Positions 1 to 33,261 of a DNA stretch of 33,261 nt are shown in pieces. Location: IMG/VR virus record IMGVR_UViG_3300043219_000036, positions 1 to 33,261 of that record; one strand, written 5' to 3'. This stretch comes from a virus. A program made the translations under genes and the position numbers. The number at the start of each line of letters is the position of its first letter. Positions within the stretch are counted from its first letter, which is position 1. Below the pieces are notes generated by a model, which searched no databases, was not told where the DNA came from, and saw only the letters and a list, made by a program, of their open reading frames with translations.

Positions 1-1961
1 GTTTGATTTAGTTGTGTATAATCAGTTATTCCACTTGATCCCCCACCTATGCCAGCGACATTATTAGGAACTGTTCCCCTTAAATCTTGGTATCCTGTAC
101 CTAGATTAAATGTATAATTTGTACCACTGCGTCTTATTATAAACTTCCCTATTAATATCCCCTTACTAATGAAGTTGTCAGGAATGCTAAAATCAGCATA
201 TCCATTATCATCATCTATCGCTCCCTGTTCTGTCTGATACCCGTCTCTTGGTATGTTTAATACCAAAAGTGAAGTCTCATCTTCTTTATTACCAATTAAC
301 CAAACTACAAACGGAGTCCACTGGTTATTCCATGTAGAGCCATCTGAATATTTCGTTAAATAACCAACATTTAAAACGGGTCTAAATGGGTAATCGGGGT
401 CATTTTTAACAAGCATATAATCACCAAGCGACATATCAAGTGCTGGAATTGTTTGTTTATGGAATTGTCTCATTTTACCCCCTGTTGTAGCCCATTGTAA
501 TGAAGATGCACCTACAGTCAATGTTGCCGCTAATCCTGTTCTAGCCCATCCAGCATTTTGCGCCCTTATCCAATCGGCAATATGAACTATATGACCGTTA
601 TCGTCATCTGTTTTGAAATGATTATTAATGTTTTGATTGCCATAAGCCCCAGCAATGAGATCAGTATTTGTTTCGTCAGATAAATTAATTTCTGCCACCT
701 GTGCAAATTCATTTTCTGGGAATCCACTAGTATTCACAGTTAATAGCTTAGTGTCCTTATCTATATAAATAAAATTATCTTGCAGTACGCCCGATATTCC
801 GGCAGTTCCAGCAGTTAAACTAATCGTGTCAGGAACGGCAAAATCAAACCACCCACTACTAAACACTAATGTCAAATTATCTGCTCCCGTAGGATTAGTA
901 ATTACACCTTTTATTACACCGCCCTCTACGAATGTTCTAAAGTCAAATGTTTCTCTGATTGACCCGTCAAAAGCATCTCTAATAGAATTATAGAAGTTAA
1001 CACCATCTGATCTGAATTGAATAATTCCATCTGTTACACCTACTTTCACCACTGCACCGATTGGATAAGTGTATTTAGGAAACTCAGGCTTTGTGTTGGT
1101 CAGTAGTCCCAATGTATCTACATAAATCGGGCCTAGTGACAACCCCCCTGTATTCACATCGTTTACCCGTCCAACTAACTCAACCGCTAATCCGTCTGTG
1201 TTATTTAAAATATCTTCAGTGGCTATTAATAAGGCTGTATATCTTTCTGTATCGGTAGCTAATCCTACCGTAATTCTATTGTTAAAAACAGCTTGTCCGA
1301 ATAATACACGCCCGTTAATTATAGTTGATCCCGTGTTGTTGTGTACTGGTATTTGAGTTTCTTGACCTATTTGCAATATAACTCCATTGCCTAAATCAAG
1401 TGAGGCCGTTCTATTTGGATCATCCCAATACAGAGTGCCTTTTACTTCGTCTCCGGTCTCGGTGTAAGTAGTATCTAATACTAATCGTTTAAATGGTGAA
1501 TTATATTCTATACCGTGAGAATATTGAATAGTCATATCAAGACCATAACCGTATTGAAGTGCGTCAGGTTCTAACTGTTCAAAATTACCAGTAGGTAAAG
1601 ATGGTGATTCTCCATTATTGGCTGATAAATAAACGGTTCCCACCTCTCCTTGAAACGGTGCGTAATTTGCATCGAATATATCCACCACTATTAAAGTAGG
1701 TGCGATTGTTGTGTCAATTATTTCATATCTTAACCCTCTTTTGTCTTGTAAATAATTCCCATATCTCAAAGGAAAAGTTCCGGGGTCGTCGTCAATTGGA
1801 GCAACTACCACCGAAAAGGTATCTTCGCCTAAAAACTGAACATTATTTACGAAAGTTTTCCATGCTACTATCGGTTTGTATTTATCCCAGTCAATAGAAT
1901 CCTGCTGTGAATATCCTAAAACTGATATAAATAAAAATAGTAATATTGTTAATTTTTTCAT
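1..1961 (-). CDS. Tail fibre / receptor-binding-type protein with N-terminal signal peptide (3' end outside window)
   Basis: The frame is open from the ATG at 1961 through the left edge of the window, giving at least 653 residues. The ATG overlaps the stop of the upstream tail gene (ATGA at 1958-1961), which supports this start. Residues 1-19 look like a signal peptide: two Lys, a hydrophobic run, then a GYSQQ cleavage-like site typical of Bacteroidota. The body is rich in Gly, Asn, Thr and Asp, with beta-type repeats and phrases such as NNTGSTIINGRVLF and GITDYTQLNQ that are common in phage fibre and collar proteins. Its place last in the tail block behind the tape measure and tip genes fits a host-contact fibre. 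The fibre role is inferred from context and composition; the C-terminal domain is not visible. Confidence 0.7.
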   Translation of the reverse strand, partial: MKKLTILLFLFISVLGYSQQDSIDWDKYKPIVAWKTFVNNVQFLGEDTFSVVVAPIDDDPGTFPLRYGNYLQDKRGLRYEIIDTTIAPTLIVVDIFDANYAPFQGEVGTVYLSANNGESPSLPTGNFEQLEPDALQYGYGLDMTIQYSHGIEYNSPFKRLVLDTTYTETGDEVKGTLYWDDPNRTASLDLGNGVILQIGQETQIPVHNNTGSTIINGRVLFGQAVFNNRITVGLATDTERYTALLIATEDILNNTDGLAVELVGRVNDVNTGGLSLGPIYVDTLGLLTNTKPEFPKYTYPIGAVVKVGVTDGIIQFRSDGVNFYNSIRDAFDGSIRETFDFRTFVEGGVIKGVITNPTGADNLTLVFSSGWFDFAVPDTISLTAGTAGISGVLQDNFIYIDKDTKLLTVNTSGFPENEFAQVAEINLSDETNTDLIAGAYGNQNINNHFKTDDDNGHIVHIADWIRAQNAGWARTGLAATLTVGASSLQWATTGGKMRQFHKQTIPALDMSLGDYMLVKNDPDYPFRPVLNVGYLTKYSDGSTWNNQWTPFVVWLIGNKEDETSLLVLNIPRDGYQTEQGAIDDDNGYADFSIPDNFISKGILIGKFIIRRSGTNYTFNLGTGYQDLRGTVPNNVAGIGGGSSGITDYTQLNQ

Positions 1962-2629
1962 GCCAGAATTATATAAAGTTTTAATATAGACTGTGTGTAT
2001 CGTGTTGAAATCGTTTCTACCCTAAAATTATTATCATCTAAATTTGTATATCCCTGAAAAGCATCTACAAACGGTCTTAGGAATTTATATTCTGTTCCTG
2101 ATAGATTGTAAGAAACTGTAACATCTGCACCGTATCTTCCAAGATTGTGTTCTATTAAAAGATTGCCACTCGAAGCAGTTAAAACCCACCCAACAGGGTA
2201 GTCAGTCCCTTCAACTGCCGCCGCAATACTTCCGGCTAATGTTCCGTTAATTGGAAGTGAGATTGAGAAAACTGATTTAACTGCGTCCGCTAATAGTGCG
2301 TAACGATCATCTAAATTAACGGTAAAATCTAAATCAACACCTTTAAAAAAGTTCAAGTTTCCGGTTGTGTCGTCCCATACTACTGAGTCCCATCCACCTG
2401 CATCGGTAGGAGAATAAGATAAGAATATCCCATCAGTCCAAGTAATGCCAAAGTCAGCAGAAAGCCTCATATATAGATCACCGCTTACCCACGGATAATG
2501 CCACAGAGTCGCGTTATCTATACTGAAATTAATATCTAGACCAAGTTTATTAATCTGTGTTACTAATTCATTTATAATGTTCCTTGACACTAATCCAGTA
2601 TCTCCGTTTTGTATGTTATTTATTGCCAT
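1958..2629 (-). CDS. Tail tip / baseplate-associated protein, 223 aa
   Basis: This 223-residue protein lies between the large tail-tip protein and the fibre and is coupled to the fibre by an ATGA overlap. It begins with a short helix-forming stretch (about residues 1-30, NNIQNGDTGLVSRNIINELV), a style seen at the attachment end of many phage tail accessory proteins. A beta-rich body with many aromatic residues (WHYPWVSGDLYMRL, WDSVVWDD) follows. The last 80 residues (IEHNLGRYGADVTVSYN) resemble a C-terminal beta-sandwich. No enzymatic motif is seen. The gene order suggests it links the tip to the fibre, or forms an upper baseplate part. This is inference from position; I recognise no precise family. 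Confidence 0.6.
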   Translation of the reverse strand: MAINNIQNGDTGLVSRNIINELVTQINKLGLDINFSIDNATLWHYPWVSGDLYMRLSADFGITWTDGIFLSYSPTDAGGWDSVVWDDTTGNLNFFKGVDLDFTVNLDDRYALLADAVKSVFSISLPINGTLAGSIAAAVEGTDYPVGWVLTASSGNLLIEHNLGRYGADVTVSYNLSGTEYKFLRPFVDAFQGYTNLDDNNFRVETISTRYTQSILKLYIILA

Positions 2630-2632
2630 GTC

Positions 2633-4834
2633 TTATATTGTTACGTTTACTGTAAATTTTGTATTCACTCCTGAAGCTATTGCCTCAAAGGTATTAGAAT
2701 ATGACACTGTTTGTGTTCCTGAGACTACATAAATTGGAAAATCAGTTCCAAAAATATAAGGGACTGTTGTTATTGGCGTAAATGCGTCGTTCATCGAGTC
2801 CGGAGCTGAAGGTAATACAGTTATTGTATCTCCAAATCCTAAATATACTGAAATATCGTGTACTCCTATTCCTGACAACTCAATAGTATCTTCTACTTGT
2901 GCTGAATCTACCCATTGTCCATTATCGTCCCAATCATTGACATCATTCCACAAGCCCGAAGGTTCGCCCAGTATCCATCCAGATACATTTGAATTTCCTA
3001 TCTGAATAAAAGTTCCATTGAAAATACACTTCTCCATGTCGTGATTTCCATTACACACAAGGTATTTATTATTATTTACCTCATAATCTATAATCGTACT
3101 ATCTGGCTTAATGTCTTTGGTTAATATTGATCCGGTTATTGCCCATTGAGGGAGATTGACCTTCCCGCTTTTAGCCGCTGCAACTACTTTATGTAAGTTT
3201 GTTTTGTTCGCATAATTCACAGGAAGTTTCGACCAGTTGGTGGTTACTTCGCTTTTATCTGTTGCTAAGAATAATCCACCTGTATAGATATGCTGTTCGT
3301 TTAATTCTCCGTTGTATGGCTGAACACCTGTATTTATTAGATCAGGAAAATCACCTGTCAATAATTCCAAATCATCAGGGACATATGTATTATTTCCAAC
3401 CTGTATTAAATCAACTATTGGCTCGTCTGGATATGCGCCAAATTGCTCCGGGGATAAAGGAATTATTTGAGGGAATGTTAATTGGAGTTGAAAACTATCA
3501 AGTATTAAAAAAGACCCAAACGCGCTATAAACATAAACCTCTAGTCCTCCGTCTTCAGGAATAACTAAAGTGTTTGGTATCTCATAATCTATATAAACAG
3601 AATTAGAAGCTAATTTAACATCTATGCTCTGAAAATTTATAAACACCTCAGTCGCCGACCATGTGCCATCAGTTGTCAAATACTTATCACCACCGCCGGA
3701 AGTGTTCACTATCTTAGCCCAAAACTGAGAGGACACTAATAGGTCGTCATCTGTTAGTTTATTGAGTTTGAAAGATAAGTTTAATTTTAAACCGTGCTTA
3801 TTCCCTTCTATGTTATTTATTGTTTGTAAAATATAATTAGTTGGCTGATTGATTGTGCTGTACCCTAAAAATCTAGCCGACACTTTGCCATTAGAGCTAT
3901 ACCGATCAATTACGCCCGTTCCTGATTGACTCCAATTATCCGGCAAGTAATCCAATCCATTCTGAGACCAATCATCAAACTCATAATTCAATAGAGCCGA
4001 TCCTTTAAATATGAAGTCCCTTATTATAGTTTGTTCTTTCCATGCCGGGAGTACGTTTAGAGTCTGGTCTGAATTAGCAAACTTATCATTATTTGGCAGT
4101 CCTATAAAAAGCTCAGTGTTTTTTGTTATTTCCTCCTTTGGGGAAAGTAAATTATACTTAGTCATAAATATGGTAGATTCAAATTCCACTATATTAACGA
4201 ACCACCATAACCCCTCTGATTGGTAAATCCTAGCACCCCACCTATTCAATTGATCTTGTAAAACCTCATCACAATTTAAACCCTCGTATCGTTTACAGTC
4301 TGTAAATGTTTGAATCATCGGAGAGTCAGTAGTTACCTGATTCTCTTCAAATATATTTATTCCGAAATAAATTGTCGGAGTACCTATCTTCCTTATAACT
4401 TCAATTAAAACCTCCCTGTCTGTCTTTACTCCTGTTAATTCAAAAGGATGAGAACTTAATTCTCCTAGTCCGTCCCTGGCGGTTATTGTGGTTGCATATG
4501 GTGTGCCGTTGTATGGCTCTGTGAAGTTTTCAGGTATCACCCAACCCACCCAATCTAAAACAGCATCAATATAAACCTGTAATTTGTATTTCCTTGAATC
4601 ACCTGTGAATAAATCTATGTATTGAAAATCTGATTGTGTTAATATGCCTACGCTTATTTGGCTACCTAATTTAGAAACGAATAAATCTTGGTCGTCTCCA
4701 TTTATGTTTTTAGTTAATCCGGCAAGTATTACAGGAATTTCCGCACCTGAATAATTGTTTTCAGATATATCAACTTTAACCGTTCTCCCGAAATGGTCTA
4801 TTAATGTCCCTGTATATTTTACGCCGTATGCCAT
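2633..4834 (-). CDS. Large tail-tip / distal tail hub protein, 733 aa
   Basis: This 733-residue protein is encoded immediately after the tape measure and shares a TAATG junction with it (stop and start overlap at 4834). The first 140 residues are strongly beta and resemble a Dit/hub-type domain: it opens with a tail-associated segment (YTGTLIDHFGRTVKVDI) and includes WVGWVIPENFTEPYNGTPY. A middle part (about 180-230) with CDEVLQDQLNRWGARIY is a feature I have seen in Bacteroidota phage tip proteins. The C-terminal half is beta-sandwich-like. No peptidase or lysozyme motif was seen. Its role would be to close the tail tube and carry the fibres. The family assignment rests on gene order and general character. 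Confidence 0.65.
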   Translation of the reverse strand: MAYGVKYTGTLIDHFGRTVKVDISENNYSGAEIPVILAGLTKNINGDDQDLFVSKLGSQISVGILTQSDFQYIDLFTGDSRKYKLQVYIDAVLDWVGWVIPENFTEPYNGTPYATTITARDGLGELSSHPFELTGVKTDREVLIEVIRKIGTPTIYFGINIFEENQVTTDSPMIQTFTDCKRYEGLNCDEVLQDQLNRWGARIYQSEGLWWFVNIVEFESTIFMTKYNLLSPKEEITKNTELFIGLPNNDKFANSDQTLNVLPAWKEQTIIRDFIFKGSALLNYEFDDWSQNGLDYLPDNWSQSGTGVIDRYSSNGKVSARFLGYSTINQPTNYILQTINNIEGNKHGLKLNLSFKLNKLTDDDLLVSSQFWAKIVNTSGGGDKYLTTDGTWSATEVFINFQSIDVKLASNSVYIDYEIPNTLVIPEDGGLEVYVYSAFGSFLILDSFQLQLTFPQIIPLSPEQFGAYPDEPIVDLIQVGNNTYVPDDLELLTGDFPDLINTGVQPYNGELNEQHIYTGGLFLATDKSEVTTNWSKLPVNYANKTNLHKVVAAAKSGKVNLPQWAITGSILTKDIKPDSTIIDYEVNNNKYLVCNGNHDMEKCIFNGTFIQIGNSNVSGWILGEPSGLWNDVNDWDDNGQWVDSAQVEDTIELSGIGVHDISVYLGFGDTITVLPSAPDSMNDAFTPITTVPYIFGTDFPIYVVSGTQTVSYSNTFEAIASGVNTKFTVNVTI

Positions 4835-6555
4835 TAAATTCTTCCTTGATTAGTATTGAATTTTTTTAATACAATGTTAATTTGATTCCCGGTAATACTA
4901 GTAACTAATTCCCGATCTTGTGCGTTTGTGTTGATTACATTAAAGGTTTGTGCATTTGCACCGCCTCCGGTTGATAAATTGCCTTTCGACACCCTAGAGC
5001 CTACCCCACTTATTGCGCCTCCAATGGCTACCAAAGCGACACCCGCCGCAATTGCTAACCCTGCTCCGATGGGTCCCAATCCTAGCGAAGTCCAAAACGC
5101 CTCTTGTGCTATTCCGTAAGCGATTAACATCTTACCGAACTCACCAAGAAAACCGCCTATTGTTTTTAATAATCTGGCCCCTAATTCCTCGATGTTGAAA
5201 TCACCCGCAAAAATAGCCTCCATAGCCGCGCCAAATTCATCAGCAATAGAAAGTATGCCGTCAATTATTAAATTGTCTAAGTCTTCGCCTAATTGCCTCC
5301 AATCAGATAAATAGTCTGCTGTAAACGCATCCAATTGTTCACTCATCCGATTAAAGAATGATTCCATGTTTGCCAATCCTGATTCTGGATCAAATGGCAA
5401 TCCTATCTGCGGAACGTCTCCACGCGTTGCCATAGTCTCAGGCGTTGCACCTCTCGCTGATCTTAATGTGGTAAGTGATTTAATTAGTTCTTCATTGGCT
5501 TTTATCTGAGCTAGTGTTTTTTGAATCTCTGTACCTTGCTCTACGTTGTATAATTCTAGGGACTCTTTTAAATCGTCTGTTTCGGCTTTTAATTCGCCAA
5601 TGGTTTTTACGTGTAATGATTGTGCTATCAATAAATCCTGCTCTGCTGCTATTTGATTTCTTGATGAATTATCATCAATAGCCGCCTGTTCTTTTTGTTG
5701 TTTAGCTAACTTCTTTTCAGCCTCCTCCCTTGCTTTGACTTGTTTTACTATCTGTTCGGCTCTTTTGTCAAAAAGCTCAAACGCAATTGCCCACTTCTCT
5801 AATGTAGTTGCGTAATCAGAAGTCCAAACAACCATTATGTCACTAGTCTTTTGCAAGCTGTCTCCAATAGTTTCTATTAATGTTTTATTTTCAGATAGTT
5901 TTAGTTTAAGGTTATCCCAATTAGCGGTAAGAGTTGCCACCTTAATAGCATTAGTATCTATTATCTTTCCACTCTCTGCCATTGACTCAGCGGCTATCCT
6001 TCCAACTGCTGCTGCAATATCTGAAACTTTAGCAGACTCAAACCCGACCCCTTCTAATTGTTTCCGTAGTTCAATCGCTGAAATTCCTAAGTTGTCAAGG
6101 ATTAAAGGAGACTTTCTACCGATACCTGTTACAATTGAGTTAACAAGGAAATCTACTGACTCCCCCGTTTCTTGTGCGCGTTTAGTTGCAAACTCAAATA
6201 AATTAGCCAAGTCCTCTATCGGCAGCCCTAAATTCTTGGCACTTACCGCACGTTTCATTAATTCTAATTCACCAACAGTTCCGGCGGTTGCTTCCTGTAA
6301 ATCCTTTAACGTATTATCAGAAGCCATGCGATTAAACGCATCCCTTACACCTTCAGCGACACCTCCAATCATCACAAGCTCTTTACCAAAAGCAACGATC
6401 TGAGTAACGGCAAAAGCACCTGCGATCAAACCCCCAATCTTCTTTAAACCATTACCAAAGACATTGGTTTTCTTTTGCGCCTTGTCAATACCCTTATTGA
6501 AAGATGTTGAGTTGAGTCCTAATTTTACAAATAAGTCTGATAATTTGCTAGCCAT
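4834..6555 (-). CDS. Tail tape measure protein, 573 aa
   Basis: The start MASKLSDLFVKLGLNSTSF followed by a KGIDKAQKK helix is the typical beginning of phage tape measure proteins. The protein is mostly helical, with a charged coiled-coil stretch (about 265-370) and a hydrophobic glycine/alanine-rich segment (about 470-520) of the kind that becomes membrane-active at DNA injection. The tape measure sets tail length and is packed inside the tail tube. At 573 residues it is short for the family, predicting a tail below about 100 nm if the usual proportionality of roughly 1.5 Angstrom per residue holds. The gene lies directly after the frameshifted chaperone pair, the classical siphovirus order. 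Its start overlaps the end of the upstream chaperone reading frame by 8 nt. Confidence 0.92.
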   Translation of the reverse strand: MASKLSDLFVKLGLNSTSFNKGIDKAQKKTNVFGNGLKKIGGLIAGAFAVTQIVAFGKELVMIGGVAEGVRDAFNRMASDNTLKDLQEATAGTVGELELMKRAVSAKNLGLPIEDLANLFEFATKRAQETGESVDFLVNSIVTGIGRKSPLILDNLGISAIELRKQLEGVGFESAKVSDIAAAVGRIAAESMAESGKIIDTNAIKVATLTANWDNLKLKLSENKTLIETIGDSLQKTSDIMVVWTSDYATTLEKWAIAFELFDKRAEQIVKQVKAREEAEKKLAKQQKEQAAIDDNSSRNQIAAEQDLLIAQSLHVKTIGELKAETDDLKESLELYNVEQGTEIQKTLAQIKANEELIKSLTTLRSARGATPETMATRGDVPQIGLPFDPESGLANMESFFNRMSEQLDAFTADYLSDWRQLGEDLDNLIIDGILSIADEFGAAMEAIFAGDFNIEELGARLLKTIGGFLGEFGKMLIAYGIAQEAFWTSLGLGPIGAGLAIAAGVALVAIGGAISGVGSRVSKGNLSTGGGANAQTFNVINTNAQDRELVTSITGNQINIVLKKFNTNQGRI

Positions 6556-6829
6556 TCTTTCCTATTTTACCGATGTTCTTATAATACTCTAATCTGTCGT
6601 CTATGCTCACAACATCTATATAATCAATATCTAAAGGCCATACGTCTTTAGGCTCTTTGGCTGCGTGTCCTCTTTTCCGGTTTAAGTTTGCCGTAAGCGT
6701 GACTATATTCCTATGGTCTGAACTTACTAAATCCCTTCTAACCGCAAAACCCCTGATAATTGCACTTAGTTCGCCGTTCGTCAGCTTCCAGAAATCGTAT
6801 GGATTGATTTGCAGTTCACCAAGAGCCAT
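6548..6829 (-). CDS. Tail assembly chaperone, T-type C-terminal part (expected as -1 frameshift fusion)
   Basis: This 93-residue frame opens MALGELQINPYDFWKLTNGELSA, matching the conserved core of gpT-like chaperone extensions (a small residue-Leu-Gly-x-L, then P-x-x-F-W-x-L-T/M-x-x-E). The ATG at 6829 is probably not the main start. The frame is open upstream without a stop as far as the A9 slippery run in the preceding gene and lies in exactly the -1 frame relative to it. Ribosomes slipping at 6862-6870 would add 11 linking residues (SEPLTFSELYN) and this frame, giving a fusion of about 230 residues. The long form normally recruits tail tube subunits to the tape measure. Independent expression from the internal ATG cannot be excluded. 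Confidence 0.85.
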   Translation of the reverse strand: MALGELQINPYDFWKLTNGELSAIIRGFAVRRDLVSSDHRNIVTLTANLNRKRGHAAKEPKDVWPLDIDYIDVVSIDDRLEYYKNIGKIGKNG

Positions 6830-6849
6830 GTTGTATAATTCAGAGAACG

Positions 6850-7239
6850 TTAGCGGCTCGCTTTTTTTTTAGGCTTGCCGGGCATCTTCCTATATCCTAA
6901 CTGTTCGGAATCCATGTAACAATCAACTATCTTTTGCGTTGCTTCATTCCCGGCTAATTCAAGCGCGCTATTCAACTCCTTTTTAGTGAAGTTGTTTTTA
7001 ATCCTGCGTTCCATGCAATAACTTTCAGCCCCGGCGAATATCTGTTCAGAAGCAATCTTTCCCTTTGGTGTTTCTTTTAGCCATTTTTGATGATCAGGTA
7101 AATCAATATCATTGTTCTTTAATAATCGAAACATAGATAGCTGATCAAACGAAAAGCCAATTGTTCTTTCGCGAGAAATATAAAATATACCCCACCTTAA
7201 CGGAAAGGGTAGTTTTATTTCAATCGTTCCATTTCGCAT
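6850..7239 (-). CDS. Tail assembly chaperone, G-type N-terminal part, 129 aa
   Basis: The gene lies between tail tube and tape measure, the conserved place of the chaperone pair. The protein is compact and helical, and its C-terminus is very basic (MPGKPKKKASR), encoded by the A9 slippery run. It starts at a TAATG overlap with the tail tube stop. The standard product stops at 129 residues. A -1 shift at codons 125-126 produces the longer fusion described at 6548-6829. The gpG/gpGT pair of lambda keeps the tape measure soluble and nucleates tube polymerisation; the same role is inferred here from gene order and the slip site, since sequence similarity among these chaperones is low. Confidence 0.8.
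   Translation of the reverse strand: MRNGTIEIKLPFPLRWGIFYISRERTIGFSFDQLSMFRLLKNNDIDLPDHQKWLKETPKGKIASEQIFAGAESYCMERRIKNNFTKKELNSALELAGNEATQKIVDCYMDSEQLGYRKMPGKPKKKASR
6861..6870 (-). promoter_or_regulatory. Programmed -1 ribosomal frameshift site (A9 run, A_AAA_AAA)
   Basis: On the minus strand the codons read CCT AAA AAA AAA GCG AGC CGC TAA. The run of nine A contains the slippery heptamer A AAA AAA in the correct phase. After a -1 slip the reading continues AGC GAG CCG CTA ACG TTC without a stop into the frame of the downstream gene. Location, direction and the joined protein all match tail-chaperone recoding. I did not find a convincing stem-loop just downstream, so the slip may rely on the long A run. 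Confidence 0.85.
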
Positions 7240-7667
7240 TATGAATTAACTGTTTTTACAATGTCACCATCAAATGTCAAATCACATGAATAAGTGATCC
7301 TGTCATTATCGGCATAATCTTCTGTGATATTACCGATCAATGCAGTACCAGCTATATTTATGTCACCTACTACCTCAGTGGTTCCATCAATTCCATAATT
7401 AGTAATTTCAATCGGTACTTTCGTTCCGGCTACTGCTGCATCGTGTAACGCTTCCCAGTTCTCAGCCGATGCCGCACCGTCTGTGTCGCCAATTGAACTA
7501 ACGGATAAAGTATCAGCCAAACGGCCATACTCGAAATTAGATGATCTCTTAGAAGCCTTTGAGCTTACTTCAATTAAATTAATTGCTGTTGCTAGGGATG
7601 TGCTTAATTCCCCAATCAATTCTTTTGTCTCGATTTTAATCTTAACACACGTTCCTACTTTTGCCAT
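7239..7667 (-). CDS. Major tail tube protein, 142 aa
   Basis: This small beta-rich protein starts MAKVGTCVKIKIE and has a central alternation of beta strands and Ser/Ala/Asp-rich loops (SIGDTDGAASAENWEALHDAAVAG). Its ending, ITYSCDLTFDGDIVK, is of the kind seen in TP901-1/lambda-V-type tail tube proteins. Such subunits form hexameric rings stacked around the tape measure. The length of 142 residues is normal for the family. It is followed by the chaperone pair through a TAATG junction and preceded by the tail terminator candidate, which is the canonical order. The identification rests on order plus fold-like features, with no diagnostic motif. Confidence 0.8.
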   Translation of the reverse strand: MAKVGTCVKIKIETKELIGELSTSLATAINLIEVSSKASKRSSNFEYGRLADTLSVSSIGDTDGAASAENWEALHDAAVAGTKVPIEITNYGIDGTTEVVGDINIAGTALIGNITEDYADNDRITYSCDLTFDGDIVKTVNS

Positions 7668-7677
7668 AACTTAAAAA

Positions 7678-8100
7678 TTAATTATTGTCTTCAATTTGAA
7701 AATTTACTCTTATTATTGTTGTGTCTACATCTTGACTATTCAATAAGTCTTCGGTTTCATCCGTACTAATTAAAGTCATAGACATTATTCCAAACCCTCC
7801 TGTTATCGTAAATGGTACACAGTTGTTAATTATCTCCTTGATTGAATTAACAGCCGTCCACATCGTTTCTTTTGTCGTTAAATCAGCAAATACAACTTCT
7901 ATGTCTAAATCGTAGCTGTACATGAACTGATTCTTTGGCCCGTCCTCTATATCGGTTATGTTAGTGATATAATAAAACGGATAGGTAATAGGATTACTAA
8001 AATCCCCTTTTGGAACTTTCGTGTATGGAGTTAGCCCTGTAGCCTTTGCGGCTATCGCGGTTATTAATCCTGTTACTAATGGCGTTCTACAATCTTTCAT
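7678..8100 (-). CDS. Tail completion / tail terminator-like protein, 140 aa
   Basis: The gene sits between the gp10-like neck protein and the tail tube, the usual place of the tail terminator (lambda gpU / DUF3168 type). The protein starts with a helix (TPLVTGLITAIAAKA), then YTKVPKG, and contains PFYYITNITDIEDGPKNQFMYSYDLDIEV. That matches the family pattern of a helix followed by strands with a central 'Y.Y.V..D' segment describing symmetrical dimer or hexamer surfaces. The role would be to cap the growing tube and join it to the head. The start overlaps the previous stop by 4 nt (ATGA). The family call is inferred from pattern and position. Confidence 0.65.
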   Translation of the reverse strand: MKDCRTPLVTGLITAIAAKATGLTPYTKVPKGDFSNPITYPFYYITNITDIEDGPKNQFMYSYDLDIEVVFADLTTKETMWTAVNSIKEIINNCVPFTITGGFGIMSMTLISTDETEDLLNSQDVDTTIIRVNFQIEDNN

Positions 8101-8540
8101 TTAATCTTTTTATTTGCTCGTCCCGGTATCTCTCTAAATCGTTTATTTACATCTACTGTTCTAGCCGCGTGTTCTAAGTAAGAATCTAACTTCTCAATTT
8201 TGTTTCCATAAATTACATTCGTTCCTACGGCTCCCTGTTGGTTCTTTAAGTTAACGCTTAAATCCCTATCGCTTGAACCGCCTTGAAAACTATATCCTCT
8301 TTTATTAGTTGCCCTATTGGCGAACTTTTGCTTTATCGTTTTAACAAATAAGGAGTTTCTTAATCTTGATGTTACAATATGCCCGTCTGACTTAATTTTC
8401 CTTTGTGCAATCAATTTAATATCAAACAGAATAGCCACAATAGCCTTAAACGTTTCCTCTGGATAGTGTTTCTCCATTAGTTTAAACCGCTTATTAAGCC
8501 GCTTATGTGATATAGGATCAAGACTAATTTGTACGCTCAT
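8097..8540 (-). CDS. HK97 gp10-like neck / tail-completion protein, 147 aa
   Basis: The N-terminal helices with a basic stretch (IAQRKIKSDGHIVTSRLRNSL) and the later phrase GAVGTNVIYGNKIEKLDSYLEHAAR are the recognisable pattern of HK97 gp10-family proteins. In that family a strand 'VGTnVeYA...E' is followed by a C-terminal helix. These proteins act in head-tail joining or early tail assembly. The length is typical. The gene lies between the head-tail adaptor (17 nt overlap) and the tail terminator candidate (4 nt overlap), the standard arrangement. The surface is Lys/Arg-rich, as is common here. Confidence 0.8.
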   Translation of the reverse strand: MSVQISLDPISHKRLNKRFKLMEKHYPEETFKAIVAILFDIKLIAQRKIKSDGHIVTSRLRNSLFVKTIKQKFANRATNKRGYSFQGGSSDRDLSVNLKNQQGAVGTNVIYGNKIEKLDSYLEHAARTVDVNKRFREIPGRANKKIK

Positions 8541-8853
8541 TAGCTAAAACTTTTACTATTCTTTTATTCTCGTCAATCTCTAAAATGCTTATTACTCTGA
8601 ACTTTCTCGTTTCATAAGTCAATTCAACCGCCTGTGTTATGTTCGTGCCTTGCTCGTATCTGAATGTAAACTCATAACTTGCTTGACCTAACTGTAATCC
8701 ATTCAAGAGGCTTTCGGACTGACTAAGTGGTTTCGCACCACACCAAGTACTAACCTCAGTCCCTACGCCTTTTGTACTGCCCCCTGTTGCCGTTGGTGTA
8801 CTGGCAGCAAATGTCGTGTATGTTATTCTTCTATTTAATCGTCCGATTTCCAT
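8524..8853 (-). CDS. Head-tail adaptor (SPP1 gp16-like), 109 aa
   Basis: This short beta-barrel-type protein starts MEIGRLNRRITYTTF, the family signature (I-G-x-L-x-x-R-I-x-x). It continues with EVSTWCGAKPLSQSE and FTFRYEQGTNITQAVELTYETRKFRVISI, which match the later strands of the phage head-tail adaptor family. The protein would form the dodecameric stopper or adaptor ring below the portal. The length of 109 residues is normal. The gene begins at the stop of the connector gene (1 nt overlap, 8853) and overlaps the gp10-like gene by 17 nt. Confidence 0.85.
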   Translation of the reverse strand: MEIGRLNRRITYTTFAASTPTATGGSTKGVGTEVSTWCGAKPLSQSESLLNGLQLGQASYEFTFRYEQGTNITQAVELTYETRKFRVISILEIDENKRIVKVLANERTN

Positions 8854-9389
8854 TAGTAAACTTTAAACTGACTCAGATAATTATAAAAATTACTCGTTAA
8901 TTTAACCAATCCACCCTCAAATGTGTTTCCGCGTTTCTCGTATATCTCAGCGATCTCTTTCAACATGGCTAACTTAATTCCGGCAATGGTTGTATCTTTA
9001 GTTGTGTACTTTACAAATAATCCACTATCGTTAAGCGTATCGGTTGCCGTAGTTGTTCCGGTTACTTTTATCAGAAACTGATTTAACCCTGTCTTTGAAT
9101 AACTCTCGGACGTTAATACAGTACCATCAAGTTTAACCTCTGTTATCTCATTGTGTACCGGATAAGGCAGTTTTATCCAATCGCATAGAATATCCCTGTC
9201 ATTCTCGTAGTATTCAACAGTTTTGGCTATTAACGCTAATCCGGCGGCTTCCTCTGCCAACTCTCTAACCTGAGTTATCAAAGAAGTGATTAAGGTATCT
9301 TCCGTGTCGAAATCAACTTTCAACCACGACTTAACTTCTGCCGGGGTTAATGGCTCGGTTCCTGTTTTTAATGAATAGCGAATATCCAT
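8853..9389 (-). CDS. Head-tail connector (HK97 gp6 / phiE125 gp8-like), 178 aa
   Basis: The sequence LTPAEVKSWLKVDFDTEDTLITSLITQVRELAEEAAGLAL is the well-known start of gp6-type connectors: 'T..E.K..L.id...eD.li..li..A...aE...g'. The protein forms the ring between portal and adaptor. The C-terminal part, with LAMLKEIAEIYEKRGN near the end, matches the last helix of the family. At 178 residues it is of ordinary length. It follows two mini-genes and precedes the adaptor, so the four connector genes are contiguous. Confidence 0.88.
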   Translation of the reverse strand: MDIRYSLKTGTEPLTPAEVKSWLKVDFDTEDTLITSLITQVRELAEEAAGLALIAKTVEYYENDRDILCDWIKLPYPVHNEITEVKLDGTVLTSESYSKTGLNQFLIKVTGTTTATDTLNDSGLFVKYTTKDTTIAGIKLAMLKEIAEIYEKRGNTFEGGLVKLTSNFYNYLSQFKVY

Positions 9390-9392
9390 AAC

Positions 9393-9563
9393 TTATTTCT
9401 TTTTACGTTTCGTTGGCTCAACCTTTTTGAGTCTTTTAGTTGGTTCTACTTTCTCCCAATAACCTTTCTTTGTCATGTGGTTAATAGTAGATTTACTATT
9501 AGATCGTTGATTTGTTCCTTTCTTTATTCCGCAATATTCCTTTACAACCTTAAACTCTTCCAT
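9393..9563 (-). CDS. Small basic protein, 56 aa, paralogue of the 42-aa gene upstream
   Basis: The frame runs from the ATG at 9563 to TAA at 9393. The protein starts MEEFKVVKEYCGIKKG, contains HMTKKGYWEKVE and ends in a repeated PTKR-LKKVE-PTKRKKK tail that is strongly basic. It shares the pattern F-K/E-V-V/I-K-x-Y-x-G-I-K-x-G ... M-x-x-x-G-Y/F-W-x-x with the product of 9585-9713, so the two are a tandem duplication. No function is known. The fold resembles the short 'modified residue plus GxW' proteins often found next to head-tail genes. A DNA- or capsid-binding role is only a guess. Confidence 0.6.
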   Translation of the reverse strand: MEEFKVVKEYCGIKKGTNQRSNSKSTINHMTKKGYWEKVEPTKRLKKVEPTKRKKK

Positions 9564-9584
9564 GATGTTTAATTTAGAAATAAC

Positions 9585-9713
9585 TTATTTGATTTCTTTC
9601 CAAAATCCTTGATCAACCATTTTCTTGATTGTTACCTCAGACCTACAACCAACCTTTTTACCTACTTTGATGCCATGATAAACTTTGATTACTTCAAATT
9701 TTCTAACTTTCAT
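9585..9713 (-). CDS. Small basic protein, 42 aa, paralogue of the downstream 56-aa gene
   Basis: ATG at 9713, TAA at 9585. The product MKVRKFEVIKVYHGIKVGKK continues to VTIKKMVDQGFWKEIK. It aligns along its full length with the 56-residue neighbour but lacks that protein's basic tail. The gene follows the RNA hairpins at 9728-9786. Both members have matching reading direction and close spacing, and the conserved positions are spread over the whole length, which supports real coding. Function unknown. Confidence 0.55.
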   Translation of the reverse strand: MKVRKFEVIKVYHGIKVGKKVGCRSEVTIKKMVDQGFWKEIK

Positions 9714-9727
9714 GATAATTGTTTTAT

Positions 9728-9739
9728 GCACTTTCGTGC
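9728..9739 (-). other. GNRA-type hairpin between structural genes
   Basis: On the minus strand GCAC-GAAA-GTGC forms a 4-bp stem with a GAAA tetraloop. The octamer GCACGAAA occurs twice within 18 nt here, once in this hairpin and once right after the tRNA-like stem. The hairpin lies 15 nt upstream of the 42-aa gene start and could be a processing or stability element of the late mRNA. Confidence 0.4.
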
Positions 9740-9747
9740 TGTTTCGT

Positions 9748-9786
9748 GCGTAGGGTGGAATCGAACCACCCTTTCACCATATACGC
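9748..9786 (-). other. tRNA-like acceptor/T-arm hairpin in late mRNA
   Basis: Read on the minus strand, GCGTA pairs with TACGC and encloses GGGTGG-TTCGATT-CCACCC. The inner hairpin is a perfect T-arm (T-loop TTCGATT, 6-bp stem) sitting directly on a 5-bp stem, like the top half of a tRNA. No D-arm or anticodon arm fits between the two stems: only about ten bases (TATGGTGAAA) are present, and the upstream sequence is the end of the 137-aa gene. It may be a tRNA remnant, an attachment-site relic or a structured mRNA element. Confidence 0.5.
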
Positions 9787-9787
9787 T

Positions 9788-10201
9788 TTATAATCGTTTT
9801 ATTCCTAATTGTGCATCGTGATCCGTTACCCCAGAACCCGTAGTTACCAGTTTTATTCTGTAGTAAATCCAAGGTGCAGCATCATACTCCCATCCGGCAG
9901 TAGTGACCGTCCCGGCAGTATTAATAGTTGTTGCAGCGGCTTCTAAATCAAAGAAATTTACATTGTCCAAAGAGCCTTGTGGCATAGCCGTAACCGTTGC
10001 CGTTCCACTCACGTTATTTGGAATAGAAACTATTGCTACTGAATAATTACGAGTAATTGGATTCGGTGTGTCGATAATCTGATAAACCGTTTCAGCATCC
10101 GTAGATAAGATCGTGTCGAATGCTACTACTCCATTGTTTGTCTGAGACATGGCTACCATGCTAAACAAAACCAGTCCTAAAAATAATACTAACTTTTTCA
10201 T
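9788..10201 (-). CDS. Signal-peptide-bearing beta protein next to capsid gene (possible decoration protein), 137 aa
   Basis: The protein starts MKKLVLFLGLVLFSMVAMSQ, a typical Sec signal peptide with a cleavage site near A17-M-S-Q. A mature part of about 118 residues follows that looks like a beta-sandwich (QGSLDNVNFFDLEAAAT, APWIYYRIKLVTTGSG). The gene is 2 nt after the capsid gene, the place where head decoration or head fibre proteins are often encoded. The mature beta domain would fit such a role, but a signal peptide on a virion protein is unusual. Alternatives are a protein displayed on the host surface or a periplasmic factor acting at assembly or lysis. The start is well placed just after the capsid stop. 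Confidence 0.6.
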   Translation of the reverse strand: MKKLVLFLGLVLFSMVAMSQTNNGVVAFDTILSTDAETVYQIIDTPNPITRNYSVAIVSIPNNVSGTATVTAMPQGSLDNVNFFDLEAAATTINTAGTVTTAGWEYDAAPWIYYRIKLVTTGSGVTDHDAQLGIKRL

Positions 10202-10203
10202 GT

Positions 10204-11586
10204 TTATACGTTTTCTAATGAAGTTAATGCAGCATCAATATCATCAACAAAAATCAATGATAGCTTATCAAATGTCTCTACGACAACCTGAGAGCGAACA
10301 AACATTACTGCCGTCCATGCGTCATCTACAAAGTCAGTACCGTTCATCTGTGAGAACTTAATCTCTGGACGGCGTTTAGTCCAATATTGTAGCTTAGAAG
10401 TATCAGCGGTCAATAAATCTCCGGCAGTAACGCGATTCGATTTAATTACACGAAGTCCTGAAATAGTAAATGTTCCGTTGATTTCTTTTATGAAAATAGG
10501 AAGATTGTTATCATCCTTGGTAGAACGGAATCTGTAAAAGTCTTTTGGATTCATCCAAAGTACATTTGTACTTCTAAAATTAGCTACTTCAGCCTGCAAT
10601 ATCATAGCATCAACCAAGTTGCCAATATTAGGCTCTACTACCGTGAGAGCAACTCCGGCAGTAGTAGCGTTAAATGCTGTGGCATGTCCTTTGATACCAT
10701 AAATATGTTTTGGCTCACCACCGTCTGAACCGTCACCATCATAAGCCTCACCATCAGTAAACAATGAAGATTTCTCCATCATCTTAGAACGGAAAGCATT
10801 AGCGATATATTCAAAGTCTTCTAACATTTCTGCTGTCAATGGAAGCTTAGCCGAAATTTTAGACATCTCACGAGTTTTCTCGACTGCCGTCCCTGAGTCT
10901 GCTGTTGCTTGACCTGTTCCCTCGCTTACATAACCTACATTTGAAGTGTAAGCACCATCCATCCATAATACAGCGTTTTTATCTTGCCCGATAAACATCT
11001 GATTCATATTAGCAATAAATGCCAACTGATTCTCAGGTGCAAAACCTAAAGTAAGATTCTGTAAAGTCCGGTTAACGTCTCCGGTAACTACTGAACTGTC
11101 AACTTTCAATTCAAATACTTTCTTTTTAGAAAAGCCCTCTTTTAAGGCAGTTTTAAACTCTTCTCTTCCGAGCAATTCTTTTACTGCACCAATCATGTCA
11201 ATACTGTCTACTTCTTTTTTAATCGCTTCCAGTTTAGCATTCTTTTGCGCTGTCGCAATGTCGTCCAATTGCTTTTGCATTATCGGCAATAGTGCGGTAA
11301 TTCCCTTCTCCTCCTTACCATCACCTTTTAACATATCGGTAAGCTCCTTTATAAGCTCTCCATGCTTAGCGGCATCAATAAGCCCTTTTACTTTCTCTTG
11401 AATATCCTTTGCCTGTTTAGACATAAACTCAGAGAATGACTTGCTTTGGTCTTCAGTGAAGCCCGCAAGAATAAACGGTGAGGCTACTATTAGCCCATCG
11501 CCGTGGTCTACATTGAATATAGCTAAACAAATAGCTACAATAGTCATAACGACTAATCCTAATCCTAATCTAAAATACTTTTTCAT
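10204..11586 (-). CDS. Major capsid protein (HK97 fold) with N-terminal membrane segment, 460 aa
   Basis: From about residue 165 the sequence follows the HK97 capsid pattern: QNLTLGFAPENQLAF, then GYVSEGT, then EKTREMSKISAKLPLTAEMLED, VLWMNPKDFYRFRSTKD and a C-terminal AWTAVMFVRSQVVVETFD. Residues 45-130 are a charged helical delta/scaffold region expected to be cut off by the protease encoded upstream. The surprise is residues 1-24: MKKYFRLGLGLVVMT and a hydrophobic stretch look like a signal anchor. The ATG overlaps the protease stop (ATGA at 11583-11586), so this start is well supported, and Met14 would be the only near alternative. The protein forms the icosahedral shell. Confidence 0.92.
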   Translation of the reverse strand: MKKYFRLGLGLVVMTIVAICLAIFNVDHGDGLIVASPFILAGFTEDQSKSFSEFMSKQAKDIQEKVKGLIDAAKHGELIKELTDMLKGDGKEEKGITALLPIMQKQLDDIATAQKNAKLEAIKKEVDSIDMIGAVKELLGREEFKTALKEGFSKKKVFELKVDSSVVTGDVNRTLQNLTLGFAPENQLAFIANMNQMFIGQDKNAVLWMDGAYTSNVGYVSEGTGQATADSGTAVEKTREMSKISAKLPLTAEMLEDFEYIANAFRSKMMEKSSLFTDGEAYDGDGSDGGEPKHIYGIKGHATAFNATTAGVALTVVEPNIGNLVDAMILQAEVANFRSTNVLWMNPKDFYRFRSTKDDNNLPIFIKEINGTFTISGLRVIKSNRVTAGDLLTADTSKLQYWTKRRPEIKFSQMNGTDFVDDAWTAVMFVRSQVVVETFDKLSLIFVDDIDAALTSLENV

Positions 11587-12302
11587 TTTAATAAATCTTT
11601 TGTGAATAAATTACTATCGAATACTATCGAGTTGTCTGCTTTTGGCGGCTCGTCCTTCGTTGTGTCTTCCTCTTTTGGCGGTGTCTCCACGCCTTTAGAT
11701 TCCAACGGCAAACTCATCACAAGTGCCTTTAACTTCATTATCTCGTATTTCTTTTCATTGTTCCTTTCAATTGCTAGTAGGTTGTCAAATTCAGACTCTA
11801 TAACGTCCTTATTGCTTTGCCCGTCTGCTTTCATTCCTTCTATAATCGCTAAAGGATTGGCGGCTAATGTTACCAAACTAACTTCATATAGTTTGATCTG
11901 CTTTAAGAATAATACTTCCTTGCCGTCTTGCTCTCCTTTCTCAGCCTCTATAACAGAATAACCGATTGACATTTCTTTTAAAATACCCTCTTTAACTTTG
12001 GTCTTTATACCTCCTTCAGCATCGGAAATCTTAACCCGTAAGAATAAGCCTTTTTCATCTTCTTTTATTTCTTGTATCTTACCGATAGGATTACGTATAT
12101 CATGCTGTAAACAGAAGGCAATGCGATCACCTTGCTCTTTAATAGTCTTGGTGAATGCACCGTCTACTATCACATCCTTATAGCTGTCAATGTTGTTCTT
12201 GACTGCTCCGTGGCCTTCTATAATCAGTTCCTTTTCAGAACTCTCTTTTATCTCGAAGGGTATGTTTAAAAACTTTAATTCTTTATTCATGACTTTTATC
12301 AT
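11583..12302 (-). CDS. Prohead (capsid maturation) protease, HK97/U35-S78 family, 239 aa
   Basis: Expected catalytic residues are visible: His67 in CLQHDIRNPIGK, Ser112 in KEMSIGYSV and an acidic partner around Glu140 in LYEVSLVTLAANP, the closing motif of this family. The N-terminal segment with EGHGAVKNNIDSYKDVIVDGAF is also standard. After residue 160 a Lys/Glu/Pro-rich tail follows and is probably flexible. The enzyme cuts the delta domain of the capsid protein and itself during maturation. An alternative start is Met5. The start region (12290-12303) overlaps the operator half of the plus-strand tRNA promoter, so divergent transcription crosses here. Confidence 0.92.
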   Translation of the reverse strand: MIKVMNKELKFLNIPFEIKESSEKELIIEGHGAVKNNIDSYKDVIVDGAFTKTIKEQGDRIAFCLQHDIRNPIGKIQEIKEDEKGLFLRVKISDAEGGIKTKVKEGILKEMSIGYSVIEAEKGEQDGKEVLFLKQIKLYEVSLVTLAANPLAIIEGMKADGQSNKDVIESEFDNLLAIERNNEKKYEIMKLKALVMSLPLESKGVETPPKEEDTTKDEPPKADNSIVFDSNLFTKDLLK

Positions 12303-12332
12303 GTTTTATATTAATATTTTACTATATTTTTG
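12290..12332 (+). promoter_or_regulatory. Early-type composite promoter of the tRNA gene (copy 6 of the TGAC family)
   Basis: TGAC-TTTT-ATCA at 12290-12301 is followed by TG, then exactly 21 nt, then TATTTTTG at 12325-12332. This is the same layout as the five early promoters at 22192, 23752, 24308, 27204 and 29357. The tRNA begins 9 nt after the box. The element lies within the start of the minus-strand protease gene and points to the opposite strand from all neighbouring genes. Confidence 0.8.
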
Positions 12333-12340
12333 TTTTATGA

Positions 12341-12412
12341 AAGCATCTAGCTCAGTGATTAGAGCATCCCACTAATAACGGGTACGCGTTGGTTCAATTC
12401 CAACGGTGCTTT
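12341..12412 (+). tRNA. tRNA-like gene, anticodon AAT by position (Ile?), antisense to the late operon
   Basis: The acceptor AAGCATC pairs over 7 bp with GGTGCTT (one T-G pair). Next come TA, the D-arm GCTC/GAGC, an anticodon arm, a 4-nt variable loop (ACGC) and the T-arm GTTGG-TTCAATT-CCAAC. The anticodon loop reads CTAATAA, placing AAT at positions 34-36. The anticodon stem holds only three GC pairs, flanked by T-T and A-C mismatches, and the D-loop lacks the usual G18G19 pair. No 3' CCA is encoded, as is common in Bacteroidota. A34 is rare in bacteria outside tRNA-Arg(ACG), so the identity is uncertain. It lies in a 119-nt gap between minus-strand genes and has its own promoter. Confidence 0.75.
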
Positions 12413-12421
12413 CTACTTATT

Positions 12422-13204
12422 TCAAATAACTTCATAGAGCGTCGTGCATCTGCAATTTATTACCTCTGCTGCCACTCCTTGCGGATCACCGACAAATCTC
12501 ATTATGTTGCCGTTACCCATATCAAACACGCCATCTTTTGGCAATCCTTTAGGATAGTTCTCTTGTGCAAATATATGACTATTCCTAATACCTTTAAGTC
12601 CTGAAGTACTCCAAAACTTTCTGTAATTCAATCCTGTTGATTCTATGCCCTCCTGACTCGCTTGATTGCTTCCAATTATCATTTCAGTCTGTGCAATCAT
12701 CTTAGACCTACTGCGTCCGATGTCTCCCAGGCTATCCTGAAGGAATGACCTAATCAATCGGCTCGTTTTATCTATTCCTAGTCCCTGTTCAGTGGCTTGT
12801 GTTATTGCACTTTCAACTGCACCCCTTATAAACCTTTCACTCGTTTCAGTTATGCTTGTTATTCGCGAGCCTGTTTCGATTAGTCCAAACTGTCTCAGCT
12901 TGTCCATGAAAACACTTTCGTAGAAATCATCTTCAGCCGTTTTAGTGCTTAAAGCCTCATTTCTGTACATTAACCCAATAGTATTAAACATCGGGTAATA
13001 GTCGCTCATGAACTGCTTAACTGGCGTTTCCTGTACGAACATGCTTATATTATCAAGCAACGAAACAGGTAACATATTATCAACCATGTCAAAGACCGCT
13101 TTATATTGTTTTTTGATAGCGTTGAAAGCCATCGTTTGTCCTCGTTTTTCTAACTTATTTCGAGTCCTTATTATTCGCCTTTCAAATCTGCTCTTTCGTG
13201 CCAT
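12422..13204 (-). CDS. Minor head protein (Mu gpF / SPP1 gp7-like), 260 aa
   Basis: The C-terminal domain carries the family pattern: AQTEMIIGSNQASQEG (171-186), then W199 and RNSH (207-210), and an ending INCRC (249-253) that normally binds metal or structures the fold. The N-terminal 110 residues are helical and basic. Members bind the portal and travel inside the head, in some phages being injected with DNA. The length of 260 residues is typical of the gp7 type. The gene follows the portal and precedes the protease, the expected order. The start at 13204 is inside the small membrane gene 13182-13343. Confidence 0.85.
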   Translation of the reverse strand: MARKSRFERRIIRTRNKLEKRGQTMAFNAIKKQYKAVFDMVDNMLPVSLLDNISMFVQETPVKQFMSDYYPMFNTIGLMYRNEALSTKTAEDDFYESVFMDKLRQFGLIETGSRITSITETSERFIRGAVESAITQATEQGLGIDKTSRLIRSFLQDSLGDIGRSRSKMIAQTEMIIGSNQASQEGIESTGLNYRKFWSTSGLKGIRNSHIFAQENYPKGLPKDGVFDMGNGNIMRFVGDPQGVAAEVINCRCTTLYEVI

Positions 13205-13343
13205 AAATAAACTTAAACACTTTATCAGTTATATAAGCCAGATAAACACTAAACCATTTCGGACTCATAATAGCCAAAGTTAATAAAATTATGACACTTA
13301 TCATAGTTAGTGTTAAAAGTGCTATTCTATTTATAATCCCCAT
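13182..13343 (-). CDS. Small membrane protein nested between portal and minor head genes, 53 aa
   Basis: ATG at 13343, TGA at 13182. The product MGIINRIALLTLTMISVIILL continues to AIMSPKWFSVYLAYITDKVFKFIYGTKEQI: one strong transmembrane helix (about 7-26), then an amphipathic aromatic/basic tail. The gene overlaps the portal 3' end by 17 nt and the minor head 5' end by 23 nt, an arrangement that usually reflects translational coupling. Such a gene could anchor head assembly at the membrane or act as a holin-like factor, but no family was recognised. A second, weaker possibility is that it is a chance frame. Confidence 0.5.
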   Translation of the reverse strand: MGIINRIALLTLTMISVIILLTLAIMSPKWFSVYLAYITDKVFKFIYGTKEQI

Positions 13344-14628
13344 GATTCTTATTTTCTAAACTTGTGTCTAAACTCAATTCACTCGCCAATACATCTGACT
13401 GGCTAAATATAGGCTCATCCATTCCAGGTTCTTCGACTTTATCCTTCCCTGTGGCCACTCTTATCTCATTGCCTGTCCATTTAGCTTTAGCCATCCAATC
13501 AACCTTTTTGCCTATTCCGGTTTGTAGCTCTTCAACGTCTGAATAGTCCATTGAATAAAAATAACCGCCTTTAACGTATTCAGGAACGGGTGCGATTAAT
13601 GCCGCGTTTAAGTCGTTGGTGAACTTATTATTAAATGGAATAAGCGCGTCTGTCCATGCTGCTTTTCTAGCCTCTACTACGTTATTATATGTTGAACCTT
13701 CAGGATCATTAAACAAAGCCACTGGCATCATATAGACATTACACAAAATACGTCTACCGTCCTGAGTTGATTCAATTATCTTTAAATCTGCTGGACTTAA
13801 TCCTAACCGTTCAATTCCGAACTCATCTTTCATCACCATAGCACCGCCTTGTTTGCCTCGTTTGGCTACGGTGTTTAATTCCTTTTCAAGATTTGTTTTT
13901 TGCGGATCAGATAAGTTGTTCCACATCTCCTGACCTTTCCTAAATATTAGATAGGCTGGCCCCTGATTCTCCATTTGCTTCGCCTCGGTCTTTGCTGCTT
14001 GTATTTGCTTTGATAGAATGTCCTTAGCCGCCATTATAGGACTTTGCCCGAATAACGTTTCATTAGTGTAAATAAGTGGATTAAAGTATTTAGAATGATA
14101 TACCTCTTCAGGCTTGAAAGGAACTGTTGAGCTTATTAGCTTATATCCTGCAACCGGAGCCGTTATCTTGCTGTTACCTTGAATGATCTCAATATCATTG
14201 GCTGGTAATACATATATCTCGTTAGTCTTGCCTTGATTCAATCCGCTTTCAAGTGTTGGTTTGTACCAGAAGCTATCACCAGTGGCTAATAGGTAAACAC
14301 CGTAAGCCTCTCTAAACTCTGCCATTGTCATTTGTGGGTTAGCAACTAACAGGAACTTATTAAGCTCATGATCAACAACATCTTCCACACTGCCATCTTT
14401 CATCTTTTGCTTTAGAGTTAGCTTGGCCTGTGTTGACATTGTAATATGTCTGCGAATGATTGAATAGATATCCGCATTGCCTTGATAACCATCCACGATA
14501 TATGATTGTGCGTTATCGTTAATTTCTAATAGATTTCCAGCTCTCAGTAAATTTCTAAACAATGCGTCCAGATACTTGTCGTCTAAAGGCTCGAATTGTT
14601 TCTTTTTAAATAATTCTGTTATCCACAT
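13327..14628 (-). CDS. Portal protein, HK97 type, 433 aa
   Basis: The sequence shows the HK97-portal pattern. It starts with a helical segment, then YSIIRRHITMSTQAKLTL, and QMTMAEFREAYGVYLLATGDSFWYK with the conserved 'aLlltGnaf' strand. VYHSKYFNPL and LFGQSPIMAAKDILSKQ (the P-x-x-x-A helix) follow. Toward the C-terminus lie SPADLKIIESTQDGRRILCNVYMMPVALFNDPEGSTYNNVVEARKAAW, the hallmark 'A..fgvPp.llgd..sTysN.E' region, here with PVALFNDPEGSTYNN. The dodecameric portal is the DNA gate and docking point for terminase. The length is normal and the start overlaps the terminase stop by 10 nt. Confidence 0.93.
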   Translation of the reverse strand: MWITELFKKKQFEPLDDKYLDALFRNLLRAGNLLEINDNAQSYIVDGYQGNADIYSIIRRHITMSTQAKLTLKQKMKDGSVEDVVDHELNKFLLVANPQMTMAEFREAYGVYLLATGDSFWYKPTLESGLNQGKTNEIYVLPANDIEIIQGNSKITAPVAGYKLISSTVPFKPEEVYHSKYFNPLIYTNETLFGQSPIMAAKDILSKQIQAAKTEAKQMENQGPAYLIFRKGQEMWNNLSDPQKTNLEKELNTVAKRGKQGGAMVMKDEFGIERLGLSPADLKIIESTQDGRRILCNVYMMPVALFNDPEGSTYNNVVEARKAAWTDALIPFNNKFTNDLNAALIAPVPEYVKGGYFYSMDYSDVEELQTGIGKKVDWMAKAKWTGNEIRVATGKDKVEEPGMDEPIFSQSDVLASELSLDTSLENKNHGDYK

Positions 14629-16085
14629 TGTTTTATAAATAATGATTCATTATTCTGAATATAATATCCACGTCTTTCTGTTATTCCGGTCAGTACATCT
14701 GAAACATCATCGTGAACATTAGACTTAAATACACGGCTAAAATTGGTCACATCTGAATAGAAGTCAGGCCATCGAGCAAACCAGTTTTCAGGCATTATAA
14801 TGTATTCCATCACATCAGCCGCAGTGGATATGCACCTAGCTTCCTTATTGTCTCCTTGATGAAACCAATTGACTTTAACCCCTTCTGTTACTTGGTTCTT
14901 AATATTCATTGCAAATATTCTACCCCCGTTATTACTTTCTATATCAGACAAAGATACTTTATTTTTCTCTAAATGTGTAACCATTCCCGGCTGTGTCACT
15001 TCAGCGGGTTCATCCGTGTAATAAATATCTTCTATATAACAATATCCATCGCTGTCAATATCGTAAACAACATCCAGTAATTTATCCGTTCCGGTGTCCG
15101 CTGTATCACAATATGATTTCCTCATCACTATAGTCGGCTTCTCTGTGTATGTTTTGAACTTGCCGTATAATCTACCCTTCTTGTTTAATGGATTGCCTTG
15201 ATAAAGTGCATCAAATTTCACAGGGTCTTTAGCTTTGGAGTTCATTAACTTCTTAAATGAATGCCTATCTCCCCATAGTGGTTCGTCTTTCTCTCTTGGG
15301 TCTATACTGTTAGGCTCTGTTGTTTTAATAGCTTCAAAGTTTAACCTTACCCATCCTTCATAACTTTCAAGGTCTTCTATTTCGTGGTAATCCTTTGTTT
15401 CTTCTAGTTTGGTTATCCGGCCTATAAGATCGTCCTCATGCCATCTAGTGAACACAATCAGTTGTTGTGAATCATTGTGTAATCTAGTATCAGCAACAGT
15501 AACATACCAATCCCAAACGTTCTCGCGAATAACCGGACTGTTTGCTTCTTTCCAATCCTTATATAAATCATCCATTAAAAGAATATCCACAGGGTCGCCC
15601 GTTAAGCCTCCTTCATACCCTACCATCTTCAAACTACCATCATGCCCGACAACGTCCATTTCTTCAGCGGTGTTTATGTAATCGCCGTCCTTTCGTGTTG
15701 CCAACTTGGTATTGAATATATTAGAATACTTGTATTCATTCATTAGCTGTTTAACCTTGCGCCCGAACTTACGCGCCTTTGTAGCGGAATAACAAACCGT
15801 TGCTATCTTCAAGTCAGGATTAACCCCTATCATGTGTGCAGGAATTGCTATTGAGCTACCTGTTGACTTTCCGTGTTGTGGAGGAACTGATAACATTAGT
15901 TTCTTTATCTTGCCTGTGGCGAACTCTGTAAGGATATTGTAATATGTCTTATGAAACCAAGTACTCTCAAACGTAGGCATATTATAACGAACAAATGCGA
16001 GCATGTTATTACGTGCCGCATCTATCCTTTGTCTCTCGACTGTTTTACTTGCTTTGACTATATCCTTAGTAGTCGTTAAGTTCAT
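14619..16085 (-). CDS. terL: Terminase large subunit (packaging ATPase/nuclease), 488 aa
   Basis: The ATPase domain shows Walker A PPQHGKS (68-74), Walker B VDILLMDD (166-173) and the coupling segment FTRWHEDDLIGR (212-223), as in Terminase_6 large subunits. The C-terminal nuclease part begins around CDTADTGTDK (326-335), with the first metal-binding Asp, and continues with a YCYIEDIYY strand. The protein pumps DNA into proheads and cuts concatemers. Its length is typical. It overlaps the small subunit gene by 20 nt and the portal gene by 10 nt. 'FARWPDFYSDVTNFSRVFKS' near the end is the usual closing region. Confidence 0.95.
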   Translation of the reverse strand: MNLTTTKDIVKASKTVERQRIDAARNNMLAFVRYNMPTFESTWFHKTYYNILTEFATGKIKKLMLSVPPQHGKSTGSSIAIPAHMIGVNPDLKIATVCYSATKARKFGRKVKQLMNEYKYSNIFNTKLATRKDGDYINTAEEMDVVGHDGSLKMVGYEGGLTGDPVDILLMDDLYKDWKEANSPVIRENVWDWYVTVADTRLHNDSQQLIVFTRWHEDDLIGRITKLEETKDYHEIEDLESYEGWVRLNFEAIKTTEPNSIDPREKDEPLWGDRHSFKKLMNSKAKDPVKFDALYQGNPLNKKGRLYGKFKTYTEKPTIVMRKSYCDTADTGTDKLLDVVYDIDSDGYCYIEDIYYTDEPAEVTQPGMVTHLEKNKVSLSDIESNNGGRIFAMNIKNQVTEGVKVNWFHQGDNKEARCISTAADVMEYIIMPENWFARWPDFYSDVTNFSRVFKSNVHDDVSDVLTGITERRGYYIQNNESLFIKQCG

Positions 16086-16467
16086 CTAACCCTTTCTTGA
16101 TTTTATCTAATTCAACTTTCTTTTCTTCTTCTGTTAGTTCAGCGTTTAGGTTAACGTTTCGATTATCAACCTCGTACTTTGCTGATGTTAATCTATGTAA
16201 TTCGTCTTCCTCTGCTATTAGCTTAAATGCTGCTATTTGTAATACCGGAACTTCTGAAGCCTCCCACTTATCAACGAGCTTTGTTTTCTTCTTTATTCGA
16301 TTTTCATATAGGGCTTTCTTTATGTCTTCCGATTTTTCCAATCCTAAATCATAAAACGTTGATTGTGAGCATGGTATATAGGCGGATATATAACTAACCT
16401 TTGTTAGATTATTTTCTTCTATTGCCGTTAACGCTAATCCCTCTAGTTCTCCCTCTTCGTATGCCAT
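16066..16467 (-). CDS. Terminase small subunit candidate, 133 aa
   Basis: The N-terminal helices contain a helix-turn-helix-like segment (VSYISAYIPCSQSTFYDLGLEKSEDI), as in DNA-binding small terminase subunits that recognise the packaging site. A helical oligomerisation region follows (LVDKWEASEVPVLQIAAFKLIAEEDELHRL), and the acidic C-terminus would contact the large subunit. It directly precedes the large subunit with a 20-nt overlap and starts at a TAATG junction with the 57-aa gene. The call rests mainly on position and the HTH-like pattern; small subunits diverge quickly. Confidence 0.75.
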   Translation of the reverse strand: MAYEEGELEGLALTAIEENNLTKVSYISAYIPCSQSTFYDLGLEKSEDIKKALYENRIKKKTKLVDKWEASEVPVLQIAAFKLIAEEDELHRLTSAKYEVDNRNVNLNAELTEEEKKVELDKIKKGLDELNDY

Positions 16468-16640
16468 TATTCGTAAAACTTAATATTCTTTAGTCTTTCA
16501 GTGCATTCGTCGCTTGTAATATCATCACACAACCAGTCGCCTAGTATCACATCTCTTTCATCGTGTCTTCTGTCCGCTTGCTTGAACATTTCGTCAACGT
16601 CGTCTAATACTTCTTTTTTAAACTTTTCATGATCTGTCAT
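16467..16640 (-). CDS. Small acidic hypothetical protein, 57 aa
   Basis: ATG at 16640, TAA at 16467, sharing a TAATG junction with the terminase small subunit gene, which supports translation. The product MTDHEKFKKEVLDDVDEMFKQ continues to DVILGDWLCDDITSDECTERLKNIKFYE. It is helical and strongly charged with no membrane segment. Position suggests a packaging accessory or a late regulator, but I do not recognise it. Confidence 0.6.
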   Translation of the reverse strand: MTDHEKFKKEVLDDVDEMFKQADRRHDERDVILGDWLCDDITSDECTERLKNIKFYE

Positions 16641-16650
16641 AATTTAGTTT

Positions 16651-16764
16651 TTAGTTCATTAAGTAATAAGGCATTTCATCACCTTTCATTAACCTATCAC
16701 ACAAAAACATTATTGATATGCTTATTGCTATGCTTAGTTCTTCGTATGAAATTGTTTTAACCAT
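16651..16764 (-). CDS. Very small hypothetical protein, 37 aa
   Basis: ATG at 16764, TAA at 16651. The start overlaps the stop of the upstream 95-aa gene as TAATG, which is the main reason for accepting it. The product MVKTISYEELSIAISISIMFLC ends DRLMKGDEMPYYLMN. The middle part is moderately hydrophobic, perhaps an amphipathic helix. Function unknown. Confidence 0.5.
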   Translation of the reverse strand: MVKTISYEELSIAISISIMFLCDRLMKGDEMPYYLMN

Positions 16765-17051
16765 TAAGTTAGTTTATTTTCAAAGTAAACAACTACTGCC
16801 GGATTAACATATCCTATATCATCGTTTGCAAATACTATTTTTGCGCCTATTCTCCAAGTGCCATGAGTTGTCAAGGTATTAGGCATCTTATAAGTGATTA
16901 CATTGTTGTCTGTATCTACGTTTGTAGGCTCAACGTCAACAACCAATGATAAATCTGGCTTTCTATATTCAATCGTTACGGTAGCATCCACTAAACTTTC
17001 AGTGGTTGCCATTGAAACTGTATAATCTTGACCTGCTACTGGATTACTCAT
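16764..17051 (-). CDS. Beta-sandwich structural protein, 95 aa
   Basis: The protein is composed of alternating strands (YTVSMATTESLVDATVTIEYRK, VITYKMPNTLTTHGTWRIGAKIVF) and resembles the small Ig-like or BppU-N-like domains found on phage capsids and baseplates. It lies between the repeat protein gene (8 nt overlap) and the terminase genes. In related phages this position often holds decoration or adhesion proteins. No enzymatic motif was seen. The assignment as a virion accessory protein is inferred from operon position and composition. Confidence 0.55.
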   Translation of the reverse strand: MSNPVAGQDYTVSMATTESLVDATVTIEYRKPDLSLVVDVEPTNVDTDNNVITYKMPNTLTTHGTWRIGAKIVFANDDIGYVNPAVVVYFENKLT

Positions 17052-17913
17052 TCTTATTTTGTATTGTTACATTACAACAATTGTGCATAGGTACAAATAT
17101 AATATTTTCTTGTGACCTATTCAAATTTACATCCATCATTATATTCGAGCCGAATAATTCAAAAGATTGATTCATTACCTCAAAGTCGCCTGATAAAGTT
17201 TGTGTTTGAAATAATCCATTCCCTTCTATTGTGTGAATCTGATATATTAAACCGCTTTCAATTGATTGGGTTTGGTTTAAATTAACTCCTGTTATTTCGT
17301 TGACTTGTGTTAACAATCCTACATCTAAACTATTCGATTGATTTATATCTTGACCCTCTATTATGTGAGTTTGGGAAATACTACCTATTTGTATAGTTTG
17401 ATTTTGGGTTAAGTATTCACCTGAGAATGTAGATTCAGTTGATAAAGTACCGTTGTTTAGTGTTTGACTTTGTTCTAAGTTATCGCCTTGAATTAAGTTA
17501 ATCTGGGATATTACACCGCTTTCTAAAGTATGATTCTGATTAGTGTTATCTCCTGCGATTAGATGGTATTGACTTATTAAACCCTCTCTAGTGTTTTGGA
17601 TTTGTGTTAAATCTTCTCCTATTATAGTCTGAACCTGTTCAATCAGTCCACTAGTTACTGTTTGGTTTTGGGTTAAATAATTTCCCTGTATTTCATAAGT
17701 CTGTATTATAACACCCATTAAAAGTGTCTGAGATTGGCTTAAATTATCACCTATTATATCTATCTCAATGTCTTGAATTATCTCACCCGTTTCTATTGAT
17801 TGACTTTGTAATAAGTTCAGTCCTTGAATGACAATCTCCTGTGAGAATGAACCATCTGTGACGCTTTGGCTTTGGGTTAAATCATTTCCTAATATTTTAA
17901 CAGGCTTAGCCAT
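17044..17913 (-). CDS. Tandem 22-residue repeat protein (predicted beta-solenoid), 289 aa
   Basis: Residues 9 to about 250 consist of about eleven copies of a 22-residue unit with consensus G-x-x-L-T-Q-x-Q-(T/S)-(L/V/I)-x-x-G-x-(I/L)-x-Q-x-x-x-I-x. The spacing is exact in most copies; one has 24. Short alternating hydrophobic and Gln/Ser/Thr positions with a Gly per turn predict a regular right- or left-handed beta-solenoid. The C-terminal 35 residues differ (VPMHNCCNVTIQNKNE) and may be a cap. Similar 'LTQsQtv' repeats occur in other phage structural proteins with unknown role. It is likely a head fibre or surface spike. It begins one base from the stop of the upstream gene. Confidence 0.75.
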   Translation of the reverse strand: MAKPVKILGNDLTQSQSVTDGSFSQEIVIQGLNLLQSQSIETGEIIQDIEIDIIGDNLSQSQTLLMGVIIQTYEIQGNYLTQNQTVTSGLIEQVQTIIGEDLTQIQNTREGLISQYHLIAGDNTNQNHTLESGVISQINLIQGDNLEQSQTLNNGTLSTESTFSGEYLTQNQTIQIGSISQTHIIEGQDINQSNSLDVGLLTQVNEITGVNLNQTQSIESGLIYQIHTIEGNGLFQTQTLSGDFEVMNQSFELFGSNIMMDVNLNRSQENIIFVPMHNCCNVTIQNKNE

Positions 17914-18284
17914 TAGCTAACATCTGCTATCTCATTTGATATTGCAGGAAGACTAACATTATTTCCACTCGTTACTGATTGACTCGTTACGGTTGTAACT
18001 ACTAATAGAGTTGTGCCAGAACACCAAGCTAAATGCGTTGCGTTACCTGTCCCAGATGCAGTTAAACCACTTTGAGCGTTAGCCGTTAACTTTCTGCCGC
18101 TTGTCGTTCCATCTGCCGGGCCTGTGTAGTCACCGCTTATTAAATCTGTTTTACTTACAACTGCTGTTGCAATTGCCGCTGCTCTGTCTGCTGGTTGAGA
18201 AGTGCATAAATAAACCTCTGTTCCGTTTGTTTTCCAATAGTTAAGTCCGTTGTCCATTAGTAAATCACTCACATACTTTGCCAT
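17913..18284 (-). CDS. Phage structural / decoration-like protein, first gene of late operon, 123 aa
   Basis: The sequence AKYVSDLLMDNGLNYWKTNGTEVYLCTSQPADRAAA, followed by GDYTGPADGTTSGRKLT and a Ser/Thr/Gly-rich end (TASGTGNATHLAWCSGTTLLVV), belongs to a type of phage protein I have seen beside 'LTQsQ' repeat proteins. It is beta-rich and of unknown exact function. As the first gene behind the late promoter it should be strongly expressed, which fits a virion component. The ATG at 18284 lies about 35 nt downstream of the -7 box of that promoter. Confidence 0.65.
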   Translation of the reverse strand: MAKYVSDLLMDNGLNYWKTNGTEVYLCTSQPADRAAAIATAVVSKTDLISGDYTGPADGTTSGRKLTANAQSGLTASGTGNATHLAWCSGTTLLVVTTVTSQSVTSGNNVSLPAISNEIADVS

Positions 18285-18318
18285 AACTTATTTGTTTATG
18301 TTAATAATCAATTACTTA

Positions 18319-18350
18319 CAAAGCTACACAATACTAATTTAAAAAACAAA
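18319..18350 (-). promoter_or_regulatory. Late structural operon promoter (Bacteroidota type)
   Basis: On the minus strand TTTG (18350-18347), 20 nt, then TAGCTTTG (18326-18319) match the Bacteroidota consensus TTTG-N19-21-TAnnTTTG without mismatch in either box. Transcription would start around 18313 and run into the 123-aa gene at 18284. All genes down to position 1 lie in the same direction without a visible terminator. Confidence 0.8.
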
Positions 18351-18379
18351 AGGTGTTGTTATATCTGAGTTTTAAAATA

Positions 18380-18688
18380 CTACTTCTTATACTTGTCTTG
18401 CAACTTCTGCAACTGCTCCAAATCCCTGCGCTTAATCTCATCATCGCGCCTTTTTAATTCGCTTAGTCGTTCCTTGCATTCTTCCTCTGTTTCCATTCTG
18501 GTAGCAAACGCTTCTATATCCAAGTATGCACATCCATACCTTTCGCTTGCTTCAATATCTACGTGTGTAACTCCAAGCTTTTCTAGTGCGTCCAAGTCCT
18601 CTCGTAATTGAGATATTTTAACGCTATACGCCCAGTCTAAATTGTAATCTACCTTGAAGTTTCTTTTTACTCTTTGTGATTTTTTCAT
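18380..18688 (-). CDS. Hypothetical charged coiled-coil protein, 102 aa
   Basis: I chose Met at 18688 and not the longer frame from 18751, because 18688 lies 4 nt after the stop of the 35-aa gene while the longer frame would overlap it. The N-terminal part contains DWAYSVKISQLREDLDALEKLGVTHV and a strand pair ending CAYLDIEAFA. The last 40 residues (EEECKERLSELKRRDDEIKRR) form a strongly charged coiled coil. The EKLGVTHVDIE segment resembles a small alpha/beta domain found in several phage proteins of unknown role. Last gene of the second minus-strand block. Confidence 0.65.
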   Translation of the reverse strand: MKKSQRVKRNFKVDYNLDWAYSVKISQLREDLDALEKLGVTHVDIEASERYGCAYLDIEAFATRMETEEECKERLSELKRRDDEIKRRDLEQLQKLQDKYKK

Positions 18689-18692
18689 AATC

Positions 18693-18800
18693 TTATTTGT
18701 ATCGATTCCTATGTTTTCCTTTTGGTGGTTTATACTCACTTTTTTTATCAAGCTCTCTTACTATTAAATATGCTGCCCCTAATGCTAGTAATCCAAACAT
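18693..18800 (-). CDS. Small membrane peptide, 35 aa
   Basis: ATG at 18800, TAA at 18693. The product MFGLLALGAAYLIVRELDKK ends KYKPPKGKHRNRYK-like: one short transmembrane helix and a basic, proline-containing tail. The gene sits tightly before the 102-aa gene. Such peptides are frequent in Bacteroidota phage lysis or accessory regions. No family recognised. Confidence 0.5.
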   Translation of the reverse strand: MFGLLALGAAYLIVRELDKKSEYKPPKGKHRNRYK

Positions 18801-18832
18801 AATCTTATTTTATCAGTTTATAAATCTATGAG

Positions 18833-19066
18833 TTACATTTTCACAGAGCATTCGCCTATATGGTGGCAACCATCCTTAACTCTATAATCACATTTAAACG
18901 AAGTGTCTCCGCAATCTGCTACTGATTTAACGCTAATAGTTGATAATATTCGTTCATTAATACCACTCGCGCTTGCATAAAGCCGTTCTTTCATCTTCTC
19001 AATCCCTCCGGCCTTTTCTATCTTGCTTGTTTCTATTTCTAGAATTACTGTTTGTTTGTCACTCAT
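18833..19066 (-). CDS. Hypothetical protein, 77 aa
   Basis: The protein starts with a strand (KQTVILEIETSKIEKAGG), then a helix (IEKMKERLYASASGINERIL), and ends with four cysteines and two histidines (ADCGDTSFKCDYRVKDGCHHIGECSVKM). That ending could bind a metal or form disulfides. The gene starts at an ATGA overlap with the ribbon-helix-helix gene, so the pair is probably co-translated. Function unknown. Confidence 0.65.
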   Translation of the reverse strand: MSDKQTVILEIETSKIEKAGGIEKMKERLYASASGINERILSTISVKSVADCGDTSFKCDYRVKDGCHHIGECSVKM

Positions 19067-19206
19067 TTCTTTGAAACTTTTGACATTTGAATCAAATACT
19101 GAATGTACCCAGAAAGATTTTGCTTTCCGAATACTTCAATACTGTCTTTTTTAGCTTTGTCCTGTTGTTCTTGGGTTAAGCTAATTGTTACTTTCTTGGT
19201 AGCCAT
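19063..19206 (-). CDS. Ribbon-helix-helix (Arc/MetJ-type) DNA-binding protein, 47 aa
   Basis: ATG at 19206, TGA at 19063. The product MATKKVTISLTQEQQDKAKK continues to GKQNLSGYIQYLIQMSKVSKK. The pattern is a short strand (KKVTISL), helix A with regularly spaced charged residues, then N-L-S-G-Y-I-Q-Y-L-I in helix B, which matches the RHH fold. RHH proteins bind as dimers to short palindromes. It is the only small dedicated regulator-like protein found in the minus-strand accessory block, so it is a candidate binder of the TGAC-N4-GTCA operators. This link is speculation from content alone. Confidence 0.65.
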   Translation of the reverse strand: MATKKVTISLTQEQQDKAKKDSIEVFGKQNLSGYIQYLIQMSKVSKK

Positions 19207-19680
19207 TTATTTAATGTTTAAGAACTCACTTGCTCGCTCTATTGAAATTGTTTTATCCCAATCAATACCTCCATGCTTTTCACATACTGACTGCATTACA
19301 TCAATGGGGATATTACCAACAGTTTCAGTAACATCGAAACCTTCATCATCGAAAGGCTTTTCATTTCCATCATCGTCACAAGAGCAAGAACTATACATTT
19401 CAGAATGTTTCCACATGTCTTTCTCGTTCATGCTTGGAAAACCAAATTCAACGTCTTTCCAATCAACTCCCATCGTTCTATATCCATTCTCAGAAGAACA
19501 GTAGTTCCCATTACTTATTTGTAAACTAACATTAAATCCATCCTTGCAGTAAATTTTAGGGCAGTGAAAATATTGATTTTCATAAGCCATTCTTTTGTTT
19601 CCGTAATTCTTCTTGTCACAAGTAATTGCTCCTTGGAAAATACTCATTACGATAAGTCTAAAATAATGTTCTAATTTCAT
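19207..19680 (-). CDS. Conserved phage hypothetical protein, up to 157 aa
   Basis: The recognisable core is MAYENQYFHCPKIYCKDGFNVSLQISNGNYCS (from residue 31), then DVEFGFPS and a C-terminal VGNIPIDVMQSVCEKHGGIDWDK. This resembles a widespread phage protein of unknown function ('...L.DGf..SvQ...g.YC.PR......vEvGfPs...'). The first 30 residues may be an extension or a wrong start, as Met31 (19590) fits the family. The 19680 start lies about 25 nt from the predicted transcription start. It overlaps a 7-codon frame (ATG at 19700, stop 19677-19679) as ATGA, which may be a coupling leader. Cys-rich acidic stretch at 97-104. Confidence 0.6.
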   Translation of the reverse strand: MKLEHYFRLIVMSIFQGAITCDKKNYGNKRMAYENQYFHCPKIYCKDGFNVSLQISNGNYCSSENGYRTMGVDWKDVEFGFPSMNEKDMWKHSEMYSSCSCDDDGNEKPFDDEGFDVTETVGNIPIDVMQSVCEKHGGIDWDKTISIERASEFLNIK

Positions 19681-19710
19681 GATGTAGTTTTTAATTTCAT
19701 AATTACCCTA

Positions 19711-19740
19711 CAAATATAGTAAATACTTTTTAATAACAAA
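19711..19740 (-). promoter_or_regulatory. Promoter of the 157-aa/RHH gene block (Bacteroidota type)
   Basis: On the minus strand TTTG (19740-19737), 18 nt, then TATATTTG (19718-19711). Both boxes match the consensus and the spacer is slightly short. It lies right after the terminator at 19776-19814, so it starts a new unit going to the 157-aa, RHH, 77-aa, 35-aa and 102-aa genes. Confidence 0.7.
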
Positions 19741-19775
19741 CTATTTAATAAAAATAATATCAAAACATTTGTTAC

Positions 19776-19814
19776 AAAAAAAGAGGAGTTGGTAGCGACA
19801 CCTTCCCCTCTTTT
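19776..19814 (-). terminator. Intrinsic terminator (minus strand; nearly bidirectional)
   Basis: On the minus strand AAAAGAGG pairs with CCTCTTTT around a loop that includes a GGT/ACC pair, followed by a run of seven T (19782-19776). The plus strand also ends in TTTT. It closes the unit that ends with the 77-aa gene at 19914 and separates it from the promoter at 19711-19740. Confidence 0.75.
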
Positions 19815-19845
19815 CAACCTAATCAACCTAAACTAAACCTAAACT
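19815..19845. repeat. Short degenerate CCTAAAC-type tandem repeat
   Basis: CAACCTAATCAACCTAAAC and TAAACCTAAACTT form three to four imperfect copies of a 6-7 nt unit next to the terminator. The rest of the gap (19681-19913) holds the terminator and a promoter. A 36-codon plus-strand frame from 19851 is not considered real. Confidence 0.4.
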
Positions 19846-19913
19846 TATGAAAATAAACATTATGAAAAAACCTCGTATCAAATGTACGTATTATTTTAGT
19901 TACTTGCAATACT

Positions 19914-20147
19914 TCAAGGCCTGTATTCCTTTGGGAACTTATCACCACCCCATAAAATAGGTTTCTTTCTGCATTTCAGCATACGGTACAAATCGGTTGT
20001 AATCTCTTTTACGTTATCACCTCCCACTAGACAGGGATTTTCAGCATATCCATTTGGCTTGCCTTTCTTATCATAATACACTTCATGTATATTGAAAAAT
20101 ATTTCATCCCTTATTTGTGTTGCTAGTATTCTATGGTTCCAACTCAT
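19914..20147 (-). CDS. Conserved small phage protein, 77 aa ('MSWNHRIL' family)
   Basis: The product MSWNHRILATQIRDEIFFNIHEVYYD continues with KKGKPNGYAENP and ends KKPILWGGDKFPKEYRP. This composition, a start with SWN-(H/Y)-R-I, a central IHEVYYD.dGkp.g.t and a final kKPiL.gGdkFP.ey, is shared by a small protein found in very diverse phages. I know no biochemical function for it. Length is normal. The last gene before the terminator. Confidence 0.7.
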   Translation of the reverse strand: MSWNHRILATQIRDEIFFNIHEVYYDKKGKPNGYAENPCLVGGDNVKEITTDLYRMLKCRKKPILWGGDKFPKEYRP

Positions 20148-20149
20148 GT

Positions 20150-20458
20150 CTACTTATTTTTGTAAAATTCAATAACTGATTCTAATCTCTTAATTTCAAC
20201 CTCGTTAATTTTATTCTCCAGTTCATGACTTTTTTCCAATGCTTCGATCCTGACCTCGTAAATCTCCTGAACTACTCTGACCTTCATAATGTCCGAATCA
20301 TCATGCATTTCAGTTTGATTTGTCTTAATAGTCTCCTGGCCCTTTACTAATTCATCTACTTTGTAATAAGTGACAAACCCACCTCCTATTAATACACACA
20401 TAGTAACTATTGTTGATGGTGTTATTTTACTTAGGAATGTGCTTTTATCGTCACTCAT
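20150..20458 (-). CDS. Membrane-anchored coiled-coil protein (i-spanin-like?), 102 aa
   Basis: One transmembrane helix (about residues 15-32, STIVTMCVLIGGGFVTYY) is followed by a 65-residue charged coiled coil. This N-in membrane anchor with a periplasmic coiled coil is the layout of an inner-membrane spanin, or alternatively a hemolysin XhlA-like lysis accessory protein. It lies next to other small membrane genes and a tiny lipoprotein-like gene, which supports a lysis role, yet no endolysin is present in the window. Function remains inferred from topology. Confidence 0.55.
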   Translation of the reverse strand: MSDDKSTFLSKITPSTIVTMCVLIGGGFVTYYKVDELVKGQETIKTNQTEMHDDSDIMKVRVVQEIYEVRIEALEKSHELENKINEVEIKRLESVIEFYKNK

Positions 20459-20472
20459 TCAGTAAAGGTAGT

Positions 20473-20532
20473 TTATTTATTTACACATTGAAATGTCAAT
20501 GCAATAGCTAAAAGTGTTAATAGTTTTTTCAT
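20473..20532 (-). CDS. Tiny lipoprotein-like peptide, 19 aa
   Basis: ATG at 20532 overlaps the stop of the 113-aa gene (ATGA at 20529-20532). The product MKKLLTLLAIALTFQCVNK is a signal peptide with Cys16 near the end. The lipobox (T-F-Q-C) is weak. A mature lipopeptide of four residues would resemble the smallest outer-membrane lysis lipoproteins. Acceptance rests on the overlap and signal-peptide character; chance is possible at this length. Confidence 0.4.
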   Translation of the reverse strand: MKKLLTLLAIALTFQCVNK

Positions 20533-20870
20533 TTTGATTTATTCTTGTTTGTAAAAATACTGATACTTCCACTGGCAGGATGTGACCAAGTAACAAACCC
20601 AATCAACTGATTATAATTTATCGTATCATTCGCATTTAGTTTTTTAATAATACCATGATTATCAAAATAAACAACTTCCCCACTGTAAAAGTCAGAAGTG
20701 TTTAAACCTGTTACAGTGGCATATCTTTGTTCGTAAGTCACAACGTTGGATGATTCGCCAAAGATACTATCATGCCCTTTATTTGCATCGTTATATCCTT
20801 TCCAATAACCTACGAATGGACATAAAAAACAAATAAGAATTCCAATCAAAATAATAATTAGTTTTTTCAT
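20529..20870 (-). CDS. Membrane/secreted protein, 113 aa
   Basis: The protein starts MKKLIIILIGILICFLCPFVGYW, a signal anchor or uncleaved signal peptide with two Cys. A soluble part of about 85 residues follows with beta character (SGEVVYFDNHGIIKKLNANDTINYNQLIGFV). It belongs to the membrane-protein cluster of 20150-21358. It may be displayed at the cell surface or periplasm. Not recognised; superinfection exclusion or lysis accessory are both possible. Confidence 0.6.
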   Translation of the reverse strand: MKKLIIILIGILICFLCPFVGYWKGYNDANKGHDSIFGESSNVVTYEQRYATVTGLNTSDFYSGEVVYFDNHGIIKKLNANDTINYNQLIGFVTWSHPASGSISIFTNKNKSK

Positions 20871-20883
20871 GTTTTACTTAGTT

Positions 20884-21102
20884 TTAAAATAATAGTTTTA
20901 TTATAACCTCCAATCTAGTGAGATTTGGCTCATGCTCTTGTAGGTATTTCCTTAGCGGGCTATCCCATATCATTAATGTAACGAATATTACATACACAAC
21001 AAAAAATATAATCATTGGCTTTAAATATGTCAAATACCCCATAATACATCCACCTCCGGCGGATACAATACTTAGGATAAAATACAGTCTATGTTTATTC
21101 AT
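20884..21102 (-). CDS. Two-helix membrane protein (holin candidate), 72 aa
   Basis: I chose Met at 21102, which follows the stop of the 83-aa gene by 4 nt, rather than the longer frame from 21144 that would overlap it. The product MNKHRLYFILSIVSAGGGC continues with a second helix (MIIFFVVYVIFVTLMIW) and a charged end. Two transmembrane helices and a basic/charged tail at about 70 residues fit class II holins, but such topology is common. Role inferred from topology and neighbours only. Confidence 0.55.
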   Translation of the reverse strand: MNKHRLYFILSIVSAGGGCIMGYLTYLKPMIIFFVVYVIFVTLMIWDSPLRKYLQEHEPNLTRLEVIIKLLF

Positions 21103-21106
21103 AGTT

Positions 21107-21358
21107 TTAATATTTAGTAACCACAAACCAAACAATCTCAGCAAGTGCCAAAACTAATCCGGTTATTAGTATTACGTTTATTACTCTTTGGGATTGAGGT
21201 TTAAAAGTTGATTTCCACATCAAATAATTAGAATGTGATAATTCCCTAAATGATATTGCTGTTGCATTTGCTGCATTATCTAATCTTATAACTGATTTAG
21301 ATAAATCATCAAGTGACTTAGTGACATCAACGATTCCTTTTTTAGTTCTTACTTTCAT
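21107..21358 (-). CDS. C-terminally anchored membrane protein, 83 aa
   Basis: The soluble helical N-terminal part (KSLDDLSKSVIRLDNAANATA) is followed by one transmembrane helix near the C-terminus (VINVILITGLVLALAEIVWFVV). The start at 21358 overlaps the stop of the zinc-finger-like 70-aa gene as ATGA. Part of the membrane-protein cluster, with no recognised family. Confidence 0.6.
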   Translation of the reverse strand: MKVRTKKGIVDVTKSLDDLSKSVIRLDNAANATAISFRELSHSNYLMWKSTFKPQSQRVINVILITGLVLALAEIVWFVVTKY

Positions 21359-21567
21359 GATTGTTCTATGTTAGTTTCGTCCACCATATTATTCCAGCAC
21401 GTAGAGCATAACTTCGGCTTGTTAAGTCCTCTTGTTGCAGGTTCTTTTTTGCAATTAAAACATAACGGTGATTCTTCCAAATGTACAGCAATTACATTAC
21501 CCCCAGCATCAAAGGCTGTTCTTACTCCGGTAATCTCTTTGATTTGTTCTATTATTTTGTTAATCAT
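21355..21567 (-). CDS. Small zinc-ribbon-like protein, 70 aa
   Basis: CFNC (36-39) and CSTC (54-57) with 14 residues between them form a four-cysteine metal site. The N-terminal part IEQIKEITGVRTAFDAGGNVIAVH is a small alpha/beta unit. Overlaps are present on both sides (ATGA with 53-aa and 83-aa genes). Likely a small nucleic-acid- or protein-binding factor. Function unknown. Confidence 0.65.
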   Translation of the reverse strand: MINKIIEQIKEITGVRTAFDAGGNVIAVHLEESPLCFNCKKEPATRGLNKPKLCSTCWNNMVDETNIEQS

Positions 21568-21725
21568 AATTCATTTTCCATAGCTAACAAATCATTAATT
21601 GATCCCTGTTCTGTTTTTCCATAACCTATTAAATCGCCTTCATCGTAATCTTCCCGTATAGCCGACCAATCGTATTTTCTCATAGGTATTGGCGGATAGT
21701 CGAAACTTGTTATAATCTTATTCAT
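21564..21725 (-). CDS. Hypothetical protein, 53 aa
   Basis: ATG at 21725, TGA at 21564, overlapping the next start as ATGA. The product MNKIITSFDYPPIPMRKYDWSA continues with IREDYDEGDLIGYGKTEQ and ends INDLLAMENEL. The phrase 'FDYPPIP.R..DW.A..ddYdegd.iGyGkTe..Ai.dL' is typical of a small phage protein of unknown function that I have seen in many phages, so this is a real gene despite its size. Confidence 0.7.
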   Translation of the reverse strand: MNKIITSFDYPPIPMRKYDWSAIREDYDEGDLIGYGKTEQGSINDLLAMENEL

Positions 21726-21741
21726 AGTTGTTTATTTCTGA

Positions 21742-22092
21742 TTACATATAATAGTGATATTTGAAATATTTATTTTTCGCAATTTGAATACAAATAGTAC
21801 CTGCAAATTCATCACCTGTATAGCCTCCGTTCGTAGTTTGGTCTACCCATTGTCCTTTTAATTCATCGAAGTAATCTTCTTGTTGAAAGTTCCCAATAGG
21901 TTTGAATACTATTGAAAAATTATAAGCATTATCGGCGTCTTTCATTGAATGCTTTATATCTTCATAAGCCAAATCAGAAACAAATGTTCTTACTTGACTA
22001 AATATTTCAGCATCTTTTAAAAGTTCATTATTGCAATCTTCAGCATACTCTTTCATGCACTTGTCTTGATATTCTTTGTCTGTCTGATTCAT
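21742..22092 (-). CDS. Hypothetical protein, first gene of the divergent minus-strand unit, 116 aa
   Basis: A helical N-terminal half (EYQDKCMKEYAEDCNNELLKD) is followed by a segment with YFDELKGQWVDQTTNGGYTGDEFAG and a strand ending IQIAKNKYFKYHYYM. It is the first gene behind the minus-strand promoter at 22113-22144. I do not recognise it. The aromatic C-terminus is unusual but no motif is evident. Confidence 0.6.
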   Translation of the reverse strand: MNQTDKEYQDKCMKEYAEDCNNELLKDAEIFSQVRTFVSDLAYEDIKHSMKDADNAYNFSIVFKPIGNFQQEDYFDELKGQWVDQTTNGGYTGDEFAGTICIQIAKNKYFKYHYYM

Positions 22093-22112
22093 AATTAGTT
22101 TTTATTTACCCA

Positions 22113-22144
22113 CAAATCTAACCATTACAACAATACCAATCAAG
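22113..22144 (-). promoter_or_regulatory. Minus-strand promoter in the divergent region
   Basis: On the minus strand CTTG (22144-22141), 20 nt, then TAGATTTG (22120-22113). The -7 box is perfect and the upstream box has the TTG core. It drives 22092 and following genes to the left, divergent to the plus-strand promoter at 22192-22234. The 157-nt gap between the two gene sets therefore is the early control region. Confidence 0.7.
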
Positions 22145-22191
22145 TTGAAAATATTGAACAGATTTCGTATATTATCAATAAAATCTATTTA

Positions 22192-22234
22192 TGACAAATA
22201 TCATGTTTTTCTAAAAATATTAACCGTTACTTGC
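22192..22234 (+). promoter_or_regulatory. Early composite promoter, copy 1 (divergent region)
   Basis: TGAC-AAAT-ATCA at 22192-22203, TG, 21 nt, then TTACTTGC at 22227-22234. The right half-site has one change from GTCA. The ATG of the 103-aa gene is 15 nt after the box, and the leader (GCTGAAAATTAAACGAT) is nearly the same as that of copy 3. Confidence 0.75.
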
Positions 22235-22249
22235 TGAAAATTAAACGAT

Positions 22250-22561
22250 ATGAAAGATTTAGGAATTACAAAAGGGAAATGGGAGATAGAACACGATGGT
22301 ACAGAAGTGTTTGTTTATGCCGGAGAAAAGCCAATCTTCAATGAGTGGATACAGCCGGACTCAGAAGCAAACGCAGTACTATTTGCAGATGCCGGAAACA
22401 CCGCTCAGAAATGCGGCTTACTTCCTTCTGAGTTGTTAAAACAAAGGAATGAATTGTTATATGCGTTGAAATTATTAAAGGCATCTTACGCTATGTATGA
22501 TAACTTATTGAACTTCGATGTCAGTATAGCATTGAGGGCAATCAACAACGCCACTAAATGA
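22250..22561 (+). CDS. Ead/Ea22-like conserved phage protein, 103 aa
   Basis: The pattern GKWEIEHDGTEVFVYAG followed by ANAVLFADAGNTAQKCGLLPSELLKQRNELLYALK is characteristic of a broad family of phage early proteins (Ead/Ea22-like), with 'NA.LiadAgnt...tgl.PselL.qrneLl.alk'. Function in phage biology is poorly known. It is the first gene of the plus-strand early unit and is directly behind copy 1 of the early promoter. Length is typical for short members. Confidence 0.75.
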   Translation: MKDLGITKGKWEIEHDGTEVFVYAGEKPIFNEWIQPDSEANAVLFADAGNTAQKCGLLPSELLKQRNELLYALKLLKASYAMYDNLLNFDVSIALRAINNATK

Positions 22562-22713
22562 TTACACGAAACGAAATATTCAATTGGTTTAAATCAGACT
22601 GGCAAGGTCAGGAACTAAGTTTAATTATTTCTATATTTAGAAGTTTCTCCGATGAATCATTAGCAACTCAATATAATTTGAAAGTATTACGAAAAGGATA
22701 TTTTATAAACTAA
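22558..22713 (+). CDS. Hypothetical protein, 51 aa
   Basis: The start overlaps the previous stop (ATGA). The product MITRNEIFNWFKSDWQGQELSL continues with a helix and ends KVLRKGYFIN. Helical, with aromatic residues at both ends; no membrane helix. Coupled translation with the Ead-like gene supports it. Not recognised. Confidence 0.55.
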   Translation: MITRNEIFNWFKSDWQGQELSLIISIFRSFSDESLATQYNLKVLRKGYFIN

Positions 22714-22723
22714 AATTGATATT

Positions 22724-22906
22724 ATGAACAAAGTTAAACCATTTCACTACGTTATTTTTGCAGCCATAATCTTAACGGCTCTATTTGGAGAAAGTGTTAT
22801 AACTCACCTTGTAGATATGGCATTTCTAAACCTGAAGGAGTTTTTTATCTTCCTTGGGATTATTGTATTATTTGCATTGTATATAACTTACAGACTAAAA
22901 GAATAA
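22724..22906 (+). CDS. Two-helix membrane protein, 60 aa
   Basis: The product MNKVKPFHYVIFAAIILTALFG has a first transmembrane helix (about 8-22). The second (FFIFLGIIVLFALYITY) is near the C-terminus. Short charged ends. Early membrane proteins of this size often act in host takeover or exclusion, but nothing specific is visible. Confidence 0.6.
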   Translation: MNKVKPFHYVIFAAIILTALFGESVITHLVDMAFLNLKEFFIFLGIIVLFALYITYRLKE

Positions 22907-22908
22907 CC

Positions 22909-23115
22909 ATGGCACGAAAAAGAAAAGACACTATCAAATCAGCTAATCTAGCAGTTGAAAATTGGGCGAAAGGCAATCAGGAGACAGCACACCATCTAAA
23001 AGCTAAACAACTGGTAGAAGAACACAACTTGAAAATTAAGGGCATGAAAGTAACCAAGAGGAAGGTTGAGGGCGGGATTAGATTATATACTTTACATTAT
23101 ACAGATAAAAATTAG
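22909..23115 (+). CDS. Small basic hypothetical protein, 68 aa
   Basis: The product MARKRKDTIKSANLAVENWAKG continues with AHHLKAKQLVEEHNLKIKGMKVTKRKVEGGIRLYTLHYTDKN. Strongly basic, with helix then beta hairpin. A nucleic-acid-binding role is possible from the charge. The start lies 2 nt after the preceding stop. No family recognised. Confidence 0.6.
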   Translation: MARKRKDTIKSANLAVENWAKGNQETAHHLKAKQLVEEHNLKIKGMKVTKRKVEGGIRLYTLHYTDKN

Positions 23116-23119
23116 AATT

Positions 23120-23305
23120 ATGAAACACTTAGATTTAATTTATTACATCGCTTCAATGCTTATTGCATTACTAATGTTCTTTATGAAATTCACAGCCCCA
23201 AACGCATTGGGTGAAATTATATTAAAGACTGTTGGTAAATTAGTTCCTTTATTCGTTATCGGATATTCGTTTATTCAGATTTTTAAAATACTTGGAGTGC
23301 TTTAA
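23120..23305 (+). CDS. Membrane protein, 61 aa
   Basis: I chose ATG at 23120, 4 nt after the preceding stop, over a longer overlapping frame from 23066. The product MKHLDLIYYIASMLIALLMFF has one helix and GKLVPLFVIGYSFIQIFKILGVL a second. Last gene before the 500-nt RNA-like region. Function unknown. Confidence 0.6.
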   Translation: MKHLDLIYYIASMLIALLMFFMKFTAPNALGEIILKTVGKLVPLFVIGYSFIQIFKILGVL

Positions 23306-23337
23306 TTTGCACACCTCAATAAGATTTCGTTACTTTG
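23306..23337 (+). promoter_or_regulatory. Host-type promoter of the candidate structured RNA
   Basis: TTTG (23306-23309), 20 nt, TTACTTTG (23330-23337). One mismatch to TAnnTTTG. The palindrome of the early promoters is absent here, so this unit would follow the host polymerase directly. The predicted start is around 23342, at the base of the first long stem. Confidence 0.65.
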
Positions 23338-23341
23338 CCAG

Positions 23342-23700
23342 TGAATGATAGATTTGAAATCAAATAGAGTAAACAATATTTCTTTGACAGAGGTCAGAGC
23401 TATCATTCAAATTAAATCCTTTCAGTTCATTCTGGAGGGATTTTCTGGTTTGGTAGGAGGATGAAATGATTTAGCAGCAACCAAACTAAATGTGCTACTG
23501 CGGGGATTGGGGAAGCACTATCCGAGTATAAGATGGACGAGGAGAAACCATACGGCTCTTACAAGGCTAAAACGAATGCCATAAGTTAAATAGTTGTAAG
23601 TCTATTTAACCGACACGATGAAAGTTCTACAAGTTCAGAGGTAAATTATCGTAAGGAATACTAATTCTGATAATACAGTTATTAGGATTAGTATATCCTT
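23342..23700 (+). ncRNA. Candidate structured non-coding RNA, about 350 nt
   Basis: Between 23306 and 23808 no convincing gene exists. The stretch instead contains consecutive strong stems: GAATGATAG (23343-23351) with CTATCATTC (23400-23408), enclosing ATTTG-AAAT-CAAAT and TGAC-AGAG-GTCA hairpins; AAATCC/GGGATTT with inner CAG/CTG; ATTTAG/CTAAAT; GTGCT/AGCAC; ATGG/CCAT; GTTAAATAG/CTATTTAAC; and ATACTAAT/ATTAGTAT extended inward by six more pairs. GTTTGGT (in a loop) can also pair with downstream ACCAAAC as a pseudoknot. A promoter stands just upstream. The 3' end is uncertain: the last hairpin ends at about 23699 with no T-run. A 39-codon frame (23345-23464) could be a leader peptide. Confidence 0.55.
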
Positions 23701-23705
23701 AACTC

Positions 23706-23763
23706 TAAAAGATACAGTTCTAGGTAGTAGATTAAACTAAATACATAAACATGACTTCTGTCA
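23706..23763 (+). repeat. Direct repeat copy A upstream of early promoter 2
   Basis: The 21-nt core TAAAAGATACAG-TTCTAGGTA (23706-23726) and the following TTAAACTAAAT region recur at 24262-24319, each ending in the TGAC palindrome. The copies share the core exactly and most of the next 35 nt. This is a duplicated promoter module. Confidence 0.75.
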
Positions 23764-23794
23764 TATAAATTCTAATAAGTAATCTATAAATTGC
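23752..23794 (+). promoter_or_regulatory. Early composite promoter, copy 2
   Basis: TGAC-TTCT-GTCA at 23752-23763 is a perfect palindrome. TA, 21 nt and TAAATTGC at 23787-23794 follow. The box lies where a longer frame would have its TTG start, which is why the ATG at 23809 is taken for the gene. Confidence 0.78.
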
Positions 23795-23808
23795 ATAAAA
23801 ATAAAACT

Positions 23809-24042
23809 ATGAATCATCACGAAATTGTAAAAAAATTGATTGGGAGAATTAACCCAGTAGGAGAAACCAATATGGACAATGAAAGATTTAAAAATCTAAA
23901 AGAGTTAACTGCGTTGGTTGAAAACCTGATTACTGATATTGATGATATGGCATTTAATAATAGAGATGCTCATGAGTTTTCGGTTAAAAGAGCAGCGACA
24001 TATGCAACTGAGTTTCTAGACAGAATTAGAAGCGTTGAATAA
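23809..24042 (+). CDS. Conserved phage hypothetical protein, 77 aa
   Basis: The product MNHHEIVKKLIGRINPVGETN continues with DNERFKNLKELTALVENLITDIDDMAFNNRDAHEFSVKRAATYATEFLDRI. This is a known conserved phage protein pattern ('eivkkLiG.i.PvGet..D..RfeNLk.l..lvd.Li.dId.va......efSvkraG..A..Fl'). It is fully helical and its function is not established. The ATG is 14 nt after early promoter 2. Confidence 0.75.
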   Translation: MNHHEIVKKLIGRINPVGETNMDNERFKNLKELTALVENLITDIDDMAFNNRDAHEFSVKRAATYATEFLDRIRSVE

Positions 24043-24081
24043 AGAAAGGGTTGTTGAATCTAATAATTAAAATAAATAAAA

Positions 24082-24258
24082 ATGCCAAAAGGAAAAGCAA
24101 ATAGCAGATTTAGTTTTAAGACTGACCCAAAAACAGGAAAGTCAAAAGGATGTCAATATGAAGATGGAACTTGGTGTAATTTGCCTAAATACAAAAGGTG
24201 CGAACACTGTATTAGATGCGTTGACGGAAGTAAGGCTTGTTATGTTACTGCGCTCTAA
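24082..24258 (+). CDS. Small cysteine-rich protein, 58 aa
   Basis: ATG at 24082, TAA at 24256-24258. The product MPKGKANSRFSFKTDPKTGK continues with GCQYEDGTWCNLPKYKRCEHCIRCVDGSKACYVTAL. Six cysteines, several in C-x2-C pairs, suggest zinc binding. The N-terminus is basic. It could be a small nucleic-acid- or protein-binding takeover factor. Not recognised. No promoter of its own was seen. Confidence 0.55.
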   Translation: MPKGKANSRFSFKTDPKTGKSKGCQYEDGTWCNLPKYKRCEHCIRCVDGSKACYVTAL

Positions 24259-24261
24259 TTT

Positions 24262-24319
24262 TAAAAGATACAGTTCTAGGTACTATTTTAAACTAAATTC
24301 AAAACACTGACTTTTGTCA
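24262..24319 (+). repeat. Direct repeat copy B upstream of early promoter 3
   Basis: The same 21-nt core as 23706-23726 is at 24262-24282, followed by a similar TTAAACTAAAT segment and the TGAC palindrome of promoter 3. The repeat starts 3 nt after the stop of the 58-aa gene, so the module has been copied as a unit between genes. Confidence 0.75.
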
Positions 24320-24350
24320 TGTTTATTCACCTTAGAATGTTGTTACTTGC
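24308..24350 (+). promoter_or_regulatory. Early composite promoter, copy 3
   Basis: TGAC-TTTT-GTCA at 24308-24319, TG, 21 nt, TTACTTGC at 24343-24350. The following leader (GCTTAAAATTAAACGAT) differs by one base from that of copy 1. The ATG of the 56-aa gene is 15 nt downstream. Confidence 0.8.
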
Positions 24351-24365
24351 TTAAAATTAAACGAT

Positions 24366-24536
24366 ATGGCACACAGAACATTTCAAGGATCAACAGTAGA
24401 ATCATACAAAGAACCGGAAGCAGACGATTGCACGGAATGTGGAAGCGACAGAACAAGTACTATAAATTTTATTAATCATATTGAAATTAGACGCTGCCAC
24501 GATTGTGGTTGTGAATTTGAAAAATTGGAGGAATAA
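24366..24536 (+). CDS. Small zinc-ribbon protein, 56 aa
   Basis: The product MAHRTFQGSTVESYKEP continues with DDCTECGSDRTSTINFINHIEIRRCHDCGCEFEKLEE. CTEC (22-25) and CHDC (44-47) form a typical four-cysteine zinc ribbon. ATG chosen behind early promoter 3. Such proteins may bind nucleic acid or RNA polymerase, but no target is visible. Confidence 0.65.
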   Translation: MAHRTFQGSTVESYKEPEADDCTECGSDRTSTINFINHIEIRRCHDCGCEFEKLEE

Positions 24537-24539
24537 ATT

Positions 24540-24734
24540 ATGACAGGACTAGAAAGAACACTAAAGAGCTTGAATGGGACTTATTCAATACTGAAAAATA
24601 GTAAATACGAAAAAACTAATACAACAGTCAAACTATCTTTTAATTCGGCAATGAATTTGGCTTTAATGGCATTGAAGAATGACATCGAGATGGTTGAGGT
24701 TAGGATTAAAGGAGAGCAAAACTCTAACCTATGA
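24540..24734 (+). CDS. Hypothetical protein, 64 aa
   Basis: The product MTGLERTLKSLNGTYSILKN continues with NTTVKLSFNSAMNLALMALKNDIEMVEVRIKGEQNSNL. It is an alpha/beta small protein without special motif. The start is 3 nt after the preceding stop. Not recognised. Confidence 0.55.
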   Translation: MTGLERTLKSLNGTYSILKNSKYEKTNTTVKLSFNSAMNLALMALKNDIEMVEVRIKGEQNSNL

Positions 24735-24874
24735 TTAACATACTAATACTATTTATTTCCATTCATTTCATTGTAAGCACTCTTTTATTCACGGTTGCTA
24801 TTGCATGGATTAAATGGGTTGTATTTAGATTTGAATTTGATTTTAATGAAGAGGATAATAATTATATAATTTAA
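24731..24874 (+). CDS. Small membrane protein, 47 aa
   Basis: ATG at 24731 overlaps the preceding stop (ATGA). The product MINILILFISIHFIVSTLLF has one long hydrophobic helix up to about residue 30 and an acidic tail (FDFNEEDNNYII). The coupling to both neighbours supports it as a gene. Function unknown. Confidence 0.5.
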   Translation: MINILILFISIHFIVSTLLFTVAIAWIKWVVFRFEFDFNEEDNNYII

Positions 24875-24878
24875 ACAA

Positions 24879-25409
24879 ATGGAAAACAAGACTCATTACA
24901 GGAAAGCACTAAAGAGCGACCATTTAGGAATTGCTGATTTAGAAGATTTTATTGAAGAAAAGAAACGCCTCGTGTTTACAGTCAAAGAGGTTAGGCAGTA
25001 CATAATTGTTCAGAACGACAAAAACTCTGGAATAGTAGTGGCCGGCAGAAGGATTAACGCGAATATTGCATACTTCAAAGAAAGTATTAAGCCTTTAGTT
25101 TTAAACGCTACAAACTCAAAAATAATGAAAGGCTTTAATAACGGGAGTCCATTTGTTGAAGATTGGGCGGGGACTGTTATTGAATTATACATCGACTCTA
25201 ATGTAAAAATGAAGGGTGAAATTGTTGGAGGCGTAAGGATTAAGCCCAACCAGCCGACCGCTAATAAACCAGAACTAATACCAACCAACAAAAAGGTATG
25301 GGACGCGGCAGTTGACTACTTAAAAGGAGAAGGAACTATTCAAGGCATCAAAAGCAAATATAGTATTTCAGCAACCAACGAACAAAAGCTAAAAGATGCC
25401 GCAATATAG
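24879..25409 (+). CDS. Conserved recombination-associated phage protein, 176 aa
   Basis: The product starts MENKTHYRKALKSDHLGIADL, then has VVAGRRINANIAYF and IKPLVLNATNSKIMKGFNNGSPFVEDWAGTVIELYIDSNVKMKGEIVGGVRIKP. A segment of the form 'KPlilN.tNak.i....gs..iedW.gk.iqlYi...vka.Ge.v..lrI' is recurrent in phage proteins next to YqaJ-type exonucleases. The exact role is not known; assisting single-strand annealing or SSB function is a guess. The C-terminal 40 residues are a small helical domain. It overlaps the nuclease gene by 14 nt. Confidence 0.6.
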   Translation: MENKTHYRKALKSDHLGIADLEDFIEEKKRLVFTVKEVRQYIIVQNDKNSGIVVAGRRINANIAYFKESIKPLVLNATNSKIMKGFNNGSPFVEDWAGTVIELYIDSNVKMKGEIVGGVRIKPNQPTANKPELIPTNKKVWDAAVDYLKGEGTIQGIKSKYSISATNEQKLKDAAI

Positions 25410-26046
25410 ATACGACATAAAGCAAAATACAGATGAATGGCTCGCTATTAAAGTTGGCAAATTCTCTGCTTCAACTTGTGCCGAGCTTTTAATGGATAAA
25501 AAAACTAAAGGCTATACCGGATTAATTGACAGGATAGTTGAAGAACGGATAACTGGGAATCCATCCGAAAGTAAAACATTTAAAGGTAATTTCTTTACTG
25601 AGCGTGGACATGAATTAGAGCCAGTTAATCGTGATGATTACGAAATGAGAACATTTAACGAGGTTAAACTTGTCGGAGTAGTTGAACTTGATGATTGGGT
25701 TTTATGCTCACCTGACGGACTGATTGGTGACAATATGGTATGGCAGGCTAAATGCCCTATATTCAACACGCAAAAGAAATACCTTAAATTAGTAGATAAG
25801 CATAAGGATTTATCTGATAACGATATTCTTAAAAAGATTGATGGTAATTATTACAAGCAGGAACAATTTGAACTGTTTGTAACGGAAAGGAAACAGGCCG
25901 TTTGGACTTCATACCATCCTAATTTAGCGGCTATTGATTTGATTATTGAACGCGATGTGGCAATGATTGCCGAAATAGAATCGAGATTATCTGAAGCAAA
26001 ACAAGAAGTATTGAGCGAAATAAAATTATTAAAAAGTTATGAGTGA
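25396..26046 (+). CDS. YqaJ / lambda-exonuclease-like recombination nuclease, 216 aa
   Basis: The sequence follows the YqaJ family: DEWLAIKVGKFSAST at the start, GHELEP (71-76), and WVLCSPDGLI (101-110) with Asp107. Next is MVWQAKCP (114-121), where Lys119 stands in the PD-(D/E)xK motif. The acidic residue two before it is normally Glu, but here it is Gln117. The enzyme degrades one strand of double-stranded DNA ends to give substrate for annealing. SSB and the 176-aa protein are adjacent. No RecT/beta annealase was recognised. The substitution could weaken or alter catalysis. Confidence 0.85.
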   Translation: MPQYRYDIKQNTDEWLAIKVGKFSASTCAELLMDKKTKGYTGLIDRIVEERITGNPSESKTFKGNFFTERGHELEPVNRDDYEMRTFNEVKLVGVVELDDWVLCSPDGLIGDNMVWQAKCPIFNTQKKYLKLVDKHKDLSDNDILKKIDGNYYKQEQFELFVTERKQAVWTSYHPNLAAIDLIIERDVAMIAEIESRLSEAKQEVLSEIKLLKSYE

Positions 26047-26431
26047 TTTAAAAGAAAAAGGAGTAGTAAAACAAATACTCAAAGTAGAATCAGGCACGAG
26101 CAAAGCCGGAAAAGAATGGTCTAAGCAAGAATTCATTATCGAAACATTAGACAGTCAATATCCAAAGAATATTTGCTTTACTTTATTTGGCGATAAAACG
26201 GATCTATTGCAAAGGATTACTGAAGGAATGACCGTTGAGGTTTACTTTAATTTGGAAAGTCGAGAATATAATGAACGCTGGTATCATTCGGTGAACGCAT
26301 GGAGAATACAACCGGAAGAAGTTCAGCAGAATGAACACGTAGAAACAACCGGAGATTTGCCGAAGGAGTTTGAAGCACCACCAAAAGTAGATGATAGCGG
26401 AGCAGATGATTCAGATAATTTACCTTTCTAA
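26039..26431 (+). CDS. Single-stranded DNA-binding protein, DUF3127 type, 130 aa
   Basis: An OB-fold-like body (KGVVKQILKVESGTSKAGKEWSKQEFIIETLDSQYPKNICFTLFGDK) is followed by MTVEVYFNLESREYNERWYHSVNAWRI. The acidic C-terminal tail ends DDSDNLPF, the typical SSB tip for partner binding. The DUF3127 family is Bacteroidota-specific, which supports the host assignment. It would coat ssDNA during replication and recombination. It overlaps the nuclease gene by 8 nt. Confidence 0.85.
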   Translation: MSDLKEKGVVKQILKVESGTSKAGKEWSKQEFIIETLDSQYPKNICFTLFGDKTDLLQRITEGMTVEVYFNLESREYNERWYHSVNAWRIQPEEVQQNEHVETTGDLPKEFEAPPKVDDSGADDSDNLPF

Positions 26432-26458
26432 TTACCGTTTTAATTTGTGTCTTTGAGT

Positions 26459-26992
26459 ATGGAAAAAATATGTTTTAGATGTGATTCATGGAAACCACTA
26501 ACAGAGTTTTATGCTCATAGCGGAATGAAAGACGGTCTTTTAGGTAAGTGTAAAGATTGTACAAAAGCGGATTCTGCAAAAAGAGAAAGTAGAATCCGTT
26601 CTACTCCAGAGGGTGTTGAATCAGAAAGGAAGCGACACCGCGAAAAGTACCATCGACTAGGGTATAGAGAGAAGCAGAATGAATGGGATAAGAAAAGACC
26701 ATGGACAAACAGTAATGAATATAAAGGTCTAAGAAAGAAATTCGAGGCCAAACATGGTAAGCGTGACGGTTTTGAACTTCATCATTGGAATTACAATAAG
26801 ATAGGTTCTGTTATAATTTTGCATTCGTCAACACACAAGAGAATACATAGACAACTATCTATTGATGCCAAAACGCTATGTTATAAATGGAGGGGCGAAC
26901 TTTTAGACACAAAATACAAACACCAAATGGCAATTAATGTTATGGCTAAAGAAAAGGGTTTAAATCGAGTTGTTAATGGATATGAATTATAA
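26459..26992 (+). CDS. HNH homing-endonuclease-like protein, 177 aa
   Basis: ATG at 26459 chosen; an in-frame GTG at 26447 is less likely. CFRC (5-8) and CKDC (31-34) form an N-terminal zinc finger found in many phage HNH proteins. A basic linker follows, then the HNH part with ELHHW (106-110), N111 and His122, His126, His130 in LHSSTHKRIH. It is a free-standing nuclease between SSB and DUF1367 genes and shows no sign of being inside an intron. Such genes are often mobile. Its codon use does not look obviously different. Confidence 0.8.
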   Translation: MEKICFRCDSWKPLTEFYAHSGMKDGLLGKCKDCTKADSAKRESRIRSTPEGVESERKRHREKYHRLGYREKQNEWDKKRPWTNSNEYKGLRKKFEAKHGKRDGFELHHWNYNKIGSVIILHSSTHKRIHRQLSIDAKTLCYKWRGELLDTKYKHQMAINVMAKEKGLNRVVNGYEL

Positions 26993-27010
26993 TTTTAAAA
27001 ATTAATTATT

Positions 27011-27181
27011 ATGATGTATTGTGTAGAAGTAGACAGAAGCGGATTACCAGAGGAAAACATGGTATTGCATTACAATTTAGACAAAGAACCAACAAGGGAA
27101 GAGATTGTTAAATTAGTAATCGACGAGGATTGTGGATATGATGATAACTACTGTAACGTAGAATATTATCCAGTAGGTTAA
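27011..27181 (+). CDS. Hypothetical acidic protein, 56 aa
   Basis: The product MMYCVEVDRSGLPEENMVLH continues with DKEPTREEIVKLVIDEDCGYDDNYCNVEYYPVG. Acidic, strand-helix-strand type with a Y/C-rich end. The start has a second ATG directly after it (either could be used). Not recognised, but the reading frame is well formed and fills the gap. Confidence 0.55.
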   Translation: MMYCVEVDRSGLPEENMVLHYNLDKEPTREEIVKLVIDEDCGYDDNYCNVEYYPVG

Positions 27182-27203
27182 TTTTAAAAAATAACACAAA
27201 GCC

Positions 27204-27246
27204 TGACTTTCGTCATGTTTAAAGTGAGTTGGGCTTTGTACTTTTG
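27204..27246 (+). promoter_or_regulatory. Early composite promoter, copy 4 (leaderless layout)
   Basis: TGAC-TTTC-GTCA at 27204-27215, TG, 21 nt, TACTTTTG at 27239-27246, a perfect TAnnTTTG box. The ATG is at 27251, only 4 nt behind, so the transcript should begin at or very near the start codon. Confidence 0.8.
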
Positions 27247-27250
27247 AATC

Positions 27251-27658
27251 ATGGAAATATATCTTAGAAATACAATCAATGGATTAATACCTTTGTACCC
27301 TTCCGACTTTGACGAAAAGAGGAAGTTAAAGTTAGGGCAGGATTATAAAGCCAACATTACTAATCCAAGAAATTATGAATTTCATAAAAAGTTCTTCGCC
27401 TTAGTGAATATCGGACACGAAAACACATCTCTAGAAATGCCGTTCAATACATATCGTAAGTATATAATACAAAAAGCTGGTTATTTTAAAACGTATGCAA
27501 CTCATAAGGGCGTCATGATTGAAGCCGATAGTATTTCATTTTCAAGTATGACTCAGGATGAATTTGAAGAGCTTTACAGCCGTGTAATAGATGTTATAAT
27601 CAAAGACATTGGAAGCACCACCGAAGAAATAGAAATTCAATTAACAGAATTTTTTTAA
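27251..27658 (+). CDS. DUF1367-family phage protein, 135 aa
   Basis: The sequence KLKLGQDYKANITNPRNYEFHKKFFALVNIGHEN followed by FNTYRKYIIQKAGYFKTY and a late SISFSSMTQDEFEELYSRVIDVIIKDI is characteristic of DUF1367 proteins. These sit beside replication and Nin-region genes of many phages. Function is unknown, possibly a recombination factor. It is the first gene behind early promoter 4. Confidence 0.85.
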   Translation: MEIYLRNTINGLIPLYPSDFDEKRKLKLGQDYKANITNPRNYEFHKKFFALVNIGHENTSLEMPFNTYRKYIIQKAGYFKTYATHKGVMIEADSISFSSMTQDEFEELYSRVIDVIIKDIGSTTEEIEIQLTEFF

Positions 27659-27668
27659 ATAAACGATA

Positions 27669-27968
27669 ATGAAACTAACAAATGAAAAAGCAATTGAATT
27701 ATCTATTAAAAAGTGGGAATTTATAGTTGATAATGATGGAAGTTCAGCATTATTGATTTTCGATATTCCCGAATTACAGGATTTCTCTGCTCATTGTGGA
27801 CTATGCGAGTTTAATGATAGATCAGGCGATGGGTTTTGTGTTGAGTGTCCAATAGGTGGGGAAAATATGTCGTGCGGATATCGTGAACACGCATGGTATA
27901 AATGGGAAGAATGTAGAACAAAAGAGAACGCACAAAAAGTATTAGACTTAATTAAATCTATAAAGTAA
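27669..27968 (+). CDS. Cysteine-rich conserved phage protein, 99 aa
   Basis: The product MKLTNEKAIELSIKKWEFIV continues with FSAHCGLCEFNDRSGDGFCVECPIGGENMSCGYREHAWYKWEECRT. C-x2-C, C-x2-C and a further Cys give a zinc-binding unit of the form 'CgLC......C..CPl....C......y..w'. It occurs in many phages in the same early region. Function unknown, likely a small zinc protein. Confidence 0.7.
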   Translation: MKLTNEKAIELSIKKWEFIVDNDGSSALLIFDIPELQDFSAHCGLCEFNDRSGDGFCVECPIGGENMSCGYREHAWYKWEECRTKENAQKVLDLIKSIK

Positions 27969-28171
27969 TGGAAGAAAAAGAAATCAGGTACACAGCAAAC
28001 GGAATCAACCTAGAGTCGAGAATTGAAAAAGGTTTAACTAAGTTCTTCGAAATAGAACAGAGCAAACAGGCTAGTGAATATGCAGATCAAAAAGGCTCTT
28101 ATAGAGAAGACTGTTACACAGTAGACGAGGACGGGAAACGTGAATTTGTTGGTTATTATATTCCGAGTTAA
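27968..28171 (+). CDS. Hypothetical protein, 67 aa
   Basis: The start overlaps the preceding stop (TAATG). The product MEEKEIRYTANGINLESRIEKG continues with a helix and ends CYTVDEDGKREFVGYYIPS. Acidic with no evident motif. Supported by coupled translation. Confidence 0.55.
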   Translation: MEEKEIRYTANGINLESRIEKGLTKFFEIEQSKQASEYADQKGSYREDCYTVDEDGKREFVGYYIPS

Positions 28172-28201
28172 CTATGTAGAATAACGCATAAAGCTACAAA
28201 C

Positions 28202-28366
28202 ATGAAAGACGGTATAAATATAAAAGTTCCCTATTCTGCTATTATATCAGTAACAACTACCCCGGAAAGAGAGCTAATAATAAAATTTAGACGAACTGAA
28301 TCTATTGACCGATTAAGGCAGCACTTAAAGAAGCAGTTGCCGGGAGATCAACTTGATAAAAATTAA
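28202..28366 (+). CDS. Hypothetical protein, 54 aa
   Basis: ATG at 28202, TAA at 28364-28366. The product MKDGINIKVPYSAIISVTTT continues with PERELIIKFRRTESIDRLRQHLKKQLPGDQLDKN. Two or three strands followed by a basic helix. Not recognised; the frame is separated from the DnaA-like gene by 5 nt. Confidence 0.5.
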   Translation: MKDGINIKVPYSAIISVTTTPERELIIKFRRTESIDRLRQHLKKQLPGDQLDKN

Positions 28367-28371
28367 AAGTT

Positions 28372-28770
28372 ATGAAAAGAGAAGATATTGACAAATGGTG
28401 TTCGGATAATAACTTTGTATTATTGAATATGAAAGTTAAAAACAAAGACTCTATAAATTCTGAAGATGCTATTTGGATTGCAGAAAAAGCCTGCAATCAA
28501 AGGAAAGGTTCTGCCAATATTAAAACCAGAAAGCAGGAGATAGTTTTCGCTAGAGCTTTAGTTTACGACTATCTTAATATTACAACTGATTTATCTTTCG
28601 CCTCTATTGGTTTTATGATGGCTGGACTAGATCATGCAACAGTTATTCATGGATTAAAAACTATGAATACTGAAAAATTCATGGGGTGGCGCAAGGATTA
28701 CAAAGATATGTTTGAGAATAAAATAAACGAGGCTCATGTTAAATTAGGATTTAAGGAGGTTTATGTATGA
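28372..28770 (+). CDS. Stand-alone DnaA domain IV-like protein, 132 aa
   Basis: Residues 52-110 contain TRKQEIVFARALVYDYL (52-68) and AGLDHATVIHG (84-94), which match the C-terminal DNA-binding domain of DnaA: the 'sRkrevv.aRqiamyL' helix and the signature G-G-R-D-H-T-T-V-x-H-A. The ATPase and helicase-loading domains of DnaA are absent. The N-terminal 50 residues are a small unknown helical region. It could bind phage or host DnaA-box sites, compete with host DnaA, or act in phage origin recognition. It overlaps the next gene by 4 nt. Confidence 0.8.
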   Translation: MKREDIDKWCSDNNFVLLNMKVKNKDSINSEDAIWIAEKACNQRKGSANIKTRKQEIVFARALVYDYLNITTDLSFASIGFMMAGLDHATVIHGLKTMNTEKFMGWRKDYKDMFENKINEAHVKLGFKEVYV

Positions 28771-29147
28771 AAAAATTATCAGGAGTTGAAGGGCGATTAG
28801 ATACCGCATGGAGTTTATTAGTTAAACTTAGAGCAGGTAATAAATGTGAGTATTGCGGCAACAGGTCTTATTTAAACTCGCATCATATATTTACGCGTAA
28901 AAATAGAGCGACTAGATGGGACACAAATAACGGAATGGCTCTTTGTCCCTCGCATCATACACTAGATACTCATTTCTCAGCACACGGAACGCCTACAATA
29001 TTCACTGAATGGATTATTAGCAAGAGAAGTGAACAATGGCATACACTGTTGAGAATAAAGGCTAATTCAACGTCTAAATTGCATCCATTTGAAAAGGAAC
29101 TATTACTAAAGGAATTAAATAAGGAAATTCAAAAACATGCAAACTAA
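28767..29147 (+). CDS. HNH nuclease, 126 aa
   Basis: CEYC (27-30), NSHHIF (37-42), N54 or N55, CPSHH (60-64) and H69 form an HNH/zinc nuclease core. Phages often carry such small proteins (NinG/Rap- or VRR-like in role) for processing recombination intermediates, which would fit the nearby recombination genes. A homing role is less likely because the protein has no accessory DNA-binding domain. The C-terminus is helical and basic. It overlaps the preceding gene (ATGA). Confidence 0.75.
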   Translation: MKKLSGVEGRLDTAWSLLVKLRAGNKCEYCGNRSYLNSHHIFTRKNRATRWDTNNGMALCPSHHTLDTHFSAHGTPTIFTEWIISKRSEQWHTLLRIKANSTSKLHPFEKELLLKELNKEIQKHAN

Positions 29148-29346
29148 AAAACAAAGTCTTTTAGAATCTATCTTAAATGTCACAATAGGATATTTAATTT
29201 CACTGGCTTCATTGTTTTTAATATTCCCTATTATTGGAATTGATAGCAGCCCGGGTAAAAACATTACTATTTCTATTTACTTTACAGTTATTAGCTTAAT
29301 TAGAAGTTACCTATTGAGGAGGTTTTTCAATTATAAACACAAATAA
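29137..29346 (+). CDS. Conserved small phage membrane protein (DUF7220-like), 69 aa
   Basis: The product MQTKKQSLLESILNVTIGYLIS continues with FLIFPIIGI and YFTVISLIRSYLLRRFFN. 'qt.kqSLlEa..N...GyliallsqllifPl.gi......sl.i...ft.iSi.RsY.lRRlFN' is a recognisable pattern of a widely spread phage membrane protein. Two hydrophobic segments. Function unknown. It overlaps the HNH gene by 11 nt. Confidence 0.75.
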   Translation: MQTKKQSLLESILNVTIGYLISLASLFLIFPIIGIDSSPGKNITISIYFTVISLIRSYLLRRFFNYKHK

Positions 29347-29356
29347 ATTCAAAACC

Positions 29357-29399
29357 TGACAAAAGTCATTGCTAGAACCTAGAATAATGGCGTAATTGC
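29357..29399 (+). promoter_or_regulatory. Early composite promoter, copy 5 (leaderless layout)
   Basis: TGAC-AAAA-GTCA at 29357-29368, TT, 21 nt, GTAATTGC at 29392-29399. The -7 box is the weakest of the six. The ATG of the 30-aa gene lies 4 nt behind, as in copy 4. The helicase-methyltransferase fusion follows in the same unit. Confidence 0.7.
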
Positions 29400-29403
29400 A
29401 ACC

Positions 29404-29496
29404 ATGTATAAATGTAATAAATGTAAGAAAATAAATTGCAGTTTTAAATTTTGGTACGAGAAAAACAAATCAGTAAAATGTACCGACTATAAATAA
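29404..29496 (+). CDS. Tiny cysteine/lysine-rich protein, 30 aa
   Basis: The product MYKCNKCKKINCSFKFWYEK ends NKSVKCTDYK. CNKC (4-7), C12 and C26 could bind zinc. It is the first frame behind early promoter 5 and lies 4 nt before the fusion gene, so it may be a translated leader as well as a real peptide. Confidence 0.5.
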   Translation: MYKCNKCKKINCSFKFWYEKNKSVKCTDYK

Positions 29497-29500
29497 ACTT

Positions 29501-31804
29501 ATGGAGTATAAAGAATTTTTAAAAACTAAACAGAAACGAGTAATTGAATCAGGATTTGACGTTGAAGAAAAAGACATTAATAATATGCTTTTTGACTTCC
29601 AAAAATTCACAGTTACAAGAGCATTGAAGAAAGGTAAGTATGCTATTTTTGCTGATACTGGTCAAGGCAAAACGCCAATGCAGTTATCAATTGCTCATCA
29701 AGTTACAATGCACACAAATAAACCTGCACTTATATTATCGCCTTTAGCAGTAACCGGACAAACAATAGCAGAGGGCGGCAAGTTTAATATTCCAGTTGAG
29801 AGACTTAAAAGTGACGTATTCGGGCAGGGTATTTATATTACAAATTACGAGCAATTAGAACACGTAAACGAAGATCAGTTTTCATGTGTTTGTTTGGATG
29901 AAAGTTCTATTCTTAAAAACTCAACAGGTAAATACAGAAATTTACTAATTGAAAAATTTAAATACATTCCTTATAAGTTTTGTTTTTCTGCAACTCCATC
30001 ACCAAATGACCCGATGGAACTTGGAAACCATAGCGAATTTTTAGACGTCATGAACTATAATGAAATGCTTGCTATGTTTTTTGTTCATGATGCCGGAGAA
30101 ACTCAAAAATGGAGATTAAAAGGTCATGCAGTTGATAAATTTTATGAGTTTGTTTCTTCATGGGCTATCATGTATTCGCATCCTAAAGATATAGGGTTTA
30201 AAGCAGATCAATTTGACTTACCAGAACTTGAAATAATAGAACATGAAGTAAGTACTCCACTTTTAGACGGTCAACTATTCCCTGGGAAAGCAGTTGGAGC
30301 GATGGACTATAATAAGAGCTTGCGAGATACAGAGCATTTGAGAATTGCTAAAACTATCGGCATTGTAGAATCTGCAGGAAACGAACCGATACTTATATGG
30401 GCTAAACAAAATGCAGAAGCCGCAAATATTTATAAGCAATTAACTAAACTTGGTTATGATTGCCGGAATGTTCAAGGCTCAGATAAACCAGAAAAGAAAG
30501 AAAAAGATTTACTCGGATTCGCGCATGGTGATTATCAAATATTAATCACAAAGCAGGAGATTGCATCAATGGGTTTGAATTATCAACATTGCGGTATTCA
30601 GATATTCGATTCACTTGACTTTAGTTTCGAGAAAACATATCAAGGTATGCGTAGGTCATGGAGATTCGGACGAAAAGAAAAAGTAACTGTTTATATGATA
30701 ACCACTGATAGAATGGTAAATGTTGCTAAAATTCAAAAAGACAAACAAAAACAATTCAAAAATATGCAAAAGCAAATGACAAAAGCAGTAAATAAAAATC
30801 TGAATAACGAAATATTAGTAACTTCAGATAAAACAGAAGATATTAAAACAGAAGATTATTGGTTAATGCGTGGAGATTGCGTGCAAAGAATTAAAGAAGT
30901 ACCAGACAAGTCAGTTGATATTATTGTTTTCAGTCCTCCATTTGCTGACCTTTATACATACTCCAATGCCATTGAGGATATGGGAAACGTTGCTAATTAT
31001 GATGAGTTTGTAGAACAGTTTAAATACTTGGTTAAGGAATTGAAACGTGTAATTAAGCCCGGACGTATTATCGCCATTCATAGTATGAATTTACCTACAC
31101 TAAAAAGCCGTGACGGTTATATCGGTATTCGTAGGTTTAACGCTATGATAGGTGATTTATTCGAAGCGGAGGATATGTTTTTACATTCCGAGTTTACAAT
31201 ATGGAAAGACCCATTATTAGCAGCTGTAAGAACTAAAACAATCGGACTTGCACATAAGCAATTAATGAAAGATAGTTCAATTATTCGAGCCGGCATTCCT
31301 GATGTTATTCAATGTTTTAAAACTAAAGAACAAAATGAAGTTCCGATTGAACACGATTTATTAGACTATTATGTTTCGATGCATGAATATGATAACTTCC
31401 CAAAATCAATCGCTGGATTTAATGAGCATTGGGGATATGACCAAGAAAGTAAATATTCAAGAAATGAACAATACTCGCATCATATTTGGCAAAGATACGC
31501 ATCTCCTGTTTGGATGGATATAAATGTGACTAACACACTTCAATATTCAAAGGCCAGAGATAACAACGATGAAAAACATATTTGCCCACTTCAATTAGAA
31601 GTTATTGAAAGGGTTATTAAGTTGTATTCTAAAAAGGGAGAGACAGCTTTAAGTCCATTTGGTGGTATTGGGTCAGAGGGTTATCAGGCTCTTAAAATGG
31701 GCCGCAAGTCAATCAGTATTGAATTGAAAGAATCATATTTCAATGTCAACAAAAAGAATCACAGAAATGCGATTGAGCAAAGAGGACAATTAGAAATGTT
31801 TTAA
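29501..31804 (+). CDS. SNF2-type helicase fused to beta-class DNA methyltransferase, 767 aa
   Basis: The N-terminal half (1-410) has Walker A ADTGQGKT (51-58), motif II DESS (133-136), motif III SAT (163-165), ASMGLN (355-360) and QGMRRSWRFGR (381-391), the SNF2 order. A Lys-rich linker (about 405-450) leads to the methyltransferase. That part has motif IV SPPF (478-481), then a target region, then motif I SPFGGIGS (718-725) and SIELKESYF. The order IV before I and the SPPF motif suggest an N4-cytosine or N6-adenine enzyme of the beta class. No nuclease domain was seen, so it is not a complete restriction enzyme. It may modify phage DNA for protection or act in replication. Confidence 0.9.
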   Translation: MEYKEFLKTKQKRVIESGFDVEEKDINNMLFDFQKFTVTRALKKGKYAIFADTGQGKTPMQLSIAHQVTMHTNKPALILSPLAVTGQTIAEGGKFNIPVERLKSDVFGQGIYITNYEQLEHVNEDQFSCVCLDESSILKNSTGKYRNLLIEKFKYIPYKFCFSATPSPNDPMELGNHSEFLDVMNYNEMLAMFFVHDAGETQKWRLKGHAVDKFYEFVSSWAIMYSHPKDIGFKADQFDLPELEIIEHEVSTPLLDGQLFPGKAVGAMDYNKSLRDTEHLRIAKTIGIVESAGNEPILIWAKQNAEAANIYKQLTKLGYDCRNVQGSDKPEKKEKDLLGFAHGDYQILITKQEIASMGLNYQHCGIQIFDSLDFSFEKTYQGMRRSWRFGRKEKVTVYMITTDRMVNVAKIQKDKQKQFKNMQKQMTKAVNKNLNNEILVTSDKTEDIKTEDYWLMRGDCVQRIKEVPDKSVDIIVFSPPFADLYTYSNAIEDMGNVANYDEFVEQFKYLVKELKRVIKPGRIIAIHSMNLPTLKSRDGYIGIRRFNAMIGDLFEAEDMFLHSEFTIWKDPLLAAVRTKTIGLAHKQLMKDSSIIRAGIPDVIQCFKTKEQNEVPIEHDLLDYYVSMHEYDNFPKSIAGFNEHWGYDQESKYSRNEQYSHHIWQRYASPVWMDINVTNTLQYSKARDNNDEKHICPLQLEVIERVIKLYSKKGETALSPFGGIGSEGYQALKMGRKSISIELKESYFNVNKKNHRNAIEQRGQLEMF

Positions 31805-31827
31805 CAAGTCTATTAGATTTCAAATAT

Positions 31828-31868
31828 AGTCCGCAGTAATTTCGCCCAACCATAGGCGGCTGCGGACT
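31828..31868 (+). terminator. Strong hairpin after the helicase-methyltransferase gene
   Basis: AGTCCGCAG pairs perfectly with CTGCGGACT (9 bp). An inner CGCC/GGCG stem (31843-31846 with 31855-31858) closes a CAACCATA loop. The sequence after it is only CCTTT, a weak T-run. It may attenuate transcription or protect the mRNA end. The remainder of the 82-nt gap holds nothing else visible. Confidence 0.5.
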
Positions 31869-31886
31869 CCTTTAAAACTAAACATT

Positions 31887-32240
31887 ATGACAGAATATTC
31901 AATCGAAGCTTACAAAGCTACAACAAAGCAAAGAGAAAAGAACAGAGAGATAGTCCTCAAAGCTCTTTTAAAGCATCCTAGATCATCAAGGTTTTGTATA
32001 GGCAGAATAACAGGACTTGGTGACATTGAAGTTCAGAGGCGTATTTCTGACCTTGTAAACGTTGATAAAGTTATTGCAGTTGGAAAACGCAAGCACTTTA
32101 AAAGAAACATTTCACTTTATTCTGTTAAAGATCAATTAGAACTTTACCCAACCGAAAAGAAACTAACCTTCATCCAGTACGCTAATACCCGCGAAGACTG
32201 GAAGCATATCTATGAGGCTGTTGTTAATCATGAACTTTGA
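31887..32240 (+). CDS. Winged-helix DNA-binding protein, 117 aa
   Basis: Helices with KNREIVLKALLKHPRSSRFCIGRITGLGDIEVQRRISDLVNVDKVIAVGKRKHFKRNISLYSV show the winged-helix pattern: a recognition helix (IEVQRRISDLV) and a basic wing (GKRKHFKRN). This type is common in phage replication regions, where it may regulate or bind the origin. It lies after the helicase-methyltransferase and before the small-RNA unit. Target unknown. Confidence 0.75.
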   Translation: MTEYSIEAYKATTKQREKNREIVLKALLKHPRSSRFCIGRITGLGDIEVQRRISDLVNVDKVIAVGKRKHFKRNISLYSVKDQLELYPTEKKLTFIQYANTREDWKHIYEAVVNHEL

Positions 32241-32241
32241 A

Positions 32242-32272
32242 TTTGAATAGTCGGAATAAAGTAGTACATTTG
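32242..32272 (+). promoter_or_regulatory. Host-type promoter of the small RNA unit
   Basis: TTTG (32242-32245), 19 nt, TACATTTG (32265-32272), both boxes perfect. It overlaps the start of the stem beginning at 32272 and lies right behind the 117-aa gene. The early palindrome is absent. Confidence 0.75.
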
Positions 32273-32341
32273 GAATGGATTACCGAGGCTTGATCACTTC
32301 GGGACAGCGTAAAGCGGTTATACGTTTCCATTCCTTTTTTT
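32272..32341 (+). ncRNA. Candidate small RNA ending in an intrinsic terminator, about 70 nt
   Basis: GGAATGGA (32272-32279) pairs with TCCATTCC (32327-32334), closing a domain that holds two inner hairpins, CCGAG/CTTCGG and CGTA/TACG. Seven T follow (32335-32341). A perfect promoter ends at the first G. The product would be a three-way-junction-like RNA of about 68-70 nt with a built-in terminator. The stem may alternatively serve only as terminator of the upstream unit. Confidence 0.6.
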
Positions 32342-32367
32342 AACCGCGTTCTAATAACCGTGGAATA

Positions 32368-32937
32368 ATGGCAGAGAATAAAAAATCATTTATTGCTTAT
32401 TCAGATTGGAAGGAAACTTTTGATGCTCTACCCGATGAAAAGGCAGGACAACTCATAAAGCACATATTTGCTTACGTCAACGATGAGAACCCAACAACAG
32501 ACGATGTACTAATAAATGCTGTATTCGTAAACATACGCAACACGCTTAAACGAGATTTAAAAAAGTGGGAATTACAATATAGTCAACGAGTTAACGCAGG
32601 TAAAAAGAGTGCAGAAGTTCGTAAACGAAATGCAACGCTCGTTAACGGTCGTTCAGTTTCGTCTACTGTAAGTGATAGTGTAAGTGTTAATGTTAATGAA
32701 GAAAAGAAACAAAAAGAGGTGAAGGTGTATTTTCCTAAATCTTCAGAAATAGATTCAGCATTCAAAGACTACCTAAAACTTAGATCAACTCATAAGTTCA
32801 CAATGACAGACAGAGCTATAAATTCACTCGTTAAAAAACTAAGGGAATTATCAGGCGGCGAAGTTAAAAAGGCTTTAGATATGATTGATGCGGCTGTTGT
32901 AGGGAAATGGAAAACTTTTTATTCATTAGATAAATAA
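32368..32937 (+). CDS. DUF6291-like replication protein, 189 aa
   Basis: The pattern SFIAYSDWKETFDALPDEKAGQLIKHIFAYVNDENPTTDD followed by AVFVNIRNTLKRDLKKWE is that of DUF6291 proteins found at the position of phage replication initiators in Bacteroidota and other phages. The middle (AGKKSAEVRKRNATL, SVSSTVSDSVSVNVN) is a low-complexity linker. The C-terminal domain (SEIDSAFKDYLKLRSTHKFTMTDRAINSLVKKL) resembles the DnaD/DnaB-like replication organiser region. A replicative ATPase gene follows 1 nt later, so an initiator or loader role is likely. Confidence 0.75.
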   Translation: MAENKKSFIAYSDWKETFDALPDEKAGQLIKHIFAYVNDENPTTDDVLINAVFVNIRNTLKRDLKKWELQYSQRVNAGKKSAEVRKRNATLVNGRSVSSTVSDSVSVNVNEEKKQKEVKVYFPKSSEIDSAFKDYLKLRSTHKFTMTDRAINSLVKKLRELSGGEVKKALDMIDAAVVGKWKTFYSLDK

Positions 32938-32938
32938 A

Positions 32939-33261
32939 ATGGATTACTTAGACGCATTCCAAAAAGACGTTAAAGAGTTTGAAAACTTACAACCTGTTCA
33001 ACCCGACATAGTTTGTAAAGATGTTTCCGACTGGTCCGAGGAATGGTATAAATCAATTCTACCTGAGAACAACAAATTAATACTAGGCTTTGAAACTTGG
33101 GATAAGGAATTTAAAGGCAAGCTCAGAAGTAAGTTAGTTCCTATTATCGGGTACGGTGGAACTAAAAAAAGTTTACTAGGTTTGAATATTGCTTATAAAA
33201 ACATCGTTCGCGGTTTGGGAAGTTGCATTTATTCAACTATGGAAATGGGTGCACCACAAAT
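32939..33261 (+). CDS. DnaB/RecA-like replicative ATPase, 5' part (cut by window end)
   Basis: At least 107 residues are visible. Walker A is GYGGTKKS (71-78), a Lys-Lys variant of GxxxxGK(S/T) usual in Bacteroidota phage helicase-like ATPases. The following strand YSTMEMG (99-105) matches the 'flSlEM' segment of DnaB/RecA folds. The N-terminal 65 residues (FQKDVKEFENLQPVQPD, DWSEEWYKSIL) are typical leader sequence of such proteins. It directly follows the replication protein. Whether it is a DnaB helicase or a RepA-like ATPase cannot be decided. Confidence 0.8.
   Translation, partial: MDYLDAFQKDVKEFENLQPVQPDIVCKDVSDWSEEWYKSILPENNKLILGFETWDKEFKGKLRSKLVPIIGYGGTKKSLLGLNIAYKNIVRGLGSCIYSTMEMGAPQ

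Follow-up and report, generated by a model that had tools for sequence, protein, structure and literature searches.

An uncatalogued small structured RNA with a predicted promoter and terminator of its own in flavobacterial phages

Results

The window analysed here is the whole 33,261-base virus record IMGVR_UViG_3300043219_000036 of IMG/VR. It contains a promoter-RNA-terminator unit of ~105 nt that is, as judged by sequence comparison, a genuine structured RNA. The same architecture occurs twice in a second virus, IMG/VR contig IMGVR_UViG_3300028835_000313 (L010), at positions 1120-1238 (copy a) and 6130-6244 (copy b). The small structured RNA is real and uncatalogued, and the phages that carry it are flavobacterial. 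We lean towards reading it as a stand-alone small noncoding phage RNA, which would most likely act in trans.

The terminase large subunit encoded in the window belongs to phrog_38 (E 8e-79), a common tailed-phage type, and the nearest relatives of its helicase-methyltransferase are found in phages of Flavobacterium columnare (47% identity). The loci L003/L092 are 99.9% identical to the window across 12.5 kb. L010 turned up in a search for relatives of a 176-aa neighbour protein, which is 76% identical between the two viruses. On the minus strand of the window, positions 17044-17913 encode a 289-aa protein composed of some twelve degenerate GDNLTQSQTLESGVISQ-type repeats.

Promoter, fold and terminator in the window

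Positions 23306-23808 had been put forward in a preliminary description as a gene-free stretch with its own host-type promoter. Both points held: apart from the beginning of the next gene, no open reading frame of at least 60 aa is present, and a Bacteroidota-type promoter lies at the start of the region (Table 1). The promoter consists of a -33 element TTTG (23306-23309), 21 nt, and a -7 box TACTTTG (23331-23337), the Bacteroidota consensus being TTTG at -33 and TAnnTTTG at -7, with the box at -12 to -5 (PMC9723704). With G23337 set at -5, the predicted +1 is position 23342, where a 10-bp stem begins. The promoter text ATTTCGTTACTTTGC is identical in L010 copy a, and the stop codons of the upstream genes in the window and in copy a both run into the promoter start TTTAATTTGC.

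Table 1. Predicted features of the RNA locus and the DNA behind it, in window coordinates.
Feature	Position	Strand	Basis
Bacteroidota-type promoter	23306..23337	+	Sequence, motif scan, consensus from PMC9723704
Predicted small RNA: three-way junction and terminator	23342..23447	+	+1 at 23342, 3' end near 23447; z score, covariation, model R1
P1 5' strand TGAATGATAG	23342..23351	+	Pairs with 23400-23409
P2 hairpin AAAT/ATTT, 17-nt loop with GTA; weakest helix	23357..23381	+	Structural alignment
P3 hairpin CTTTGAC-AGAG-GTCAGAG with invariant ACAGNGGT	23382..23399	+	Structural alignment
P1 3' strand CTATCATTCA	23400..23409	+	Pairs with 23342-23351
Intrinsic-terminator hairpin, 12 bp, then TCTGGTTT (weak T run)	23414..23443	+	Terminator-like site scan
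22-bp hairpin, membership of the RNA unsupported	23653..23700	+	z -6.2 for 23612-23700
Repeated, separate promoter element for the next gene	23700..23805	+	Repeat with 24256-24361; operator count; L010:1909-1973

The predicted fold of the window copy is a three-way junction (23342-23409), in which the stem P1 closes two hairpins, P2 and P3. This stem had been noticed earlier as one of 9 bp and in fact has 10 bp. Among gap-free Watson-Crick stems with a spacing of 45-110 nt, it is the longest in the window, although other stems in the window outscore it when G-T pairs and one mismatch are permitted. The 373-nt region folds better than its shuffles (z -5.65), and its first 111 nt (23339-23449) alone give z -4.2. 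The single-sequence fold of the window includes P1 and the terminator as proposed but draws the interior differently; hence, for the window, P2 and P3 draw their support from comparison with the L010 copies.

The terminator hairpin at 23414-23443 is the sole terminator-like site on the plus strand between 21600 and 25000 of the window, and its counterparts at L010:1206-1228 and 6210-6241 are two of the three such sites on the plus strand of L010. In all three copies the hairpin lies 1-6 nt behind P1; the T run that follows it in the window is weak (TTTTCTGG). Given that this terminator closes the stem module, the transcript is probably ~105 nt long and not 500 nt. The RNA was first described as large, without mention of the terminator, and this has to be revised to a covarying unit of ~105 nt.

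A phage-collection match inside the RNA region came from Tenacibaculum phage Gundel_1. There, a nearly identical terminator hairpin (ATCCTTTCAGTTAATTCTGGAAGGATTTTTTT, L004:3001-3029) stands ahead of a tRNA cluster, and only this hairpin is shared, not the RNA. A second related copy precedes an HNH gene (L004:3809-3839). The terminator hairpin of this type is thus recurrent in flavobacterial phages.

Covariation among three copies

Copy a of L010 is syntenic with the window, the upstream gene starting with MKHL in both, and copy b lies after a YqaJ exonuclease gene. P1 starts at or beside the predicted +1 in each copy. The P1 strands are unrelated in sequence between copies and complementary within each: TGAATGATAG/CTATCATTCA in the window, AAGGTGAATTTAG/CTAATTTCACCTT with one mismatch in copy a, and ATGATGTTTCAG/CTGGAACATCAT in copy b. 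P3 reads CTTTGAC-AGAG-GTCAGAG in the window, CTCAAC-AGCG-GTTGAG in copy a and CTCTAAC-AGAG-GTTAGGG in copy b, and its C-AGNG-G hairpin ACAGNGGU is invariant across the three.

In the structural alignment of the three copies, which was fitted by hand to the fold with N padding so that its pair counts lean towards that fold, 19 of 28 pairs show two-sided change and 91% of the cells are paired. When the 3' strands were slid by 1-3 columns as a control, 33-45% of the cells were paired and only 2-5 pairs showed two-sided change. Two-sided change affects 12 of the 15 aligned pairs of P1 and 4 of the 7 pairs of P3, in which 100% of the cells are paired. Independently of the alignment, each copy was folded singly (closing stem, inner hairpins and terminator hairpin), with z scores of -4.2 for the window, -5.6 for copy a and -9.3 for copy b. 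Taken together, the separate folds and the covariation rule out a chance origin of the fold. Compensatory changes, which had been named beforehand as the check on the RNA, are therefore present in P1 and P3 among three copies from two phages.

Searches for known families and further copies

When the window was searched with Rfam 15, including tmRNA, RNase P, introns, 6S, GOLLD and ROOL, only a tRNA at 12341 reached its gathering score. The best sub-threshold match in the region was Betaproteobacteria-1 (27 against 49.4 bits), and the L010 copies gave unrelated sub-threshold matches only. The structured RNA thus falls outside the Rfam families, as had been supposed.

A covariance model, R1, was built from the three copies, and its match to the window (23337-23414, 63.4 bits) is high by construction. 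Across ~2.2 Mb of related and pattern-matched loci, R1 detected no further copy; this applies to 80 IMG/VR loci that encode the 176-aa neighbour protein and to ~135 pattern-matched loci. Complete records of four isolate phages and ten IMG/VR contigs were covered as well, and among these R1 matched none but L010 and the virus of the window itself. Phages of F. columnare and Cellulophaga phi10:1/Nekkels share neighbouring proteins, but none has an R1 match. Scanning all IMG/VR contigs for two signature patterns brought up the known copies and, beyond these, chance matches only. No RNA copy was seen in 397 Flavobacteriaceae genomes, and 395 Bacteroidota genomes yielded one chance terminator hairpin only, both being weak negatives from a coarse first look; a pattern search of 397 genomes gave one match, which lacks the fold. 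With three copies in two viruses, the RNA family is rare or fast-diverging. The suggestion of a new phage RNA class stands to the extent that this is a new small family, so far from two phages only.

DNA behind the terminator

All three copies are followed by 250-400 nt of gene-free DNA behind the terminator. Structure had been described as running to 23700. The z score of the 373-nt region agrees with this, but the signal is uneven and comes from 23339-23449 and 23612-23700 (z -6.2), with strong hairpins at 23585-23700, whereas the G-rich middle is no better than its shuffles (z +0.3 for 23449-23579 and 0.0 for 23490-23580). In the predicted fold, the proposed GTTTGGT/ACCAAAC pairing makes a simple hairpin (z -0.66) instead of a pseudoknot, and L010 offers no counterpart of its sequence. 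Behind copy a, a 23-bp hairpin (1443-1499, z -7.2) lies at nearly the same distance from the terminator as the 22-bp hairpin of the window. However, their sequences are unrelated and part of the 3' arm of the window hairpin recurs in a neighbouring promoter repeat (L010:1909-1937), so the two are not counted as one conserved element. The hairpin is absent behind copy b, where there is no excess structure (z -1.0), which points to the small unit as the conserved one. As far as the sequences go, the minimal conserved unit is the promoter, the three-way junction and the terminator.

The next gene has an element of its own, with an operator TGACTTCTGTCA at 23752-23763 and a promoter-like box TAAATTGC at 23787-23794; the TAAATTGC box is also found at the gene that follows copy b in L010. 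This element is one copy of a 106-nt direct repeat (23700-23805 and 24256-24361, 75% identical) that carries operator and promoter for two small genes lying next to each other, and related sequence is present at L010:1909-1973. The operator palindrome TGAC-N4-GTCA has five exact matches in the window, against 0.23 expected. Sites ~30-50 bp upstream of several gene starts include exact ones at 23752, 24308, 27204 and 29357; with one change, the palindrome is found at 22192, 12290 and 13292 and also at L010:1987. Boxes such as TTACTTGC and TAAATTGC often come after it, and it resembles an operator used by a phage regulator of (perhaps middle) promoters. The DNA of P3 in the window (TGACAGAGGTCA, 23385-23396) also matches the palindrome exactly, a match that the L010 copies lack. 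Upstream of the RNA's own promoter in the window, the palindrome is absent.

A match between window 23479-23499 and L010:6104-6124 was set aside, as it falls in the promoter of copy b but the window site has no -7 box. In L010, a near-identical 28-bp repeat (GCAAGGGTATAAAGAAAAAG...) follows each of the two RNA copies within the gene-free DNA (1580-1607 and 6459-6486) and can be read as the short peptides LQGYKEKEMS and MQGYKEKDMS.

Discussion

Sequence comparison shows the conserved fold, the positions of the promoter and terminator and the second copy in L010; that the RNA is transcribed, has the proposed length, acts in trans and is recognised at its AGNG loop we infer as likely. For a stand-alone RNA, host RNA polymerase with the housekeeping sigma factor would start at 23342, the 5' end would be locked in the closing stem of the three-way junction, and transcription would halt at the intrinsic terminator near 23447, so that both ends would be protected. 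As the next gene comes with a promoter-like box of its own, the RNA unit would be insulated. The invariant C-AGNG-G hairpin ACAGNGGU, held by the junction, is a putative site for a protein, which may be RNA polymerase, an RNA-binding protein of the host or a protein of the phage. Alternatively, the P2 loop could act in trans by pairing with an mRNA, though a target scan with this loop did no better than shuffles. The promoter, like the presence of a second copy in a relative, points to an early role for the RNA, which is probably early and constitutive. An operator at the promoter of the next gene and none at that of the RNA fits an insulated, early or constitutive small RNA acting in trans. 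Counted against a stand-alone RNA is the gene-free DNA behind the terminator, which it leaves unexplained.

That DNA counts in favour of the main rival reading, a leader acting in cis, which we consider unlikely though worth keeping in mind. The structure at the start of the transcript would modify RNA polymerase or refold, and so set whether the terminator is obeyed, by put-like antitermination or attenuation; read-through, to be taken with the same reserve, would extend the transcript across the downstream hairpins. All copies have the order of a fold at +1, a terminator at once and then the gene-free DNA, the window and copy a have long hairpins at a similar distance, and two copies in one phage recall putL and putR of HK022 (PMC9378689). 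However, the next genes have their own promoter-like boxes, copy b has no downstream structure, and a conserved alternative pairing was not identified. Bolder, and offered as speculation with little expectation, is a protein-free RNA-polymerase-modifying element of Bacteroidota phages that would fold at +1, grip the polymerase with the AGNG hairpin and control the terminator, or host transcription in trans.

A coding origin is improbable. A short leaderless frame over the RNA could encode a leader peptide whose translation determines the fold, or a small protein that has decayed in two copies. Frames beginning at +1 to +4 are present in all three copies (39, 49 and 94 codons) and are longer than those of shuffled sequences in which the first 15 nt were kept (p 0.08, 0.02 and 0.001). 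They keep the same register to P3 in all three, an oddity that is not fully dismissed, and the window and copy b have SLTEVRA in common with synonymous changes only. However, these synonymous changes are the very letters that keep P3 paired, and the start codons lie inside the closing stem. By codon score, the frames of the window and copy b are in the zone where right and wrong frames overlap, and the copy a frame, like the window frame past its TGA, is at the wrong-frame mean. Peptide readings of the stretch had no match in Pfam, PHROGs, phages or 299 genomes. The decayed gene offered earlier as a second view is thus not favoured, since covarying stems lie between a promoter and a terminator, and since the score of the copy a frame is that of a wrong frame. 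Least probable of all is a single large structured RNA spanning the whole 500 nt, as the score of the whole region and its strong far hairpins are outweighed by the terminator, the middle 130 nt at shuffle level, downstream stems without sequence counterpart in L010 and the lack of excess structure behind copy b.

The start, end, fold and invariant loop of the preferred stand-alone RNA are predicted tightly enough for direct testing. If RNA polymerase or an RNA-binding protein of the host turns out to be what the RNA acts on, the RNA would give a handle on phage takeover of a host whose promoters are unusual and which has no Shine-Dalgarno signals; as a small regulatory RNA whose target is obscure, it would be a modest catalogue entry.

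Comparison with known phage RNAs

To our knowledge, few noncoding RNAs have been described in phages of Bacteroidota. GOLLD, ROOL and other large phage RNAs have several hundred nt. Like them, the present RNA is noncoding and in a phage genome, but the unit is only ~105 nt and has no Rfam match. The packaging RNA of phi29 is a three-way junction with paired ends, found in phi29-like phages that have their own packaging ATPase. It resembles the RNA reported here in being a phage RNA of similar size and the same overall shape; however, the window has an ordinary large terminase of phrog_38, its genome is not phi29-like, and no Rfam match was obtained.

Phage-encoded small regulatory RNAs have been reviewed (PMC12197685). 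Their general hallmark, a dedicated promoter and an intrinsic terminator around a noncoding, structurally conserved unit, is found here. Like those RNAs (PMC12197685), the present one is short and has no conserved protein; unlike them, it has a covarying three-way junction, comes from Bacteroidota phages and shares no sequence or Rfam family with them.

The put RNA of HK022 is ~70 nt long and forms two adjacent stem-loops without a common closing stem, acting in cis on RNA polymerase to suppress terminators (PMC9378689). The RNA described here likewise places a structure right behind a phage promoter and occurs in two copies per genome in L010. It differs in that P1 joins the two hairpins from +1 and a terminator follows at once, in three of three copies. 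By analogy, HK022 put would be the nearest working model for the cis reading.
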